A stretch of DNA of 64,000 nucleotides, from contig NZ_CP060394.1 in NCBI RefSeq assembly GCF_014274465.1, positions 1 through 64,000 on the forward strand, read 5' to 3'. This document shows positions 1 through 64,000 of this stretch, one piece after another (positions within the stretch are counted from its first letter, which is position 1; every line of letters starts with the position of its first letter). The position numbers and the translations under genes are program-made. The stretch is from Alloacidobacterium dinghuense. Its GTDB lineage: Bacteria > Acidobacteriota > Terriglobia > Terriglobales > Acidobacteriaceae. A model generated the notes under the pieces. It saw only the letters and a program-made list of their open reading frames with translations, was not told the origin of the DNA and did not search any database.

Positions 1-458
1 CCGGCGGAAGCGCTGAGCAGAATCCATAGCAACAGCTCCCGCACATTTTGCGGCGCGAGTTGGGCGAGAGTCTTTTGTGGGGTGGAAAGATGCGCGAGTT
101 TGAAGACGACGCTGATCGCAGCAAGAGTGATGACGGCTGCGATCCAGAATGCGGCGGCTAGGGCAACGTCCGTTCCCCAGTCGCGCAGCGTGGGGCGACG
201 CTGTCCGAGAAGTTGGCGAAGCGGTGTTCCGCGCATGCGAATGCCCCAGAGGACAAGCGCTGCGAGAAGCCATTCCCAGATCAGGGTTGCAAGGTATTGC
301 CCGAGGTGATGCTGGCTGAGTGCCTGATGCGTGGGCTTGATGCTGCCGAGCAATGAGAAAGCAAGAAGCGGCGCGACGAGGAGAGCCGTATGCCACCAGG
401 GAGCAATAGCAGGCAGTGTCGCATGTTCGCTGATTTCTGTGGCGTTTTGTTCACGCAT
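1..458 (-). CDS. Partial CPBP-like intramembrane protease family membrane protein (N-terminal part)
   Basis: The reverse strand reads open from an ATG at 458 to the window edge (about 152 codons), so the C-terminal part is missing. The visible protein begins MREQNATEISEHATLP and holds hydrophobic segments at roughly residues 20-37, 58-72 and 96-117, followed by another (ELLLWILLSASA) at the very edge. In CPBP (Abi) proteins from acidobacteria such a segment directly precedes the EExxxR catalytic motif, which would lie outside the window. The family assignment is therefore inference from hydropathy and edge context, not from catalytic residues. A forward-strand reading frame at 82-309 is a shadow. 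It could equally be another polytopic membrane protein. Confidence 0.45.
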   Translation of the reverse strand, partial: MREQNATEISEHATLPAIAPWWHTALLVAPLLAFSLLGSIKPTHQALSQHHLGQYLATLIWEWLLAALVLWGIRMRGTPLRQLLGQRRPTLRDWGTDVALAAAFWIAAVITLAAISVVFKLAHLSTPQKTLAQLAPQNVRELLLWILLSASA

Positions 459-555
459 CACGTCGGGGCCCTGATTTGATTGTTACACCCCGGCTTGATA
501 TCTTCATGTGTTTGCCATCTTGCTTTTGCCGTCTAATAGGATGTGGAGTCTTGAT

Positions 556-1740
556 ATGGAAGAAATCGTAATCGTTTCAGGTGTGCGCACCCCTGTTGGA
601 AAGTTTCAGGGTTCGTTGTCCGATCTTTCAGCTATGCAGCTTGGCGCCATCGCAGTTCGCGAGGCGGTGCGGCGCTCCGGTATCGATCCTGCGACTGTCG
701 ACGAATGCATCATGGGCAATGTGGTCTCGGCGGGGCTCGGACAGAATCCGGCGCGTCAAGCGGCCCTCAACGGCGGCTTGGCATCCTCCGTGAGTGCGAT
801 GACGATCAACAAGGTTTGCGGATCGGGATTAAAGGCCGTCGCGTTAGCGGCGCAGGCGATTCAGACCGGGAACTCGGAGATCGTGGTTGCGGGCGGAATG
901 GAGTCGATGACCAACGCTCCGTACCTGTTACCCAATGCGCGTAGCGGCTTTCGCATGGGGAATTCTGTTGCGGTGGATTCCATGGTCAACGATGGGCTGT
1001 GGGATTCGTTCAACAACTATCACATGGGGCAGACCGCGGAGAACGTCGCGGAGAAGTACAAGATCACGCGCGAAGAGCAGGACGAATATGCTCTGAACTC
1101 GCATCGCAAGGCAATAGAGGCCTGGAAGGAATGCCGATTTAAGTCTCAGGTCGTTCCGGTAGAGATTCCCGCGAAAAAGAAGGGGCAGGCGCCGACGCTG
1201 TTTGAGAGCGACGAGTCGATTCGCGAAGACGCGAGTATCGAGGCGCTACGCGCGCTGAAGCCCGCGTTCAAGAAAGATGGCACAGTGACCGCGGGAAATG
1301 CTCCGGGAGTAAACGATGCGGCCGCAGCGCTGGTGGTGATGTCGGCGGCCAGGGCGAAGTCACTCGGACTTCAGCCTCTGGTGAAGATTCGCGCCCAGGC
1401 GACAAGCGGGGTTGATCCGGCATGGGTGATGATGGCTCCCGTGACCGGCGTGCAGAAGCTCTTGGCCAAGACTGGGTGGACGGCTGACAGCGTGGATCTT
1501 TTCGAGTTGAACGAAGCATTTTCCGTCCAGGCGATTGCCGTGACGCGCGAGCTTGGCATTCCATTCGAGAAGGTGAATGTAAACGGTGGCGCGGTGGCGA
1601 TCGGGCATCCCATTGGCGCAAGCGGCGCGCGCGTGCTGATAACGCTGATCTACGAGATGATGCGCCGGGATGCGCATCGCGGGGTTGCAGCGCTGTGTCT
1701 GGGCGGAGGCAACTCTGTAGCAATGGCGGTGGAGCGCTGA
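556..1740 (+). CDS. Acetyl-CoA C-acyltransferase (thiolase)
   Basis: Thiolase II/III type enzyme (394 aa) that joins or cleaves acyl-CoA and acetyl-CoA (acetoacetyl-CoA synthesis or the last step of beta-oxidation). Sequence evidence: N-terminal [19 protein letters not shown], nucleophilic Cys88 in [11 protein letters not shown], His351 in [16 protein letters not shown], and the second catalytic Cys381 in CLGGGNS. Full length for the family. The frame is open upstream to 508, but the ATG at 556 is preferred because GGAG at 545-548 lies 7 nt upstream and because thiolases normally begin a few residues before the IVSGVRTP block. The next gene, a methyltransferase, starts inside its 3' end, so the two are probably co-transcribed. 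The direction of the reaction and chain-length preference cannot be read from sequence. Confidence 0.95.
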
Positions 1741-2486
1741 CCGTAGGGTTCACCGGACGCGTGGACAGCTATCGCCAGTTCCGGCCTCGTTATCCAGAAG
1801 CGGTGGCCGCGCTGCTTGAAAAGGAATGCGGGCTGAATTCTCTCTCACAGATTGCAGATGTCGCTGCCGGAACCGGATTGCTCGCAGAAGTCTTTCTGGC
1901 TCGCGGCTTCCAAGTGGTTGCCGTTGAACCGAACACGGAGATGCGTTCGGCCTGCGAAACACTCGTTCAGGAGTACCCACGATTTCGCTGTGTGGATGGT
2001 GCGGCAGAAGCGACCGGCCTGCCGTCTTATTCTTTCGATCTCATCACAGTCGGCCAGGCGCTGCATTGGTTTGATCTGGATCGCACGCGCGTCGAATTTT
2101 CGCGGACTCTGCGACCGGGCGGCTGGTGCGCGGTGATCTATAACGAGCGCCGTCTTGGTGGAGATGCTTTCCACGACGGATACGAGCGGCTGCTGCGCGA
2201 ATTCGGCATCGACTATGAAACCGTGCAGCGTCAGCACTTGACCCCAGATCGAATCCACGGCTTCTTCGCCCCTTCCGAGATGCGCCGTGCTGCCTTTTCG
2301 AATGCGCAACTGCTCACGCTTGAGGCATTGGAGGGTCGGATCGTTTCTTCCTCATACATGCCAAAGCCAGGTCATCAGCGACATGCGGCGATGCTGACTG
2401 CGATTGCCACGCTATTCGAAAGCCATGCAGACAATGGCCGTGTCCGGCTGGAGTACGACTGCGTGGTCTCCTACGGCCAGCTCTGA
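1695..2486 (+). CDS. Class I SAM-dependent methyltransferase (type 11)
   Basis: 263-aa methyltransferase of the small-molecule type. SAM-binding motif I is [13 protein letters not shown] (from about residue 55), with the acidic ribose-binding residue in VVAVEPN (about E78), and the [10 protein letters not shown] block typical of the YafE/methyltransferase-11 group around residue 117. The start is uncertain: the only in-frame starts are GTG at 1695, overlapping the thiolase by 46 nt, and GTG at 1761 just before the conserved [11 protein letters not shown] segment; family members usually start 10-20 residues before that segment, favouring 1695 or a non-canonical start near the thiolase stop. 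Substrate unknown. The overlap suggests translational coupling to the thiolase. Confidence 0.85.
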
Positions 2487-2495
2487 TTCAGTTTC

Positions 2496-3881
2496 TCAGC
2501 ACTCGATTACATTCAGGGCGAGTCCGGCGAGCGATGTCTCTTTGTAGCGCGATTGCATGTCGAGTCCTGTGAGGTACATCGTCTTGATGACCTGATCGAG
2601 CGAGACCTTGTGGCTTTCCGACTCATTGAGCGCGATGCGGCATGCGTGCACAGCCTTCACCGCTCCCATAGCATTGCGCTCGATGCAGGGAATTTGCACG
2701 AGGCCGCCAATAGGATCGCAGGTCATGCCCAGGTTATGCTCCATGCCGATTTCCGCGGCGTGTTCAATCTGGCCATTGGTTCCGTTCATGGCAGCCATCA
2801 GTCCGCCGGCCGCCATGGAGCAGGCAACACCGACTTCTCCCTGGCAACCGACCTCGGCGCCGCTGATCGAAGCATTTTCTTTGTACAGAATGCCGATGGC
2901 AGCCGACACCAGGAAGTAGCGAAGAATTCCTTCGTCGTCTGCGCCGGGAATGAAATCACGATAATATCGAGCCACAGCAGGCACCACACCCGCGGCTCCG
3001 TTCGTCGGAGCGGTCACGACGCGACCTCCAGCCGCATTCTCTTCATTCACTGCCATGGCGTAGACCGTGACCCAGTCGAGCGGCGCTAACGGATCGGACG
3101 ACCCCTTATCCCGCAGCCGTTGCGCCAGACGTGGGGCGCGCCGGCGAACATTCAACCCACCCGGCAGGATACCCTCCGTGCGCATTCCGCGATCGATGCA
3201 GCCCTGCATGACGCTCCAGATGCGAAGAATGCCATTGCGCACTTCTTCTGCTGAGCGAAGTGCCGATTCATTCTCGAGCATCAGTTCCCAAATCGTCAGC
3301 CGTTTGTCCGCTGCCATCTGGAGCAGCTCTGCTGCGCTCCGGAAGGGGTATGGCAGCTGTGCGGTTGTCATCAGAGGGGAACTGCTCGTGCCTTCCGCAT
3401 CCGAAATGATGAAGCCGCCGCCAATCGAGAAAAAGATCTCGCTCGCAAGCATCGCGCCGCTGTCGTCATAGGCTGAGAAACGGACGCCGTTGGGGTGATG
3501 TGTCTGCGCACCTTCCGGAAACATCGTGTCACGGTGAAAGAGCAGATCGGTTCTTTCGGCGAACGGGATCGCTTTGCGTCCGGCGAGCAGCAGTTGATGC
3601 GAGCTGCGGATTCGCTCCAGCTTTGGTTCGATCGCTTCAGGATCGATGGTTGCTGGGTCTTCTCCGGAAAGCCCCAGCAGCACGGCGCGATCGGTGCCGT
3701 GCCCAATTCCGGTGAGCGCCAGAGAGCCGTACAACTCTGCGCACACGCGATTCGTGCGATCCAGTAAGCCAGCGGTCTCTAGCGAGGAAACAAAACGGCG
3801 TGCGGCCCGCATCGGGCCCATCGTGTGCGAACTGGATGGCCCGATGCCGATCTTAAATAGATCAAAAAGACTCGTCTTCAC
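2496..3881 (-). CDS. sdaA: L-serine ammonia-lyase (iron-sulfur type, single chain)
   Basis: Converts L-serine to pyruvate and ammonia with a [4Fe-4S] cluster. The 461-aa single-chain form carries the N-terminal beta domain ([14 protein letters not shown], residues 14-27) and the alpha domain with the cluster cysteines at C346 (GCQGE), C388 (TCDPIGG) and C399 (IPCIERN), all present. Length is normal for SdaA/SdaB. The start is a GTG at 3881; a TAAAAT hexamer lies 8 nt upstream and no clear Shine-Dalgarno site is visible. It ends 9 nt from the convergent methyltransferase stop, so both genes terminate in essentially the same place. Confidence 0.96.
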
Positions 3882-4182
3882 AAAGTCTTATTTTACTGCT
3901 TTGCAGCAGACTTCGTTTTCGCGCGCTTCTGTGGAGGTACCGGCTCGCTGCTGCGTGTAGGAAGCCGCCGCCATGAAGCGCACCGAAGGCTTGCTGTCGC
4001 CGAACGCTGTGCTCAGCAGATCGCTGCGCTCAAATATCTGTAAATTCGCATGATGGATCCCTTGTCGCTTCGAAATAAGCGCAAGTGCCTAAAGTTTGCG
4101 TCCTGCGCGGCTGGGAATGCATATCCTTCACATTACAAACGAGGCGCGATGCTATACTCCAGCCACTAATCTCAACAAATTT
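3882..4182. other. Intergenic region between divergent sdaA and comM-like gene
   Basis: About 300 bp with no convincing intact gene. It contains the possible HEAT-like remnant on the reverse strand and, near the right end, a TATACT hexamer (4153-4158) that could be the -10 element of the downstream ATPase gene; no good -35 element stands at 16-18 nt from it. No terminator or repeat was seen. Confidence 0.5.
3888..4088 (-). pseudogene. Possible decayed 3' end of a HEAT-repeat-like protein gene
   Basis: Upstream of sdaA the reverse strand has an open stretch without a start codon, reading DLLSTAFGDSKPSVRFMAAA (about residues 25-44 of the stretch). This resembles the end of a HEAT or armadillo repeat (xLGDxxPxVRxxAA). 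Switching frame just after it gives a Lys/Pro-rich tail, PVPPQKRAKTKSAAKQ, ending at a TAA at 3893-3895, which looks more like a natural C-terminus than the in-frame continuation. I read this as a gene remnant with a frameshift, but the resemblance is short and could be chance. No promoter or start is visible. Confidence 0.2.
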
Positions 4183-5742
4183 ATGCTATTTAAGGCCCTT
4201 AGTGCCGCAGTGTACGGCATCGACGCCAACATTATCGATGTTGAAGTTGATTTTTCCGGGATCAAGACGACCGAAGACCACTTTCATACCGTGGGTCTGC
4301 CGGACGCCGCGGTACGCGAGAGCCGCGACCGTGTTCGCGCCGCGATCAAGAACTCTGGATTCGACGTACCGCCGACGCACATCACGATCAATCTGGCTCC
4401 AGCCGATATCAAGAAAGAAGGGTCTGGGTTCGATCTCCCGATGGCGATCGGCATTCTCGGAGCCTACGGCGCATTGCAGCTCCGCGACCTGAGCCAGTTT
4501 CTCCTGGTCGGTGAGCTGGGTCTGGATGGTGGCTTGCGCTCAGTCTCCGGAATGCTGCCGGTCGCGGTCGCAGCACGCGAACGCGGAATCAAGAATCTCG
4601 TGATCCCCAAAGCCAACGCAAGAGAAGCGGCGGTAGTGGAGGGCGTGAATGTTTATCCAGTCGAGTCTCTCAACCAGGTACGCGAACTGCTGAATGCGGC
4701 AGGCAATGGAGGCATTCACACCGAGCCATTTCGGATGCAGACCGCAGAGATGCTGGGTGAGCTGCAGCATTTTCACGTCGACTTCGCCGATGTTCGCGGT
4801 CAGCAGACGGCGAAGCGTGCCCTCGAAGTAGCGGCTGCAGGCAGCCACAACATCCTGATGATTGGGCCGCCCGGCTCAGGCAAGACCATGCTGGCGAAGC
4901 GGCTGCCCTCGATTCTCGCGCCGCTCAGCTTCGAAGAAGCATTGGAGACGACGAAGATTCACTCCGTCGCCGGAGTTCTCGACGCGGACGCAGGACTGGT
5001 GACGCAGCGGCCCTTTCGCGCGCCGCACCATACGATCTCCGATGCCGGGCTGATCGGCGGCGGTGCGGTTCCGAGGCCGGGCGAAGTTTCGCTGGCGCAC
5101 AACGGCCTGCTGTTTCTCGACGAACTGCCGGAATTTCCACGCAATGTTCTCGAAGTAATGCGACAGCCGCTGGAAGACCGCAACGTTGTCATTGCGCGTG
5201 CTTCCATGTCGTTGACCTTTCCTTCGGCCTTCATGCTCGCGGCGGCGATGAATCCCTGTCCCTGCGGATATTTCAATGACAAGTCGCGCGAGTGCTCGTG
5301 TACCCCGCCGATGATCCAGCGCTATGTGTCGAAAGTTTCAGGACCCCTGCTCGACCGCATCGACATTCATATCGAAGTGCCAGCCGTACAGTATCGCGAA
5401 CTGCGTGCAGGAGCGGCGAGCGAAAGCTCAGCGGTTATCCGGTCGCGGGTGCTGGCTGCGCGGGAGATTCAACGCGAGCGCTTCACCAAAGCGTCAGAGA
5501 AGATTTATTCGAACGCGCAGATGAGCACACGGCAGATTCGCAGCTTCTGTGAACTGGGACCGGACGCGGAGCGCCTGCTGGAGCGAGCCATGCAGCAGCA
5601 GGGGCTTACGGCGCGCGCGCATGACCGCATTCTCAAAGTCGCCCGCACCATTGCCGATCTTGAAGGCGCACCGTCCATCACAGTGCCCCATATCGCAGAA
5701 GCGATTCAATATCGAACGCTGGATCGGAGTTACTGGAGTTAA
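4183..5742 (+). CDS. comM: YifB/ComM family Mg-chelatase-like AAA+ ATPase
   Basis: 519-aa AAA+ protein. Order of domains: N-terminal ChlI/S5-fold region (residues 1-175, [13 protein letters not shown] start block), AAA+ core with Walker A GPPGSGKT (228-235) and Walker [11 protein letters not shown] (from 309), then a CxC-containing loop (NPCPCGY, C359/C361) and the Mg_chelatase_C domain. Homologues such as ComM in naturally transformable bacteria act as DNA branch-migration helicases during integration of foreign DNA; elsewhere the role is less clear. The start at 4183 matches the family N-terminus; the frame is open upstream to 4096. No clear ribosome binding site. Its stop overlaps the stop of the convergent FNR gene by 3 nt. 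Confidence 0.93.
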
Positions 5743-6515
5743 TCGTAGCGCTCGAAGATAATCTGCTTGCGTTGCCAACCTAGTTCTTTCAGCTTCTCGC
5801 GGTTAGCGGAGACCATGTTGTTCAAGCCGCAGATGTAGGCATGGATGTCGAAGCCGGTTGGCTCAGCCACGGTCACGACCGGCTCTGAGTGTTTCCTGGC
5901 ACGCTCGGTAACGATTTCAGCGACGTGGTTCTGAACGTATCCGTGCAATCCCTCCCATCCGTCGTGTGGGCGGCTCAGCGTCGAAAGGTAGTGGAAGTTG
6001 TGGTGTTCCGCTGCGACTTTCTCAAAATACTTTCGGTAATAGATTTGAGGTTCGTGGCGCGTGCCATAGACGAGCCAGACGGGGCGCCCCTGGCTGCGGT
6101 CTTCGCCGGACTCCGGGAAAAGCCACTCCACGAATCCGCGGATCGGCGCGATGCCGGTTCCGGTGGCGATGAAGATGGAGTCAGTCAGCGGTTGACGTAG
6201 CATGAACAGGCCGTGGGGGCCATGAATCTGGAGAGTCTGTCCCGGTTCGAGATCGCAGAGCAGATTTGAGAAGAAGCCGTTTTGGACACGGTTTATGCAC
6301 AGATCGAACTGGTTTGCGCGCGGGGCCGAAGCGATGGAATATGCGCGGGTTTGCGTCTTTCCCTTGTCGTCGACTGCGACGCAGGAGATGAACTGGCCCG
6401 CCGCAAAGTCGAAGTGCGAAAGCTCGTCGATGGAGAATTCGAGGTGATAACACTGCGCCGCTTCGGAGAGCAATAGTTTCTGCTGAAGCCGAGCAGTAAA
6501 GAGTTGTCTGTCCAA
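5739..6515 (-). CDS. Ferredoxin/flavodoxin-NADP+ reductase-like FAD oxidoreductase
   Basis: 258-aa two-domain flavoprotein: FAD-binding barrel with RAYSIAS (residues 57-63) and NAD(P)-binding domain with [10 protein letters not shown] (119-128). Such enzymes move electrons between NADPH and ferredoxin, flavodoxin or similar carriers in the cytoplasm. There are no extra ferredoxin or oxygenase domains. The likely start is TTG at 6515, preceded by a purine-rich GAGGAGAGGG; no ATG lies near the conserved N-terminus. Divergent from a CysJ-like reductase, with 122 bp between them containing an inverted repeat, so the two may be co-regulated. The electron partner is unknown. Confidence 0.88.
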
Positions 6516-6590
6516 CGTGGGTTACCCTCTCCTCTTTTGAAATTATCGCTTGCGCTCGAGTGCAACAGCAATGTCGGCCAATGCAGGCCA

Positions 6591-6619
6591 GCAGATATAC
6601 TTAATCAAACGATATCTGC
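6591..6619. promoter_or_regulatory. Perfect inverted repeat in a divergent promoter region (candidate operator)
   Basis: GCAGATAT (6591-6598) and ATATCTGC (6612-6619) form a perfect 8-bp inverted repeat with a 13-bp spacer, centred about 33 bp upstream of the CysJ-like start codon and lying in the space shared with the FNR gene. A TATACT hexamer at 6596-6601 overlaps the left arm and could be a -10 box. The geometry suits a dimeric regulator, but no regulator gene is adjacent. Confidence 0.4.
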
Positions 6620-6637
6620 GAAAAACCTGACTACTGA

Positions 6638-7792
6638 ATGAGCACACAGCCGCAAAAGTACACCCGAAACAATCCCTATATCTCGCGCATGCTGGTCAAC
6701 GTGCTGGTAACTGGAGCCGGCTCGGAAAAAGAGACACGTCATATCGAGCTGGAGCTTGAGCCCGGCATGGAATACACGCCAGGCGACGCCGTCGGCATCG
6801 TGCCTGAGAACCGGCCTTTAGAAGTGGCCGAGGTTCTTGAGAAGCTTCACTTCAAAGGCGATGAGCGCGTATTGGATCACTACAAAGTCGAGATCAGTCT
6901 GGAGGAAGCGCTGCGCACGCGGCTGGCTATCGGCAAGCTCACTCGAAGTGCTGTGAATGCGTATGCAAAGGTCGCTCCAGAATCAGTCCCCGGATATGCT
7001 GCTCTGAAAACATTGACGCTGCCCGACAACCGTTCTTTGGCTGAAGAGTATATCTGGGGCCGTGAGTTCATCGATCTCATCACGGAGTATCCCGGCGGAA
7101 TCACGCAGCCGCAGCAGTTGTTTACCATACTGGCCCGACTCACTCCGCGCATGTATTCGATTGCGTCGTCGCAATCATGGGTGAAGGATGCCGTGCATAC
7201 AATCGTGCGCGTTGTTTACTACACAAGCTATCAGCGTGATAGGCAGGGGCTGTGTTCCGGACATCTGGGAAAGCGCGCGCCCGAAGGCAGTACGATGCCG
7301 ATCTTTCTGCATTCGAACAACAACTTCCGCCTCCCGGAAAACACCGATACGCCGGTCATCATGATCGGTCCGGGAACGGGAATCGCGCCGTTTCGCGCCT
7401 TTCTGCAACACCGCAAGGCGCATGGCCACAAAGGCGAGAACTGGCTTTTCTTCGGCGAGCAGCGGCGCGCGTCTGATTTTCTCTATCGCGAAGACCTCGA
7501 AGGAATGTTCACGGACGGCATTCTCACGCGATTCGATACAGCCTTTTCCCGCGACCAGGCGCACAAAATTTACGTGCAGGATCGCATGCGGGAGCATGCT
7601 GCGGAACTGTTCAACTGGCTGGAGCGAGGCGCACATTTTTATGTATGCGGTGACGCGAATCGCATGGCGAAGGACGTGGAAACGGCGCTCCTGGAGGCCA
7701 TTGCCAAAGGTTTGAACGGTACGCCGGAAGCAGCGCAGGAGTATCTCGCAGCGATGAAGAAGGCGAAACGCCATCAGACAGATGTCTATTAA
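6638..7792 (+). CDS. CysJ-like diflavin reductase lacking the flavodoxin domain
   Basis: 384-aa flavoprotein matching the FAD-binding and NADPH-binding half of sulfite reductase alpha subunit/cytochrome P450 reductase: connecting-domain region (residues 40-155), FAD motif RMYSIASS (171-178), pyrophosphate loop GPGTGIAPFRAF (244-255), YVCGDANRMAKDVE, and the characteristic C-terminus with KRHQTDVY. There is no N-terminal FMN-binding flavodoxin domain, so a separate flavodoxin or direct transfer must complete the chain. Divergent from an FNR. No sulfite reductase hemoprotein gene is nearby, so a role in sulfur assimilation is only a family-based guess. No clear ribosome binding site. Confidence 0.88.
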   Translation: MSTQPQKYTRNNPYISRMLVNVLVTGAGSEKETRHIELELEPGMEYTPGDAVGIVPENRPLEVAEVLEKLHFKGDERVLDHYKVEISLEEALRTRLAIGKLTRSAVNAYAKVAPESVPGYAALKTLTLPDNRSLAEEYIWGREFIDLITEYPGGITQPQQLFTILARLTPRMYSIASSQSWVKDAVHTIVRVVYYTSYQRDRQGLCSGHLGKRAPEGSTMPIFLHSNNNFRLPENTDTPVIMIGPGTGIAPFRAFLQHRKAHGHKGENWLFFGEQRRASDFLYREDLEGMFTDGILTRFDTAFSRDQAHKIYVQDRMREHAAELFNWLERGAHFYVCGDANRMAKDVETALLEAIAKGLNGTPEAAQEYLAAMKKAKRHQTDVY

Positions 7793-7896
7793 GCGTTGAT
7801 GAATCTTCGGACGCAAAAATAGCCGCTCGACAGACTCGCTTTCGCGAGGTTCTCTGCATGCGTCCAAAATAGTGCAGCATATCGATCGGCTCGACA

Positions 7897-10356
7897 GTGA
7901 ATCTCAAGCCTCATCGTCGACTGGCAAGGAGAATGGCCGCTGGCCTTCTTTACTTTGCCTCCTTTGCGGCTGTTGCGCAGACTCCCGTGGTCCTCACTGT
8001 CTCCGACGAAAATGGGCTGGCCGTCTCCGGCGCGCAGGTTACGGTTTCCGAACCGGGGCGTCCCGATCTTGCGTTGCAGACCGACTACGCGGGCCGCTGC
8101 TCTTACGCATCGCGCCAGAACGCTCCATACCAGCTTCGCATCGAGAAACCGGGCTTCTATCAGGTCCTCAAATCCGGGGTGGACGCGCATCTTGAAGAAG
8201 TGGCAGTTGTGCTCACACACGAGCAGGTCATCCAGCAGGAGGTGAATGTCACAGCTTCAACGGTCGGAATCGATCCCGAACAGACATCGCTCAAGAGCAC
8301 GATGAATACGCCGGAGATCGTCAACATTCCCTACCCAACGTCGCGCGACATTCGCAACCTCCTGCCATTTAATCCCGGCGTTGTTCAGGATGCATCCGGT
8401 CAGGTTCATGTTGCTGGATCAGAAACCTACGCAACCCTTGATCTGCTGGATGGCTTCGATATTCGCTCCCCGCTCAGTGGACAGTTGGCCATGCGCGTAA
8501 GCGCCGACGCTGTCCGCTCCATCGATACCGAAATCACGCGCTATCCCGTCTCTTTCGGCAAAGCCACTGGCGGAGTCATCGCGTTTTACACCGGCATGGG
8601 GGACAACAAGTTTCGCTTCAACGCCACCGACTTTCTTCCCTCCTTTCACGATGTGAATGGAATCCGCTTCGATAAGTTCGTCCCGCGCTTCACTTTTTCC
8701 GGCCCCATCGTAAAGAATCGTGCATGGTTCTTCGATGGGCTGGAGACGGAATACGACAACATCTACATTCAGGAGCTACCCTCCAACGCCGACACAAACC
8801 ACCTGATACGCGGCAGCAATCTCGCCAAAGCGCAGGTGAACATCACGCCCGCCAATATTCTCTCCGGCGGATTTCTCTTCAACGACTACCACTCGCCCTA
8901 TGACGGAATCTCGTCGCTGACACCGCAGGAAAGCACAACGAAGCGGGATACAGTCGCGTGGCTGCCATACCTGCGCGATCAGCACACCTTTGCGAACGGC
9001 GCGCTGCTCGACACGGGCTTTGGATACGTGCGCTTTCGCGATGGTTATGAGCCACGCGGCGACCAGCCCTACGCACTGACGCCTGAACTCTCGCAGGGCA
9101 GCTATTTTGAAAACCAGGTCTCTCACTCGCATCGTGAAGAGGGCATAGCAAACCTCTATCTGCCGCCACGGCAATGGCTCGGACGCCACGATCTAAGAAC
9201 CGGCATCGATCTTGACCACGTTGACTTTGACGTTCATGTATCACGCGCGCCAGTGAACTACCTGCGTGAAGACGGAACGTTGTCGCGCCGCAGCGTCTTC
9301 CCCTATTTCGCGCCGTTCACCAGGCACAATGTCGAGACGGGCGTATATCTTCAGGACCGCTGGCTCGCGCGCCCCGGTCTGATGATCGAGCCGGGATTGC
9401 GTTTCGATTGGGACGAGATCATTCGGCGTCCGCTGTTTTCGCCTCGCGTCGCGATCGCCTACGCGCCCGGCTCGAATCCTACGACCAAACTCTCAGCCGG
9501 CATCGGACTCTACTATGAGCACACGCAGCTTGAATATCTGATGCGCGCCCTCGCCGGCATCCGCTACGACACGTACTACGCGACTGACGGCGTCACTCCC
9601 GTGAGCGGACCGCTCGAAACCATTTTTCAAGCAAACGATAATCTGCTGCATCAGACACACACCATCAACTGGAGCCTCGGCATCGAGCAGAAATTGCCGA
9701 GTGAGATTTACGCGAGCGTGAATTTTCTTGAGAAGCGAACCAACAATGGCTTCGTTTACGCCAATCAGAACGGCCTCGCAGCGTTGTCTGGAATATATCT
9801 GCTGACCAATCAAAGAAGCGACCATTACGACTCGGTGGAGTTCCATGCCCGCCACACCTTCGCCAGCGGATACACGCTCTTTGCTTCCTACATGTGGTCG
9901 TCGGCGCACACAAATGCGGCGCTCGATTATCTGCCAACCGTGTCCGTGCTCGGCCCGCAGCAGAGCGGTCCTTTGGCCTGGAATTCGCCGAACCGCCTCA
10001 TTTCCTGGGGCTGGCTGCCTTTCCTGCTTCCGAAATTCAAGAAGAGTTGGGACTTCGTTTACACGGCACAATGGCAGTCTGGATTTCCCTTCACTGCCGT
10101 CAACGCCGCCCGACAGGTGGTCGGAGCGGCTGGCGCATACCACTTTCCCGACTATGTCTCGTTCAGCCCCGGCCTTGAGTGGCGCTTCCATTTTCGTGGT
10201 GCGTATTTCGGTCTCCGTGGCGTCCTCGAAAACGCAACCGACAGCAAAGATCCCGGCGTCGTAAACAACGTCGTCGACTCGCCGATGTTCGGCACATTCA
10301 GCGAGTTTCAGGGCAGGGCAGTCACGGGCCGCCTTCGGCTGATTGGAGCGAAATAG
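7897..10356 (+). CDS. TonB-dependent receptor with N-terminal carboxypeptidase-regulatory-like domain
   Basis: 819-aa outer-membrane receptor. An N-terminal signal peptide (hydrophobic AAGLLYFASFAAVAQ) is followed by a carboxypeptidase regulatory-like domain (VVLTVSDENGLAVSGAQVTV, residues about 30-110), a plug region (NIPYPTSRDIRNLLPFNPGV) and a long beta barrel rich in aromatic, alternating strands. Imports an unknown substrate, probably oligosaccharide, peptide or metal chelate, using TonB-ExbBD energy. Start uncertain: GTG at 7897 or ATG at 7933; neither has a well-placed Shine-Dalgarno site. The gene stands alone and meets glmS tail to tail, the two stops being adjacent. It is shorter than typical acidobacterial Oar-like receptors (about 1000-1200 aa). 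Confidence 0.85.
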   Translation: MNLKPHRRLARRMAAGLLYFASFAAVAQTPVVLTVSDENGLAVSGAQVTVSEPGRPDLALQTDYAGRCSYASRQNAPYQLRIEKPGFYQVLKSGVDAHLEEVAVVLTHEQVIQQEVNVTASTVGIDPEQTSLKSTMNTPEIVNIPYPTSRDIRNLLPFNPGVVQDASGQVHVAGSETYATLDLLDGFDIRSPLSGQLAMRVSADAVRSIDTEITRYPVSFGKATGGVIAFYTGMGDNKFRFNATDFLPSFHDVNGIRFDKFVPRFTFSGPIVKNRAWFFDGLETEYDNIYIQELPSNADTNHLIRGSNLAKAQVNITPANILSGGFLFNDYHSPYDGISSLTPQESTTKRDTVAWLPYLRDQHTFANGALLDTGFGYVRFRDGYEPRGDQPYALTPELSQGSYFENQVSHSHREEGIANLYLPPRQWLGRHDLRTGIDLDHVDFDVHVSRAPVNYLREDGTLSRRSVFPYFAPFTRHNVETGVYLQDRWLARPGLMIEPGLRFDWDEIIRRPLFSPRVAIAYAPGSNPTTKLSAGIGLYYEHTQLEYLMRALAGIRYDTYYATDGVTPVSGPLETIFQANDNLLHQTHTINWSLGIEQKLPSEIYASVNFLEKRTNNGFVYANQNGLAALSGIYLLTNQRSDHYDSVEFHARHTFASGYTLFASYMWSSAHTNAALDYLPTVSVLGPQQSGPLAWNSPNRLISWGWLPFLLPKFKKSWDFVYTAQWQSGFPFTAVNAARQVVGAAGAYHFPDYVSFSPGLEWRFHFRGAYFGLRGVLENATDSKDPGVVNNVVDSPMFGTFSEFQGRAVTGRLRLIGAK

Positions 10357-12237
10357 CTATTCCACGGTGACAGATTTTGCCAGATTGCGCGGCTGGTCAA
10401 CATCGCAACCGCGCCGCACCGCGATGTGGTAGGCCAGCAGCTGCAACGGAATCACATCGAGCACTGATAGCAGCAGCTCCGATGTATGCGGAACATGCAG
10501 CACATGTTCCACGAGATGGCCGATGTCTGTGTCCCCTTCGACGGCGACAGCGATAACCTTGCCAGAACGCGCAGTGACTTCCTGAATATTCGAGAGTGTC
10601 TTCTCGTATCGTAGTTTCGAGTCGCGATTGCTCTTGTCCTGCGTAGCCAACACGACCACCGGAAGCGTCTCGTCGATGAGCGCGTTGGGGCCGTGCTTCA
10701 TCTCGCCTGCGGGATAGCCTTCCGCGTGAATATAGGAAATTTCCTTCAGCTTGAGCGCGCCTTCAAGAGCGATGGGGTAGTGGATGCCCCGTCCAAGAAA
10801 GAGAAAATCGCTGACGTTCGAATAAATCCGGGCGAGCTTCTCGCATTCGCCGTCTACAGTTTTCAGAATCTCTTCGACCTTGCCGGGCAGCATCGTCAGT
10901 TCTTCAAGCAGGGCGCGGCCTTCGTCCTCGGAGATGGTCTGACGCGCCTGTGCAAGGTGCACAGCAAAGAGAAAGAGAGCAACCAGTTGTGCCGTGAAGG
11001 CTTTGGTCGAGGCGACGCCGATCTCCGGCCCAGCGTGGGTGTAGATCGTGCCGTGAGCCTCGCGCGCAATCATGGCGCCGACGACGTTGCAGATGGCGAT
11101 CGTCTTCGATCCCTTGCTGATCATCTCGCGCTGCGCCGCAAGCGTATCCGCTGTTTCGCCCGACTGCGTGATCAGCAAGCCCAGTGCAGTTGGATCGGGA
11201 ATCGGGTCGCGATAGCGATATTCGCTTGCGTAGTCCACTTCGACCGGAACGCGTGCGAGGCGCTCAATCATAAACTTACCCGCCGTAGCAGCGTGCCAGC
11301 TGGTGCCGCAAGCGGCAATGTTGATTTTCGTAGCGCGGCGGAAGTCTTCATCGCTGATCTTCATCTCGCTCAAAAAGACCTTGCCGGTGTCGAGCGATAT
11401 GCGGCCGAGCGTGGTGTCGCGAATCGCTCGCGGCTGCTCGAAAATTTCCTTGAGCATGAAATGCTTGTAGCCGCCTTTTTCTGCCTGGATCGGGTCCCAC
11501 TGGATGCGCTGCACCTGGCGCTCGATGGGGTTGCCATGGAAGTCGGTTAGTTGAACGCCCGAAGGCGTGATCACCGCCATGTCGCCGTCCGCGAGGAAAT
11601 AGAGATTTCGCGTGTGATGCAGAATCCCAGGCACGTCCGAGGCAACGAAGTATTCGCCTTCGCCCAACCCGATCACAGCGGGCGGACCAAAGCGCGCCGC
11701 CACGATCTTATCGGGCTCGTCAGCCGAGATGACCACAATCGCGAAGGCTCCCGTTAGTCGCGCAACCGAGCGGCGCACGGCTTCTTCGAGCGGCATCGTC
11801 TTGCCGGAAGTCGCGGCGGAGGCCATTTCCTGCTCGATGAGGTGCGCGATGATTTCTGTATCTGTTTCAGTTACGAATTTATGACCCTCGGCGGCGAGTT
11901 CGTGCTTGAGGGCGAGGTAGTTCTCTACGATGCCGTTGTGGACGACAACGATGCGGCCTGTGCAGTCGCGGTGCGGGTGGGCGTTTTCTTCCGTTGGACG
12001 GCCATGCGTCGCCCAGCGCGTGTGCCCTATGCCATAGGTCCCATGAATGGGACGGTCGCTGAGGACTTCTTCAAGCTTGCGCAGTTTGCCCGGGGCACGG
12101 CGCAGTTCCAGGCCATTGCCTGTTCCGCCGACGGCGATACCGGCTGAGTCGTAGCCGCGGTATTCCAGACGGCGCAAGCCTTCGATGATGACAGGAACCA
12201 CTTCCTTTTTTCCAACGTAGCCAACAATCCCACACAT
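10357..12237 (-). CDS. glmS: Glutamine-fructose-6-phosphate aminotransferase (isomerizing)
   Basis: 626-aa enzyme making glucosamine-6-phosphate from fructose-6-phosphate and glutamine, the first step to UDP-GlcNAc for peptidoglycan and lipid A. N-terminal glutaminase domain begins MCGIVGYVG, so Cys2 is the nucleophile once Met is removed; this fixes the start at 12237. GHTRWATHG and the two C-terminal SIS domains ([41 protein letters not shown]) follow, with the usual C-terminal KSVTVE. A TACAAT hexamer 7 nt upstream of the ATG could be a -10 box for a very short leader. No glmS ribozyme-like leader is evident. Confidence 0.97.
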
Positions 12238-12590
12238 AGTTGAGATTGTACGGTAGCTGGTCAAGAGTGCCACGAACTGGAAACTCAGCTACCACCGACC
12301 ATGCGACGTAACTGTATACGGCGAGTGTCTCTCCACCCGCCCCTGTATACACGTGATGACATCGGCACACGGCAGCCTGTCCGCTAACTGAATGGTTCGA
12401 AAGCCGATAAGTCAAAACCAGAAACTGGCGGCCCGTTTGCTTTACCTAACGCAGCAAGGTGTCGGCGCGAGAGGCACAGGAATGGGTCGAGTAAGGGCAT
12501 TACTTTTGTTCGCTTACTTCGACGGGGCGGTTCCGCAGTAAATGCTTGATTGGCTTCCGGTCCGATATTGGGAATTAACAGGAGATTTAC
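12238..12590. other. Intergenic region between divergent glmS and Ig-like lipoprotein gene
   Basis: 353 bp with no supported gene. It contains two copies of CTGTATAC (12312-12319 and 12343-12350) 31 bp apart, each with a palindromic GTATAC core, which might be protein-binding sites. The right end carries the ribosome binding site of the lipoprotein gene. Nothing else was recognised. Confidence 0.4.
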
Positions 12591-14285
12591 ATGTTCGCTC
12601 GTTCTTGTATTCGGGGGCTTTCGCATATCTGCCTTGGTGCTCTTCTTGGTGCTGCGCTTATCGGCTGTACCAATCCCACAGGGCTGGACTCTATTCAGGT
12701 TTCACCGACATCTCAGTCGCTCACGGCAGGCCAGACGGCGCAACTCACCGCAACCGGAACCTACGGTAACGCAAATCATCTTTCAACCCAAAACATAACG
12801 AGCGGAGTCACGTGGAACTCCTCGTCTCCATCGGTTGCAACCATCAGTTCTGCCGGGCTGGTAACCGCTGTCGGAGCGGGCACAACCACGATCACGGCGA
12901 ACGCCCAGGCATTCAACGGTCCTGTCAATTCCAGCGCAACCATCACCGTATCAGCGGCAGGCGGCGGAGTCGTATCCGGGGGGAGCGTCACTTCGATTTC
13001 TGTGATTCCCGGCGCTCAATCCGTTTCCGCGCCCGGTCAAACCAGTCAGTTCCTGGCCATCGGAACCACCTCATCCGGAGCGACCGCCGACCTGACGAGT
13101 CAGGTCACCTGGAGCTCCAGCAGCGTCCAGATTGCCACCGTTGCCCGCACCGGACTCGCCACAGCAGTCAGCCAGGGGAGCACAACCATCACTGCGATTT
13201 ACAACGCGGGGGCTGGAAGCGTGGTGACAGGCACCGGCGTCTTAACCGTAACCGGTGGGACAAAAGAGGAGTTCACCGCAATCAGTGTCACCCCAAGCTC
13301 TCAGTCTCTGTCGTCCTCCGGTCAAACCAGCCAGCTCATCGCGCTTGGCACCTCAGGCACAGGCCTCGAGCAGGATGTCACAAGTTCATCGCTCGTCAGA
13401 TGGAGTTCCAGCGTTCCCTCGATCGCCACAGTCAGCGCGTCTGGCCTTGTCACCGGCACAAGTCCAGGAAACGCCACCATCACAGCGGTGTTGACGAACC
13501 CGGACGGCACTGTTGTCTCTGGCACCGCAAGTGTGGCGATCAACAGTACGCCCGCGCCGGAGCCGCTGCTTTCGCTCCAGATTATCCCCAGCTCGATTAC
13601 CGTGGGCAATCTGCAGGATACGGGGAATTTCCTGGCGATCGGAACGTTCTCGACGCCTCCGTATGTAAGAGATCTCACGAACTCCGTGACCTGGGTTTCT
13701 TCTGTGCCCGACGTTTTCCCGGTCAACTCGAATAATAGCCCCACCGATCCAGGGGCTCCCGGCGGGATCGTGACTGCCTATGGCGACGGAGGCGCTGTCA
13801 TCATTGCGGAGGCAACCAGCAGCGACGGGGGCATTCAGACAGCCACGGCGACGTTCAACTGTCCCCTCGTTCTTCCCAACCCGCCATTAACAGCAGGTTC
13901 TTGTTTCCCGGGATCGCAGGCTGCCGCTTTGAAGGCAACCATCACCGTGTATAACGAAGGTCTGAATACGACCAATTGGCTCGTCACTGCCCCTTCCGCT
14001 ACTGGCACGCAGGATGTGATTCATTGCGGCCCCGGCTGGACACAGGGTGGTGGCTCAGTATGCGTGGCGCCCTATCCGATCGATCCAACGGGAGCCACTT
14101 CGCTCAAGATCGTCCTCGAGGCGCAGGGAGGACAGTTTGGCGGATGGTCCTGGTCGTGCGCGCCTAGCGACAAGGACGGCAACCTGATCCCATCAACATC
14201 CATAACAGCAGCCGGACCGAATTACTGCGCGGTCACGTTAAACGCAAACAACCCCAACGTAACGGTCGGAGCTATCTTCAACTAG
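12591..14285 (+). CDS. Exported lipoprotein with repeated bacterial Ig-like (Big2) domains
   Basis: 564-aa protein with a lipoprotein signal peptide: hydrophobic core and lipobox LIGC giving an acylated Cys near residue 26. It is followed by at least three clear Big2-type repeats (about residues 35-122, 133-220, 226-320) and a fourth more divergent one (330-415). Each repeat runs as IxVxPxxQSLSxxGQTxQLxAxGT, then VTWSSSxPxIATVxxxGLVTAV and ITA. A non-repetitive Cys-containing C-terminal domain (415-564) has no recognised family. Probably surface-anchored with an adhesive or structural role. AGGAG about 7 nt before the ATG supports the start. A strong bidirectional terminator follows. Confidence 0.85.
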   Translation: MFARSCIRGLSHICLGALLGAALIGCTNPTGLDSIQVSPTSQSLTAGQTAQLTATGTYGNANHLSTQNITSGVTWNSSSPSVATISSAGLVTAVGAGTTTITANAQAFNGPVNSSATITVSAAGGGVVSGGSVTSISVIPGAQSVSAPGQTSQFLAIGTTSSGATADLTSQVTWSSSSVQIATVARTGLATAVSQGSTTITAIYNAGAGSVVTGTGVLTVTGGTKEEFTAISVTPSSQSLSSSGQTSQLIALGTSGTGLEQDVTSSSLVRWSSSVPSIATVSASGLVTGTSPGNATITAVLTNPDGTVVSGTASVAINSTPAPEPLLSLQIIPSSITVGNLQDTGNFLAIGTFSTPPYVRDLTNSVTWVSSVPDVFPVNSNNSPTDPGAPGGIVTAYGDGGAVIIAEATSSDGGIQTATATFNCPLVLPNPPLTAGSCFPGSQAAALKATITVYNEGLNTTNWLVTAPSATGTQDVIHCGPGWTQGGGSVCVAPYPIDPTGATSLKIVLEAQGGQFGGWSWSCAPSDKDGNLIPSTSITAAGPNYCAVTLNANNPNVTVGAIFN

Positions 14286-14300
14286 AAACCGAGTTAGTAG

Positions 14301-14344
14301 CTTCAGAAAAAGGCCGCCTCGGATGAGGCGGCCTTTTTCTGAAG
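14301..14344. terminator. Bidirectional rho-independent terminator
   Basis: A perfect 20-bp stem, 14301-14320 paired with 14325-14344, closes a 4-nt GGAT loop. The arms have A-rich and T-rich outer parts around a GGCCGCCTC core, so a U tract follows the GC stem on either strand. It lies between the convergent Ig-like lipoprotein gene and purS and probably serves both. Confidence 0.9.
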
Positions 14345-14374
14345 CCCTCGACGCTTAATTGCACTTTGACGGCA

Positions 14375-14629
14375 CTATGCGCCTTCTTCCAGCTTGTAGC
14401 TGAATTCCTCAATGACCGGATTGGTCAGCACATCCTTGGCGATGCTCTCCACTTCTGCCTTGGCGGCAGCGGCGTCCAGAGAATTATCGAGGTCGAGGAC
14501 AAAATATTTTCCCTGCCGCACGTCATTCACAGCCTTGTATTGCATCTTTTTGAGTGCGTTCTGGATAGTCTGGCCCTGAGGGTCGAGCACAGTTTTCTTG
14601 AGTGTCACATAGACATGAGCCTTCATCAT
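14375..14629 (-). CDS. purS: Phosphoribosylformylglycinamidine synthase subunit PurS
   Basis: 84-aa small subunit of the three-part FGAM synthase (PurS-PurQ-PurL) of purine biosynthesis. Matches the family in length and pattern: KAHVYVTLKKTVLDPQGQTI at the N-terminus, VRQGKYFVLDLD in the middle, and LTNPVIEEFSYKLE at the end. Two ATG codons in tandem (14629 and 14626) can serve as start. No Shine-Dalgarno site is present; instead a perfect TATAAT lies 5 nt upstream, which would put transcription initiation on the start codon (leaderless mRNA). purQ and purL are not in the window. Divergent from ppa. Confidence 0.93.
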   Translation of the reverse strand: MMKAHVYVTLKKTVLDPQGQTIQNALKKMQYKAVNDVRQGKYFVLDLDNSLDAAAAKAEVESIAKDVLTNPVIEEFSYKLEEGA

Positions 14630-14634
14630 GGTCG

Positions 14635-14640
14635 ATTATA
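14635..14640 (-). promoter_or_regulatory. TATAAT -10 element directly upstream of purS
   Basis: On the reverse strand TATAAT is followed by only 5 nt before the first purS ATG. Initiation 6-8 nt after the hexamer would start the mRNA at or next to that ATG. No convincing -35 hexamer is seen 16-18 nt upstream. Confidence 0.45.
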
Positions 14641-14745
14641 AAGGACTGCGTGTCCGGCGATACGCACCATCGGCGCATTTAGCGCCAGTACCGCCGGATA
14701 GTGGTGGGGCCAATTTCACATCAAATTGCGTAAACTGGAATTCGC

Positions 14746-15300
14746 ATGGTGAATTATCTGGAACTACCGATTGGCGAGAAGTTGCCCGAGGTGATCAATG
14801 CTGTTATTGAGATCCCGTTTGAGGGCATTAATAAGTACGAGTACGACAAACAACTGCATGTCTTCCGGCTGGACCGCAATCTCTATTCTCCGGTGCACTA
14901 TCCGGGAGATTACGGGTTCATTCCGTCCACGCTCAGCGACGACGGCGATCCCCTCGACGTCCTAGTGCTCGTCGATGCGCCCAGCTTTCCCGGCTGCGTG
15001 ATGCAGGTGCGTCCGATCGGACTGATGGAGATGCTCGATCAGGGCGTTCTCGATGAGAAGGTCCTGGCAGTTGGGAAAAATAATCCTCGCTATACCGATG
15101 TGTGGAATTACTCCGAGATTTATCCGCATATGCTGAAAGAAATTACCCATTTCTTCTCAATCTACAAAGATCTTGAGGGGAAGCGGGTTGAAGTTCGTGG
15201 ATGGCACGATGCGGCCTATGCCCGCGATCGGGTTCTGCTGGCAGCGAAAAATTTCGCGGAAAACAAAGAGAAGAAGCTGGCTGAAGCTGGCGTTAAGTAG
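14746..15300 (+). CDS. ppa: Inorganic pyrophosphatase (family I)
   Basis: 184-aa soluble pyrophosphatase hydrolysing the PPi released by biosynthesis. Family I hallmarks: IEIPFEGINKYEYDK, HYPGDYGFIPSTL, and the metal-binding signature DDGDPLDVLVLVD with its acidic residues. Length fits the bacterial hexameric type. Starts at ATG 14746; a TAAACT hexamer 9 nt upstream may be a -10 box and no Shine-Dalgarno site is visible. Divergent from purS across 116 bp. Confidence 0.95.
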   Translation: MVNYLELPIGEKLPEVINAVIEIPFEGINKYEYDKQLHVFRLDRNLYSPVHYPGDYGFIPSTLSDDGDPLDVLVLVDAPSFPGCVMQVRPIGLMEMLDQGVLDEKVLAVGKNNPRYTDVWNYSEIYPHMLKEITHFFSIYKDLEGKRVEVRGWHDAAYARDRVLLAAKNFAENKEKKLAEAGVK

Positions 15301-15329
15301 CTGTCAGAGTGCTTTGCGTTCTGTGAAGC

Positions 15330-17831
15330 TCATGGTGCACTTTGAGCGGCTCGGGCTACGTGCGCAGGTTCCTCGTGGTCAGCAACTGTGAGGTTTGAAT
15401 TGCGATCGAACGCGATGGTGCCGGAGACCGTCTGCCTCAGCGGCCCTCGGCTTATGCTCGATTGATCGAGGACCAGCTGCCGATTCCTGATGGCGCCGTC
15501 TGCGCTCCAGTGGTCGAAACGCGTGAGGACCGCCGGCACAAGCGTGGTTGCTCCTTGTGTCCAGTCCCAGTGAAAAGTGCCTTTCGCTGACTGCGCGAGG
15601 CCTTCAGGCGAATATCCGGACAACTCCAAGTGAGCGCTTGCGCTCACTGTGCCGGAAAGCGGTGGCTCGTGCCAGACGGACGCGAGCCCGGCTACATTCG
15701 CGTGCAGCAGCTGCACATCAAAGCTGTAGTGAGGATCGCTGCTCGTCGCATCCATCGTTCCGGTCCCCTCAAGAACGCCACTCAGAGTGTGCCCTTCGAT
15801 CGACCTGAATTGGATTTGCCGTCCTTCAATATGCACCTCGCTTCCGGCATCGCGCAGTGCGAGCGGCCCGAGCGTAAATGTAGCCGTGCGAATCGTGCCA
15901 TCAAGCGCGGGCCATTGAACCTTGTTGCGATCCAGGCGCGCGAGAATCTGCTGCAGGAATTCGCCGTGCTCCCCGGCTCCCATCAAAGTTGATTGGATTG
16001 CCCCCGCATCGAGTTGCGGCGTCGAGAGCGAGAAGGCACGCACGCATCCGGGCGGCGCGCAAGGGATCGGCGAGGTAACAGAGAGCGTCGCCGGTATTTT
16101 GTGAAAGACAACGGACACCGGGTTCCAGATGATTCGCGTCGCGCTAATCGCGGCCTGCGCCGAAATAATTTCGACCGGTTCCGGAAGAAAGCTGGCCTGA
16201 TACGTCGCGTTCCGCAAACGAAGCGAACCCTCTGTCGTGATCGAAGGCGTCGGCTTGTCGGGAGTCGCAGCGGGAGCGAGCCATGGGCCGCGAACCGTCA
16301 AATCAAGAGTTGCGCTGCCTTGCGGGCCGAGCACCAGGGCTGCGTTGTGTAGCCGGCTGCTCATAGCAAGGATCGGGCGCACGCGCTCTAGAGAAGCATT
16401 GCCGCTCAAGCGCAGAGAAAAATTTTGCCGCGTGAAATCGCCGGAGATGTTCAGCGGCACGTCTTCCCCAAGCGAAATGCCCGCAGTCGCAAGATGCAGT
16501 GCCACCGGCGAACTCGGCGTCGTTGATCTGGATCTCGCAGAGCGTTTGCGTGCCGGTTGCGGCGTGAGGCTCGAAACATGCAGCGTAGGAAGCACGAGCG
16601 GAGCATCCATACCCGGAGTGCGAATCGCCAAGCCGTTGACGGTGGCCTCTCCGGTCAGGTTCTCTACCGGTGAACGCGAGTAGACCAGATTCCCGCCCAC
16701 GACTCCAGAAACCTGCGTGGAAGATGCGAACCCACTGCGGACAAGTCGCAGGGCAGATAAGCCGAATGCAGCCGGAACATTCTGAATCTGAAGATTAAAG
16801 CCAGGTTGCGGGTGCTCAATGTTGGGTACAGTTCCGGTCAGCAGCAAATGGCCACCGTCGATCGGCCAGAGGCACGTGAGGTTTTCAAGCGATCGCGACT
16901 CGTGAGCATAATTTCCCTGGCAGGTCGCGTCAACATTGAATGGTTCCAGTGGTGCGAATTCCTGGCGGTGCATTCCCGCGATCTGGATGCGGCTCTTGAA
17001 CTGCGGATTGAAGAGGCTGCCAGTGATCGTGCCCGTTACGTCCAGGCTACCGCGCCATCCCGTGTCCCGCCCGAGCAGCAGTCGCGCGAGCTGGCCGAGC
17101 GGCGCATTCGACCACTCCGTCTGGAGATCGACCGGCATGCTGCCAATCTCCGAAGTGCGATGCAGCGAGCCTTCTAGACGCAACCGCCCGGTATCAGAGA
17201 GGTCGAGATCGAGATCGGTGCGCAGAGGCTGGGCTTCAAAGCGCAGCCGCCATTCGTCAGGATTGGCAAGCCACATGGCAAAGTCGGCGTTGAGGAAGGA
17301 AAAGGGCTTCTTCTCGTTACCGATTTTGAAGTTGACGCGTGCATTGCTTGCCTCGATATACGGGAAGCGCGGAGAACCGCTGACGCGGCGCTGAGCCGTC
17401 GGTGCATTCGGGATGCGAGAAGCCTGCAGCAGCATCGTGGCAATATTCCAACGCCCTTCGCTGTTGCGAACCAGGTTCAGGCTCGGCTGATCGAAGCTGA
17501 TGCGGCCAATTTCCAGCCGTCCGCGCCAGAGAGACATGAGCCGCATCGACGCGTCAACGCTTGACGCGCGCAGAGTCGGTTCAGCCCCAAACGCCGGGTC
17601 TTCTTCCACGATGAAATCGCTCAGCTCAAGCCCCGGTCGCGGCAACAACCTCAAAGTCACAGATGAGAGGTGAACGCGCCGTCCGAGCCCTGCGCCGATG
17701 GCGTCGGCGATCCGCCGCTGATAGCGGTTCATGTTGATAAGCGGCGGCAGGATCAGGGCCGCAGCCAACAAGAGCAGCGTCGCGAAGAGAACCCAATATT
17801 TAGCCCGGGAATTACGCGGATTTTCGTTCAT
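15330..17831 (-). CDS. AsmA family envelope protein
   Basis: About 833-aa protein with a single N-terminal membrane anchor (WVLFATLLLLAAALILPPLI) followed by the AsmA N-terminal signature (NRYQRRIADAIGAGLGRRV; FDQPSLNLVRNSEGRWN) and a long beta-rich periplasmic part with a C-terminal AsmA_2-like region. AsmA-like proteins are thought to be bridge-like lipid-transport or outer-membrane homeostasis factors. The frame also has a GTG start at 17840; ATG at 17831 is preferred because GTGGA precedes it at suitable spacing. It lies 105 bp downstream of the lepB pair on the same strand and may be read through from rnc. Confidence 0.88.
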   Translation of the reverse strand: MNENPRNSRAKYWVLFATLLLLAAALILPPLINMNRYQRRIADAIGAGLGRRVHLSSVTLRLLPRPGLELSDFIVEEDPAFGAEPTLRASSVDASMRLMSLWRGRLEIGRISFDQPSLNLVRNSEGRWNIATMLLQASRIPNAPTAQRRVSGSPRFPYIEASNARVNFKIGNEKKPFSFLNADFAMWLANPDEWRLRFEAQPLRTDLDLDLSDTGRLRLEGSLHRTSEIGSMPVDLQTEWSNAPLGQLARLLLGRDTGWRGSLDVTGTITGSLFNPQFKSRIQIAGMHRQEFAPLEPFNVDATCQGNYAHESRSLENLTCLWPIDGGHLLLTGTVPNIEHPQPGFNLQIQNVPAAFGLSALRLVRSGFASSTQVSGVVGGNLVYSRSPVENLTGEATVNGLAIRTPGMDAPLVLPTLHVSSLTPQPARKRSARSRSTTPSSPVALHLATAGISLGEDVPLNISGDFTRQNFSLRLSGNASLERVRPILAMSSRLHNAALVLGPQGSATLDLTVRGPWLAPAATPDKPTPSITTEGSLRLRNATYQASFLPEPVEIISAQAAISATRIIWNPVSVVFHKIPATLSVTSPIPCAPPGCVRAFSLSTPQLDAGAIQSTLMGAGEHGEFLQQILARLDRNKVQWPALDGTIRTATFTLGPLALRDAGSEVHIEGRQIQFRSIEGHTLSGVLEGTGTMDATSSDPHYSFDVQLLHANVAGLASVWHEPPLSGTVSASAHLELSGYSPEGLAQSAKGTFHWDWTQGATTLVPAVLTRFDHWSADGAIRNRQLVLDQSSISRGPLRQTVSGTIAFDRNSNLTVADHEEPAHVARAAQSAP

Positions 17832-17945
17832 CGATTCCACTGCTGATTGAACATATCACCTGAGCGGTGACGCAAGACTCGCCCGCACCGGCGAAGACCG
17901 GGGTGAGATATTCGAATCCCACCCTTCCGGTCTCACAGGTGTTCG

Positions 17946-18737
17946 CTACTTCACCAGGTGCAGAGTGCGGCTCCAGCGGGTCTGGTCAAAGAAGTGAAGA
18001 ACGATGTGGAAGATGAATCCCACTCGATCCGCCATCGACGTCTTGTCAATCTGGTTCTCTGGAGTGACGAACGACCAATAGACAAAGAGCGGGCGGCCCA
18101 CAATGTTTTCCCTCGGTACGAAGCCCCAGTACCGGCTGTCCAGGCTCACCGGGCGATTGTCGCCCATGGCGAAATAATGGCCCGGCGGCACAACCAGGTC
18201 GTCACCCTGAATGTGCGTCGGAAGCTCGACGCTCCACTCCGCCGTCACGTCTCCAGCCTGCGAGGGTGGAACCGACGGGAAGTCGTCGCGATAAGGGAAG
18301 TAGCCTTCTTCGCTGGGCTTTGCGGCCAGCGGTTCATCCTGCGGCTGTCCGTTGAGGTAAACGATGCCGTTGCGCAGGTGGATATGGTCGCCCGGAATGC
18401 CGACAACGCGCTTGACGAGGAAAATGTGGTCGCCGTTGGGCTCGGCCACCGGCTTAAAGAAGACGATGATGTCGCCGCGTTTGACGTCGCGGTAATGCTC
18501 CCAGAACGCCCACTTGGCAGGCGGAGCCAGGGTCATGCGATCAACGAGTACGTGGTCGCCGATCAACAGCGTCTTTTCCATCGAAGCCGACGGAATTTCG
18601 AAATTCTGGAAGATGAAAGTGAGGGCAAAAAGGCCCAGCACGAGCACGCTGCAAATCGAGGCAATGAACTCAAGCGGAGTTTCTTCGTGGTGGGTCTGTT
18701 TCTTCTCTGACTGCGTTTTTTCCAGAATTTGTTCCAT
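17946..18737 (-). CDS. lepB: Signal peptidase I (copy 1)
   Basis: 263-aa membrane serine protease removing signal peptides from exported proteins. One N-terminal membrane segment (IASICSVLVLGLFALTFIF), catalytic Ser52 in PSASMEKTLL, general-base Lys109 in VKRVVGIPGD, and the box GDNRPVSLDSRYWGFV near the C-terminus. The frame is open to a GTG at 18761 that would overlap the upstream gene by 7 nt; ATG at 18737 is chosen. A long insert (about 130-185) between the Lys box and the GDN box is shared with its neighbour. Directly downstream of a second lepB paralogue. Confidence 0.93.
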   Translation of the reverse strand: MEQILEKTQSEKKQTHHEETPLEFIASICSVLVLGLFALTFIFQNFEIPSASMEKTLLIGDHVLVDRMTLAPPAKWAFWEHYRDVKRGDIIVFFKPVAEPNGDHIFLVKRVVGIPGDHIHLRNGIVYLNGQPQDEPLAAKPSEEGYFPYRDDFPSVPPSQAGDVTAEWSVELPTHIQGDDLVVPPGHYFAMGDNRPVSLDSRYWGFVPRENIVGRPLFVYWSFVTPENQIDKTSMADRVGFIFHIVLHFFDQTRWSRTLHLVK

Positions 18738-18754
18738 GTCTTTTCGTCTTGCGG

Positions 18755-19600
18755 TTACCACACAATGCGGAACATACGGTCCCAGCGGGCAAAATCCACA
18801 ACGCTGTTCACAGGATCCTTTTCGTGTCCGAGTCTATCACCTGGAAGGTCCGGCACATCTGTTGTAGAAGGTTTGCGTATAGAGAAATAGATGATAAACG
18901 GGCGTCCCACGACGTTCGGCTGGGGCACAAATCCCCAGTAACGGCTATCGCGGCTGTGGTTTCGATTATCGCCCAAAGCGAAGTAATGGCCCGGCGGCAC
19001 AATCAGATCGCCATTCTGAACATCATGGCGCATTTCCATCCACCAGCCCGTATCCACGCCCGGATCGGTATAGATCATCGTGGGAAACTGGTCGCGAAAA
19101 TTGTCCGAGTACGATCCTTCGTAGACCGCATAGGGTTCTGTTACCTGCTGTCCGTTCAGGAAGACCACTCCATCGTGCAAGTGCACACGGTCACCCGGAA
19201 CGGCAATGACGCGCTTCACAACGTGATCGGTCGGATCCAGCGGGAAGTGGAAAACGACAATATCGCCGCGCTGGATCTGACGATAAGGAAGCAACCACTT
19301 CCAGATTCCAGCGGGCGCATAGATCATCTTGTTAACCAGCAGGAAATCGCCCACAAGCAGCGTATGTTCCATCGATTCCGAAGGGATGCGGAATGGCTGC
19401 ACAATGAAGGTGAGCACAAAAAGCGCAATCACAATGATAGAGAGCAGTGACCGTCCCGTATCCAGCACCGTTGGGTAGACGATGTGATGCTTTTGCGCGG
19501 AACCGTGCAGAAATTTGGCTGGAGAGTCCGGCACTTCCGTAATCTCGGGCGCAACCGCAGTCTCTACGCTGGTTGCGAAACCCATCCCGGGCTCATTCAC
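18755..19600 (-). CDS. lepB: Signal peptidase I (copy 2)
   Basis: 281-aa paralogue of the next gene. N-terminal extension of about 45 residues, then a membrane segment (LLSIIVIALFVLTFIV), catalytic Ser76 in RIPSESMEHTLL, Lys129 in VKRVIAVPGD, and GDNRNHSRDSRYWGFV. Both catalytic residues are intact, so two active enzymes are likely. Its ATG at 19600 lies inside the 3' end of rnc (8-nt overlap), indicating translational coupling. Two adjacent LepB genes suggest either a recent tandem duplication with divergence or specialisation for different substrates. Confidence 0.93.
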   Translation of the reverse strand: MNEPGMGFATSVETAVAPEITEVPDSPAKFLHGSAQKHHIVYPTVLDTGRSLLSIIVIALFVLTFIVQPFRIPSESMEHTLLVGDFLLVNKMIYAPAGIWKWLLPYRQIQRGDIVVFHFPLDPTDHVVKRVIAVPGDRVHLHDGVVFLNGQQVTEPYAVYEGSYSDNFRDQFPTMIYTDPGVDTGWWMEMRHDVQNGDLIVPPGHYFALGDNRNHSRDSRYWGFVPQPNVVGRPFIIYFSIRKPSTTDVPDLPGDRLGHEKDPVNSVVDFARWDRMFRIVW

Positions 19601-20393
19601 CGGGAGCCTCCGAAGGTTCTTTCTCGGGTGGGGCCGAAGCAGCCACGTCCAGCAGCTTTTCCAGAGCCCGGCGGGCAGCTTCCTGCTCCGCCTTTTTCTT
19701 GGTTGTGCCGCTTCCGCGGGCGAGCGCCTTGCCCTGAGTTCCGTTGTCCGCCAGCCGCACTTCTACCGTAAAGCGCTTGCGGTGATCGGGCCCGGTTTCG
19801 CCCCTCACCACGTAGATAGGCTGCCCGCCCTTCTGTGCCTGGAGATACTCCTGCAGCGCGGATTTGTGGTCGCCGATGCTCCGGCCCTCAAGCAACTCCT
19901 TCTGCAACTCCATGACAGAGGGTGTGATGATCTCACGCTCCACGAAGTTGCGGGTTGTTTCGAGGCCGCCATCGAGGTAAAGGGCAGCGATCACCGCCTC
20001 CATGCAGTTGGCGAGCAGCGCCGCCTTTTTGCGGCCCCCGCTCCTTTCCTCGCCTTTGCCAAGGCGCAGATACCTTCCCAGCTTCAGGCGCGCGGCTACA
20101 TGTCCCAGGTGTTTGCGGCTCACAAGCGCCGAGCGCAGGCGCGTCAGTTCGCCTTCGCTGAGTTCGGGAAAGCGCCTGTACAGCGACTCGGCCACGAGCA
20201 GGCCAATGACCGCGTCGCCAAGGAACTCCATTTGTTCGTTATCTTCCGGGGGCGGCTGGCCGGCTTTTCCGCCTTCCGAGAGCTGAAATTCGTGAGCGAG
20301 GGAGCTATGCGTAAGCGCTTTGACGAGCAGGTGCTCCTGCTCGAACTTGTGTCCGAGTGCGCGTTCGAGCGTTTGAAATGCCGGTTGCCCCAT
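19593..20393 (-). CDS. rnc: Ribonuclease III
   Basis: 266-aa dsRNA endonuclease for rRNA and mRNA processing. Catalytic domain with signature NEQMEFLGDAVIG (E56 and D60 match the E. coli E41 and D45 positions), and a C-terminal dsRNA-binding domain (YVVRGETGPDHRKRFTVEV, then GTTKKKAEQEAARRALEKLL). Oddity: the second metal-site block reads LLANCMEAVIAALYLDGG, so the usual Asp (E. coli D114) is Asn129 while the following Glu is kept. A short Pro/Glu-rich tail follows the dsRBD. First gene of an overlapping rnc-lepB-lepB string; coupling of RNase III with signal peptidase is a known arrangement in many bacteria. Confidence 0.93.
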   Translation of the reverse strand: MGQPAFQTLERALGHKFEQEHLLVKALTHSSLAHEFQLSEGGKAGQPPPEDNEQMEFLGDAVIGLLVAESLYRRFPELSEGELTRLRSALVSRKHLGHVAARLKLGRYLRLGKGEERSGGRKKAALLANCMEAVIAALYLDGGLETTRNFVEREIITPSVMELQKELLEGRSIGDHKSALQEYLQAQKGGQPIYVVRGETGPDHRKRFTVEVRLADNGTQGKALARGSGTTKKKAEQEAARRALEKLLDVAASAPPEKEPSEAPGE

Positions 20394-20677
20394 TCGCGAT
20401 GCAGCTCTCTTTTTACTTTAGTCGATTTATTAGACGTACTTCAAAGATAGGCGGTGGCGGATGGGGTCGTAGGGCTTGGGCGGGACTGACAAGATTGTGT
20501 GGCTTCGGGCGCACTTTGACAAGATATACAACCTGGATTCGCGCACATATCCGTTCGCGGCTCGATGAGTGGATAGTGTTTTTCCTAAACTTGACCGGAC
20601 GGTACTATAGAGAGCATCATCAAATCACAAAAGGAAACCTCGCTTAAGCGGGAACACAATACCCGCAATCCGCTGAG

Positions 20678-20980
20678 ATGCGACATTCGCACCAATTCGG
20701 CAAGGTCTTTGTTCTGGCTCTGAGCCTGTTCTTGGTGTTTTTCATGACCGCCGAAGTTTCTCACTCTCATTCTGCGGATCCAGCTTCTCTCGTAGCGGCA
20801 GATCATTGTCAATTTTGTACGACGGCTCACGTTGCCACACCCAGTCAGCCAGCCTGGCTCACTGAATATGTCCTTCATCTCATCTGCCACGTTTCCATCG
20901 GCGAGCCCCGCCTGGAATCCGGCCTAACTGTTTTCACATCATTTATTCGTCCTCCGCCCACTGATTCGGCTATCGCCTAA
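20678..20980 (+). CDS. Small exported Cys/His-containing protein (DUF2946-like)
   Basis: 100-aa protein with an N-terminal signal or anchor segment (VFVLALSLFLVFFMTAEVSH), a His-rich stretch (HSHSADP), a DHCQFCTTAH motif (C44, C47) and a third Cys at 70, ending in FIRPPPTDSAIA. This layout resembles small DUF2946-like proteins found beside outer-membrane receptors, some of them linked to copper, but the match is by pattern only. It lies 44 bp upstream of an Oar-like TonB receptor gene on the same strand, suggesting an operon. Possible metal binding is inference. The 284-bp region before it holds a palindromic CGCTTAAGCG but no other gene. Confidence 0.6.
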   Translation: MRHSHQFGKVFVLALSLFLVFFMTAEVSHSHSADPASLVAADHCQFCTTAHVATPSQPAWLTEYVLHLICHVSIGEPRLESGLTVFTSFIRPPPTDSAIA

Positions 20981-21024
20981 GCGGTATTACCCCAACAAAT
21001 CAGTGAAAATCTGGAGGCTTTACT

Positions 21025-23736
21025 ATGCGCACTCTTGGTCGCGCCATTCTTCTTTGCGCGTTCGTGTTTCTGTCTTCAACGATCCTTACTCACGTTTTTG
21101 CTCAATCCAACTCCGGCTCTGTCAGCGGCACAGTTACTGACGCCACGGGAGCCGTCGTACCCGGAGCCTCTGTCACCATAGAGAACCCGGTCAGCGGGTA
21201 TTCGAGAAGTACAACAACCGACAACACAGGCCGTTTCCAGTTCACGAACGTCCCGTTCAATCCATATCACCTGACGACAAGCAAGCAGGGATTTGACACC
21301 TCAGCTCAGGATGTTGACGTCAGTTCCGTTGTTCCTGTCACCGCAAACATCAACCTCAAGGTTGGCGAGGCAGCGGTGACGACGGTAGTTGTCACCGGCG
21401 AAGACCTGGTCGAGAACGACACGACCATGCATACTGACATTGACCGCGGACTTTTCCAGAAGCTGCCGCTGGAAAGCCAGTCATCTTCTGTGAGTTCGCT
21501 GGTGACGCTGGCGTCGCCTGGTGTTGCTGCAGACTCCAACGGCCTCTTCCATGGCATGGGCGACCATGCTTCGAATTCCTTCTCTGTGGATGGACAGCCG
21601 ATCACCGACCAGCAGAGCAAAGTGTTTTCCAATCAGATCCCTGCTGATTCGGTCCAGTCCCTTGAAGTGATCGACGGCGCGCCACCTGCCGAGTACGGTG
21701 ACAAGACAAGCCTTGTCATCAAAGTGACCACGCGTTCCGGCCAAGGCCTGAAAAAGCCAACCGGCAGCATCAACACTTCATACGGCACCTTCGGATCCGT
21801 TACCGGTGGTTTCGATCTTGGCTATGGCGGTGACAACTGGGGCAATTTCATCAGCGCCGACGGCCTCAATACCAGCCGTTTTCTCGATCCGCCGGAGTTC
21901 AAGGTTTTCCACGCCAAGGGCAACGAGGAAAACATCTTCGACCGTGTCGATTACAACCTGACCCAGGCCGACTCTCTCCACCTGAACCTGAACTACACAC
22001 GCTCCTGGTTCCAGACCCCCAACGCCTATGACAACCTGAACGTCTTCGATCAGTTCGGCAACAGCCTCGGCGAGACCGACCAGAAATCGAAGATTGAAAC
22101 GTACAATATCGCGCCCACCTATACACGCCTGATCAGCAACAGCTCGGTATTCAACTTCGGCGGGTACGTCCGCAAAGACGCTTATAATTACTACCCCAGT
22201 GGCAACCTGCTTGCTGACCTCGGGCCGATTCAGTCAGAGAGTATCAAGCAGCAGCGCTCGCTTCTGAATACCGGTGCCCATACAGACATCTCATATGTGA
22301 AGGGCATTCATAATGCCAAGGTCGGCGCCGTTTACGAACAGACCTTCCTGCGCGAGCACAACAGTCTTGGCATTGTCAATCCAGACACAAATGCGCCCTG
22401 CCTGGACATCAATGGAAACCCTCTCAATGGATTCACCGATCCCTCGCAGTGCGCCGCTGCCGGTGACACGCCGAATCCTAACTTTAATCCCACCCTTCTT
22501 CCCTATGACCTCACGCGCGGCGGAAGCAACTATCTTTTCTTCGGGCATACGGATGTAAAGGAGCTCTCTATGTATGCTGAAGACCAGATCAAGACGGGCA
22601 ATTGGCTCTTCAACGTCGGCATTCGCGGCGATTTGTATAACGGCCTGGTTCGCGAGCGCCAGGCAGAGCCGCGCCTGGGAATCGCATACAGCATCAAGCC
22701 TTCGAACACGGTCCTGCGAGTCTCTTATGCGCGCACACTGGAAACGCCATTTAATGAGAATCTCGTTCTTTCCAGCACCGGATGCGGCGATCCCGTTCTT
22801 TCTCCGATACTCCTCTGCACGCCAGGAGTCAGCGGCAGATTGAATCCGGGCTTCCGCAACGAGTTCCACGCCGGATTCCAGCAGGCCTTCGGCAAATATG
22901 CGGTCATCAGCGGCGAGTACATCTGGAAGTACACCCACAATGCGTTCGACTTCAGCATTCTCGGCAATACGCCTATCTTCTTCCCTATCGACTGGCACAA
23001 CTCTAAGATTCCGGGATTCACTCTGCGCGCCGATGTGCCCAACTTCCATAACATCAGCGCGTTTGTAGTGATGTCGTCGGTGGCGGCGCGCTTCTTCCCG
23101 CCGCAGATTGCAGGCGCGGGCGCGACCGTCGGACAGAGTGGCTTTCCCTTCCGCATCGACCACGATGAGCGCTACAACGAGACCACGCACATCCAGTACC
23201 AGATGCCCTTCCGCAAAAGCACCTGGTATTCGTTCAACTGGAGATACGACAGCGGGCTGGTTGCCGGCAACGCACCGTGTTATGGGTTGACGGATCCAAA
23301 CAGCCCCTGCCTGCTCTCCTCGACGCAACTCAACGGTCAACCGGCGATCAAACTGGTGAATGCCTTCGGTGCGCCACTTACAGGCGACCAGGAGTTCCAG
23401 GCCGGTTTCGCCTGCAACGGCGTCAAAGCGACTCCCTATAGCCCTTTGCCTGGCGTTTGCCTGGCCTCGCAATTCTCCTCGAGCCTGATCTCAATTCCCG
23501 CCCCGGGTACCGGTAACAATGATACGAACCCGCAGCGAATCCAGCCGCGTAGCCTTTTCGACATGGCTATGGGAGACGACAACATCTTCAGCGGCGACCG
23601 TTATCGCTGGGGCGCACGCGTTACGGCTGTCAACGTGACGAACAAGTACGCGCTCTACAACTTCCTCTCCACCTTCAGCGGTACGCACTACGTTACGCCA
23701 CGGGCGATCACAGGACAGATCAGCTTCTCATTCTGA
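21025..23736 (+). CDS. Oar-like TonB-dependent receptor
   Basis: 903-aa outer-membrane protein. Signal peptide (LLCAFVFLSSTILTHVFAQ), then a carboxypeptidase regulatory-like domain (SGSVSGTVTDATGAVVPGAS, residues about 31-110), a plug (LESQSSSVSSLVTLASPGV; DNSFSVDGQPI-like region) and a large barrel ending in TGQISFSF, the C-terminal Phe expected for BAM insertion. GGAGG about 8 nt before the ATG supports the start. Linked to a small Cys/His exported protein upstream. Substrate unknown; if the upstream protein binds metal, a metal complex is a reasonable guess. Confidence 0.88.
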   Translation: MRTLGRAILLCAFVFLSSTILTHVFAQSNSGSVSGTVTDATGAVVPGASVTIENPVSGYSRSTTTDNTGRFQFTNVPFNPYHLTTSKQGFDTSAQDVDVSSVVPVTANINLKVGEAAVTTVVVTGEDLVENDTTMHTDIDRGLFQKLPLESQSSSVSSLVTLASPGVAADSNGLFHGMGDHASNSFSVDGQPITDQQSKVFSNQIPADSVQSLEVIDGAPPAEYGDKTSLVIKVTTRSGQGLKKPTGSINTSYGTFGSVTGGFDLGYGGDNWGNFISADGLNTSRFLDPPEFKVFHAKGNEENIFDRVDYNLTQADSLHLNLNYTRSWFQTPNAYDNLNVFDQFGNSLGETDQKSKIETYNIAPTYTRLISNSSVFNFGGYVRKDAYNYYPSGNLLADLGPIQSESIKQQRSLLNTGAHTDISYVKGIHNAKVGAVYEQTFLREHNSLGIVNPDTNAPCLDINGNPLNGFTDPSQCAAAGDTPNPNFNPTLLPYDLTRGGSNYLFFGHTDVKELSMYAEDQIKTGNWLFNVGIRGDLYNGLVRERQAEPRLGIAYSIKPSNTVLRVSYARTLETPFNENLVLSSTGCGDPVLSPILLCTPGVSGRLNPGFRNEFHAGFQQAFGKYAVISGEYIWKYTHNAFDFSILGNTPIFFPIDWHNSKIPGFTLRADVPNFHNISAFVVMSSVAARFFPPQIAGAGATVGQSGFPFRIDHDERYNETTHIQYQMPFRKSTWYSFNWRYDSGLVAGNAPCYGLTDPNSPCLLSSTQLNGQPAIKLVNAFGAPLTGDQEFQAGFACNGVKATPYSPLPGVCLASQFSSSLISIPAPGTGNNDTNPQRIQPRSLFDMAMGDDNIFSGDRYRWGARVTAVNVTNKYALYNFLSTFSGTHYVTPRAITGQISFSF

Positions 23737-23890
23737 AAGGCAATGTTCGCGGCATTACTATGTGACGCCGCGAGCATGGCAGCAGTGGTTGGCCTTCCAT
23801 TTTTTTGATCACCCTCACCGGAACCGGAGAAGCATCTTGGGCAATAAGCAGGAGCTTGTTGCCCAGGATGATCTTAGGGACAACTGCCTT

Positions 23891-24049
23891 ATGCCTCGGT
23901 ATCTAGTCTTTGGCAGGAGTAGTAAACAAAGAATTCGCGGAATCCGATGGAGGCGTTGTGAAGTTCTGTCTCTTCTGTTCCTGGTCATGTTGATGACCGT
24001 TCTGGCAGCATTCCTCACAGTCTGGTATGAGTTCCATCACGTCGACTAG
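23891..24049 (+). CDS. Possible small single-pass membrane protein
   Basis: A 52-codon frame reading a basic N-terminus (RSSKQRIRGIRWRRCE) and one strong hydrophobic segment (VLSLLFLVMLMTVLAAFLTVWY), ending in EFHHVD: the layout of a type II small membrane protein with positive-inside topology. AGGG about 11 nt upstream is a weak ribosome binding site. The frame is open from 23762 but the upstream part looks non-coding. No family recognised; may be spurious. Confidence 0.35.
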   Translation: MPRYLVFGRSSKQRIRGIRWRRCEVLSLLFLVMLMTVLAAFLTVWYEFHHVD

Positions 24050-24311
24050 ATCCTCCCTGGTTTCCGGTTAGTCGGCTATACGGAAGTTTGCCGGATCGGG
24101 GATCGGGAGGCTTGTCAGCGCGGAGACCAGTGGTGATCGTCCGGCCCAGACGCTTGGCGATGCGCTGGGCAAGCGCTAAGCCCACTCGACAGTTCATCGA
24201 TGTCGCGCTCGAATCCGGCAAACACGACCGACAAACTAGCCATCGCCGGGGTGCCCCCTGTCTCGCTTTTGAGACATGGAATTGCCTTGCGCAGCAAGGC
24301 CAGGGTGAAAG
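24050..24311. other. Non-coding or decayed region upstream of a REP-like repeat
   Basis: No convincing intact gene. On the reverse strand two overlapping frames read SLSVVFAGFERDIDEL and GLALAQRIAKRLGRTI, which could be parts of one frameshifted gene, but I recognise no family and the stretch is short. A dispersed-repeat-like double hairpin follows at 24312. Confidence 0.3.
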
Positions 24312-24366
24312 CATCGGCCTTTAGGCCGATGAATAGCCACCAAAAACAAAAGGGGCTTCAGCCCCT
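24312..24366. repeat. REP-like double hairpin
   Basis: Two short perfect hairpins lie 19 bp apart: CATCGGCC-TTTA-GGCCGATG (24312-24331) and AGGGGC-TTCA-GCCCCT (24351-24366). An A-rich linker ending in AAAACAAA joins them. The paired-hairpin layout is typical of dispersed intergenic repeats and resembles ones I know from acidobacterial genomes; only this copy is in the window, so its repeat nature is not shown here. Confidence 0.45.
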
Positions 24367-24413
24367 GGCTTCATTGCACGAACCGTCTGTCAAAAAGAAT
24401 TCACAGGCTCCTC

Positions 24414-24443
24414 TTGACATATAGTTGCCTTAGCAACTATCAT
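24414..24443 (+). promoter_or_regulatory. Promoter of the MarR-family gene
   Basis: A consensus -35 TTGACA (24414-24419) and a -10 TATCAT (24438-24443) are separated by 18 bp. Initiation about 7 nt downstream would fall on the ATG at 24450, so the transcript may be leaderless; no Shine-Dalgarno site is seen before that ATG. Confidence 0.6.
24421..24440. promoter_or_regulatory. Palindromic operator overlapping the MarR-family promoter
   Basis: ATAGTTGC-CTTA-GCAACTAT is a perfect 8-bp inverted repeat filling the space between the -35 and -10 elements. The size and TTGC/GCAA core match MarR-type operators, so binding of the encoded regulator would block its own promoter (autorepression). Inference from position and symmetry. 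Confidence 0.65.
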
Positions 24444-24449
24444 GATTTC

Positions 24450-24923
24450 ATGAAGAAGAACATTCCATCCGAAGTACAGGTCAGCGGACTGGAAGCGCAT
24501 CTCGGCTACTGGCTTCGCTTCGTCTCGAACTCTGTCTCGGCGGAGTTTGCACGCAAGGTCGCGGCCGAGGGCGTCACAGTCTCGGAATGGGTGGTGATGC
24601 GCGTCCTGTTCGACCATAACGAGATGCAGCCCAAGGAACTGGCCACAGCAATCGGGATGACAAAAGGACCGGTTTCACGCTTGATCGATAGGCTGCTGGC
24701 CAAAAAGCTGATCGCGCGCCGGGCGCATGCGTCCGATGGCCGTGCGCAGATCGTTCGATTGACGCCGGGTGGCCGGGCGCTGGTGCCGAAGCTGGCCGCG
24801 CTGGCGGATGCGAACGACGCGGAGTTCTTCGCGCACTTTTCCGAAGCCGAAAAGCACCAGCTGGTGAAGGCGATGCGCAAAACGGTGGAAGTACACGGAT
24901 TGTCGGCGGTCCCAGTGGAATAG
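24450..24923 (+). CDS. MarR family transcriptional regulator
   Basis: 157-aa winged-helix regulator. The DNA-binding domain spans about residues 45-115: LTVSEW-like helix (VTVSEWVVMRVLF), recognition region ELATAIGMTKGPVSRLIDRL, and wing GLI/KKLIARRAHASDGRAQIVRL with the conserved DxR. Helical dimerisation ends flank it. The start at 24450 (MKKNIPSEVQ) follows a good promoter and operator. The downstream DUF1398 gene begins 67 bp later and is probably co-transcribed. The ligand is unknown. Confidence 0.93.
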   Translation: MKKNIPSEVQVSGLEAHLGYWLRFVSNSVSAEFARKVAAEGVTVSEWVVMRVLFDHNEMQPKELATAIGMTKGPVSRLIDRLLAKKLIARRAHASDGRAQIVRLTPGGRALVPKLAALADANDAEFFAHFSEAEKHQLVKAMRKTVEVHGLSAVPVE

Positions 24924-24990
24924 AACGCACCTGTCCAGGCGGGCGAGGCTTCGCCGCCTCAGCTAATTCACAAGAAACAAAGGAGTGTTT

Positions 24991-25422
24991 ATGCCAATCA
25001 ACGTTAGCGAAAGGGAAACAATGTTAGACGAACAGACAGTGGCAGTGATGACCGAGTGCAGCGTGGGATCGATCGAGGGAAAGCTGCGCTTTCCGCAGGT
25101 CCTTGAGAAACTGGCAGCGATCGGGGTCGAGTCCTATCACGCCGATCTCTACCGCCAGGAAAAGACCTACTACCTGCCGAGCGGCGAATCGCACGCCGAG
25201 GAGCTTGCATTCGGCGACTATCAGGTAGCGGATGCCTTTGACATGAGCGGCGTGCGTCGCGCTTTGTTGCGCGTGCAGCAACAGCAGACCAGCTATCTCG
25301 AATTCATCGAGGAGATTGCTGTCTCAGGAGTGGCGCATTACTGGGTCTACATCGGAGGAAGGCGGGCAATCTATGCCAGCCGACGTGGCGAAGAGTGGGT
25401 CGAGTGGTTCCCGCTGCCCTGA
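24991..25422 (+). CDS. DUF1398 family protein
   Basis: 143-aa cytoplasmic protein with the DUF1398 pattern: LRFPQVLEKLAAIGVESYHAD near residue 27, a Tyr-rich strand pair (KTYYLPSGESH), YLEFIEEIAVSGVAHYWVYI, and a C-terminal RRAIYASRRGEEWVEWFPLP block. Function unknown; the family is widespread and small. AAGGAG 5-6 nt before the ATG at 24991 supports this start over the GTG at 24985. Lies downstream of the MarR gene, so it may be its regulatory target. Confidence 0.8.
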   Translation: MPINVSERETMLDEQTVAVMTECSVGSIEGKLRFPQVLEKLAAIGVESYHADLYRQEKTYYLPSGESHAEELAFGDYQVADAFDMSGVRRALLRVQQQQTSYLEFIEEIAVSGVAHYWVYIGGRRAIYASRRGEEWVEWFPLP

Positions 25423-25654
25423 ATTCTGTCTCTGGCAGATCCGGCCCATCGGAAATTCTGTCAAGAGGCAAAACGTCAAATAAATATGCAACTAACTGAA
25501 TCTAAAAGACAAAAAACTGGCGCAAATTGGCGTGTTTTTGCACTGAAATTGCTATTCTGGAATAGAGGGATCTTTTCAGGAATTCGATTCCTGCTTCCAT
25601 CAGACCCCCTGCTAAGTGATTGAAAACACTAGAAACGATCTAAAGCCATTAATA

Positions 25655-25695
25655 TCAATAATATAGCGGGGGATGATCCCCCGCTATATTATTGA
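25655..25695. terminator. Long perfect hairpin between convergent genes
   Basis: A 19-bp perfect stem (25655-25673 with 25677-25695) closes a TGA loop. The core is GCGGGGGA/TCCCCCGC with AT-rich outer arms (AATAATATA/TATATTATT) and no long U tract. It sits between the convergent DUF1398 and aldo/keto reductase genes and may act as a bidirectional terminator, or may be a small palindromic repeat element. The preceding 25423-25654 holds nothing I recognise. Confidence 0.6.
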
Positions 25696-25740
25696 AAACA
25701 AAGGAAACCCTACCGCAGAGTGGGGGAGGGGGTGTAAGCC

Positions 25741-26628
25741 CTACCCCCGCAGGCTCGCCGGCGGCGGTTCCACTGCCGCAAGCTCCCGGTAAGCTGCATC
25801 TGGCAGCGCCAGGCTCGCAGCCGCAACGTTTTCTTCAAGGTGAGCGACCGAAGAAGTTCCCGGGATGGGGATGATGACCTTCGACCGCTTGAGCAGCCAC
25901 GCAAGCGCCACCTGGAGCGGTGTAGCGCGGAGTTCTTTGGCTACTTTTTCGAGTGCCTCATGGGCGGCACGGTTCTGCCCAAGCGGAGCCCACGGCAGAA
26001 AGGCGATGTCGTTCTTCTCGCAGTAGTTGAGGACGAAGTCCCATTCGCGGTCAGCGAAGCTGTAGCGATTCTGCACCGAGACGATGGGAACGATCTTGCG
26101 CGCCCGCTCGATGTACTCCTGCGCAACATTCGAGAGCGCAACGTGACGGATCTTACCTTGCCTCTGCAACTCCGCCAGCGTCTCCATCGACGCGTCGAAC
26201 GAAACTGCAGGATCAGGAATATGCAGCTGATAGATATCAATGCGGTCCAGGCTTAGGCGATTAAGGCTGCCTTCTACCGCCTTCCGCAGGTGTTCCGGGC
26301 TGGCGTTATGAACCCACTGCCCCGGACCAACGCGCTCCCATCCGCCCTTGGTTGCGACCACAAGTCCAGCCGGATACGGATGCAGCGCCTCGGCGATCAA
26401 CTCCTCAGAGACATATGGCCCATAGGAGTCAGCCGTATCGACGAAGTTGACGCCCAACTCAACAGTGCGGCGTAGGGTAGCAAGCGCGGCCGCCTTGTCA
26501 GCCGGTGGCCCCCATATGCCGTTGCCGGTAATGCGCATGGCCCCGTAGCCCAGGCGGTTGACGGTGAGGTCGCCACCAATGGTGAAGGTTCCGGCGGCTG
26601 CGGCAGTAATGGATTGGGTCTGGCTCAT
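25741..26628 (-). CDS. Aldo/keto reductase
   Basis: 295-aa NADPH-dependent oxidoreductase with a TIM barrel. Catalytic set visible: Asp/Tyr in DTADSYGPYVSEELIAEAL, Lys in LVVATKGG, His in YQLHIPDP, then the NADP-binding end IPIPGTSSVAHLEENVAAA. Likely reduces aldehydes or small ketones. Divergent from the DJ-1/PfpI gene with about 200 bp between; a similar CATCCTAA box stands upstream of each start. Alternative roles within this broad family cannot be separated by sequence. Confidence 0.92.
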   Translation of the reverse strand: MSQTQSITAAAAGTFTIGGDLTVNRLGYGAMRITGNGIWGPPADKAAALATLRRTVELGVNFVDTADSYGPYVSEELIAEALHPYPAGLVVATKGGWERVGPGQWVHNASPEHLRKAVEGSLNRLSLDRIDIYQLHIPDPAVSFDASMETLAELQRQGKIRHVALSNVAQEYIERARKIVPIVSVQNRYSFADREWDFVLNYCEKNDIAFLPWAPLGQNRAAHEALEKVAKELRATPLQVALAWLLKRSKVIIPIPGTSSVAHLEENVAAASLALPDAAYRELAAVEPPPASLRG

Positions 26629-26828
26629 GGTCTCAACTCCTTTTCGGTTCTCATCCTAAATAGATGAGCAGAGCGAGTTCGTCGACTCGATCACTGCTAT
26701 CTGTACGCGATCACATTTTCTTATTCGGCATGAATTTTCGTGATCGACTTTACAGGAAATTGACGGACTCGCGAGCTTTCGTCCTCCATCCTAAGATAGA
26801 AGAATCTCTCTTGCAGAAGGAGTGGACG

Positions 26829-27467
26829 ATGAGTACGGCAAAGCTATTGCTGCTGGCGGGCGATTACGTAGAGGACTACGAGATCATGGTGCCTTTCCAG
26901 GCGTTGCAAATGGTTGGGCACACGGTGCATGTGGTTTGCCCGGACAAGAAGGCTGGGCAATTTGTGCGAACGTCGATTCACGACTTTGAAGGCGACCAAA
27001 CGTATACGGAAAAAGTCGGGCATAACTTTGTGCTGAATGCGACGTTTGCGGATGTTCGGGCTCAAGAGTATGACGGGGTAATCATTCCAGGTGGCCGTTC
27101 ACCGGAATACATCCGGTTGAACCAAAAAGTGCTTGATATCGTAAGGCATTTTTTCGATGAGAATAAGCCGGTTGCGGCAATCTGTCATGCGGCTCAGCTT
27201 CTGGCTGCCGCCGATGTGATTGAGGGCAGGAAATTGAGCGCCTATCCGGCATCTGCTCCAGATGTGAAGCTGGCTGGAGGTAAGTACATTGAAGTGCCGA
27301 TGACCGAGGCGGTCGTGGATGGGAATCTGGTGACGGGGCCGGCGTGGCCTGCGCTTTCGACATGGATGGCGAAGTTTTTGGTGGTGATTGATACGTATCT
27401 TGCCGAAAAAGCACAACCTGTTAGGGCTTCTCTTGGTTCGGCTACGGTTGGAGCGACGAATCTTTAA
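26829..27467 (+). CDS. DJ-1/PfpI family protein
   Basis: 212-aa cytoplasmic protein of the class I glutamine amidotransferase-like fold. Nucleophile elbow [11 protein letters not shown] has Cys followed by His, as in PfpI/DJ-1 proteins; an upstream acidic partner lies in [13 protein letters not shown], and [16 protein letters not shown] is typical. Members act as deglycases, chaperones or hydrolases against carbonyl stress. The start at 26829 is supported by AAGGAG 6 nt upstream; the frame is open back to 26664 without coding character. Divergent from an aldo/keto reductase, which would also suit carbonyl detoxification (inference). Confidence 0.92.
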
Positions 27468-27716
27468 GGGAAGAAGCCACTTCGATACGACTTTGCCGTC
27501 TTTTCATCAATTCGCCATTGACTCGAAACTGGAGCAGCGCTACTCTGAGCCCATAAACGGCGTAGATTTGGTGCAAACTGCCAATCCGATGTTCCGGCTA
27601 CCGCATCCAACCACTGTGGTGCCAACTACGCTGTCTTCCGCCCCCCGAATCCTTAAAACCAAATTACACATGGCGACTGTCCCCACAGTTGACATAGGAG
27701 GTTATTTCTCCGCTTG

Positions 27717-28727
27717 ATGAAAAAAGCGTTGGAAATCACGCCAAATCTTGAGCCCCTGTTTGGGACCCGCGACGAAAATCTGAGACTCATGGAAGATTCC
27801 CTCCATGTGCGCATCGATCTGAAATCAGATGCTGTGCAGGTGGAAGGCCCGCAGGAGAGCCTCGCGCGTGTCGAACGCATCTTTGCCGATTATGAGCATT
27901 TGCGCCGGAATGGCGTAAATCTCCAGAACGGCGAGCTTCACGGCATGCTGAAGCTTGTCGTTTGCGATCCGGCGGTGACGCTGCGCAGCCTTGTCGAGAG
28001 TGGCAAGCAGCGCTCGGCGGGCATTAAGCGCATGGTGCAGCCGCGTTCGCTCAACCAGCGGCATTACGTCGAGGCGATCGAGCAGACAGACATGGTCTTC
28101 GGCATCGGGCCAGCCGGAACGGGCAAGACATACCTTGCCGTCGCGATGGCAGCTGCGGCGCTCTTGGCGAAGAAGGTGAGCCGGATTGTTCTCGTGCGTC
28201 CGGCGGTGGAAGCGGGCGAACGGCTCGGATTTCTGCCGGGCAGTCTGCAGGAGAAGGTCGATCCGTATCTGCGCCCGTTGTATGACGCGCTTTACGATCT
28301 GCTGGAGCCTGAGCGCGTGGACAAGATGCTGGAGCGCAACGTGATCGAGGTGGCCCCGTTGGCGTTCATGCGCGGGCGCACGCTGAACGATGCGTTCATC
28401 ATCATGGACGAGGCGCAGAATACGACCAGCGAACAGATGAAGATGTTCCTGACGCGTCTCGGCAACAACGCGAAGGCTGTGATTACAGGCGACGTGACCC
28501 AGATCGATTTGCCGAATCCGCGCAAGTCAGGGCTGATTGAAGCGATGAATATTCTCGACGGCGTGGATGGCATTCGCTTTATTCGCTTTGAGGATGGCGA
28601 TGTGGTGCGACACCATCTGGTGCAGCGCATCATTCGTGCCTACGACAGTTTCGGACGTGGACAACAGGAGCTTCCGCTTACGCTGCCGGAATCGGACCAG
28701 AAGCGGGCCCCGTCAAAACCGCAATAA
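27717..28727 (+). CDS. phoH: PhoH family ATPase
   Basis: 336-aa PhoH/YbeZ-type protein with an N-terminal KH-like region (residues 1-115) and a P-loop helicase-like domain: Walker A GPAGTGKTYLAVAMA and Walker B IIMDEAQNTT, with TGDVTQIDLP. YbeZ works with YbeY in rRNA and ribosome maturation, and ybeY follows 73 bp downstream here, supporting that role. The first codon may be TTG (27714) or ATG (27717); AGGAGG lies 12-15 nt upstream, rather far. The preceding 250 bp contain no gene that I can support. Confidence 0.94.
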   Translation: MKKALEITPNLEPLFGTRDENLRLMEDSLHVRIDLKSDAVQVEGPQESLARVERIFADYEHLRRNGVNLQNGELHGMLKLVVCDPAVTLRSLVESGKQRSAGIKRMVQPRSLNQRHYVEAIEQTDMVFGIGPAGTGKTYLAVAMAAAALLAKKVSRIVLVRPAVEAGERLGFLPGSLQEKVDPYLRPLYDALYDLLEPERVDKMLERNVIEVAPLAFMRGRTLNDAFIIMDEAQNTTSEQMKMFLTRLGNNAKAVITGDVTQIDLPNPRKSGLIEAMNILDGVDGIRFIRFEDGDVVRHHLVQRIIRAYDSFGRGQQELPLTLPESDQKRAPSKPQ

Positions 28728-28800
28728 ATCAAAACCGGTTGCGGTACCATCAAAAGGTGAGGGCAGGCGGTAATGGGCTGTCTGCTCTTCTTGCCGCCGC

Positions 28801-29340
28801 ATGATCCTGATCGAGCCAGACGCCGCGACTGCATCAGATGGACCTGAGTTGAAAAGGCGCAAGGCTGCGCTCAAGCTGCCTGAACTCCGGCAGTTTCTAT
28901 CTAAAGCAAAATCCGAAGTGGGTTTAGATGGAGAGGTATCGGTGTTGCTTGGCAGCGACACGACGATTCGCACGCTGAACCGCAACTTCCGCAAGAAGGA
29001 CAAAGCCACCGATGTGTTGTCGTTCCCGGTCGACGGGTTTCAGGGCGAGGGGCCGAAACAAGCAGGGGATCTTGCGATTTCGCTCGATACGGCACAACGG
29101 CAGGCCAGCGAGCATGGGCATTCGCTCCTGATGGAAGTGAAAATCCTGATGCTGCACGGATTGTTGCATCTGGCTGGTTATGACCACGAAACCGACTCGG
29201 GACAGATGGCGGGGAAGGAAAGAGTGTTGCGGAAAGAGTTTGATTTGCCGTCGGGGCTGATTCAGCGGAGTACTAAGCCACCTGTCAAGCAGGCCAAGAA
29301 AGTGAGCGCGGGCATCAAGAAGCGAGGCCGCCTGCGATGA
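28801..29340 (+). CDS. ybeY: Endoribonuclease YbeY (rRNA maturation)
   Basis: 179-aa single-strand RNase needed for 16S rRNA 3'-end maturation and ribosome quality control. Zinc site HxxxHxxxxxH appears as HGLLHLAGYDH (H119, H123, H129), preceded by NRNFRKKDKATDVLSFP. A Lys-rich tail of about 25 residues extends beyond the usual end. Sits in the conserved phoH-ybeY-corC order; the next gene starts within its stop codon (ATGA), so they are translationally coupled. Confidence 0.95.
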   Translation: MILIEPDAATASDGPELKRRKAALKLPELRQFLSKAKSEVGLDGEVSVLLGSDTTIRTLNRNFRKKDKATDVLSFPVDGFQGEGPKQAGDLAISLDTAQRQASEHGHSLLMEVKILMLHGLLHLAGYDHETDSGQMAGKERVLRKEFDLPSGLIQRSTKPPVKQAKKVSAGIKKRGRLR

Positions 29341-30626
29341 ACGTTGAATCTGCCATATTGATTACTTTCCTGCTGATGGTGCTCACGCTGGCCTCATATG
29401 TGGACCGGCTCTATTCGGAGATGGGGAAGTTTCTTTCCCGCGAATTTCAGGAGAACATTGATGCGTGGGAGCAGCGCGTGGAGCCGAAGCTCGGGCTGAG
29501 CCGCGAGCATCTGACTCTATCCGCGGCGGTACTGTCGCAGCTTTCGCTGGCTTGCCTGACGTTAATTTTTGGGATGCTGCTCTTCGATCGTGCCTCGGCG
29601 GTCGACCGGCCCACATTTGGGGAGATTGGGCAGGCCGTTCTTGGCGTAGTGCTGGTAATTGTGCTCTTCAATCGGCTGCTGCCCTTTGTGTTCTTTACGC
29701 GCACACGAGGATTGTGGGTCGTGCGCGTCCGCTGGCTGCTGCAGTTTCTCTTCTACCTGATGCTTCCCGTCACCTTGTTCCTCGGCTTTCTGCTGTCGAT
29801 TGCCGCACTGGCTGAGCCGCCAAAAACGGAAGAGGACACTACATCCTCTGAAGCTGTCGAAGCGCTCATTGAAGCAGGTGAGGAAGAAGGAATCATTGAA
29901 GAGGGCGACCGCGAGCTGGTCCGGTCAGCGGTGGAATTCGGCGATAAGGTAGTGCGCGAGGTCATGACGCCGCGCCCGGAGATGCTGGCGATTCAAGGAT
30001 CAGAGACGCTGGAAGAGCTGCTGCGATTGATTGATAAGCACCCAGTGTCGCGTGTGCCGGTGTATGAGACGACGCTTGATCATATTACGGGAATTGCCTT
30101 TGCGCATGACCTCCTGCGCGTGAGCGATGAGGCTGCGCGGACGCGCAGCGTTGCCAGCATTCAGCGGCCTGCCGCTTTCGTCCCGGAGACAAAGAAGGTC
30201 AATGAACTGCTGCGCGAGATGCAACGGGAAAAGCAACACATGCGCCTTGTGATTGACGAATACGGCGGTGTAGCGGGTCTGGTAACGATCGAAGACCTGC
30301 TTGAAGAAATTGTTGGCTCCATCGCGGACGAGCACGAAGAGGATGAGCTTGAGGTACCGAAGCACGAGGCAGACGGTTCGTGGCTTGTTCCGGGAAATCT
30401 GGATATCGAGCGGTTGGAAGCGCTCTTCGGCGAACAGTGGGAAGTGCCTGAAGATTACGAGGCCACCACAGTTGCAGGACTGGTGAGCGAGGTTGCCGGG
30501 CGGATTCCGATGCCGGGCGAGGTAGTCGAGGAAGACGGCCTGCGGTTTGAGGTGCTTGCTTCGACCGACCGCCGCATCGAACGGCTGCGCGTCTCGCGCA
30601 AGCTGGCAGAAACAGCTACGCCGTAG
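29337..30626 (+). CDS. CorC/HlyC-type hemolysin family protein (CNNM domain, CBS pair)
   Basis: 429-aa membrane protein. N-terminal DUF21/CNNM-like transmembrane part with hydrophobic segments (about 3-20, 60-82, 96-117, 131-155), then a CBS-domain pair beginning VREVMTPRPEMLAIQ and VSRVPVYE, MRLVIDEYGGVAGLVTIEDLLEEIVG, and a C-terminal CorC/HlyC domain. Family members are implicated in magnesium or cobalt export. Coupled to ybeY by an ATGA overlap; its end overlaps the convergent VKOR gene by 11 nt. Confidence 0.9.
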   Translation: MNVESAILITFLLMVLTLASYVDRLYSEMGKFLSREFQENIDAWEQRVEPKLGLSREHLTLSAAVLSQLSLACLTLIFGMLLFDRASAVDRPTFGEIGQAVLGVVLVIVLFNRLLPFVFFTRTRGLWVVRVRWLLQFLFYLMLPVTLFLGFLLSIAALAEPPKTEEDTTSSEAVEALIEAGEEEGIIEEGDRELVRSAVEFGDKVVREVMTPRPEMLAIQGSETLEELLRLIDKHPVSRVPVYETTLDHITGIAFAHDLLRVSDEAARTRSVASIQRPAAFVPETKKVNELLREMQREKQHMRLVIDEYGGVAGLVTIEDLLEEIVGSIADEHEEDELEVPKHEADGSWLVPGNLDIERLEALFGEQWEVPEDYEATTVAGLVSEVAGRIPMPGEVVEEDGLRFEVLASTDRRIERLRVSRKLAETATP

Positions 30627-31017
30627 TTTTTCGCGAACTGATGGCGACCGCGATGGAAAGCAGCGCAATAAACGCCATGATCCCCTGTGAAATGACGCAA
30701 TAGAGGCACCAGGTCTGAAGAATCCGGGCCTCAATGCTGGTGAGATAGAGGGTGAAGGCAAGGCCGGCGAGTGCTGTTACCAGGAGCAGCCGGTAACGCC
30801 GGAAGAGTGCAAGGATTGCGATGACTACATAGCCCACGATACCGATGGTGGCGACGGGAATCCCTAACATCACCGAGTAGCGGCTATGGTTGACGATCCC
30901 GCAATCCCAGTGAGCGTTGATGTCGCATGGCGGTGCGTCCATCGAATAGTGAATGCGCAGAGCCAGGACTGCAACGATGACTCCAGCAACGGCGAGAAGG
31001 GCGACCAGGTAACGCAT
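30616..31017 (-). CDS. Vitamin K epoxide reductase (VKOR) family protein
   Basis: 133-aa inner-membrane quinone-linked thiol oxidase with four hydrophobic segments. Loop cysteines C31 and C39 (PPCDINAHWDCGIVNHSRYS), the conserved Ser after them, and the active-site CLYC pair (C104, C107) are all present. It re-oxidises a periplasmic DsbA-like protein using quinone, doing the job of DsbB. The DsbA-like gene is divergent, its start 57 bp away, which is the expected functional partner. Confidence 0.93.
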   Translation of the reverse strand: MRYLVALLAVAGVIVAVLALRIHYSMDAPPCDINAHWDCGIVNHSRYSVMLGIPVATIGIVGYVVIAILALFRRYRLLLVTALAGLAFTLYLTSIEARILQTWCLYCVISQGIMAFIALLSIAVAISSRKTTA

Positions 31018-31074
31018 AGGAATGATTTCAGTCTAAAGGCTGCGGGGCTCACGATAGAATTTAGAAAGGAAATT

Positions 31075-31689
31075 ATGTTACGTACTCTTTTTGCACTTGT
31101 CGGAGCCTGTGCGCTCGTTTTTGGAACCGCGACCCAGAGCAAGGCTGCAATGGATCAAAGTGCGCTAAAGCCGCCAGCCGGAGCGAAGGTTGCGCTGATT
31201 GAGTTTGCTGATCTGGAATGTCCGAGCTGCGCCCATCAGAACCCTCTGTTGAAAGATGCCGCGGCGAAGTATCACATTCCTTGGGAACGGCACGATTTTC
31301 CAATCCAGTACCATCACTGGAGTTCGGTGGCTGCAATCAATGCACGCTGGTTCGATACCAAGTCGCAGAAGCTGGGCGACGACTACCGTGATGCCGTTTT
31401 CGCGAGTCAGATGAGCATCGCGACGCCGGATGATCTGCGGAGTTTCACCGACAAATTTGCCAAGGACCATGGTGTTGCCATGCCCTTCGTCATTGACCCG
31501 CAGGGCAAGCTGGCGGCGGCGGTGAAGGCAGACTATGACCTTGGCGTAAGCCTCGGTGTGCATCAAACGCCTACCGTTTGGATCGTGACCGATAAGCACG
31601 GTGTGACAAACGCAACGCAGGTGACGGATTTCAACAAGCTCTATTCGATGCTTGATGCTGCTGTGGCCGCGACCAGTGGCGGGAAATAG
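31075..31689 (+). CDS. DsbA-like periplasmic thioredoxin-fold protein
   Basis: 204-aa exported protein: signal peptide (LFALVGACALVFGTATQSKA), thioredoxin fold with CPSC active site (C49-C52 in DLECPSCAHQNP) and a cis-Pro region HQTPTVWIV near the C-terminus. Makes disulfides in exported proteins, fed by the divergent VKOR. AAGGA 5 nt before the ATG at 31075 fixes the start; the frame is open far upstream but without coding character. era starts 2 nt after its stop. Confidence 0.92.
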   Translation: MLRTLFALVGACALVFGTATQSKAAMDQSALKPPAGAKVALIEFADLECPSCAHQNPLLKDAAAKYHIPWERHDFPIQYHHWSSVAAINARWFDTKSQKLGDDYRDAVFASQMSIATPDDLRSFTDKFAKDHGVAMPFVIDPQGKLAAAVKADYDLGVSLGVHQTPTVWIVTDKHGVTNATQVTDFNKLYSMLDAAVAATSGGK

Positions 31690-31691
31690 CA

Positions 31692-32705
31692 TTGCGGTCC
31701 GGGTTTGTATCGATTCTTGGCCGGCCGAACGTCGGCAAGTCAACATTGTTGAATGCGCTGGTGGGCGAGAAAGTTGCCATCGTCACCAGCAAGCCCCAAA
31801 CCACGCGCACGCGCATCAACGGAGTTGTAGAAGTCGCTGCACGCAAGGGAAAGCATCCGGCAGCGCAAATTGTTTTTGTTGACACGCCGGGAGTGCACAA
31901 GCCGGGATCGTGGCTTGACCGGCGCATGATGCAGGAAGTGCATGACGCGCTTGAGAGTCGGGATGTGGTCCTGCTCATGGTGGACGCGACACGGCGTCTT
32001 GATTTGCCGCAGCCAGAGTTGCAAAAAAAAGATACCGACAGCGACCAGAAGAAAAAACGTGGTGCGAGCGAAGACACGTTTGTGCTGGAGCTGATCCGAA
32101 AGCTTGATTGCCCGGTGTTTCTAGTGATCAACAAGATCGATCTGATTCCCCGAGAGAATTTACTGCCGCTGATTACGCAGTTGAGTGCACTGCATTCGTT
32201 TGCCGAGGTGTTTCCGATTTCAGCGCGCAAACGCGATGGGCTGGATCGGCTGATAACAAAGTTGGTTGAATATCTGCCGGAGGGACAGCGCTACTTCCCG
32301 AAGGATCAGTACACGGATCAGCCGGAACGTTTTCTTGTAGCGGAGCTGATTCGCGAGCGGATTCTGCAGGAGACCGGCGAAGAAGTCCCTTACGCTTCCG
32401 CTGTTGTGATTGAGCGGTTTGAAGAACCGGAGGCGAGTGCGAAGAATCCGCTGACGCGTATCGCAGCGGCGATTTATTGCGAGCGCGATGGGCAGAAAGC
32501 GATTCTGATTGGCAAAGGCGGGGCCAAGCTGAAGAGCATTGGGACCAATGCCCGCAAAGAGATCGAATCGCTGCTGGGCACGCGGGTCTTTCTTGAGCTG
32601 CATGTGATCGTGGAAGAGAACTGGCGCGAGCGCCGCGGATTTGTCGAATCGCTGGATTGGCGAAGGCAGATCGAAGAGCTTGGCAAGCGCGACGAAGAGA
32701 AGTAG
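31692..32705 (+). CDS. era: GTPase Era
   Basis: 337-aa ribosome-assembly GTPase that binds the 3' end of 16S rRNA. G1 GRPNVGKS (10-17), G3 DTPG (64-67), G4 NKID (147-150) and a C-terminal KH domain (AILIGKGGAKLKSIG; LELHVIVEENWRER). A charged insert of about 20 residues (QKKDTDSDQKKKRGAS, near 110-125) makes it longer than the usual 300 aa. The start is a TTG at 31692; no ATG fits the conserved N-terminus. It meets the response-regulator gene tail to tail 5 bp away. Near ybeY/phoH, consistent with a ribosome-maturation neighbourhood. Confidence 0.95.
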   Translation: MRSGFVSILGRPNVGKSTLLNALVGEKVAIVTSKPQTTRTRINGVVEVAARKGKHPAAQIVFVDTPGVHKPGSWLDRRMMQEVHDALESRDVVLLMVDATRRLDLPQPELQKKDTDSDQKKKRGASEDTFVLELIRKLDCPVFLVINKIDLIPRENLLPLITQLSALHSFAEVFPISARKRDGLDRLITKLVEYLPEGQRYFPKDQYTDQPERFLVAELIRERILQETGEEVPYASAVVIERFEEPEASAKNPLTRIAAAIYCERDGQKAILIGKGGAKLKSIGTNARKEIESLLGTRVFLELHVIVEENWRERRGFVESLDWRRQIEELGKRDEEK

Positions 32706-32710
32706 CCGTC

Positions 32711-34066
32711 CTATTCGCGGACGCTTATGCCCAGCGTGCGCATTTTCCGATAGAGATGGCTGCGCTCCAGCCCAAGCGACTCAGCCGCGCGGCTGATGTT
32801 GCCGTGGCACTCATCGATTTTTTTCAGGATGTAGTCGCGCTCGTAGGCTTCGCGTGCCTGGTGCAGTGTGCTGAAGTCTTCGCTGCGTTTGCTCGTGCCT
32901 CGATGCACCAGCATGGGCAGGTGCTTGCGCTCGATGCGCGGAGCCTGCGGGTTGAGGATCAGGACACGCTCGATGAGATTTTTCAGCTCACGCACATTGC
33001 CGGGCCAGTGGTATTGCTTGAGCAGATCAATGGCGTCTTCGCCAATGTCGACGCGGGTGCGGCCATATTCACGCCCGAAGGCTCGCAGAAAATCACGAGT
33101 GAGGAGCGAAATGTCTTCCTTGCGGTCGCGCAGCGGCGGAACGTAAAACGGGATTACGTTTAAGCGGTAAAAAAGGTCTTCGCGAAAGTTGCCCTTCGCA
33201 ATCTCCTCTTCAAGATTCTTATTGGTTGCCGCAATGACGCGAACGTCGACGCTCATGGCGTGCAATGCACCGACCGGCGTGAAGCGCTGCTCGTCCAGCG
33301 CGCGTAATACCTTTGCCTGCGTCTTCAGGCTCATATCACCGACTTCATCGAGAAAAAGAGTGCCGCCGTCAGCCCGTTCGAAGGTGCCGCGTTTTTCTGG
33401 CGGACCTCCAGGAATCGCGCTATTGCGATAGCCGAAGAGTTCGCTTTCGATGTAGTCCTCGGGGATGGCGGCGCAGTTCAGCTCGACGAAGACGCGGTCA
33501 CGGCGCTGGCTCTCGGCGTGGATAGCGCGCGCGATGAGTTCCTTGCCGCTCCCGGACTCGCCGAAGATAAGAACGCGGCCATTCGTTGGCGCCATGAGCC
33601 TGATCTGCTGACGCAGCGCCTTGGCTGCAACGCTCTCGCCTGTGATGGGCGTCTGCAGCGCAAGCTGGCGTTTGAATTCGAGATTCTCGCTGCGCAGCCG
33701 TTTGGCCTCGATCGCATTCTTGACGACGATCAGCGTTCTCTCGAGCGAGAGCGGCTTTTCCAGGAAGTCGAAGGCGCCGAGCTTCGTGGCGCGCACAGCG
33801 GTCTCAATCGTACCGTGCCCGGAGATGATGATGACCTCAGGCTTATTGTCGGTTTCGAGCGAACGAATTTCGTTCAGCACTTCGAGGCCGTCGCGATCAG
33901 GCAGCCAGATGTCGAGAAGCATGACATCGTAGCTGACATCCCGCAACAGTACGAGTGCCTCGTTGCCCGTTCCGGTGCTGGCGACGGCGTAATTCTCTTC
34001 ACGCAGGATTTCTTCGAGGAGCTTGCGAATATCAGCTTCGTCATCCACGACCAGGAGGTGATTCAT
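32711..34066 (-). CDS. NtrC/NtrX-type response regulator with AAA+ domain but no GAFTGA loop
   Basis: 451-aa protein: receiver domain with D8/D9 and phosphorylatable D52, AAA+ domain with Walker A GESGSGKE (169-176) and Walker [13 protein letters not shown] (from 234), and a Fis-type HTH at the C-terminus ([20 protein letters not shown]). The loop that in sigma-54 activators reads GAFTGA reads SAIPGG here (residues 216-221, after ESELFGYRN). That loop normally contacts sigma-54, so this regulator may act without it. The gene overlaps its kinase gene by 4 nt, a classic two-component arrangement. Confidence 0.92.
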
Positions 34067-36360
34067 CGAGCGGCCTTGTCGAAAGAGGTTTGAGCTTGGA
34101 TCGTTTGCACTGCTTCGCTGCCGTTGATATTGCCATTCGTATGTGTTGCGAAGGGAAGCTCGATAATAAAGCGCGCGCCAAGAGGATGGTTCTGCTCTGC
34201 GCGAATGGCTCCTTGATGATCCTGAATGATCTTGGACGCGATGGCGAGTCCGAGGCCGGTGCCGCGCTGTTTTGTTGAGAAGTATGGCAGGAAGAGGCGC
34301 TCCCGAGTCTCATCGGTCAGACCGTGACCGGTGTCAGTGATCGTGACTTCCGCCATTTCGTGATGATCCGTAAGACCGGTTTCGACGGTCAATACGCGCA
34401 GGCGGCTCTCCTGCATAGCCTCGGCAGCATTATCGATCAGATTCGCGAGGGCGCGCTTCAATGCTTCCGCATCCGCCATGACGGGCGGAAGCTGCGGGGA
34501 AAGGCGCACGTCCACGCGGATGTCGCCGAGCCGGTCTTCAAAGAGGCGCAGCGCATTTTGCACGATGAAATTGAGGTCGGCCGGCTTCGGATGAGCGGTC
34601 GGAAATTGTGCCAGCGCCGCGAATTGATCGACCAGCGTGCGCAGAGTTTCAACCGAGCCGAGGATCACGTCACTGCAGGAGCGGATGACGCCCGGCGACT
34701 CCGGCGCGTTGCGATCGATATGTCTCTTGATGCGCTCTGCCGAAAGGGCGATCGGCGTGAGCGGATTCTTGATCTCGTGCGCGATACGTTGCGCGACTTC
34801 CTTCCATGCAAGCTGCCGTTGTGCCTGGAGAAACTCCGTGACGTCCTCAAGCACGAGAATAGAACCGCGGCGGTTCTGGCCAAGTTGCAGCATGGCCATG
34901 GTGGCGGCAAGGTTCAACTTGCCTTTGGGGTTGCGCATCTCGAATTCGGTTGCGGCGACTCCCATGCGTTGCGCGCGACGCGCAAGCAGGGTGAGTTCGT
35001 TGGCGATGTCCTCGGGAACGACGCTGGTGAGCGGAATGCCGCTGAGAGACTGCGGCGCTCCCGGCGGCAGAAGATCGGCGAAGGCCTGATTGGCCTGCGT
35101 GATTTGAAGCGTCGCGTCCAGGGTAACTACGCCGCCCGGAATGGTCTCAAGAATCGTTTCGAGCTCGCGGCGGCGCTCTTCCAGTGTGGTATTGGCCTCG
35201 AACAGTTGCGATGTCGACTGCTCGGCGATCATGCGGCTCTGTTCAAGATCGGCCGCCATGTGATTGAAGGCTTGCAGGAGTTCGCCGAGTTCTTCCGTTG
35301 CGGAGATGGTGACGCGCTGCTGATAATGTCCGGCGGCGATCTCATCCATTGCATCGGCCAGATTTTCCAGCGGCCGCGTAATCTGCTTTGAGAAAAACCA
35401 GGCAAGCCAACTGCTGGCAAAAAATGTCAGCGCAGTGAGCAGAAGCAGCAATAGCAGGTAGGTACTGCGAATGCTGCGGCGCTGGCGGTAGATGGCCCAG
35501 TATTGCTCCGTGCCCGCGCGGATTTCGCCCACCGTTTTGCTTAGACCTGATGGCAGCGGCAGGCCGACGACGATGATCCCGCCGCCCGATGTGCTTGCCA
35601 TTCCGAGCGCGTAGTCTGTGTCGCCGATAGAAGCCACAGGCTCGTCGGTACGTTGCGCAGCTTTGCGAATGACCGATGTCGGCGGTTGCCCACTCTGCAC
35701 CTGGGTCGCATTATCGTCCATCCATGCGCGGATTTTGACGGGTCCGGATGCTGATGGCAGCTGGTATTGCGTGATCGCGTTCTCATCTCTATAAATGACG
35801 GCGAAACCACCCTGCAGGGTGATGCGATGCGTCCGTATCTCGTCGAGCAAGGCAGTGGTATTTCCTGCCTGGTAGTTCAGCCCGATGGCTTCAGAGCGGG
35901 CGAGCGATTCGGCTTCTGCACGCGCATTCTGCGTGACGTAATGCGAGAGCTCAAGAGCAATGCGGGTCGAATCTTCGCGCAATTGCGATACAGGTTGCGA
36001 GAACCAGCGGTCGATGGAGCGGTTCATCAGCCCGAAGCTGAAGAAGAACATGAAAGCCGCAGGCGCAAACGAGAGCAGCAAAGCTCCAACGAGCATGCGG
36101 GAACGCAGACGCGATCCGAGCAGGCGGTTGCGCCGGTCGGCATAGATCTTGAGGATATTCCGCGATAACAGCACCAGTAGCAGAAGGAAGAGCAGGAAGA
36201 CGATGACAGTAAGTGTAGTGAATAGAAAGATTGCTGCTACGCTGTGGGGGTAAAGGAAATTCAGTCTGAAGGCGTTAAGCGAAGCCAGCACGAGGAGCAG
36301 CACGATGAGGATGCTACCAAGAGCGATGATCGTGACTCGCTTGTGCTTCATATTTGGCAC
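34063..36360 (-). CDS. NtrY-like membrane sensor histidine kinase
   Basis: 765-aa kinase. Hydrophobic segments near 9-30, 43-66, 91-112 and 301-323 frame a periplasmic region (about 115-300); then HAMP (322-375), PAS (398-510), HisKA with His528 in RIAHEIKNPLTP, and HATPase with DNAAEA, DTGHGL and GTGLGLAI. This is the NtrY layout. Starts at GTG 36360 or ATG 36351; TATAAT stands 5 nt before the GTG, so initiation at the GTG of a leaderless mRNA is possible, while GGAG suits the ATG only if transcription starts further upstream. Transcribed with the downstream regulator. Signal unknown. Confidence 0.92.
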   Translation of the reverse strand: MPNMKHKRVTIIALGSILIVLLLVLASLNAFRLNFLYPHSVAAIFLFTTLTVIVFLLFLLLLVLLSRNILKIYADRRNRLLGSRLRSRMLVGALLLSFAPAAFMFFFSFGLMNRSIDRWFSQPVSQLREDSTRIALELSHYVTQNARAEAESLARSEAIGLNYQAGNTTALLDEIRTHRITLQGGFAVIYRDENAITQYQLPSASGPVKIRAWMDDNATQVQSGQPPTSVIRKAAQRTDEPVASIGDTDYALGMASTSGGGIIVVGLPLPSGLSKTVGEIRAGTEQYWAIYRQRRSIRSTYLLLLLLLTALTFFASSWLAWFFSKQITRPLENLADAMDEIAAGHYQQRVTISATEELGELLQAFNHMAADLEQSRMIAEQSTSQLFEANTTLEERRRELETILETIPGGVVTLDATLQITQANQAFADLLPPGAPQSLSGIPLTSVVPEDIANELTLLARRAQRMGVAATEFEMRNPKGKLNLAATMAMLQLGQNRRGSILVLEDVTEFLQAQRQLAWKEVAQRIAHEIKNPLTPIALSAERIKRHIDRNAPESPGVIRSCSDVILGSVETLRTLVDQFAALAQFPTAHPKPADLNFIVQNALRLFEDRLGDIRVDVRLSPQLPPVMADAEALKRALANLIDNAAEAMQESRLRVLTVETGLTDHHEMAEVTITDTGHGLTDETRERLFLPYFSTKQRGTGLGLAIASKIIQDHQGAIRAEQNHPLGARFIIELPFATHTNGNINGSEAVQTIQAQTSFDKAAR

Positions 36361-36365
36361 TCCAC

Positions 36366-36371
36366 ATTATA
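36366..36371 (-). promoter_or_regulatory. TATAAT -10 element directly upstream of the NtrY-like gene
   Basis: TATAAT on the reverse strand followed by 5 nt and then GTG at 36360, the same geometry as at purS. No recognisable -35 hexamer. Initiation 6-8 nt downstream would leave almost no 5' leader. Confidence 0.4.
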
Positions 36372-36465
36372 GGCGCTAGGCTATGTATCTCTTTTAGAAA
36401 TACGAGGAAAGACAGTTAGCAGTTGCGCAACCAGATAATTTTGAAAAAACATCTAAGAGGCTACG

Positions 36466-37248
36466 ATGAAAAATCTCAAGGTAACCCCCGCTCTGATCAC
36501 GATGGCTTTTGCTACCTTGCTCCTCGCCGGTGGCTGCAACAAGAAATCAGATTCTGCTACAGACACCGCGCAGCAACCGGCGCAACTTGCGGCGGATCAG
36601 AGTGCGCAGCAAGCTGCAACTGCTCCGCCTGCTCCAAGTACTTCGCCGTCACAGCCGGCCGCATCCGCGCCTGCGCCTTCCAGCACGGCCGTTACCCCCG
36701 CCGCATCTGCTCCGCAGGAGGCTCCGGCGCCCCCGCCGCCACTCGTGATTCCCGCAGGTACGCATATTCGCGTCTCTCTTGCGCAGGAGTTGGGATCGAA
36801 GATCAGTCAGACCGGGCAAGGTTTCAATGCAACGGTAGCGGACCCGATCGTGGTGAATGGAGTGACGGTGGTCCGCGCGGGCGCTGCTGCTTCGGGGACG
36901 GTGGTGGATGCAAAATCACTCGGACGATTCAAGGGACAGGCGGAGCTTGCCATTCGATTGGATAGCATTCGCGCCGAGGGTGGAACGTATCCGATTGCGA
37001 CCAGCACGGTAGATCGCGTCGAAAAAGGCAAAGGCAAACGCACGGCAGGGTTCATTGGTGGCGGTGCGGGGCTGGGTGCACTGATCGGCGGACTCGCGGG
37101 CGGTGGCAAGGGCGCGCTGATTGGCGGACTGGCAGGCGCGGGTGCGGGGACGGCTGGCTCAGCCTTCACGGGCAACAAGGAGATCGTAATTCCGGCCGAA
37201 ACTCTGCTCACGTTTCGACTGGAGCATTCGGTGGAACTGCGCCGATAG
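36466..37248 (+). CDS. Lipoprotein with Pro/Ala-rich linker and glycine-zipper region
   Basis: 260-aa exported protein: lipobox LAGGC with Cys24, then an 80-residue Ala/Pro/Ser/Gln-rich low-complexity linker, a folded domain (VIPAGTHIRVSLAQELGSKI, ending with LTFRLEHSVELRR) and, near the C-terminus, a glycine-zipper stretch (GFIGGGAGLGALIGGLAGGG, about 195-214, continuing to 235). Glycine zippers occur in small outer-membrane lipoproteins and can associate with membranes. Function unknown. Purine-rich AAGAGG about 6 nt before the ATG. A terminator follows at once. Confidence 0.8.
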   Translation: MKNLKVTPALITMAFATLLLAGGCNKKSDSATDTAQQPAQLAADQSAQQAATAPPAPSTSPSQPAASAPAPSSTAVTPAASAPQEAPAPPPPLVIPAGTHIRVSLAQELGSKISQTGQGFNATVADPIVVNGVTVVRAGAAASGTVVDAKSLGRFKGQAELAIRLDSIRAEGGTYPIATSTVDRVEKGKGKRTAGFIGGGAGLGALIGGLAGGGKGALIGGLAGAGAGTAGSAFTGNKEIVIPAETLLTFRLEHSVELRR

Positions 37249-37262
37249 CGGTTCAACTCAGA

Positions 37263-37292
37263 AAAAACGGGCGGCCTTTGCCGCCCGTTTTT
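37263..37292. terminator. Bidirectional rho-independent terminator
   Basis: 13-bp perfect stem (37263-37275 with 37280-37292) with a CTTT loop, core ACGGGCGGC/GCCGCCCGT and A5/T5 flanks. Located between the convergent glycine-zipper lipoprotein gene and ald. Confidence 0.9.
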
Positions 37293-37303
37293 CTTGCCGG
37301 ATG

Positions 37304-38419
37304 CTATGCGAGCAGCTCGCGGACGGGCTTCCAATCTTTCTTCTGCGACTTGGCCACCGGCTCGCAGGTGAGGATGCCATCGTAAGTGTTGACGCCGTCA
37401 CGAATGCCGTCGTCTTCAAGGATCGCTGTTTTTGTGCCGCGCTGCGCAAGGCGCATGACATACGCAAACGTTGCGTTTGTCAGCGCAAGTGTGGATGTGT
37501 TCGGCACGGCCGCGGGCATGTTCGTGACACAATAGTGCACCACTCCATTGACTTCATAAGACGGCTTGCTGTGGGTCGTCGGCTTCGCGGTTTCGATGCA
37601 GCCACCCTGGTCGATCGCCACGTCAACGATGACGGCGCCCTTCTTCATCTTTTCGACCATGGCTTTGGTGACGATCTTTGGTGCGGCTGCGCCCGGTATC
37701 AGAACGCCTCCGATAACGAGATCGGCTTCCTGCACGGTGCGCGCGATGTTATAGGAGTTCGACGCGAGGGTGAAGAGCTTGCCGTTGAAGATGTCGTCGA
37801 GTTCGCGCAGACGGTTTAGGTTGAGATCAACAATGGTGACTTTTGCGCCCATGCCGACTGCGATCTTTGCCGCGTTCGTGCCGACGATGCCGCCTCCAAT
37901 GATGCAGACATTCGCCGGAGGCACACCAGGTACGCCGCCGAGCAGGAGGCCGCGGCCGCCCTTTTCCTTTTCGAGATACGAAGCGCCGACCTGCACCGAC
38001 ATGCGGCCCGCTACTTCAGACATTGGAGTGAGAAGAGGGAGCGTTCCTGCTTTGTCGCGAATGGTTTCGTAAGCGATGCCCGTCACTTTCTTCGTGAGGA
38101 GTTGCTCGGTGAGTTCAGGAACGGGCGCGAGGTGGAGATAGGTGAAGAGTACAAGTCCTTCGCGGAAGAAGCCGTATTCTTTCTCGATCGGCTCTTTCAC
38201 CTTCACGACCATGTCGGCATTGCCCCAGACGTTATGGGCTGAGCCGACAATCTCCGCACCTGCAGCTTGGTATTCGTCGTCGGTAAAAGCGGAAAGCTCG
38301 CCGGCGTGAGTTTGGACGAGTACTTTGTGTCCTGCCTCGGTGAGAGCCTTCACGCCTGCGGGCGTGATGCCGACGCGGCTTTCGTGGTCTTTAACTTCCT
38401 TCGGTACTCCGATAATCAT
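37304..38419 (-). CDS. ald: Alanine dehydrogenase
   Basis: 371-aa NAD-dependent enzyme interconverting L-alanine and pyruvate plus ammonia. N-terminal [20 protein letters not shown] with substrate residues (R15), catalytic His/Lys region in [10 protein letters not shown], and Rossmann motif [20 protein letters not shown]. Full length. GGGAGAGA before the ATG is a reasonable ribosome binding site. The aldehyde dehydrogenase gene lies 12 bp upstream on the same strand, so the two are likely one transcript. Confidence 0.96.
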
Positions 38420-38431
38420 TCGTTCTCTCCC

Positions 38432-39916
38432 TCAGTCGATTTGTGCACGCTGCAATTTGTCCGAGTAGTCAACGTAGACTGATTTCCACGTTGTATAGAA
38501 GTCCAGAGCACCGGTGCCGCCTTCACGATGGCCGTTGCCGGTCTGCTTCACGCCACCGAAAGGCAGGTGAACTTCCGCGCCGATGGTAGGTGCGTTGACG
38601 TAGGTAATACCGGCTTCCAGGTCGCGCATGGCGCGGTAGGCGTGATTCACGTCGCGCGAATAGAGCGCGGTCGAGAGGCCGTACTGGATGCCATTCGCGA
38701 TCCCGAGAGCTTCATCGAAGCTGCTGCATTCAATCAAGCTGACGACGGGACCGAAGACTTCCTCCTGCGCGATGCGCATGGTTGGTTTTACCCCAGCGAG
38801 CACTGTCGGCGCGAAGAATGTGCCGTTCGCATAGGGGCCGTCAGCGAGGCGCGCGCCTCCGCAGAGAAGCTTCGCCCCTTCGTCCTGCGCGATCTTGCTG
38901 TACTTGGTCGAGGTTTCAATCTGCTGCTCGTTGATCTGCGGGCCCATCTCGGTCGATTCGTCGAGACCATTGCCAACCTTGAGCGCTTTAGCGCGGGCGA
39001 CGAGTTTTTCGGTGAAATCAGCAGCGATTTTCTTGTGCAGAATGATGCGGCTCGTTGCCGTGCAGCGCTGGCCTGCGGTGCCGAAGGCTCCCCAGACCGC
39101 TCCATCCAGCGCGAGGTCGAGGTTGGCGTCGTCGAGGACGATCATCGCGTTCTTGCCGCCCATCTCCAGCGAGCAAGGTTTGAAGTTCGCGGCCGCAGTC
39201 TGGCCGACGATGCGGCCTACTTCGGATGATCCAGTAAATGACACGGCGCGGACCCCAGGATGCGAAACGATGGGCGCGCCGGCGTCTGGGCCATATCCGG
39301 TGACGATGTTGACGACGCCTTTCGGTAGACCCGCGTCGATGAGCGTCTGGACCAGGTTGAATGTAGACAGCGGCGTGTCTTCTGCGGGCTTGATGACGCA
39401 GGTGTTGCCGCAGACGAGTGCAGGGAAAAGCTTCCACGAGGGAATGGCCATGGGAAAGTTCCAGGGCGCGATCATGCCGCACACGCCGACCGGCATGCGC
39501 ACGGACATGGCGAACTTGTTCTGCAACTCGGACGGCGTGGTCTGGCCGAAGAGACGGCGGCCTTCGCCGGCCATGTAGTAGGCGGTGTCGATGGCTTCCT
39601 GCACGTCGCCGCGGGTTTCGGCGATGACCTTGCCCATCTCGCGCGTCATCTCCTGCGCATACTGCTCTTTGCGTTGCTCCAGCAACTGGCCGGTGCGATA
39701 GAGGATTTCGGCGCGCTTGGGAGCGGGAACGAGACGCCAGGTCTTGTAGGCAGCCTCGGCCGCTTTGACGGCTGCGTCCACATCTTCCGCGCCGGAGGAC
39801 TGGAATTCGCCGACGATGTCATTCTTGTCGGCGGGATTGATGTTCAGGAAGGTCTTGCCGGTCTTTGCAGTGACCCACTGGCCGCCGATGAGGTTTTTGT
39901 AGAGCTCGTGTGACAT
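38432..39916 (-). CDS. NAD(P)-dependent aldehyde dehydrogenase
   Basis: 494-aa ALDH superfamily enzyme oxidising an aldehyde to an acid. Catalytic Glu in [16 protein letters not shown] and Cys in [12 protein letters not shown]; the oxyanion Asn in [10 protein letters not shown]. The C-terminal [16 protein letters not shown] is typical of the class. The GTAGQRCT segment resembles ALDH7-type (aminoadipate semialdehyde) enzymes, but the substrate cannot be fixed. The start at 39916 ([14 protein letters not shown]) matches the family; the frame is open to 39997. Divergent from mreB and probably co-transcribed with ald. Confidence 0.93.
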
Positions 39917-40126
39917 GAAATCTGCTTTCGTGAGTGCGGAATAAGCCAAACTTAGCAGGATACAGGATGGCCCGCGAAGCTGCATGCAGTGAGCCATGCG
40001 TTACCGAAGATTGCGCGGCAACGCACATTCCTAGAAAAAGCCAAGAATTCCACGTGCCCGTTCGGTGCAGTAATTGCTTCGTGGCCTTACAATAGGTTGA
40101 AGTCCCTTTTTTTAAAGCATCTTTTC

Positions 40127-41191
40127 ATGTCATCGAACGGTTTCTCTTCGCGCTCTTCGCGGTCGCACGGTCTGCGCTCGCTGTTCAGTATGTTTTCCAG
40201 TGACCTGGCCATTGATTTGGGCACTGCCAATACGCTCGTCTACGCCCGGGGCAAGGGCATCGTCGTGAACGAGCCCTCGATTGTCGCCATCAACAAAAAT
40301 ACGGGCGAGGTCGAAGCCGTGGGCAAGGAGGCCAAAGAGATGCTGGGCCGCACGCCCGGCAACATCGTGGCGATCAAGCCGATGAAGGACGGCGTAATCG
40401 CCGACTTCAAAGTCACAGAAAAGATGTTGAACTACTTCATTCAAAAGGCGCATAACCGCAAGATGCTGGTGCATCCGCGCATCGTGATCGGCGTGCCCTC
40501 TGAGATTACGCAGGTGGAAAAGCGCGCGGTGGAAGACTCGGCCTATCGCGCCAAGGCGAGTGAGGTCTTTCTTGTTGAACAGGCGATGGTTGCGGCCATC
40601 GGCGCGGGGCTGCCGATTACCGAGCCGTCGGGCAACATGGTTGTCGACATCGGTGGCGGGACCACCGATATTGCGGTGATTTCGCTGGCCGGCATTGTCT
40701 ATTCGCGGTCGGTACGTATGGCCGGCAACCAGATGGATGAGGCAGTGATGAACTACCTCAAGCGGAAATACAATCTATTGATAGGCGAGCGCACGGCGGA
40801 GCAGATCAAGCAGGAGATTGGGTCCGCGTATCCGCTGGAGAAGCCGCTGACGATGGAGATCAAGGGACGCAACCTGATCGAAGGCGTGCCCAAAACCATC
40901 ACCATCGACGACAGCGAGATTCGCGAGGCGCTGGGCGAGTGCATCTCGACGATCATGAATGCGATTCGCGTCGCGCTGGAGCGGACGCCACCTGAGCTCT
41001 CTGCCGATATCAGCGATCGCGGCATTGTGCTGACCGGTGGCGGCGCACTTATCAAGAACCTTGATAAGCGGATTCGCGAGGAGACTGGATTGCCGGTTTC
41101 GATCGCCGACGATCCGTTAGCCAGCGTGGTACTGGGGACGGGAAAAATGCTCAGCGACTTCCGTTTGCTGCGTAAGATCAAGATTGACTAG
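40127..41191 (+). CDS. mreB: Rod shape-determining protein MreB
   Basis: 354-aa actin-like filament protein on the inner face of the membrane that organises lateral wall synthesis. Phosphate 1 motif [11 protein letters not shown], phosphate 2 [16 protein letters not shown], adenosine motif [11 protein letters not shown] are clear. An extra Ser/Arg-rich N-terminal segment (about 21 residues) precedes the core [11 protein letters not shown]; starts at 40127 or 40190 are possible, and the first is preferred. The frame is open back to 39989 without coding character. First gene of mreB-mreC-mreD-mrdA-rodA. Confidence 0.95.
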
Positions 41192-41241
41192 CTGTGCATC
41201 ACCGGAACGCATATCGCGCGTAAGCATCGGGCATCATCACC

Positions 41242-43287
41242 ATGGAATCCTTCTTCAGCCGTTATAAGAACGCCCTGGTCCTGATCGTGGTGCTTCTGGC
41301 ACAGGTCATCGGCGTCGCCATACAGGTGCGCCGCCCTTTGCCGAAGGAGCATGCGCAGCCGGATGCCGGTGGTATACGCCTGATTCGCTACTGGGCGATC
41401 AGCTTGGTGTCGCCGCCGGAGCGGCTGGTGCATTGGCTGGGCACCAGCATTCTCGGCGTCTGGGACAACTATCTCGACCTGATCCATGTGCGGCAGCAAA
41501 ATAAGGACCTTCAGTCAGAACTGCAGCGCATCCGTATCGAAGAAGGCGGGATCGTAGAGGATGCGCGGCAAGGGCAGCGGCTGCAGCAGTTGCTGGCTTT
41601 CAAGCAAAAGTACGTCTATCAGACGGTGCCCGCTCAGATCATTGGTACTTCCGGCACGGAACAGTCGCGCATTCTTTCGATTAATAAAGGATCGAAGGAC
41701 GGAGTGGGCGTCGACATGCCGGTAATTACGCCCGAGGGAGTTGTTGGGCGGATTCGCGAAGTCTTTCCTCACACCAGCCAGGTACTCGAAATTACCGATC
41801 CGACCAGCGGCGCGGGCGTCATCCTTGCCACAACTCGCATCCGCGGCATCCTGCGTGGGACTGCGCTGGGCCAGCCGCAGGTGGTCAACGTGATGCCCGA
41901 TGAGCGGATCAAGGCAGGCGAGCAGGTCGTGACCAGCGGTGGCGACCAGATTTTCCCGCGCGGACTGGCTGTTGGCGTTGTCGATCGCGTGGTGACCGAT
42001 CCCGACCACGACCCGCTGGTGGATGTTTTGATTCATCCCGCGGCGAATCTCGCACAGCTGGAAGAAGTGCTGGTCATTACCAATATGGGCGACGTGATCA
42101 CGCCCAAGCAGAAGCTGGACATGATGCAGAGTGAGGCAGCGGCGGATGCCGAGCAACTGAAGGCATCTGAGATTTTGGCGGAGCGGCTGCCGAGCCGGAT
42201 CGATCCCGATGCGCCGAAGACCGATGATGAGAACAGCGACGATTCGGCGGACGCCCAAGGCGAGGGCATCGCCCGGCCGATGCGTCCACCGGCTGCGCTC
42301 CGTCCAGACCGCTTCACTCCGAATACAACTCCTGCGGCAGCAAGCCTGACCCCGGGTGCCCGCTTAGCCCCGCAATCGGAGGGTTCTGGGACCACCACGG
42401 CAAGCGCGGCAAAACCGCACGCGACAGTACCCGCAAGCGTCGGTTCGGAAAACCCCAACGTAACCGAAACCGCCGCTGCCGTGCCGAAGAAGAAAGGACC
42501 GGATCTGGTTCCCGACGATGGCAGCCGTCCGCCGTCGACAATGGCTGCGCATCCAACCACCCCGTCGTCAACGGCTAGCGCCTCCGCGCGCGAAGAGACA
42601 ACAGGAGCCGCGCCGGTTCATGCGCCGATGGTAATGATGCCCGCGTCTTCGACTCATGGCCCGGCAACCGCGACCGGCAGTACCGCGACTTCCACCACCC
42701 GGCCAGCGGTCAATGGGTCAACAGTCAATGGGTCAGCGATCAATGGATCATCGGCCTCTTTCAACGGCGGCACAGCGCATACCACGAGCGCGAGCAACGG
42801 CGCCGCGACCCAGCCTCATGCGACAACAGCTGCCGGAGGCGGAGTTCCAGCTGCCACCAAGCCTGCGGGTAATTCCTCAGCGTTGAATGGCACAATCACT
42901 CATACGAATGCCACGGCAGGGAACGGCAGCACAGCATCGCCCGGAACCGCTGCTCTCCATGCAACGAACCCTCGGCCTGCCGCCGCAAGCGCGGACAACA
43001 GCGCGGGCGGTGAGGTCAAAACGAAGGTGGTAGTGGACGGCCCGCTGCCCTCAGGCGCGAAGAAGCCCCAGCCGTCCGCATCGACTGCCCCCGCGAGCCA
43101 TCAAACTCCATCAGCGCAAACCCAGCAGACACAACATGCTCCAACCGCGCCGGCAGTGCAACACAAGGCGCCAGAGCTGGTTCCGGATGATGGCAGCCGT
43201 CCTCCTCCGACGATGTTGAAGCCCAAGCCGCAAACGCAGCCGACGGCTCCGGCGCAAACCCAGCCTCAAGGAGGCCGTCAGGGATGA
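41242..43287 (+). CDS. mreC: Rod shape-determining protein MreC with long low-complexity tail
   Basis: 681-aa protein, over twice the usual length. Residues 1-285 are canonical MreC: N-terminal membrane segment (ALVLIVVLLAQVIGVAI), coiled coil (QQNKDLQSELQRIRIEEG) and two beta domains (VIGTSGTEQSRILSINKG-like; VTSGGDQIFPRGLAVGVV). The remaining ~400 residues, in the periplasm, are Thr/Ser/Ala/Pro-rich and disordered-looking, with NGS-type repeats (VNGSTVNGSAINGSS) and two copies of LVPDDGSRPP followed by TM (near 420 and 645). The tail may span toward peptidoglycan or bind partners. Overlaps mreD by an ATGA junction. Confidence 0.93.
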   Translation: MESFFSRYKNALVLIVVLLAQVIGVAIQVRRPLPKEHAQPDAGGIRLIRYWAISLVSPPERLVHWLGTSILGVWDNYLDLIHVRQQNKDLQSELQRIRIEEGGIVEDARQGQRLQQLLAFKQKYVYQTVPAQIIGTSGTEQSRILSINKGSKDGVGVDMPVITPEGVVGRIREVFPHTSQVLEITDPTSGAGVILATTRIRGILRGTALGQPQVVNVMPDERIKAGEQVVTSGGDQIFPRGLAVGVVDRVVTDPDHDPLVDVLIHPAANLAQLEEVLVITNMGDVITPKQKLDMMQSEAAADAEQLKASEILAERLPSRIDPDAPKTDDENSDDSADAQGEGIARPMRPPAALRPDRFTPNTTPAAASLTPGARLAPQSEGSGTTTASAAKPHATVPASVGSENPNVTETAAAVPKKKGPDLVPDDGSRPPSTMAAHPTTPSSTASASAREETTGAAPVHAPMVMMPASSTHGPATATGSTATSTTRPAVNGSTVNGSAINGSSASFNGGTAHTTSASNGAATQPHATTAAGGGVPAATKPAGNSSALNGTITHTNATAGNGSTASPGTAALHATNPRPAAASADNSAGGEVKTKVVVDGPLPSGAKKPQPSASTAPASHQTPSAQTQQTQHAPTAPAVQHKAPELVPDDGSRPPPTMLKPKPQTQPTAPAQTQPQGGRQG

Positions 43288-43808
43288 GCAGGCTCATCGC
43301 CGCATCGCGGCGCGATGTTGAGGTTCAGCCGTATCCTCTGATCGTTTTCGTTCTGGTGCCGCTGCTGGCCCTGGGACTGCAGTCCTTTGTCTCGCTGCAC
43401 TTCCAGCGCTTCGATATTCTGGACCTGCCGCTGCTCGTGACAATTTACTTCGCCATCACGCGGCGCAATCCGATTGCCGGCACCATCACAGGGGGAGTGA
43501 TTGGCATCGCTCAGGATGCCCTTACTCGCCAGCCGCTCGGCATCTTTGGCATTTGCAAGTCGATCATCGGCTATCTGGCCGCATCGCTGGGAGTAAGAAT
43601 CGACACGGAGAATCACGGCACGCGCGCGTTGCTGACGTTGGCCTTCGTGTTTTTGCATAGCGGCATGTACTGGGTGCTGGTGCGGAGGTTACTAGTGCAG
43701 CCGTACGCATGGAACTGGCTTCACGAACTGTTGCGGGCGCTGATCAATATGGTTGTTGGAGTCATTCTTTTCGCGCTGCTGGATCTCGCGAAGCGCAAGG
43801 AATACTAG
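43284..43808 (+). CDS. mreD: Rod shape-determining protein MreD
   Basis: 174-aa polytopic membrane protein with about five hydrophobic segments, including LIVFVLVPLLALGLQSFV and LLTLAFVFLHSGMYWVLV, and the block GTITGGVIGIAQDALTRQPLG characteristic of MreD. Partner of MreC in the elongasome. Coupled to mreC by an ATGA overlap; 125 bp separate it from mrdA. Confidence 0.9.
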   Translation: MSRLIAASRRDVEVQPYPLIVFVLVPLLALGLQSFVSLHFQRFDILDLPLLVTIYFAITRRNPIAGTITGGVIGIAQDALTRQPLGIFGICKSIIGYLAASLGVRIDTENHGTRALLTLAFVFLHSGMYWVLVRRLLVQPYAWNWLHELLRALINMVVGVILFALLDLAKRKEY

Positions 43809-43933
43809 CCGTCCACGTGTTCCTGAATAGGTTTGGTGAAGCGAAATGGTAATGGGGCGGAGACGGCGCAAGCCCGTGAATTGCGGGTATTCTAGTGGAC
43901 AGGTTTGGCGCGAATCAGGCGCGATAGTGGATC

Positions 43934-45925
43934 ATGCATAATCGGGAAGAAAAGCTGCCAGGCATCAAGCTGACGGTCATTCAATATGTGATCGTCGGCA
44001 TTCTGCTGATTCTGATTTTCGGTCTGTGGCGGCTGCAGGTGGTGGGCGCGGAAAATTACCACGCGCTCGCTGAAGCCAACCGCATCCGCAAGGTCCCGAT
44101 TCTTGCTCCGCGAGGAAAGCTGTTCGACCGCGAAGGACGACTGGTCGTCGATAACTATCCTTCGGTCTCGTGCTTTCTGGTGCGTGAGCAGGGCCATGAC
44201 TACATGGCGGATCTGCCGATTATTGCGCGCGGATTGAACATGACGGTCGACCAGATCGACGCGATTTTGAAAAAGTATCGCACCGCGCCAAAGTATCAGC
44301 CGCTGCCTTTGAAGCAGGACATTACACCGGACGAGGAGGAGTTCATCGAGGCGCATCGCGATGAGTTTCCAGAGCTCGAAACCGTAGAAGAACAGCGACG
44401 CCTGTACCCCAAAGATGGTTTTGCCGCGCACCTGATTGGCTATGTGGGTGAGGTCAGCGAGGACATGCTGAACAATCCGCAATATGCCTATTACGAGCCG
44501 GGCGATGTGGTGGGCAAGTCAGGCGTGGAGCAATCATACGATTCGCTGCTGCGCGGCCAGGACGGTTCGCAGGATGTAATTGTCGACAGCCATGGCCGCG
44601 AGGTAGGCAAGCTGGGCACGGAGCATGCGGTTCCCGGCAAGAGCCTGAAGCTGACGATCGATATCGATGTCCAGCGTGCGGCGGAGAACGCTCTTGGCGA
44701 TCGCAATGGCGCGATCATCGCCATGGATCCGCATACGGGCGAAGTGCTGGCAATGGTGAGTCGGCCCACCTTCGATCCAAATGACTTCGCGGTGCGTATC
44801 GGGCGCGAGGAATGGAACAAGCTCATCACCGATCCTGAGCACCCGCTGCTGAATAAGGCGATTCAGGCGCAGCTTGCTCCGGGGTCGACGTTTAAGATCA
44901 TTATGTCGTTCGCCGGCCTCGAAGAGGGCGTAGCTCAGGACATGAAGGTGCATTGCTCAGGCGGTGTGAGTCTGTTCGGGACCTACCAGAAGTGCTGGGT
45001 GCATAGTGGCCACGGGGAAGTCGACATTCACAAGGCCATTTATCAGTCCTGTGACGTGTTCTTTTACACGCTGGCGGCGAGGCTGGGGATTGAGAAGATT
45101 GCGAAGTGGGCACATGCGGTTGGCATCGGCGAGAAGACCGGAATCGATCTGCCCAATGAAGTGTCCGGCGTAATGCCCTCTGCAGAGTGGAAGATGAAAT
45201 ACTTCCATCAGAGATGGTATCCGGGCGAGGTCACGTCTGTTGGCATCGGTCAGGGTGCGGTGACGGCGACACCGGTACAGATGGCGCGGGCGCTTTCCGG
45301 GATTGCTTCTGGTGGCGTGATGAAACGGCCACACGTGGTTTTTCCAGACGAACTGCCGGAAGACTATCGCAAGGCGATGTACGACTCTTTCCCCGGTTCC
45401 GGAGACAAGGCTATACAGATCGATCCGGATAGCTGGGAGACGATCACCGACGCTATGGCGCTGGTCCTGAGCCCTGCAGGAACCGACCCGAGCGCGCATC
45501 TTGAAGGTATCGATTTTGCCGGCAAGACGGGCAGCGCGCAGACCATGAGCAACGCGCTGGCAGCGCGGCTCGGGCATGCCCATTCTGTAAAGGACAATGC
45601 GTGGTTTGTTGGCTTCACGCCCCGGCGCAATCCAGACATCGTGGTCTGCATTCTGTTTGAAGCCGGTGAGCACGGCAAGCTGGCAGGCCGTCTGGCCGCT
45701 CGCGTGATAGAGGCGTATGTGAACAAACAGCGGCGCCTTGAAAATAATCTGATCGCCAAAGCGCCACAGAAGGTGGACGTGGGCGCGCTCTGGGACAATC
45801 CTACCGCCCCGAAGATTTTTGGCGGCAAGCAGGTTGTGAAGCCGCAGGGCGATCAGGCGGAGATGTGGGGCGGCCATTTTTATCTGACTGTGCCCCCGGT
45901 TGTGGCTTCGGCGAAGGCGCCGTGA
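43934..45925 (+). CDS. mrdA: Penicillin-binding protein 2 (elongasome transpeptidase)
   Basis: 663-aa class B PBP that cross-links lateral-wall peptidoglycan with RodA. One N-terminal membrane segment (IQYVIVGILLILIFGLWRL), dimerisation domain (APRGKLFDREGRLVVDNYPS), and transpeptidase motifs SxxK as S318TFK, SxN-type SCD near residue 372, and KTG at 531-533 followed by SAQ. Full length. Its natural partner rodA lies downstream, but the two are parted by about 500 bp carrying a GIY-YIG gene and repeats. Confidence 0.95.
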   Translation: MHNREEKLPGIKLTVIQYVIVGILLILIFGLWRLQVVGAENYHALAEANRIRKVPILAPRGKLFDREGRLVVDNYPSVSCFLVREQGHDYMADLPIIARGLNMTVDQIDAILKKYRTAPKYQPLPLKQDITPDEEEFIEAHRDEFPELETVEEQRRLYPKDGFAAHLIGYVGEVSEDMLNNPQYAYYEPGDVVGKSGVEQSYDSLLRGQDGSQDVIVDSHGREVGKLGTEHAVPGKSLKLTIDIDVQRAAENALGDRNGAIIAMDPHTGEVLAMVSRPTFDPNDFAVRIGREEWNKLITDPEHPLLNKAIQAQLAPGSTFKIIMSFAGLEEGVAQDMKVHCSGGVSLFGTYQKCWVHSGHGEVDIHKAIYQSCDVFFYTLAARLGIEKIAKWAHAVGIGEKTGIDLPNEVSGVMPSAEWKMKYFHQRWYPGEVTSVGIGQGAVTATPVQMARALSGIASGGVMKRPHVVFPDELPEDYRKAMYDSFPGSGDKAIQIDPDSWETITDAMALVLSPAGTDPSAHLEGIDFAGKTGSAQTMSNALAARLGHAHSVKDNAWFVGFTPRRNPDIVVCILFEAGEHGKLAGRLAARVIEAYVNKQRRLENNLIAKAPQKVDVGALWDNPTAPKIFGGKQVVKPQGDQAEMWGGHFYLTVPPVVASAKAP

Positions 45926-45931
45926 GAAAGC

Positions 45932-45976
45932 AAACTGCAGGTCCCTCCGCTGCGCTTCGCTCCGGTCGGGATGACA
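45932..45976 (+). repeat. Repeat copy A (AAACTGCAGGTCCCTC...GGGATGACAA)
   Basis: 45 bp starting AAACTGCAGGTCCCTC and ending GTCGGGATGACAA, with an internal GC-rich part (CGCTGCGCTTCGCTCC). Same orientation as copy C. Forms with inverted copy B a potential long hairpin closing about 29 nt. Confidence 0.8.
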
Positions 45977-46005
45977 ATTTTAAGGGGGAGCACATCAACA
46001 AACCT

Positions 46006-46041
46006 TTGTCATCCCGAGCGAAGCCGAGGGACCTGCAGTTT
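46006..46041 (-). repeat. Repeat copy B, inverted
   Basis: 36 bp reading TTGTCATCCCGAGCGAAG and ending ACCTGCAGTTT on the forward strand, the reverse complement of copy A apart from about 9 bp missing in the centre. Lies 20 bp before the GIY-YIG start codon. Confidence 0.8.
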
Positions 46042-46061
46042 GCGATGTTGATGAAGCACGA

Positions 46062-46361
46062 ATGAGCGATCGGGAACATCACTACTACGTCTACTTGATG
46101 TCGAGCAGAACGAGGGTCCTCTATTGCGGCATGACAAATGATCTTGCGAGCCGAGTTGCCGAGCATAAGGGTAGAGCGTTTTCGGGGTTTAGTGCTGACT
46201 ACAAGTGTCATCGTCTGGTTTGGTATGAAAATTTCAGGTATGTGAACAATGCGATAGACCGGGAAAAGCAGATCAAACGCTGGAGACGTGACAAGAAACT
46301 TGTCTTAATTCAAGAGATGAATCCGGCGTGGGTGGATTTGAGCGAAGAGTGGTTTAAATAA
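46062..46361 (+). CDS. GIY-YIG nuclease family protein
   Basis: 99-aa single-domain GIY-YIG protein of the UvrC-like (UPF0213-type) group. The GIY and YIG equivalents are YYVYLMSS and YCGMTNDLASRVAEHKGR (Arg in the conserved helix), with YENFRYVNNAIDREKQIKRW carrying the conserved Glu. Catalytic residues seem intact. No fused DNA-binding domain. Such stand-alone genes often accompany dispersed palindromic repeats, as here, where three repeat copies surround it. Start ATG 46062; a 6-codon frame (46045-46065) overlaps it through ATGA. It might act on the repeat DNA; that is untested. Confidence 0.9.
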   Translation: MSDREHHYYVYLMSSRTRVLYCGMTNDLASRVAEHKGRAFSGFSADYKCHRLVWYENFRYVNNAIDREKQIKRWRRDKKLVLIQEMNPAWVDLSEEWFK

Positions 46362-46366
46362 AAAGA

Positions 46367-46407
46367 AAACTGTAGGTCTCTCCGCTTCGCTTCGGTCGGG
46401 ATGACAA
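46367..46407 (+). repeat. Repeat copy C, direct
   Basis: 41 bp reading AAACTGTAGGTCTCTCCGC and ending GTCGGGATGACAA, differing from copy A at a few positions and lacking about 4 bp in the centre. Begins 6 bp after the GIY-YIG stop codon. Confidence 0.8.
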
Positions 46408-46434
46408 ATTATAAAGAGTAGTTGTTAGGAATAA

Positions 46435-47538
46435 ATGCGCCGCTTTCTCTCACTTCGCGATTTTGACTGGACCCTGCTGGGGTTCGTGCTGATTCTTTCC
46501 GTCATCAGCATTCTCGAGATCTACAGCGCGACCATGCACACGAAATTCGTCGGCTTCCACAAAATGCAGGTGTTGTGGCTGATCGGCGGCCTCGTCGCCA
46601 TGTTCGTCTTTTCGGTGATTGACTACCATTTCCTGTTTGACTTCATTCACTGGATCTATGGATTTTGCGTGGTCTCGCTCGTCGCAGTCCTGGCGGTCGG
46701 CACCAAGGTGCTTGGCGCGCGGCGCTGGATCAAATTGCCCGGAGGCATTCATTTTCAACCATCCGAGTGGGTGAAACTGGTACTTATCGTCGCCGTAGCG
46801 CGCTATTTTGTCGGTCTTTCGGGCCGCGAAGAATTGACATGGAAGGACATCTTCAAAGCGATGGCGCTCGTAGGAGTCCCGATGCTGCTGGTCTTGAAGC
46901 AGCCTGATCTAGGAACAGCCCTGACCTACTCGCCAATCCTGCTCGTCGGACTGTTTCTCGGCGGAATTGACTGGAAGAAGGCCGGGATCATTCTCCTCGT
47001 CGGACTACTGGCGGTAGGTGTCGTCTGGAAGAGCGGCAAGGTGTTGAAACCCTATCAGAAAGCCCGTCTGACCAGTTTCATGAACCCGGATAACGACCCG
47101 CAGGGGACCGGCTATCAGATTCGCCAATCACTGATTGCGGTAGGCGACGGCGGGGTCTTCGGCCGGGGAGCCACCAAGGGCACACAAACCCAAGGCGACT
47201 TCCTGCCGATTCCGTATACGGATTTCATTTTTGCCGCGTTCTGTGAGGAGCACGGCTTTATCGGCGCGACGGTCGTCTTACTGCTATACTTCTTGATATT
47301 GATGCGTTTGATTCAAAACGCTCAAACAGCCGCGGACCAGTCCGGAACGCTCATCGTGATGGGTGTGGTAGCCGTTTTGATCTTTCAGATCGCGGTGAAC
47401 ATCGGGATGGTGATCGGGCTGATGCCAGTTACCGGAATTCCTTTACCGTTAATGAGTTACGGTGGATCTTCGGTACTGTTCACGTTTCTGGCTCTGGGAA
47501 TGGTAATGAACGTCCGTATGAACCGCTTCGTGAACTGA
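46435..47538 (+). CDS. rodA: Peptidoglycan glycosyltransferase RodA
   Basis: 367-aa SEDS polymerase that makes glycan strands from lipid II with PBP2. About ten membrane segments; signature elements GARRWIKLPGGIHFQPSEWVK near residue 95, KQPDLGTALTYSPIL, and the C-terminal PVTGIPLPLMSYGGSSVLF are intact. AGGA upstream of the ATG at suitable distance. Follows the repeat/nuclease cassette, so transcription from mrdA must pass through about 500 bp of repeat-rich sequence, or rodA has its own promoter. Confidence 0.95.
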   Translation: MRRFLSLRDFDWTLLGFVLILSVISILEIYSATMHTKFVGFHKMQVLWLIGGLVAMFVFSVIDYHFLFDFIHWIYGFCVVSLVAVLAVGTKVLGARRWIKLPGGIHFQPSEWVKLVLIVAVARYFVGLSGREELTWKDIFKAMALVGVPMLLVLKQPDLGTALTYSPILLVGLFLGGIDWKKAGIILLVGLLAVGVVWKSGKVLKPYQKARLTSFMNPDNDPQGTGYQIRQSLIAVGDGGVFGRGATKGTQTQGDFLPIPYTDFIFAAFCEEHGFIGATVVLLLYFLILMRLIQNAQTAADQSGTLIVMGVVAVLIFQIAVNIGMVIGLMPVTGIPLPLMSYGGSSVLFTFLALGMVMNVRMNRFVN

Positions 47539-47919
47539 AGGCGAAAAGTTTTAGTAAGAGTCCCGCCCAGGGTGCGGGATTGAGTTTTAGGAAGTTAAGG
47601 AATTTAACTATTTAGCCGGCCGTGGTGGGTCACCGGGCCGGTCAGGATCAGGAATGAGCGCGCTGAGACGGGTAACGGCCCCGCCGAATGAATTGGTTGA
47701 AGCGGTCACAAACTCTCTGCGCCCGGAACATCTCCCGGAAAGCCTCCCGAAAATATCCCATCCCTTTCATGGATCTCCGCCCGGAGGGCGGCATCTTGGA
47801 TTCTTGCGGATACCGGTCATCTCTCCGTCATCTCTGGTCTCGTCCGGTATTCCGGTTTGATCTGCCTCGTCCGCTGCCCAAGGCTCTTTTGAAGAGAGCT
47901 GCCGGGCAAGAGAGGCAGC
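47539..47919 (+). other. Structured leader region upstream of the RNase E/G gene
   Basis: 381 bp without a supported gene. Several small hairpins are visible: TCCCGC/GCGGGA (47561-47579, possibly the rodA terminator), GTTAA/TTAAC near 47595-47609, CCGGCC/GGCCGG (47616-47641) and CCGCCC-GGA-GGGCGG (47777-47791). RNase E genes in enterobacteria have long 5' leaders through which the enzyme controls its own mRNA, so a similar leader is possible here. A 68-codon frame at 47654-47860 has no protein-like features. Confidence 0.4.
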
Positions 47920-50900
47920 ATGTCGAAGGAAATATGCATTTCAAGCACGCCGCATGAGACGCGGCTTGCAATTTTAGAAGACGATCAGCTCTCGGAAATC
48001 TATTACGAGCGCGAAAACGAATACACCCTCGCGGGTTCCATTTACAAAGGACGTGTCACACGCGTCCTGCCGGGCATGCAGTCGGCATTTGTCGACCTGG
48101 GCCTGGAGCGTGACGCATTTCTCTACGTCACCGATTTTCTCGAAGAGCAGGAAGACTCCGCCGACTTCGAACGGATTGGTGGAGGTTCTCCGCAGCGCGA
48201 ACCCCGCCGCGAGGCGCAGCCTGTTCAGGAAGAGGTGGAGGGCTCCGAGGAAGTTCACACGTCGGGGCGCGGTCCTGACCAGGATTCGGGCGAGCAGGCC
48301 CCTGAGGGCACGCGACGCTGGCGCGGTCGCCGCGGAAGACGCGGGCGCGATGGCCGTCCGCAGCCTTCGCGGGGAGGCAATGGCCACATTGAATCTCCCG
48401 AAGCCGTTGAAGAAAGCATTTCCGCCGAGCCGGTTCCACTGCCTGAGCATGGTGCGCCTGGTGGCATTTCAGCATCAAACTTTGCTTCATCTGCGCCTGC
48501 GAGTTCACCGATTTTGCTCCCGGGCGAGTCTTTGTCGAAGTATGGCGGCCAGCCTGCCGCAAATGAGCCAAGAGCTTCGGTAGGTGCTGCTCCGGCAAAG
48601 GCCAATTTCACATCCAGGCCATCCACGCTGATCGAAGGACCTATCGAATGGGACGGCGGTTCGCTCCTGCCCGGCGAGTCGCGTTCACGCCGCAATGCTC
48701 ACAGCGAGGAAGCCAGTATCTCAGGCGGAGAAGCCGCCGCAGTTGTGCCCTCTCTGCCGGTCATCGAAGAGGCTGAAGCTCGCCAGGCTTTCCCTGAGGC
48801 GGTTGTGCCTGAGCCTGTTGCCGAGTCTCTGATAAGCGAACACATGCACGATGCTGATGCAGAAGGCGTCACCGAGACAGCGAACGAAGTTGCTGCGCCG
48901 GAAGCCATTGCGGAGCCTGTGCCGCTGATTCACGAAGAGGAAGAGCAGCACGAAGCTGTCGAGACGGTTGAGGAGGTGCACGAGTATGACCCGGAGCACG
49001 CCTCGGCATCGCATCGAGTGGATGCGGCAGCCCCCAGCGAATATCGCATCTCCAGCGGTATCGCTGAACCCGAAGAAATTGAGCACGCCGCGCCTATAGA
49101 AGAGGCAGCCCATCGGACCGAGGCGATAGAGGTCGAAAAAGAGCCGGAATTCGTAACCGGGATGGTTGCGGAAGAGGCCGTGGAGTCGCCAGCAGCTCCC
49201 GAACCTGTATTTACTGCGAAATATGAAGAAGAGGAAGATGCCGGTCAACCGGAGGAGGTACGCGACTCTTCACATGCTCCTGAGGTTGAGCAGAGTGATG
49301 CAAATGAGCGCCTATTCGCTCCGGGCACAGGTCTTCTGGAAGAAGAGGTTATTGACGAAGAGGAATACGATTTCGAGCCGTTACACGCCCACGCCGACGA
49401 CCATGATCTTGAGGATCTGGAGGAACAAACGCTTGATCAGCAGATGAATGGAGCCGATCTGGGCGCGATGGTGCGCGACCTGCACATCAATCAGCGGCTG
49501 AACTTCGGACCCGAAGGCGCTCTGGCCGAACAGCACGCTGATGAAAAAGTGCAGGAATACGGCGAGGAAATCGACGAGGACGAAGGTGAGATCGAAGAGG
49601 AGGTAAGTGACGAAGTCTCCCCCGATACGCAGGCAGATACAGATCACGCAGGCCAGACAGAGAGCCGCCGCCCCGACCACCGCGAACGCCGTCGTGGCGG
49701 ACGTGGACGCTATGGCCGCCGTCGTCAAGGTGGAGGAGGACCGCGCCGTGCGTCTGCTCAAGTCACCGATCTGCCCGTCATCACTGAGTTGTTGAAGCCA
49801 GGCCAGGAAATTCTGGTCCAGATTGCCAAGGAGCCGATTGCCAAGAAGGGCGCGCGCATTACCAGCCACATTGCGCTTCCCGGACGCTTCCTGGTCTTTA
49901 TGCCGACCGTCAACCATGTAGGCGTCTCGCGCAAAATCTCTTCAGATGATGAGCGCCAGCGCCTGAAGCGGATTCTGATCAGCGAAAAAGGAAATGCTTC
50001 AGGAGGATTTATCGTCCGTACCGCCGCTGCTACGGCTACTGAAGACGAGCTTCGTGCCGACCTTCGCTTCCTGATTAGCCTCTGGAATGACATCAAGCAG
50101 CGATCCGATGATGGCAAGGCGCCAGCGCTGATCTATCACGATCTCAATCTCGTCGAGCGCGTACTGCGCGACCAGGTAAGCGATAACTTCTCGACCATCT
50201 GGGTCGACAGCGAAACGGAATACGAGCGCGTGGTGCGCTTCCTCAACCGCTTCCAGCCTTCGCTGGTGCGCCGTGTGAAGCTCTATACCAAGGAGACGCC
50301 GCTCTTCGAGCAGTTTGGCATCCAGGATGAGATCACCAAAGCGCTGCGTTCCAAAGTCTGGCTCAAATCCGGCGGTTCGATTGTCATCAACCAGACCGAG
50401 GCTTTGGTCGCCATCGACATCAACACCGGCAAGTACGTCGGCAAGACAGCGCGTCTTGAAGACACGATCGTCAAGACCAACCTCGACGCAATTCCGGAGA
50501 TCGTGCGTCAGATTCGCCTGCGCGACCTGGGTGGCATCATCGTCATCGACTTCATCGATATGGATGAGCGCAAGAACCGGCACAAGGTTCTGCAAGCGCT
50601 CGAAGAGGCGCTGAAGGCCGACCGTGCGCCGTCGAAGGTGCTGCAGTTCAATGACTTTGGCCTGGTGGCAATTACCCGTAAGCGCGTCAAGCAGTCTCTG
50701 GAGCGGACGTTAAGCGTGCCTTGCGAGATCTGCCAGGGCACCGGCATGGTAAAGAGCCCGATGACGGTGTGCAACGAAATCTACGTCGAGATGCGCAAGA
50801 TGCAGAAGCACCTGGAGCGCAACGACGTTCTGTTGCGCGTGCATCCTGAGGTGGTGAAGACGCTGAAGGCAAACAATGCGCGCTGGCTGAATGAGATTGA

Positions 50901-50973
50901 AGAGATGAGCGGCAAGACGATCATTGTCAAGAGCGATCCTGCGCTGCATCCAGAGCAGTTCGATATTCACTAA
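47920..50973 (+). CDS. rng: Ribonuclease E/G with a large acidic insert in the S1 domain
   Basis: 1017-aa endoribonuclease for mRNA decay and rRNA processing. Residues 1-77 begin the S1-containing region (IYKGRVTRVLPGMQSAFVDL), which resumes only at about 614 (LLKPGQEILVQIAKEPIAKK). Between them lies a ~535-residue Glu/Ala/Pro-rich insert with a central very acidic part (DEDEGEIEEEVSDE) and Arg/Gly-rich patches (RRWRGRRGRRGRDGR near 130; RRGGRGRYGRRRQGGGG near 590-610). Catalytic Asp833 (VAIDIN) and Asp877 (IVIDFIDMDE) and the zinc-link C935/C938 (CEIC) are intact. There is no E. coli-like C-terminal scaffold tail; the insert may take over that role. Confidence 0.93.
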   Translation: MSKEICISSTPHETRLAILEDDQLSEIYYERENEYTLAGSIYKGRVTRVLPGMQSAFVDLGLERDAFLYVTDFLEEQEDSADFERIGGGSPQREPRREAQPVQEEVEGSEEVHTSGRGPDQDSGEQAPEGTRRWRGRRGRRGRDGRPQPSRGGNGHIESPEAVEESISAEPVPLPEHGAPGGISASNFASSAPASSPILLPGESLSKYGGQPAANEPRASVGAAPAKANFTSRPSTLIEGPIEWDGGSLLPGESRSRRNAHSEEASISGGEAAAVVPSLPVIEEAEARQAFPEAVVPEPVAESLISEHMHDADAEGVTETANEVAAPEAIAEPVPLIHEEEEQHEAVETVEEVHEYDPEHASASHRVDAAAPSEYRISSGIAEPEEIEHAAPIEEAAHRTEAIEVEKEPEFVTGMVAEEAVESPAAPEPVFTAKYEEEEDAGQPEEVRDSSHAPEVEQSDANERLFAPGTGLLEEEVIDEEEYDFEPLHAHADDHDLEDLEEQTLDQQMNGADLGAMVRDLHINQRLNFGPEGALAEQHADEKVQEYGEEIDEDEGEIEEEVSDEVSPDTQADTDHAGQTESRRPDHRERRRGGRGRYGRRRQGGGGPRRASAQVTDLPVITELLKPGQEILVQIAKEPIAKKGARITSHIALPGRFLVFMPTVNHVGVSRKISSDDERQRLKRILISEKGNASGGFIVRTAAATATEDELRADLRFLISLWNDIKQRSDDGKAPALIYHDLNLVERVLRDQVSDNFSTIWVDSETEYERVVRFLNRFQPSLVRRVKLYTKETPLFEQFGIQDEITKALRSKVWLKSGGSIVINQTEALVAIDINTGKYVGKTARLEDTIVKTNLDAIPEIVRQIRLRDLGGIIVIDFIDMDERKNRHKVLQALEEALKADRAPSKVLQFNDFGLVAITRKRVKQSLERTLSVPCEICQGTGMVKSPMTVCNEIYVEMRKMQKHLERNDVLLRVHPEVVKTLKANNARWLNEIEEMSGKTIIVKSDPALHPEQFDIH

Positions 50974-50989
50974 GAAATTTCCAAATCAA

Positions 50990-51022
50990 GCGCCTGCATC
51001 TCTCGGGAGGCAGGCGCATTTT
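50990..51022 (+). terminator. Rho-independent terminator after RNase E/G
   Basis: GCGCCTGC (50990-50997) pairs with GCAGGCGC (51010-51017), loop of 12 nt, followed by ATTTTT. Ends the rod-shape/RNase gene series. Confidence 0.8.
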
Positions 51023-51125
51023 TCTGCAAATACATCGCGATGCCGCATCAAACGCATCCGAGTGGGGTTACAGGTAATAAAGGGGTAAACCCACGAAGCC
51101 CCAAAATTTAGCACTTGAGGGATGT

Positions 51126-51965
51126 ATGGTGGTCAGTTGCAGTCCTTCTCGCAAACTTTTACGTTCTTTCGCCATTGCCGTAGCGGCCTTTGCTTTGGCG
51201 TCGCTTCCAATCACTGCTGCTGCCCAGGACGACACGCACGCGGGCGTCAGCTCATCGGATGACAACAAATCATTCCTGAGTGGTGAAGACATCGACGGCG
51301 CTTCGCTTGCTGCCGATCCGAATCCATCACCCAGTCCCCAGTACGGACAGACAAACTCCCGATATCCAAGCTACGAGAGCAAGTGGAGCAAGATTGCATT
51401 TGTAGCGGGCGGCGGATTCAACGCTCCAGTGAGCGATGCGACGACTTATTCCACCTATGGCGGCAATATCACGCTGGGAGCGGGGTGGAATTTCAATAGG
51501 CTGATCGGCGCTTTGGTCGAATACCAGTTTGTTGACGATAAGATTCCGGGTGCAACTCTGGCTGCGGTGGGCGCTCCTGGTGGCTATACGCGCGTGTGGT
51601 CGTTCACGATTGACCCCGTCGTGAATCTACCTACCAGCGGCAGGTTTGGCGGCTATTTCACCGGTGGCGGCGGCTTTTATCGTAAGGTAGTGACCTTTAC
51701 GACTCCGGTGCCTGTCCTCTATTGCGACTACTTCGGTTATTGCTTTATCGGTACGCAAAATCAGGTGATTGGGCACTTTTCGAGCAATCAGGGCGGTATG
51801 AACATTGGCGGAGGGGTTACCTGGAAAGCATTTGGTCCCGACAGCAAAGCCAAGCTGTTTGCTGAGGCGCGCTATCTGTGGGTCGACTCGCCTTCAGCTT
51901 CGGCAACGCAACAGGGCACGGGGACATTCACCACGATTCCTGTAACATTTGGCATTCGCTGGTAA
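51126..51965 (+). CDS. Outer-membrane beta-barrel protein
   Basis: 279-aa exported protein. Signal peptide (FAIAVAAFALASLPITAAAQ), a Ser/Asp-rich linker (to about residue 85), then a small eight-strand-like barrel of alternating hydrophobic strands (WSKIAFVAGGGFNAPVSDAT; GGNITLGAGWNFNRLIGALV; MNIGGGVTWKAFG) ending in TTIPVTFGIRW with an aromatic last residue as needed by BAM. OmpA/OmpW-like porin domain by pattern; function unknown. GAGGGA stands before the ATG. Single gene between two terminators. Confidence 0.8.
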   Translation: MVVSCSPSRKLLRSFAIAVAAFALASLPITAAAQDDTHAGVSSSDDNKSFLSGEDIDGASLAADPNPSPSPQYGQTNSRYPSYESKWSKIAFVAGGGFNAPVSDATTYSTYGGNITLGAGWNFNRLIGALVEYQFVDDKIPGATLAAVGAPGGYTRVWSFTIDPVVNLPTSGRFGGYFTGGGGFYRKVVTFTTPVPVLYCDYFGYCFIGTQNQVIGHFSSNQGGMNIGGGVTWKAFGPDSKAKLFAEARYLWVDSPSASATQQGTGTFTTIPVTFGIRW

Positions 51966-51992
51966 TAGAATCGTGTTCGCTCTGTCATCGAG

Positions 51993-52033
51993 AAGAATCT
52001 TAACGATCTTGATTCAATATCGTTGAGATTCTT
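51993..52033. terminator. Hairpin terminator between convergent genes
   Basis: 15-bp stem with one G-U-type mismatch: AAGAATCTTAACGAT (51993-52007) with ATCGTTGAGATTCTT (52019-52033), 11-nt loop, followed by TTGTTTCG. It sits after the barrel gene and before the end of the convergent flavin-reductase-like gene. Confidence 0.75.
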
Positions 52034-52073
52034 TGTTTCGTCAGATCGGGGAGCGATAGGTCTGAATCCCGAT

Positions 52074-53042
52074 TCAGGCTACCAGCATAGGATCTAGGCC
52101 CTGACGCTGCCGCCATGCGTGATAACTACCGTGTGCGAGGAAGAACTGCGGACCGTAGAGCAACGTTTCTTCGTGCGTCGTCTTCGCTACAAACAGAATG
52201 TGGCTTCCTATCTTTTGCATACCTTCGACATGCATCTCTCGAATTCGAGAAGCAAATTCGGGAACTGGAATTCCAACAGAGCGCGGAGTGATTGTGGCGA
52301 AGGGGAGTTCACTCCAGTTGATGGATAGCTTGCGATGATTTCCCCGTACCTTGAATGCTGTGTCCGCCAACTCGACCGGAATGTTGCTTAAAACAACTTT
52401 TTTTGCGCGCTCCACGAGCGGGGCGACGCTCCGGCTGCTGTTAAGGCCGAAAGCAAAATAGCCGTTGCCAATCGGTCCCATGATATTCATCGGAAACAGA
52501 TTGCCCATATCTCCGTCGATCACGCTCACCAGCACGACAGGCCGGGGACAGGTGTAGAAGACGGCCATAGCGCGGTTTTCGCGCGGTGTAATGGGCACAT
52601 CCTTGTCGTTGGGTGAGAGTCCGCGAAGTGCATTTTTCAAATCACGCGCCCAGATATAGCGACGCGGAAGGCAATAATTTCGGTGCGAGGCACGCCGAAA
52701 AAGACATAAAACCCGCGATCCCGCGTGAATGCTTGACGCGAATTCAAGCTGGATTTCACCCAACGTCTGCTGCGTCGCGTTTTCGCAAAAACGCAAGACC
52801 AGATGCCTGCTTTTTTTTGCTAATTCGCTTTCGTCGGGATCGAATCCAATGCCAATGGTGAACGGAGCAGCACAGGCCATAAGATGGTTTTGAGTGACGT
52901 CGCGTCGCGCACCTAAGCCATCCAGCCAGACAGTCACTTCCGATTGTGGATCTTCAAGACCAAGTGTGAATCTTTCACCCATGTCCCAAGGTCCATAGAA
53001 CTGCTGTCTCAGAAACCTTCGGGACTGTCGAACAATTTGCAT
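52074..53042 (-). CDS. Flavin reductase-like (FMN-binding split barrel) protein with N-terminal extension
   Basis: 322-aa protein. The C-terminal half (about 150-300) reads as a flavin reductase-like split barrel: CPRPVVLVSVIDGDMGNLFP, GYFAFGLNSSRSVAPLVERA, VVLSNIPVELADTAFKVRG and IGSHILFVAK. The first ~140 residues form a domain I do not recognise. AGGAGA 6 nt before the ATG at 53042 supports this start. The methyltransferase gene ends 10 bp upstream on the same strand, so the two form an operon. Role unknown; flavin-dependent reduction or oxygenation of a methylated metabolite is one guess. Confidence 0.65.
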   Translation of the reverse strand: MQIVRQSRRFLRQQFYGPWDMGERFTLGLEDPQSEVTVWLDGLGARRDVTQNHLMACAAPFTIGIGFDPDESELAKKSRHLVLRFCENATQQTLGEIQLEFASSIHAGSRVLCLFRRASHRNYCLPRRYIWARDLKNALRGLSPNDKDVPITPRENRAMAVFYTCPRPVVLVSVIDGDMGNLFPMNIMGPIGNGYFAFGLNSSRSVAPLVERAKKVVLSNIPVELADTAFKVRGNHRKLSINWSELPFATITPRSVGIPVPEFASRIREMHVEGMQKIGSHILFVAKTTHEETLLYGPQFFLAHGSYHAWRQRQGLDPMLVA

Positions 53043-53052
53043 CGTACTTCTC

Positions 53053-53868
53053 CTATCGGGCAGTCCGCTCAAATTCAAACAGAATGCAACCACCCAAATT
53101 ACGGAAGATCGGAGCGCGGCTGATCATGCGATCGATTCCGCTCAAGCCCTGCAGCAGAGCGGGAAAATTGCCGACCAGATGATTCATATAAGAAGGAGGC
53201 AACGCAATTCCAATCCCCTTCCGCGCACGAAGCCGGAAATCGGGAGCAAGCAACTCAACGAGCTGCTTGCTTGAACGCAACTGTATTTCAATTTCACCTC
53301 TTGCTGAGGGGATGCTGCCGCGATAAAGCTTTCGGAATGCCTTCTTCCAATTCCCATGAACGAGAAACCAAAGTATTTCCCAAGGGGCAAAACGTCCGAG
53401 CATGCAGAAATAGGCGCGCGCACCGGGCTTGAGTCGGCTTGCAAGTTCCCGTCTCACTCGAGGCAAGTCCTTCACGCAGTTCAAGCCCGAGAAATTCGAG
53501 AAAACACCGTCAAATAAAGCGTCGGTTGGAAGTTCGGCGAGGTTCTCGGTCGGCAGAACGCGAAAATCAACCATCGATCCGAAAGCGTGATTTGCCTGAC
53601 GATGACGGGCAATCTCGATCATCCGCGACGAAATGTCGCACGCTACGACGGAGATCCCGTGCTCGGCCATATGGAGAGCATCGACTCCCGTCCCACAATT
53701 CAGCTCGAGGATGCGTTGCCCGGGAGAAAAGCCTGCATCGATGTCTTCCCAGACAGAGTGCCGCCAGAGCATCCCGAGAAATGTCTCGGTGAAATCCTGG
53801 TCATATGTTTCAGCGGCAGTGTTCCAGTAAGTCTGCGAGACCGGGGCAGTGTCGGAGGAAATAGACAC
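53053..53868 (-). CDS. Class I SAM-dependent methyltransferase
   Basis: 271-aa methyltransferase: motif I ILELNCGTGVDALHMAEHG (from about residue 53), acidic end VVACDISSRMIEIAR, and FDGVFSNFSGLNCVKDLPRV for the post-motif region. N-terminal YWNTAAETYDQDFTETFLG is typical of ubiE-like or polyketide-type enzymes. The start is a GTG at 53868 with AGGA 11 nt upstream. A membrane-proximal hydrophobic stretch occurs at FAPWEILWFLVHGNW. Substrate unknown; paired with the flavin-reductase-like gene downstream. No other pathway gene is adjacent. Confidence 0.85.
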   Translation of the reverse strand: MSISSDTAPVSQTYWNTAAETYDQDFTETFLGMLWRHSVWEDIDAGFSPGQRILELNCGTGVDALHMAEHGISVVACDISSRMIEIARHRQANHAFGSMVDFRVLPTENLAELPTDALFDGVFSNFSGLNCVKDLPRVRRELASRLKPGARAYFCMLGRFAPWEILWFLVHGNWKKAFRKLYRGSIPSARGEIEIQLRSSKQLVELLAPDFRLRARKGIGIALPPSYMNHLVGNFPALLQGLSGIDRMISRAPIFRNLGGCILFEFERTAR

Positions 53869-54062
53869 GCAGAGTAATCCTCACTTTTCAATTGCGCGTT
53901 CCGGCGCGGAGAAGTCCCCATGCCCATGAACAGCGCTCTTACAGCACTGACTTCATTATCACACTCAACAAATTCAATTTCGACGCGGGTTGTAGTGTCG
54001 TCGTAAGGGCTAATGGGCGGGTCAAACAAGCACGGAAGGCACAGAGCCGTAGGAGATCCCTG

Positions 54063-54455
54063 CTACCAGTGAAGACCCATCTGGTGCAGGCGCAGAAGTC
54101 CGCCGCAGAGCACAGCCAGCGGCGGAATGATGGTGCTGATAATCAGATAGTAGATGGGCTGCTTGCCTTTCATCTGGATGGCAGAAATCGCACTGAGCAA
54201 AAGAACAGCAAGCGCCAGCATGAGCGCATGAAGCAAGGGATTGCCCTGCGCATAGCGAGCCGTCACGTAGCCTCCCAAAACAGAGCACACGAGGCCAATG
54301 CCGACATTCACCGCCATGATGAGAGGATCAGGAGGCGCATCGTCCCGCGTATGATCCGGAGCGAAGCGCCTCAACAGTGCAGAGGCGATTCCCATCAGGC
54401 CAACAATGGTAATGAACCCTGCAAGAATCGCCAGGAAGGAATGCGCAATCTGCAT
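54063..54455 (-). CDS. Small four-helix membrane protein, function unknown
   Basis: 130-aa protein with about four hydrophobic segments (FLAILAGFITIVGLMGIASA, LIMAVNVGIGLVCSVLGGYV, LLHALMLALAVLLLSAISAI, IYYLIISTIIPPLAVLCGGL) joined by short loops. No recognised family. It starts 2 bp after the stop of the aminopeptidase gene upstream on the same strand and is surely co-transcribed with it. The region 53869-54062 on the downstream side holds no gene that I can support. Confidence 0.75.
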   Translation of the reverse strand: MQIAHSFLAILAGFITIVGLMGIASALLRRFAPDHTRDDAPPDPLIMAVNVGIGLVCSVLGGYVTARYAQGNPLLHALMLALAVLLLSAISAIQMKGKQPIYYLIISTIIPPLAVLCGGLLRLHQMGLHW

Positions 54456-54457
54456 CG

Positions 54458-55804
54458 CTACTTGCGCATCGCCTTTTCTACCGCGTCAGCGTCTTTGGGC
54501 AAGGCGCACGTCAGGCACTCGAGTTTTCCATCAGGATTGGCGCAAAAAACATCTTCGATGCGCACCCCGATTTTTTCTTCCGGAATGTAAATACCAGGCT
54601 CAATCGTGAAGACAGATCCGGGCTTGACGGGCTGGGAGTAATCATAAGGATCGTGTACATCGATGCCGACCGAGTGTCCGATGCCGTGGATGAAGTATTT
54701 GCCCAGCGGTTCGCCATGCAGATCCTTGCCGTGCGCGTTCATGTAATTGAAGGCGATGGTATCGAGCGAGTCGGCGTATTTGTGTTGCGGGTCATTCAGG
54801 TGCGACTTGCCCGCGACAAAACCCTCCATGGCCGCTTTCTGCGCGCCCAGTACGATGTCGTAAATTTCCCGTTGACGCGCGGTGAAATGTCCGCTCACAG
54901 GAACCGTGCGGGTAATGTCCGACGCATACATCGAATATTCGCCTGCCGCATCGACAACAACGACATCGCCGGCCTGCATGGTCTGGCTGTTCTCCGAGTA
55001 GTGCAGCTCAGTCGACTTCTCCCCGGAACCAACAATAGGCGGATAAGAGACGCGCTCGCAGCCGTTTTCCATCAGCTTCTCAACAATGATGCCATTGACT
55101 GTGCGCTCTTTCTGACCGGGATGCACAGACCTCATCATGGCGAACTGTGCCTGCACTGATGCGTCCGAAGCTTTGTGAAGTAGCGTCATTTCGCCTGCGT
55201 CTTTTATCTCGCGCAGCTGCGTGACAGGCGTGCGTACATCCTGAAACGGTGGCGGATCGCTTCTTCCAAGCGTTGTTGCTGTCCAGAGTGCGAGTGCCTT
55301 AGCCTGCTCTGAGTCGGGTTGCGACCAAAGATGGTTCATGACGGACCGATTCTCAGCCGCAAGTTGGTTGATGGTAAGCGGAAGATCGGTCATGGCCTTC
55401 ACTTCATCGACGCCGGCTTTCTGCGATGCGTCAGGAGTGGCAGCATCGAGTTTGACTCCGGTGTAAAGCTCCGTGCGCAGATTGCGCGTAGGCAGAAAAA
55501 GGATTTCGCGATAAGCGCGGGCTGGATGAGTCCCTTCCGCTTTCTGTGGGGCCTGAATCAGAAGAGCGGCGCCGGGTTCATTCCACCCGGTGAGGTAATA
55601 GAAGTCTTCGTCCTGGCGGTACTCCATGTATTCGAGCGAGGGTTCGTCCGCAGCGAAAAGGATGGCGATGCCGCCATTCAGCTTATCGGCAAGTGCCACA
55701 CGCCGGGCATGATAGTCAGCGGTCGATTGGCGATCCAGAGCGTGGAGAGAAACAGAAGCTAGCAAAAGCGCAACAGCAGACAGTGCGCGACAATAGGATG
55801 TCAT
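54458..55804 (-). CDS. Exported aminopeptidase P-like M24B metallopeptidase
   Basis: 448-aa enzyme with a signal peptide (ALSAVALLLASVSLHA), an N-terminal creatinase/aminopeptidase P domain, and a pita-bread catalytic domain. Two-metal ligands are visible in VVVVDAAGEYSMYASDITRT (Asp, Asp), GIGHSVGIDVHD (His), FTIEPGIYIPEE (Glu) and GVRIEDVF (Glu). Removes the N-terminal residue before proline from peptides in the periplasm. A TACACT hexamer 7 nt before the ATG and the lack of a Shine-Dalgarno site hint at a short or absent leader. First gene of a two-gene operon with a small membrane protein. Confidence 0.92.
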   Translation of the reverse strand: MTSYCRALSAVALLLASVSLHALDRQSTADYHARRVALADKLNGGIAILFAADEPSLEYMEYRQDEDFYYLTGWNEPGAALLIQAPQKAEGTHPARAYREILFLPTRNLRTELYTGVKLDAATPDASQKAGVDEVKAMTDLPLTINQLAAENRSVMNHLWSQPDSEQAKALALWTATTLGRSDPPPFQDVRTPVTQLREIKDAGEMTLLHKASDASVQAQFAMMRSVHPGQKERTVNGIIVEKLMENGCERVSYPPIVGSGEKSTELHYSENSQTMQAGDVVVVDAAGEYSMYASDITRTVPVSGHFTARQREIYDIVLGAQKAAMEGFVAGKSHLNDPQHKYADSLDTIAFNYMNAHGKDLHGEPLGKYFIHGIGHSVGIDVHDPYDYSQPVKPGSVFTIEPGIYIPEEKIGVRIEDVFCANPDGKLECLTCALPKDADAVEKAMRK

Positions 55805-55845
55805 AGCATCGAGTGTAACGATCGCTGTGTTTTGAGCAAAGAGAT

Positions 55846-57567
55846 TTAGTTCAGCATGGTGGATGCGAAGTCCGGTGCCGCCGGAACATCGCTCGGATCG
55901 TTCAGGAGTTCCCAGCGCTGCAGTGAGAGCGGCAAGTTGCCGTTGGTCCAGACGAAATCGTGGAAGGCCTGAAGCGAGAATTTGTCTTTCTGCTTTTGAC
56001 GCGCGTCGGCGAGAAGACGCATGATCTGGACTTTGCCGATCTGATACGAGATAGCCTGACCGGGTGAGCTTGAAAACATGGCTGCTTCTTCAATGGCCGT
56101 GCCGTGGTCCATGGGAACGGTTTTGGAAAGGTAGTCGGCTGCCTGTTCCAGCGTAAATTCGCCGGTCGCCAGCTTTACGTCGACTTCAACCCGTAGCGCG
56201 CGCAGGCGCATGAAGCTATAGATGATTTCCCGAGTCCGCGGCGAGTCGTCAAAGAGACCGGCTTGCAGCATCATCTCTTCGGCGTAGAAGCCGATGCCTT
56301 CATTAGCTCCCGAGTCGTAGTAGTGGCGGCGAATAGGATCGGAATTGGCCCAGCTGAGGCAGAGCTGGAAGTAGTGTCCGGGCACGCCTTCATGCACGAT
56401 GATGGGCCTCGGATCGCGCGCAGTTGAAAGACTGAAATAGCCGAGCGAGATGCTGGGTATGCGGATGTAGCTGGTGCCGTCCTGGTCGAGACGCGTCGGA
56501 CCGGTAAGGTCGTCGGTTACGCCGAGTTCAGAGAAAGGCTCAACATAGGCAGGCAGTGGCAGATTTTGGTAATGCTTCATCCAGCCGGGTACAGTGAGGA
56601 TGTGGCGGGCACCGAGGAAAGCCCGGATGTCGGCCTCGTCTTTCTTCTCGCGTTCAATCTGCGCCTGCTGGCTCGGGAAAATAGGCATGGGCGGCAGCCC
56701 TGTGTTGCGTGCCTGTTCGTACGCTTCAAACGCAACGGTCCGGTCCCACTCCTGATGGCTCATCGTGAGCAATTGTTCCGGCGTATAAGGCATTAGCGCC
56801 ACGTTGCGCAGGAAGTAAATGTAGTTATCGCGGCCGATGGCGGTCTCTTCACGCATGCCAGGCAGCTTCTGCTTGAGCCAGTCGCGGTACGACTCAAGCG
56901 CGCTGATGGCTGCCGGAGCACTCTCTTTGAGAGCCTTTGCGGTTGCCGGATCAAGCTGCGGCGTGAGCGCCGTCAGCATAGTGTTGAAACGCTCGGGAAG
57001 ATTGTCGAGCGCTTCGATGGCCAGCTGTGCGAACGGCTTGCGCATATCGGTGAGGTTTTCGCGGGCCGTTGTCAGCGTGGCCGGAAACGACTGGATGCGG
57101 GTAACCATGTCTGCCTGTTGCTGCGCGCTGAAAGGTGGCGGAGGCAACAGAAGGATGTAGACGCTGCCGAGGGTCTGGTGGACATAGAACACCGGATTGC
57201 GCTGCCATTCACGGTTGATGTTCAGCTCCCAGTTGACGCGCGCGATAGCAGAGCCGAGCAAGCGGTAGTCAACTTGCTCTGCAACCGGAGCGGTGCTCGC
57301 AGGCGCCAGGGCTTTCCAGCGGCTTTCGAACTCTGTCAGTTCCTTGCGACGTGCAGCAATGGTCGCAGAAGTCCATTCGATTTTGAGATTGGTGGGGCGG
57401 TCAATGCGCGGGATGTCATCGTTGGTGAAAGGCTGCTCGGCAGCACGCCAGGTCCAGAAACTTTGGCTCAGATCAGAGATGCTGTCGGCGCTTGCGAACG
57501 TAACAGTGCCGGAAGCAATAGCGGCCAGTAGGAGAACTTTACCAATAGATCCACCACGAGCATTCAT
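55846..57567 (-). CDS. DUF885 family (putative metallopeptidase) protein
   Basis: 573-aa exported protein: signal peptide (VLLLAAIASGTVTFASA), then the long helical DUF885 domain. The zinc-binding HExxxGH-type motif is HEGVPGHYFQ (H392, E393, H397), with the downstream Glu in GANEGIGFYAEEMM. Family members include dipeptidyl carboxypeptidase-like enzymes; activity here is inferred. ATG at 57567 is preferred over a far-upstream frame opening (57798) because the signal peptide starts there. A plausible cooperation with the nearby exported aminopeptidase in peptide use is inference. Confidence 0.88.
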   Translation of the reverse strand: MNARGGSIGKVLLLAAIASGTVTFASADSISDLSQSFWTWRAAEQPFTNDDIPRIDRPTNLKIEWTSATIAARRKELTEFESRWKALAPASTAPVAEQVDYRLLGSAIARVNWELNINREWQRNPVFYVHQTLGSVYILLLPPPPFSAQQQADMVTRIQSFPATLTTARENLTDMRKPFAQLAIEALDNLPERFNTMLTALTPQLDPATAKALKESAPAAISALESYRDWLKQKLPGMREETAIGRDNYIYFLRNVALMPYTPEQLLTMSHQEWDRTVAFEAYEQARNTGLPPMPIFPSQQAQIEREKKDEADIRAFLGARHILTVPGWMKHYQNLPLPAYVEPFSELGVTDDLTGPTRLDQDGTSYIRIPSISLGYFSLSTARDPRPIIVHEGVPGHYFQLCLSWANSDPIRRHYYDSGANEGIGFYAEEMMLQAGLFDDSPRTREIIYSFMRLRALRVEVDVKLATGEFTLEQAADYLSKTVPMDHGTAIEEAAMFSSSPGQAISYQIGKVQIMRLLADARQKQKDKFSLQAFHDFVWTNGNLPLSLQRWELLNDPSDVPAAPDFASTMLN

Positions 57568-57679
57568 CGTCGTCAACCTGAAAGGATTAATAGAGTAAGC
57601 GTGCTGTGAACCGGGAATTAGGCCATCGTAGCAACGTCCTTGAAATCCGCAAAGGCGAAAATGAATGGATAGAAGTGGC

Positions 57680-59317
57680 TTATACCCCGACTGGAAACGG
57701 CTTCGGCGAGGACTCTTCGAGGTTCGCGCCAGAACGCCAACGCTCGAAGCGGCCCTGCAGCAGCGAGAGCAATCCCGTGTACCAATAGCCGACAACAAAC
57801 AGCATCAGGAAGGGTACCGTGAAGTAATTCTCATTGCTGACGGCATACCAGATCGTCACTGCGAAATAGCAACCGATGAGCAATTCAATCCACGGAACGA
57901 TGCCCAGCCGCTTGCGATACTTCGCCGCCTTCGACTTTTCGCCACGTTTTTCCACCCGGTACTTTGGCGTGCGTTTGAATGAGCTTTTAATGCCCAGCAA
58001 CGCTTCGAGCACCGCTCTGGTATTGGTGACGGTCAAGCCAATGCCGAGCGACATGAGGAATGGAAGATAGAGAAAGGTTCGATACCACCGGCCTGGGAAA
58101 AGCTCTTTCTGCGAAACCAGATAAAACGACGAGATCGAGAAGGTCGACGCCATGAAGAGCGGGAAGTCGATCAGCAGCATCTGAAACCAGCCCTGATAGA
58201 AGCGGATCACCATCGCCGGCATCAACAGCGTCGAAAGCACCACCATGAGCGGATAACTGATGTTCGCCGTCAGGTGGTACCAGGCTTCGAGCTTGGTGTG
58301 AAAGGGAACCTCGCTCTCGAAGACCTTCGGCAGAATTTTCTTCGAGGTCTGTATCAGCCCTTTGGCCCAACGCGCCTGCTGCGTCTTGAAGGCCGTCATC
58401 TCGATCGGAACCTCGGCGGGGCATTCCACATCCTGGAGATACTTGAAGCGCCAGCCCTTCAATTGCGCGCGATAGCTCAGATCGGTGTCTTCCGTCAGCG
58501 TGTCGTGCTGCCAGCCCCCCGCTTCGCCGATCGCGCAAGTACGCCACATGCCGGCAGTCCCGTTGAAGTTAAAAAATACGTTGGCGCGCGAACGTCCACC
58601 GTGCTCAAGAACAAAATGACCATCGAGTAGGATGGCCTCAACCTGCGTGAGAAAGCTGTAGTCGCGGTTCAGATGCGTCCAGCGCGTCTGAACCATGCCT
58701 ACCTCCGGCTCGACGAAGTGGTGGATAACCTGCATCAGCCACTCGCGTGGCGGAACAAAGTCGGCGTCAAATATGGCGACGTATTCACCGGTTGCAGTCT
58801 TAAGCCCGTGATCGAGCGCTCCAGCCTTGAACCCGTAACGGTCTGTGCGGTGAATGTAGACAATCGGATGGCCCGCAGCCTGATACTGCTCAACGATCTT
58901 GAGCGCTACATCCTTCGTCTCGTCAGTCGAATCGTCGAGTACCTGAATCTCGAGCAGCTCACGCGGGTAATCGAGATTGCAGCAGGATTCAATGAGGCGG
59001 TCGATGACGAACTGCTCATTGAAAATGGGCAGCTGAACAGTGACACGCGGCAACTTCTCAAAATATTTTGGTGGTTCTTTGGCCGCGTTCTTGCGGTGCT
59101 TGTAATACAGATAGACAAGTTGGTAACGATGCAATCCGTAGAATGCCAGAATGATCATCACCAGGAAGTAGGGAATCAGAAGTGCTGTGTCGAAGATGTT
59201 CCAGCGATAGAGATGCTCGAAGGTGCGATCGCCGTAGTGCGAGCGGAGATAGTGCGAGAGGCTGTGCTGATTCGCCTGCGCCAGCAAAGCCGGCAAGGAG
59301 GCGAAGATGGATTTCAT
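57680..59317 (-). CDS. Membrane glycosyltransferase family 2 (cellulose synthase-like)
   Basis: 545-aa processive-type GT2. N-terminal membrane segment (ALLIPYFLVMIILAFYGL), GT-A domain with DD (128-129), DAD (184-186), TED (276-278) and QxxRW (Q313-W317), followed by about four C-terminal membrane segments. The same D,D,D,QxxRW set occurs in cellulose, hyaluronan and glucomannan synthases. No PilZ domain and no bcs partner genes are nearby, so it may make another beta-linked polymer or a glycolipid. GATACT stands 4 nt before the ATG. 112 bp upstream of the DUF885 gene on the same strand. Confidence 0.9.
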   Translation of the reverse strand: MKSIFASLPALLAQANQHSLSHYLRSHYGDRTFEHLYRWNIFDTALLIPYFLVMIILAFYGLHRYQLVYLYYKHRKNAAKEPPKYFEKLPRVTVQLPIFNEQFVIDRLIESCCNLDYPRELLEIQVLDDSTDETKDVALKIVEQYQAAGHPIVYIHRTDRYGFKAGALDHGLKTATGEYVAIFDADFVPPREWLMQVIHHFVEPEVGMVQTRWTHLNRDYSFLTQVEAILLDGHFVLEHGGRSRANVFFNFNGTAGMWRTCAIGEAGGWQHDTLTEDTDLSYRAQLKGWRFKYLQDVECPAEVPIEMTAFKTQQARWAKGLIQTSKKILPKVFESEVPFHTKLEAWYHLTANISYPLMVVLSTLLMPAMVIRFYQGWFQMLLIDFPLFMASTFSISSFYLVSQKELFPGRWYRTFLYLPFLMSLGIGLTVTNTRAVLEALLGIKSSFKRTPKYRVEKRGEKSKAAKYRKRLGIVPWIELLIGCYFAVTIWYAVSNENYFTVPFLMLFVVGYWYTGLLSLLQGRFERWRSGANLEESSPKPFPVGV

Positions 59318-59395
59318 AGGAAGTATCGACAGCAGGGCCGGGCCTCCACGTACCTGAAACGCTAATTGTATGCGATTTACCGGAGAGTCGATGCG

Positions 59396-60442
59396 CTAGT
59401 TCAGGAACATGGTCCGGTAGAGGGTATCGCGCTGTACGGGCTTGAATCCGGCATCGCGGATAATGCGGCGCAGCTCCTCTTCTGTTGTGCAGTTAGACGT
59501 TCCGGCAGCTTTTACGACATTTTCTTCGAGCATAACCGAACCAACATCGTTGCCGCCGAAGCGCAGACCGAGTTGCAGCACCTTCAATCCCTGCGTGACC
59601 CAGCTTGACTGCACGTTTTCAATGTTTGAGAGGTACAGGCGCGAGATCGAGAGCACTTTCAGATATTCAACGGCAGTTGCCTCGTCCCATCCACGTCCGC
59701 CAAGCGCTGTATTGTGTGGCTGAAAGCTCCAGGGAATGAAAGCCGTGAAGCCGCCGGTTTCTTCCTGCAATCGCCGCACCTGCTCGAAGTGATTCACCCG
59801 CTGCTCAAAAGTCTCGCCAACGCCGAACATCATCGTTGCTGTGGTGCGCATGCCAAGCTGATGAGCCGTACGATGCACCAGCACCCAATCGTCGGTGGAG
59901 CACTTCAGCCGCGCAATGCGATGGCGTACTTCATCGTCGAGAATCTCAGCGCCGCCGCCGGGAATCGAGTCAAGGCCCGCATCGCGCAGACGCATGATCG
60001 TGTCGCGCACGCTCAGGTTGCTGTATTCGGCGATCGCGAGAATCTCAGAGGCCGAGAAGCAGTGCATCCACACCTGCGGAAAGCGCTGTTTGATGCCCTT
60101 GAGCAGCCGCTCGAACCACTCGATCTTAAGATCAGGATGCAGACCGCCTTGCATGAGCACGCCCGTGCCGCCCATCTCGACGGTTTCGGCTATCTTTTGA
60201 TAGATCGTTTCAAAGTCGAGAATATAGCCTTCGGATGCCATCTTGCCCTTAAGCGGCCGATAGAAGGCGCAGAAGGTACAGTATTCGGTGCAGAAATTCG
60301 TGTAATTGATGTTGCGATCGATGATGTAGGTCACTACGCCTTCCGGATGCAGCTTCCTGCGCATGGCATCCGCTTCCATGCCAAGACCGATAAGGTCATC
60401 TGAGTGGAAGTAATCGAGGGCTTGTTGGCGAGTGATCGACAT
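59396..60442 (-). CDS. mqnC: Cyclic dehypoxanthinyl futalosine synthase
   Basis: 348-aa radical SAM enzyme of the futalosine route to menaquinone. Cluster motif CTEYCTFC (C51, C55, C58), VTYIIDRNINYTNFC before it, and the family-specific blocks GGLHPDLKIEWFE, SIPGGGAEILDDEVR and WSFQPHNTALGG. Full length. It shows that this organism makes menaquinone by the futalosine pathway (other mqn genes lie outside). A TAGAAT hexamer 6 nt before the ATG and no Shine-Dalgarno site suggest a leaderless mRNA. Confidence 0.95.
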   Translation of the reverse strand: MSITRQQALDYFHSDDLIGLGMEADAMRRKLHPEGVVTYIIDRNINYTNFCTEYCTFCAFYRPLKGKMASEGYILDFETIYQKIAETVEMGGTGVLMQGGLHPDLKIEWFERLLKGIKQRFPQVWMHCFSASEILAIAEYSNLSVRDTIMRLRDAGLDSIPGGGAEILDDEVRHRIARLKCSTDDWVLVHRTAHQLGMRTTATMMFGVGETFEQRVNHFEQVRRLQEETGGFTAFIPWSFQPHNTALGGRGWDEATAVEYLKVLSISRLYLSNIENVQSSWVTQGLKVLQLGLRFGGNDVGSVMLEENVVKAAGTSNCTTEEELRRIIRDAGFKPVQRDTLYRTMFLN

Positions 60443-60448
60443 ACATCG

Positions 60449-60454
60449 ATTCTA
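60449..60454 (-). promoter_or_regulatory. -10-like TAGAAT directly upstream of mqnC
   Basis: TAGAAT on the reverse strand, 6 nt before the mqnC start codon; five of six positions match the TATAAT consensus. No clear -35 element. Confidence 0.3.
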
Positions 60455-60638
60455 AAAGGTATTGGCATAACCTTCCAGACCCTTTGTGAAAGCAGACAAC
60501 TGCATATCGCGGTATCATGCCCATGAGACATGTTGGTCATACTGCCTTGTCCTGTAGTTGCATCAGAGAAAGTAAGTTAGGCCCAAACCCGGATTTACGT
60601 TTCGCAGATGTAAAAAATTCTTCAGGAGCAGGTTCCGT

Positions 60639-61838
60639 ATGCTGAATCTCACTCGCCGCTTTGCGCGGCATGCGACCCTTCCGCTGGTTGCGATGATCTT
60701 CTTCTTGTCCGCCATACATTTGTTTGCCGACGACAAGCCGCAACCTGATGTGATCATTTTCACGAACGGCGACCAGCTTTCCGGAAAATTCGTTCAGGCG
60801 ATCGGCGACACCGTGAGCTTTCACAGTGACATCGTCGGCGACATTACCGTTGAATGGAGCAAGATCAAGGAACTGCACACGGCTCAAAAGATAGCTGTGA
60901 TCGAAAAGAGCGTTCAGATCAAGCACCACCAGATTCCGGCCAGCGTCCCGATCGGCACCATATCGGTTGCGAATGAGCAGATCACCGTGCAACCAACGAC
61001 CAACGCGACGATTGCGCCGATCCCCATCAAGAATGCGCAATACGTCGTCGATCAGGCGACTTTGAATAAACAATTAGTCGGGCATCCCGGGTTTTTCCAG
61101 GCTTGGAATGGATCAGCCACCGCAGGGCTGACGCTTGTTCAGGCCACTCAGAACCAGTACTCATTTAACGGAGGCGTTGCCCTCATGCGTGTCGTGCCAA
61201 CCGTTAGTTGGCTTGATCCGCGCAACCGTACCACCATCGACTATTTGCAGTCCTATGGAAAGATCACCGAGCCTTCGTACATTGACGCGAATGGCAACTT
61301 TGTCCCCTCTACTTTTACCAAGAGTTCGATATTCCATGCCGATGCTGAACGGGACGAATATGTTTCGCCCCGGTTCTACTTCCTGGGCCAGGTAGCTTTC
61401 GATCACAACTACAGCCAGAACCTCGATCTGCAACAGATCTACGGTGGTGGCATCGGTTACACGGTCATCAAGACGCCGAAGCAGGAACTCGATGTAAAGG
61501 CAACAGTGCAGTACGAGCGCCAGGCCTTCTTCAATACCGTGACGAATGAGAATCAGAATTTGATTGGTTCAACTTTTGGCGGCTACTACACGCTCCACCT
61601 GCCCAAGAGCATCCTCTTTACGCAGCAGGTCCAATACATCCCGGCGTGGAATAACACGCGTGCCTATTCAGTTTCGGAGACCGATGCCCTCGTCTTCCCG
61701 GCGTATAAAGACTTTGGCTTCCAAATCGGCACACTGGATACATATCTGAACAACGTGCCGCTCGCATTTCCGCCGACGAAGCGCAATTCGTTCCAGTTCA
61801 CGGCAGGCGTGACGTACACGATCAAGTCGGCCTACTAG
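60639..61838 (+). CDS. DUF481 family outer-membrane protein
   Basis: 399-aa exported protein: signal peptide (TLPLVAMIFFLSAIHLFA), a small beta domain (DVIIFTNGDQLSGKFVQAIG, to residue about 125) and a C-terminal DUF481 beta barrel (WNGSATAGLTLVQATQNQYS; FFLGQVAFDHNYSQ-like strands; FQFTAGVTYTIKSAY). The family resembles salt-stress-induced outer-membrane proteins; function unclear. CAGGAGCAGG precedes the ATG. Divergent from mqnC. Confidence 0.85.
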   Translation: MLNLTRRFARHATLPLVAMIFFLSAIHLFADDKPQPDVIIFTNGDQLSGKFVQAIGDTVSFHSDIVGDITVEWSKIKELHTAQKIAVIEKSVQIKHHQIPASVPIGTISVANEQITVQPTTNATIAPIPIKNAQYVVDQATLNKQLVGHPGFFQAWNGSATAGLTLVQATQNQYSFNGGVALMRVVPTVSWLDPRNRTTIDYLQSYGKITEPSYIDANGNFVPSTFTKSSIFHADAERDEYVSPRFYFLGQVAFDHNYSQNLDLQQIYGGGIGYTVIKTPKQELDVKATVQYERQAFFNTVTNENQNLIGSTFGGYYTLHLPKSILFTQQVQYIPAWNNTRAYSVSETDALVFPAYKDFGFQIGTLDTYLNNVPLAFPPTKRNSFQFTAGVTYTIKSAY

Positions 61839-61845
61839 CGCCGAG

Positions 61846-61879
61846 AACCGGGCGTGATCAAATCGCGCCCGGTTATTTT
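61846..61879. terminator. Terminator shared by convergent DUF481 and cytochrome genes
   Basis: AACCGGGCG (61846-61854) pairs with CGCCCGGTT (61866-61874), loop 11 nt, followed by ATTTTG. The right arm overlaps the stop codon of the cytochrome gene by 2 nt. Confidence 0.7.
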
Positions 61880-62445
61880 GTCTCCGGAACAGGTGGAAGC
61901 GCCTGGGCGGCGGGGGGGTCGAAATTCAACGGTTGCTTCAGCAGATCGAGCACGCCATTGGGAAGCGGCTTGTCTGCATTCGCCAGCAGCAGCGTGACCT
62001 GCCACATCTGCGTCTCGTTCAATACCCCTTTAAACGACGGCATCCCTGTAAGCCGAATGCCGTTTTTGACCTTCCAGTAAGTCTCCCCGGGAGGATCATC
62101 GCTCACGCCTACAACTCCGCTCCCATGCGGTTGCCACAGCTGCGGGGCATTGGGATACATATGATCGGCATACGGCGTGGGGCGTCCATAAAGCCCATGA
62201 CAGGCGGCACAATTCTCGCGGTAAATGTGCACGCCGATGAGCATATTGGTCTCGCTGGCCGACATCGGCGGCGTCTTCGGCATTTCACGCTCAATGCGAG
62301 CGCCCAGCGGAGTGCGCACAATTTCCCTCTCCAGCGGAAATGGCAGATCGAGTACAGCAACCGGAGGACTTCCGAAGCGAAAGTAGAAAAAAACGCAGGC
62401 GGGAAGAATCAGCAGCCCCAGAATCAGCCCGAGTAAGAATTTCAT
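61873..62445 (-). CDS. Membrane-anchored c-type cytochrome (single heme)
   Basis: 190-aa protein with an N-terminal anchor (FLLGLILGLLILPACVFFYF) and one heme-binding CAACH (C79-H83), axial Met135 in LTGMPSF. Periplasmic domain of the class I type. Such proteins carry electrons in respiration or to a periplasmic oxidoreductase; no partner gene is beside it. GAGGA about 10 nt upstream of the ATG. The preceding 62446-62720 holds no gene that I can support. Confidence 0.9.
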   Translation of the reverse strand: MKFLLGLILGLLILPACVFFYFRFGSPPVAVLDLPFPLEREIVRTPLGARIEREMPKTPPMSASETNMLIGVHIYRENCAACHGLYGRPTPYADHMYPNAPQLWQPHGSGVVGVSDDPPGETYWKVKNGIRLTGMPSFKGVLNETQMWQVTLLLANADKPLPNGVLDLLKQPLNFDPPAAQALPPVPETK

Positions 62446-62720
62446 GCAGGTTGTGTCCTCAATGCCAGAGTTGGATGCAGACAGACCCTCTTAGGAAATC
62501 AGGCGGACAGCGATCACGCAAGTGATTTGATGGTCTCATGCAACATTCTCTCGTTCTGTATGGAAGAACAAGCTCCCGAAAATGTGCCTGATTGAGTCAA
62601 TAACTCATTGGTGCAATAGAATAAAAAGAGCTTTGGCCTTAGAGACCCGTATCTGTCTTTTGCTAGGAAATACGACTGTCTCAATTTTTGTTTCGCCCGG
62701 CAGTGGAGGCATTCAGGTTC

Positions 62721-63467
62721 ATGTTTCGTTCCAACCGTTTTTACCCGGTTCTGGCAATCACAATTTTTTCTTTGGCCGTGCTTCAGACGCGAGCGCAGCA
62801 AACCACATCTCAACCGCAATCGACTGAGCAGACGCAGCCGACACAAACGTCGCCGCAGGAGCGTGCTCAGGTACTGCGCCAGGCGCAGGAGAGGGTCAAG
62901 GCTCGCCGGAAACTGCGCGATCAGCAGACCATCCAGGATACGTACACGCACAAATATGAGGCGTATTTCGGCGGAAACTACCTGCGTTTCCATCCGGGCG
63001 ATCATCTGCAGCGCATCAATGAAAAAGGCTGGCATGCAGGCATCACCGACTATGCCTTCGGTAAAATCGGCATCACCGTCGATGGGCGCGGATACTACGG
63101 GACGACCTACACTGGACCAAATCCCTACGGCGTTTACCAGCCGAGTATCAGCCAATACACCTTTATGGGCGGGCCAACGGTTCGCTTCTTCGAAGGCGTC
63201 CATTGGGCATGGACGGGCCACGTCCTGGCTGGCGTAGGTCATGGCAATTTCGGCACCGGCACCGGAGGTCTGCCTCCCGAGCTGATCGGCCTCTATAGCG
63301 ATGGCAACGCCTTTAACCTGACGGCCGGAGCGTCAGTGGATTACAACCTGAGTCCGACATTGGCGGTACGCCTGACCCCAAGCTATCTGATGAGCCGTTA
63401 TGGCGGGTCCACGCAGAACAACCTCGGCTTTACCGCAGGTGTTGTCTGGCGCTGGGGAAGGCAGTAG
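62721..63467 (+). CDS. Outer-membrane beta-barrel protein (OmpA-like fold)
   Basis: 248-aa exported protein: signal peptide (VLAITIFSLAVLQTRAQ), a Gln/Thr-rich linker and basic helix (QERAQVLRQAQERVKARRKL), then an eight-strand-like barrel (YEAYFGGNYLRFHPGD, YTFMGGPTVRFFEGVHWAWT, GFTAGVVWRWGRQ). The final strand is aromatic. No family name can be given. The frame is open from 62688; ATG at 62721 is chosen for the signal peptide. A terminator follows. Confidence 0.8.
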   Translation: MFRSNRFYPVLAITIFSLAVLQTRAQQTTSQPQSTEQTQPTQTSPQERAQVLRQAQERVKARRKLRDQQTIQDTYTHKYEAYFGGNYLRFHPGDHLQRINEKGWHAGITDYAFGKIGITVDGRGYYGTTYTGPNPYGVYQPSISQYTFMGGPTVRFFEGVHWAWTGHVLAGVGHGNFGTGTGGLPPELIGLYSDGNAFNLTAGASVDYNLSPTLAVRLTPSYLMSRYGGSTQNNLGFTAGVVWRWGRQ

Positions 63468-63483
63468 CTTGGCTGCTTAAATA

Positions 63484-63519
63484 ACAAAAGGCCGCGCTGA
63501 TGTGTGCGCGGCCTTTTGT
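63484..63519. terminator. Bidirectional rho-independent terminator
   Basis: 14-bp perfect stem: ACAAAAGGCCGCGC (63484-63497) with GCGCGGCCTTTTGT (63506-63519), 8-nt loop. A- and T-rich outer arms serve both convergent genes. Confidence 0.9.
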
Positions 63520-63523
63520 GTTT

Positions 63524-64000
63524 CTAGGCAAGAATCGGTACACCACCGAGGCGGGATTGAATCCGCGCCTGCCATTCCTTCGGCCCCGTCTGATGCACTG
63601 ACGTGCCTTTCGAATCGACGGCGACCGTCACCGGCATGTCGGCAACCTCAAACTCGTAGATTGCCTCCATGCCCAGATCCTTAAAAGCAACAATGCGAGA
63701 AGCCTTGATGGCCTTCGAAACCAGATAGGCCGCGCCGCCCACCGCCATCAGATAGACCGCGCGGTTATCACGAATCGCTTCGATCCCTGCTGGACCGCGT
63801 TCTGCCTTGCCCACCATGCCGATCAATCCCGTCGATTCAAGCATTTGGCGCGTAAATTTGTCCATGCGCGTTGCTGTTGTGGGACCGGCAGGGCCGACAA
63901 CTTCGTCGCGAACCGGATCGACGGGGCCGACGTAGTAGATAAAGCGATTCCTAAAATCGACGGGCAGCGCTTCGCCGCGATTGAGCATGTCAGTGATGCG
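63524..64000 (-). CDS. Class I fumarase/tartrate dehydratase beta subunit (partial)
   Basis: The C-terminal ~158 residues of a Fe-S hydro-lyase beta (C-terminal) subunit or domain are in the window; the start lies beyond the right edge. Typical blocks are visible: FIYYVGPVDPVRDEVVGPAG, GPTTATRMDKFT, GLIGMVGKAERGP, YLMAVGGAAYLVSKAI and DLGMEAIYEFEVADMPVTV. Interconverts fumarate and malate (or acts on tartrate) with the alpha part. Whether this is a two-subunit enzyme or the end of a fused chain cannot be seen. Confidence 0.9.
   Translation of the reverse strand, partial: RITDMLNRGEALPVDFRNRFIYYVGPVDPVRDEVVGPAGPTTATRMDKFTRQMLESTGLIGMVGKAERGPAGIEAIRDNRAVYLMAVGGAAYLVSKAIKASRIVAFKDLGMEAIYEFEVADMPVTVAVDSKGTSVHQTGPKEWQARIQSRLGGVPILA

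Follow-up and report, generated by a model that had tools for sequence, protein, structure and literature searches.

A single-domain GIY-YIG nuclease gene flanked by CGTC-type REP palindromes is a candidate minimal mobile unit in diverse bacteria

CGTC-tagged REPs have been reported from five phyla by Di Nocera et al. (2013; PMC3733652), according to whom they 'apparently lack a dedicated transposase' and whose study leaves their mover open. The definition given there comprises a CGTC or TGTC tag, an 8-9 bp stem that starts with AT, a loop of 4-5 nt and a CCA-like tail, and the class includes the dRS3 elements of Neisseria, which are the CGTC-1 elements in this genus, as well as RPE-4 and RPE-6 of R. 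conorii. With regard to GIY-YIG nucleases, Dunin-Horkawicz et al. (2006; PMC1564403) asked whether further members 'may function as molecular parasites'. Within the limited literature searched, we found no publication that links GIY-YIG nucleases to REPs. Here we describe a GIY-YIG nuclease that is a strong candidate for the spreader of this large class of bacterial repeats without a known mover.

The locus in question lies in a window of 64,000 nucleotides (the whole stretch of DNA that was analyzed) from the genome of Alloacidobacterium dinghuense, a single contig of 6.27 Mb. A sequence-only reading of the window had placed a repeat copy A, an inverted copy B, a 99-aa GIY-YIG gene and a third copy C between mrdA and rodA; these coordinates hold (Table 1), as do the edges of the cassette, with A starting at the seventh base past the mrdA stop (which ends at 45925) and C ending 27 bp before the rodA ATG (46435). 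In gapped alignments, A and inverted B are identical at 35 of 36 bases, C and A at 37 of 41, and C and inverted B at 33 of 36. The B copy contains TGTCATCC, that is, a CGTC/TGTC-type tag with AT at the start of the stem. A and B are arranged head-to-head, with the GTC tags facing each other 29 bp apart, and, as had been proposed, can fold as a single hairpin (DNA energy -38.3 kcal/mol, z -8.0, none of 200 shuffles equal); the single units A, B and C fold weakly (DNA energies of -8.7, -3.2 and -2.7 kcal/mol, with 19, 109 and 88 of 200 shuffles, respectively, as good). The geometry of the cassette can be refined: the inverted pair of the gene consists of B and C, with the GTC ends outermost, and A dimerizes with B and forms a direct pair with C. 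The open reading frame at 46062-46361 matches PF01541 with 48.2 bits (cut-off 22.6); a search of NCBIfam with the nuclease returned no family, and an Rfam search with 1001 bases around the cassette yielded no matches. Elsewhere in the window, two more single matches to the 12-base repeat end, with at most one mismatch, are found at 35597 and 43509, the latter within the open reading frame 43284-43808; both are probably due to chance.

Table 1. Features of the cassette and its neighbors (positions in the window)
Feature	Position	Strand	Remarks
repeat copy A	45932..45976	-	its GGATGAC end faces right; forms a head-to-head dimer with B and a direct pair with C
repeat copy B	46006..46041	+	upstream member of the inverted pair; its GTCATCCC end faces left
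GIY-YIG nuclease gene, 99 aa	46062..46361	+	PF01541; mean pLDDT of the predicted model 93.5
repeat copy C	46367..46407	-	downstream member of the inverted pair; its GGATGAC end faces right
putative mobile unit B-gene-C, 402 bp	46006..46407	+	boundaries placed by analogy with copies in other genomes
mrdA (PBP2)	43934..45925	+	upstream neighbor, outside the unit; PBP2-type transpeptidase
rodA	46435..47538	+	downstream neighbor, outside the unit; FtsW/RodA

The pattern GTCATYCYGASC has 136 matches genome-wide, compared to 3 for the reversed pattern, so that this repeat type is not due to chance. The interpretation offered by the sequence-only reading is upheld in part: a cassette of REPs and a nuclease that lacks a transposase, its recurrence in diverse bacteria and its empty sites are borne out by the comparisons below, and recognition or spreading of the repeats by the nuclease is a proposal. 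A strict reading is opposed by the 136 repeat matches against five PF01541 hits in the genome and by the repeat-rich genomes without a nuclease hit that are described below. A second, partial relative of the nuclease, near 1.78 Mb, sits among a repeat type of its own, GTCATTCTGACGACC, a 15-mer with 40 exact copies genome-wide and, with up to two mismatches, 71 copies versus 16 for the reversed pattern; a relative in the congener G070 has matching surroundings. A third relative in this genome, L157 (G000:C1:5916315-5916596), sits on a long branch of the tree; it has no repeat end within 200 bp on either side and is possibly a domesticated or decayed copy.

Comparison of orthologous sites yields empty counterparts of the cassette. 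The mrdA-rodA site, at which the sequence-only reading had suggested looking for an empty allele in close relatives, holds neither the gene nor a repeat in the congener G070 and a single solo repeat in the congener G100. A putative remnant of the nuclease gene beside the latter repeat was considered and rejected, being a weak 14-column match that was equaled by 12, 17 and 13 of 500 shuffles in three comparisons. Among the rodA loci, 29 of 30 of which were read, the nuclease gene is present at three, in three genera. In the tree of the nucleases, those from the mrdA-rodA loci of the window and of G035 are sisters (99/84) and that of G119 is placed elsewhere, a pattern that indicates either separate origins at this site or uneven loss; the unit at the mrdA-rodA site of the window may be old, given that its sister in G035 occupies the same site. 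At another site, a stretch of 664 nt in G066 contains a cassette, and its counterpart in the congener G119 measures 35 nt and is free of repeats, the flanking DNA being approximately 75% identical. A 45-nt repeat of one of the G066 nucleases (L098:1401-1445) recurs, among the matches listed, at about 30 places in G142, a different species of the same genus, with 85-96% identity. On Sphingobium plasmids, at the site between fnrL and a response regulator gene, four of the strains read have the unit, one copy carrying a frameshift; in two others the site holds just a 29-bp palindrome that is bounded by GTC-type ends, and in three more neither the unit nor the palindrome is present, two of these having other sequence instead. 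The Shinella sites that lack the unit are too diverged for the exact ends to be placed. Solo repeats vary as well, as seen when a 14-kb stretch of this genome is compared with the congeners: those near 214.5 and 216 kb are missing in both G070 and G100, that near 209 kb is missing in G070 (the only congener compared at this point), near 212 kb G070 has no repeats and G100 has one, and near 218 kb the repeat type differs from species to species.

The association between the gene and the repeats recurs across the taxonomic family of the window. A protein search of 100 genomes from this family detected relatives of the nuclease in 61, with 0 to 9 matches per genome; the 93 elements analyzed are the better-scoring hits, including 60 further stretches and L075, with the weaker hits, many of them fragments, left out, along with two duplicates of other loci (L031 and L032), a UvrC-like protein with a 624-aa frame (L033), the partial second relative (L034) and another GIY-YIG protein (L035). 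When the nearest repeats within 300 bp on each side were classified, with one mismatch to the motifs allowed, 41 of the 93 genes were found to lie within an outward inverted pair (F.gene.R), and 22 have a repeat upstream only, the open frame in several of these continuing into the downstream repeat; the remaining arrangements are F.F (10), R.F (7), R.R (6), otherwise one-sided (4) and absent (3). In the R.F elements (L042, L065, L115, L121, L130 with two genes, and L143) the nearest GTC ends point at the gene, and at least six of these elements, at the same loci, sit between direct copies of a repeat-bearing segment. At each of two loci, L130 (G027:C11) and L138 (G018:C20), two nuclease genes lie in tandem at a distance of about 0.6 kb, and repeats or long direct copies separate and surround them.

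The end test, which registers a 7-base end motif up to 200 bp from the 288-nt core, was applied to 92 of the 93 elements, the flanks of the remaining one being too short for this and the other flank tests. A GTCATCC-type end upstream combined with a GGATGAC-type end downstream was found in 66 of these 92, compared to none of 88 windows displaced by 700 bp; the opposite pair occurs in 15 of 92 versus 0 of 88, some relatives carrying both pairs, and at least one repeat end in 86 of 92 versus 17 of 88. The corresponding counts at cassette-free rodA loci are 0, 0 and 3 of 24. Six elements (L106, L122, L138, L138b, L148 and L157) have no motif end; alignments of L106, L138, L138b and L148 show variant ends missed by the motif (GTCTTCC, GTCATGC, GTCGTGC) and L122 has a variant too, so only L157 looks bare.

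As suggested by the sequence-only reading, cassettes of REPs and a nuclease without a transposase recur in diverse bacteria, both in plasmid records and in named genomes. From the 33 matching plasmid records, 12 were read, in addition to N. gonorrhoeae, and in 10 of the 12 the gene is flanked on both sides by palindromes of the GTCAT, GTCAC or GTCGC type. These records come from Rhizobium, Sphingobium (twice, one site), Azospirillum, Novosphingobium, Shinella, Sinorhizobium, Planktothrix, Spirosoma and Aeromonas, the Planktothrix and Spirosoma plasmids having both repeat orientations on one or both sides of the gene. The gene on the Photobacterium plasmid has palindromes downstream only, and no flanking palindromes were seen around that of the Rhizobium tumorigenes plasmid. 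Two of the plasmid-labelled records, NZ_CP119140.1 (2.2 Mb) and CP090106.1 (3.7 Mb), are chromosome-like in size. In Azospirillum lipoferum AZO_p3 (L160), the unit sits between sufB and sufC, inside an operon-like row, and in Planktothrix agardhii p1 (L164) the nuclease gene has an MmeI-type restriction gene on one side and the DISARM gene drmA on the other.

The scan of named genomes was restricted to the best 80 of 575 confirmed places, 75 of which were usable, the flanks of the others being too short. Among these 75, the outward pair was detected within 200 bp in 44, compared to none of the 64 displaced windows; for the opposite pair, the corresponding counts are 12 of 75 and 1 of 64. With the record titles placed in phyla by ourselves, the outward pair is found, within the same best 80 of 575, in 26 of 43 alpha-, 4 of 5 'Delta-', 3 of 6 gamma- and 1 of 3 betaproteobacterial loci, in the one locus from Desulfobacteraceae, in 1 of 3 from Ignavibacteria, and in the single loci from a planctomycete, Omnitrophota, Uhrbacteria, Daviesbacteria and UBP14. 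It was not detected at the single loci, within this set, from Anaerolineae, Myxococcota, Scalindua, Nitrospirae, Wolfebacteria and Flavobacteriaceae; inspection by eye reveals variant or one-sided repeats at the Nitrospirae and Scalindua loci. Neither repeat end is present at E. coli yhbQ.

The flanking repeats are matched within each element, as indicated by motif-free alignment of the inverted flanks. For the 92 family elements, the score of an element's own flanks (mean 29.3, median 27.5) exceeds that obtained with the flanks of other elements (14.8, sd 4.5), and the own pair is the best of all in 38; for the named set (75 of the best 80 of 575), the own score is 29.8 versus 15.3 for other elements and 13.5 for displaced flanks, and the own pair is the best in 30 of 75. 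Additional evidence comes from related copies within a genome. Leaving out the tandem pairs L130/L130b and L138/L138b, in which the shared DNA covers neighboring sequence, 15 within-genome pairs share DNA over the gene. In 10 of these, sharing stays inside the gene upstream; in the other five, from four genomes (two pairs from G066 with a common member, and one each from G027, G031 and G090), it extends upstream and in each case breaks off 1-7 nt beyond the outer GTC end. On the downstream side, sharing breaks off within 7 nt of the outer GAC end, for at least one partner, in four of these five pairs; in the G090 pair it ends before that point. The median length of the 112 units delimited is 437 bp. 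Their GTC is preceded by T in 0.68 and by C in 0.28 of cases, together 96%, which defines the unit ends as [C/T]GTC. A short target-site duplication was sought at the 112 units and rejected, since shuffled flanks did as well in 62 of 200 shuffles. Symmetric GTCATCC-type palindromes with two tags were likewise dismissed as common excision scars, being rare (9 in 7 of 100 genomes).

Nucleases and repeats also vary together. Within genomes that contain several elements, similarity of the nucleases correlates with that of the repeats (rho 0.45 over 52 pairs; the permutations average 0.25, and 24 of 2000 reach the observed value). Between genomes, rho is 0.22 and exceeds every one of 300 permutations, by a statistic that ignores kinship. 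Across the 100 genomes, the number of nucleases correlates with repeat density (rho 0.57, with phylogeny handled only in 11 pairs), the median being 19.3 repeats per Mb in the 61 genomes with a nuclease versus 6.3 in the 39 without. In the 11 discordant within-genus pairs, which were hand-picked so as to represent every genus with one positive and one negative genome, the genome with the nuclease is the richer in repeats in 8 (one-sided p=0.027). The relationship has exceptions in both directions: more than 15 repeats per Mb are found in 8 of the 39 genomes without a nuclease hit, some of which are incomplete (113.7 in G079), and fewer than 5 in 5 of the 61 genomes with a hit.

In an alignment of 45 nuclease sequences, five residues of the protein are invariant (Y11, Y21, G23, R31 and H35), and two more, E68 and N87, are at least 90% conserved. 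The profile matches the UPF0213 structure 1zg2 with E=2.2e-10, and the same structure is the best Foldseek match of the predicted fold (E 1.4e-3, with none at 0.001 or better), followed by Slx1-Slx4 structures (E 0.04 and weaker). E. coli YhbQ is another UPF0213 member. The Slx1-Slx4 enzymes act on branched DNA, so that, to the extent that the modeled fold is a guide, a structure-directed cut at the palindrome is plausible. A search of the 99 aa for NUMOD or another specificity domain found none, PF01541 being the only match. The C-terminal N87, which may correspond to the Asn of UvrC and I-TevI, is conserved in the nuclease; a C-terminal Asn is described as absent from the Slx1 cluster in PMC1564403.

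Taken together, these findings make it fairly probable, in our assessment, that the gene and its repeats are a minimal mobile unit of REPs and a nuclease, in which a UPF0213/Slx1-like enzyme acts on and spreads its cognate palindromes. The recurrent architecture, the copied unit that ends at the outer repeat and the presence or absence of the unit at orthologous sites are apparent from the comparisons; we infer the nuclease cleavage and the transposition of the repeats. The unit would consist of a single-domain GIY-YIG gene bracketed by its own CGTC-type REPs, mostly arranged as an inverted pair whose [C/T]GTC tags point outward. The nuclease would recognize the palindrome as a hairpin or cruciform, with the head-to-head dimer perhaps being recognized most easily, and would cut near the GTC tag; copying or joining into new sites, mostly between genes, would follow and would leave no short target duplication. 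The solo repeats, like the dimers, might be non-autonomous derivatives that are spread in trans by the nuclease, by analogy with the supposed role of the RAYT transposase for GTAG REPs.

Several observations count against this scheme: the single repeats of the window are poor hairpins, sharing stays inside the gene upstream in ten of the 15 within-genome pairs, no short target-site duplication was found, and the correlation of nucleases with repeat density has exceptions. It also has to be weighed against homing, whereby the nuclease would break a solo repeat, a dimer or adjacent DNA, and repair would copy the gene in, duplicating the repeats or using them as homology; insertion would then be targeted mainly to sites already holding a repeat. 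Free-standing GIY-YIG homing nucleases occur in T4-like phages. Support for homing comes from directly copied stretches of about 60-300 bp, mostly containing one or more repeats, that flank the gene: a direct-flank score of at least 40 was obtained at 33 of 92 family loci, compared to 1 of 84 displaced ones, and at 18 of the 75 named loci (from the best 80 of 575), and A and C of the window are such direct copies. For the 92 family elements, the own direct score has a mean of 32.5 and a median of 18.5, versus 13.2 for other elements, and the inverted score is the greater in 51; the direct mean is driven by a subset of elements. The flanks thus come in two styles, as inverted pairs and as duplicated segments that contain repeats, with some genes showing both. 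A simple two-ended unit does not explain the flanking direct copies, and the duplicated segments agree with insertion by repair at a repeat no less well than with the cutting and joining of such a unit. The empty alleles give a divided answer: the G100 site holds one solo repeat and two Sphingobium strains hold the 29-bp palindrome that the gene would split, but those of G119 and G070 are free of repeats, and deletion between repeats accounts equally for the solo alleles. Furthermore, at loci flanked by an inverted pair only, a solo repeat would not supply both ends, and the protein, at 99 aa with PF01541 only, has no NUMOD or other specificity domain. We regard homing as a rather unlikely, if serious, alternative to a mobile unit.

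The possibility that the protein is a host enzyme for structure-specific repair, which resolves REP hairpins or cruciforms while the repeats are kept as regulatory or transcription-stop elements, appears improbable. It agrees with the proximity of the fold to UPF0213 and Slx1 and with the predicted role of prokaryotic Slx1 orthologues in double-strand break repair (PMC1564403), an SOS box at one of three Caulobacter COG2827 genes (PMC1839093) and the description of TnpA-REP enzymes as domesticated (PMC8266576); the patchy, multicopy distribution of the gene (0 to 9 per genome, in 61 of 100 genomes), the sharing of DNA between copies up to the repeat ends and the joint absence of gene and repeats in G119 are at odds with it. 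It is still less probable that another enzyme, be it RAYT, another IS200-like protein or an unknown one, moves the REPs, with the nuclease gene as cargo between two of them. REPs are reportedly targets of insertion sequences, and this genome does carry two Y1_Tnp genes, but neither has such a repeat in its 3.3-kb locus, for which reason RAYT was rejected as the mover here, and a single nuclease family as repeated cargo across many groups would be odd. In addition, Di Nocera et al. (PMC3733652) detected no tyrosine transposase gene with CGTC repeats at its flanks. According to the same article, REPs are mostly located between and downstream of genes, so that they could by chance gather around the ends of a dispensable gene; this reading is contradicted by the displaced-window and rodA controls, in which the outward arrangement is seen in 0 of 88, 0 of 64 and 0 of 24 cases, as well as by the matching of repeats within elements, and its probability is negligible.

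We further suggest, tentatively, that GIY-YIG nucleases, by whichever route, could be the movers of the CGTC REPs, one of the two large REP super-families. If so, these REPs would have a mobile-element class of their own, in which a structure-specific GIY-YIG nuclease of about 95 residues does the work of a transposase; its non-autonomous derivatives would include dRS3, RPE-4/6 and the GTCATCC palindromes found in this genome; a new class of nucleases would join the enzymes able to spread bacterial DNA; and many genes annotated as 'GIY-YIG nuclease family protein' would gain a role. Given that the gene is tiny and usually adjoins its cognate repeat, the question of the CGTC REP mover can be tested with purified protein and oligonucleotides.

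Among the known systems, DDE-type transposons and MITEs differ in having a short target-site duplication, with none found in the 112 units. Free-standing GIY-YIG homing endonucleases share the catalytic residues and the patchy distribution, but the present proteins have no NUMOD or separate DNA-binding domain, bring their own palindromes and occupy many unrelated sites. Members of UPF0213/COG2827 (Slx1-like; 1zg2, 1ywl, E. coli YhbQ) are likewise single-domain GIY-YIG proteins; in contrast to the genes described here, yhbQ is without such repeats, and the N87 conserved here, if equivalent to the C-terminal Asn that PMC1564403 describes as absent from the Slx1 cluster, would be a further difference. 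The CGTC REPs, as described in PMC3733652, have the same [C/T]GTC tag, the same AT at the start of the stem and the same head-to-head dimers, if, as we infer, head-to-head there means that the tags face each other; the repeats in the family of the window appear to differ in often having long variable inner arms and lacking the CCA tail. In N. gonorrhoeae, a relative of the nuclease is surrounded by repeats of the form CGTCATTCCCGCG...GGGAATC, and forms such as CGTCATTCCCGCG...CGGGAATCCA accompany the gene in Aeromonas, Azospirillum and many of the named relatives (from the best 80 of 575). The REPtron (RAYT/TnpA-REP) likewise has one small nuclease gene adjoining inverted tagged palindromes, many further repeat copies in the same genome and more than one cognate repeat type. 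Its enzyme, however, is an HUH/Y1 transposase and its tag is GTAG, as opposed to a GIY-YIG protein, with only PF01541 found, and a [C/T]GTC tag; with both enzyme and tag being different, the unit described here works like a REPtron yet is not one.
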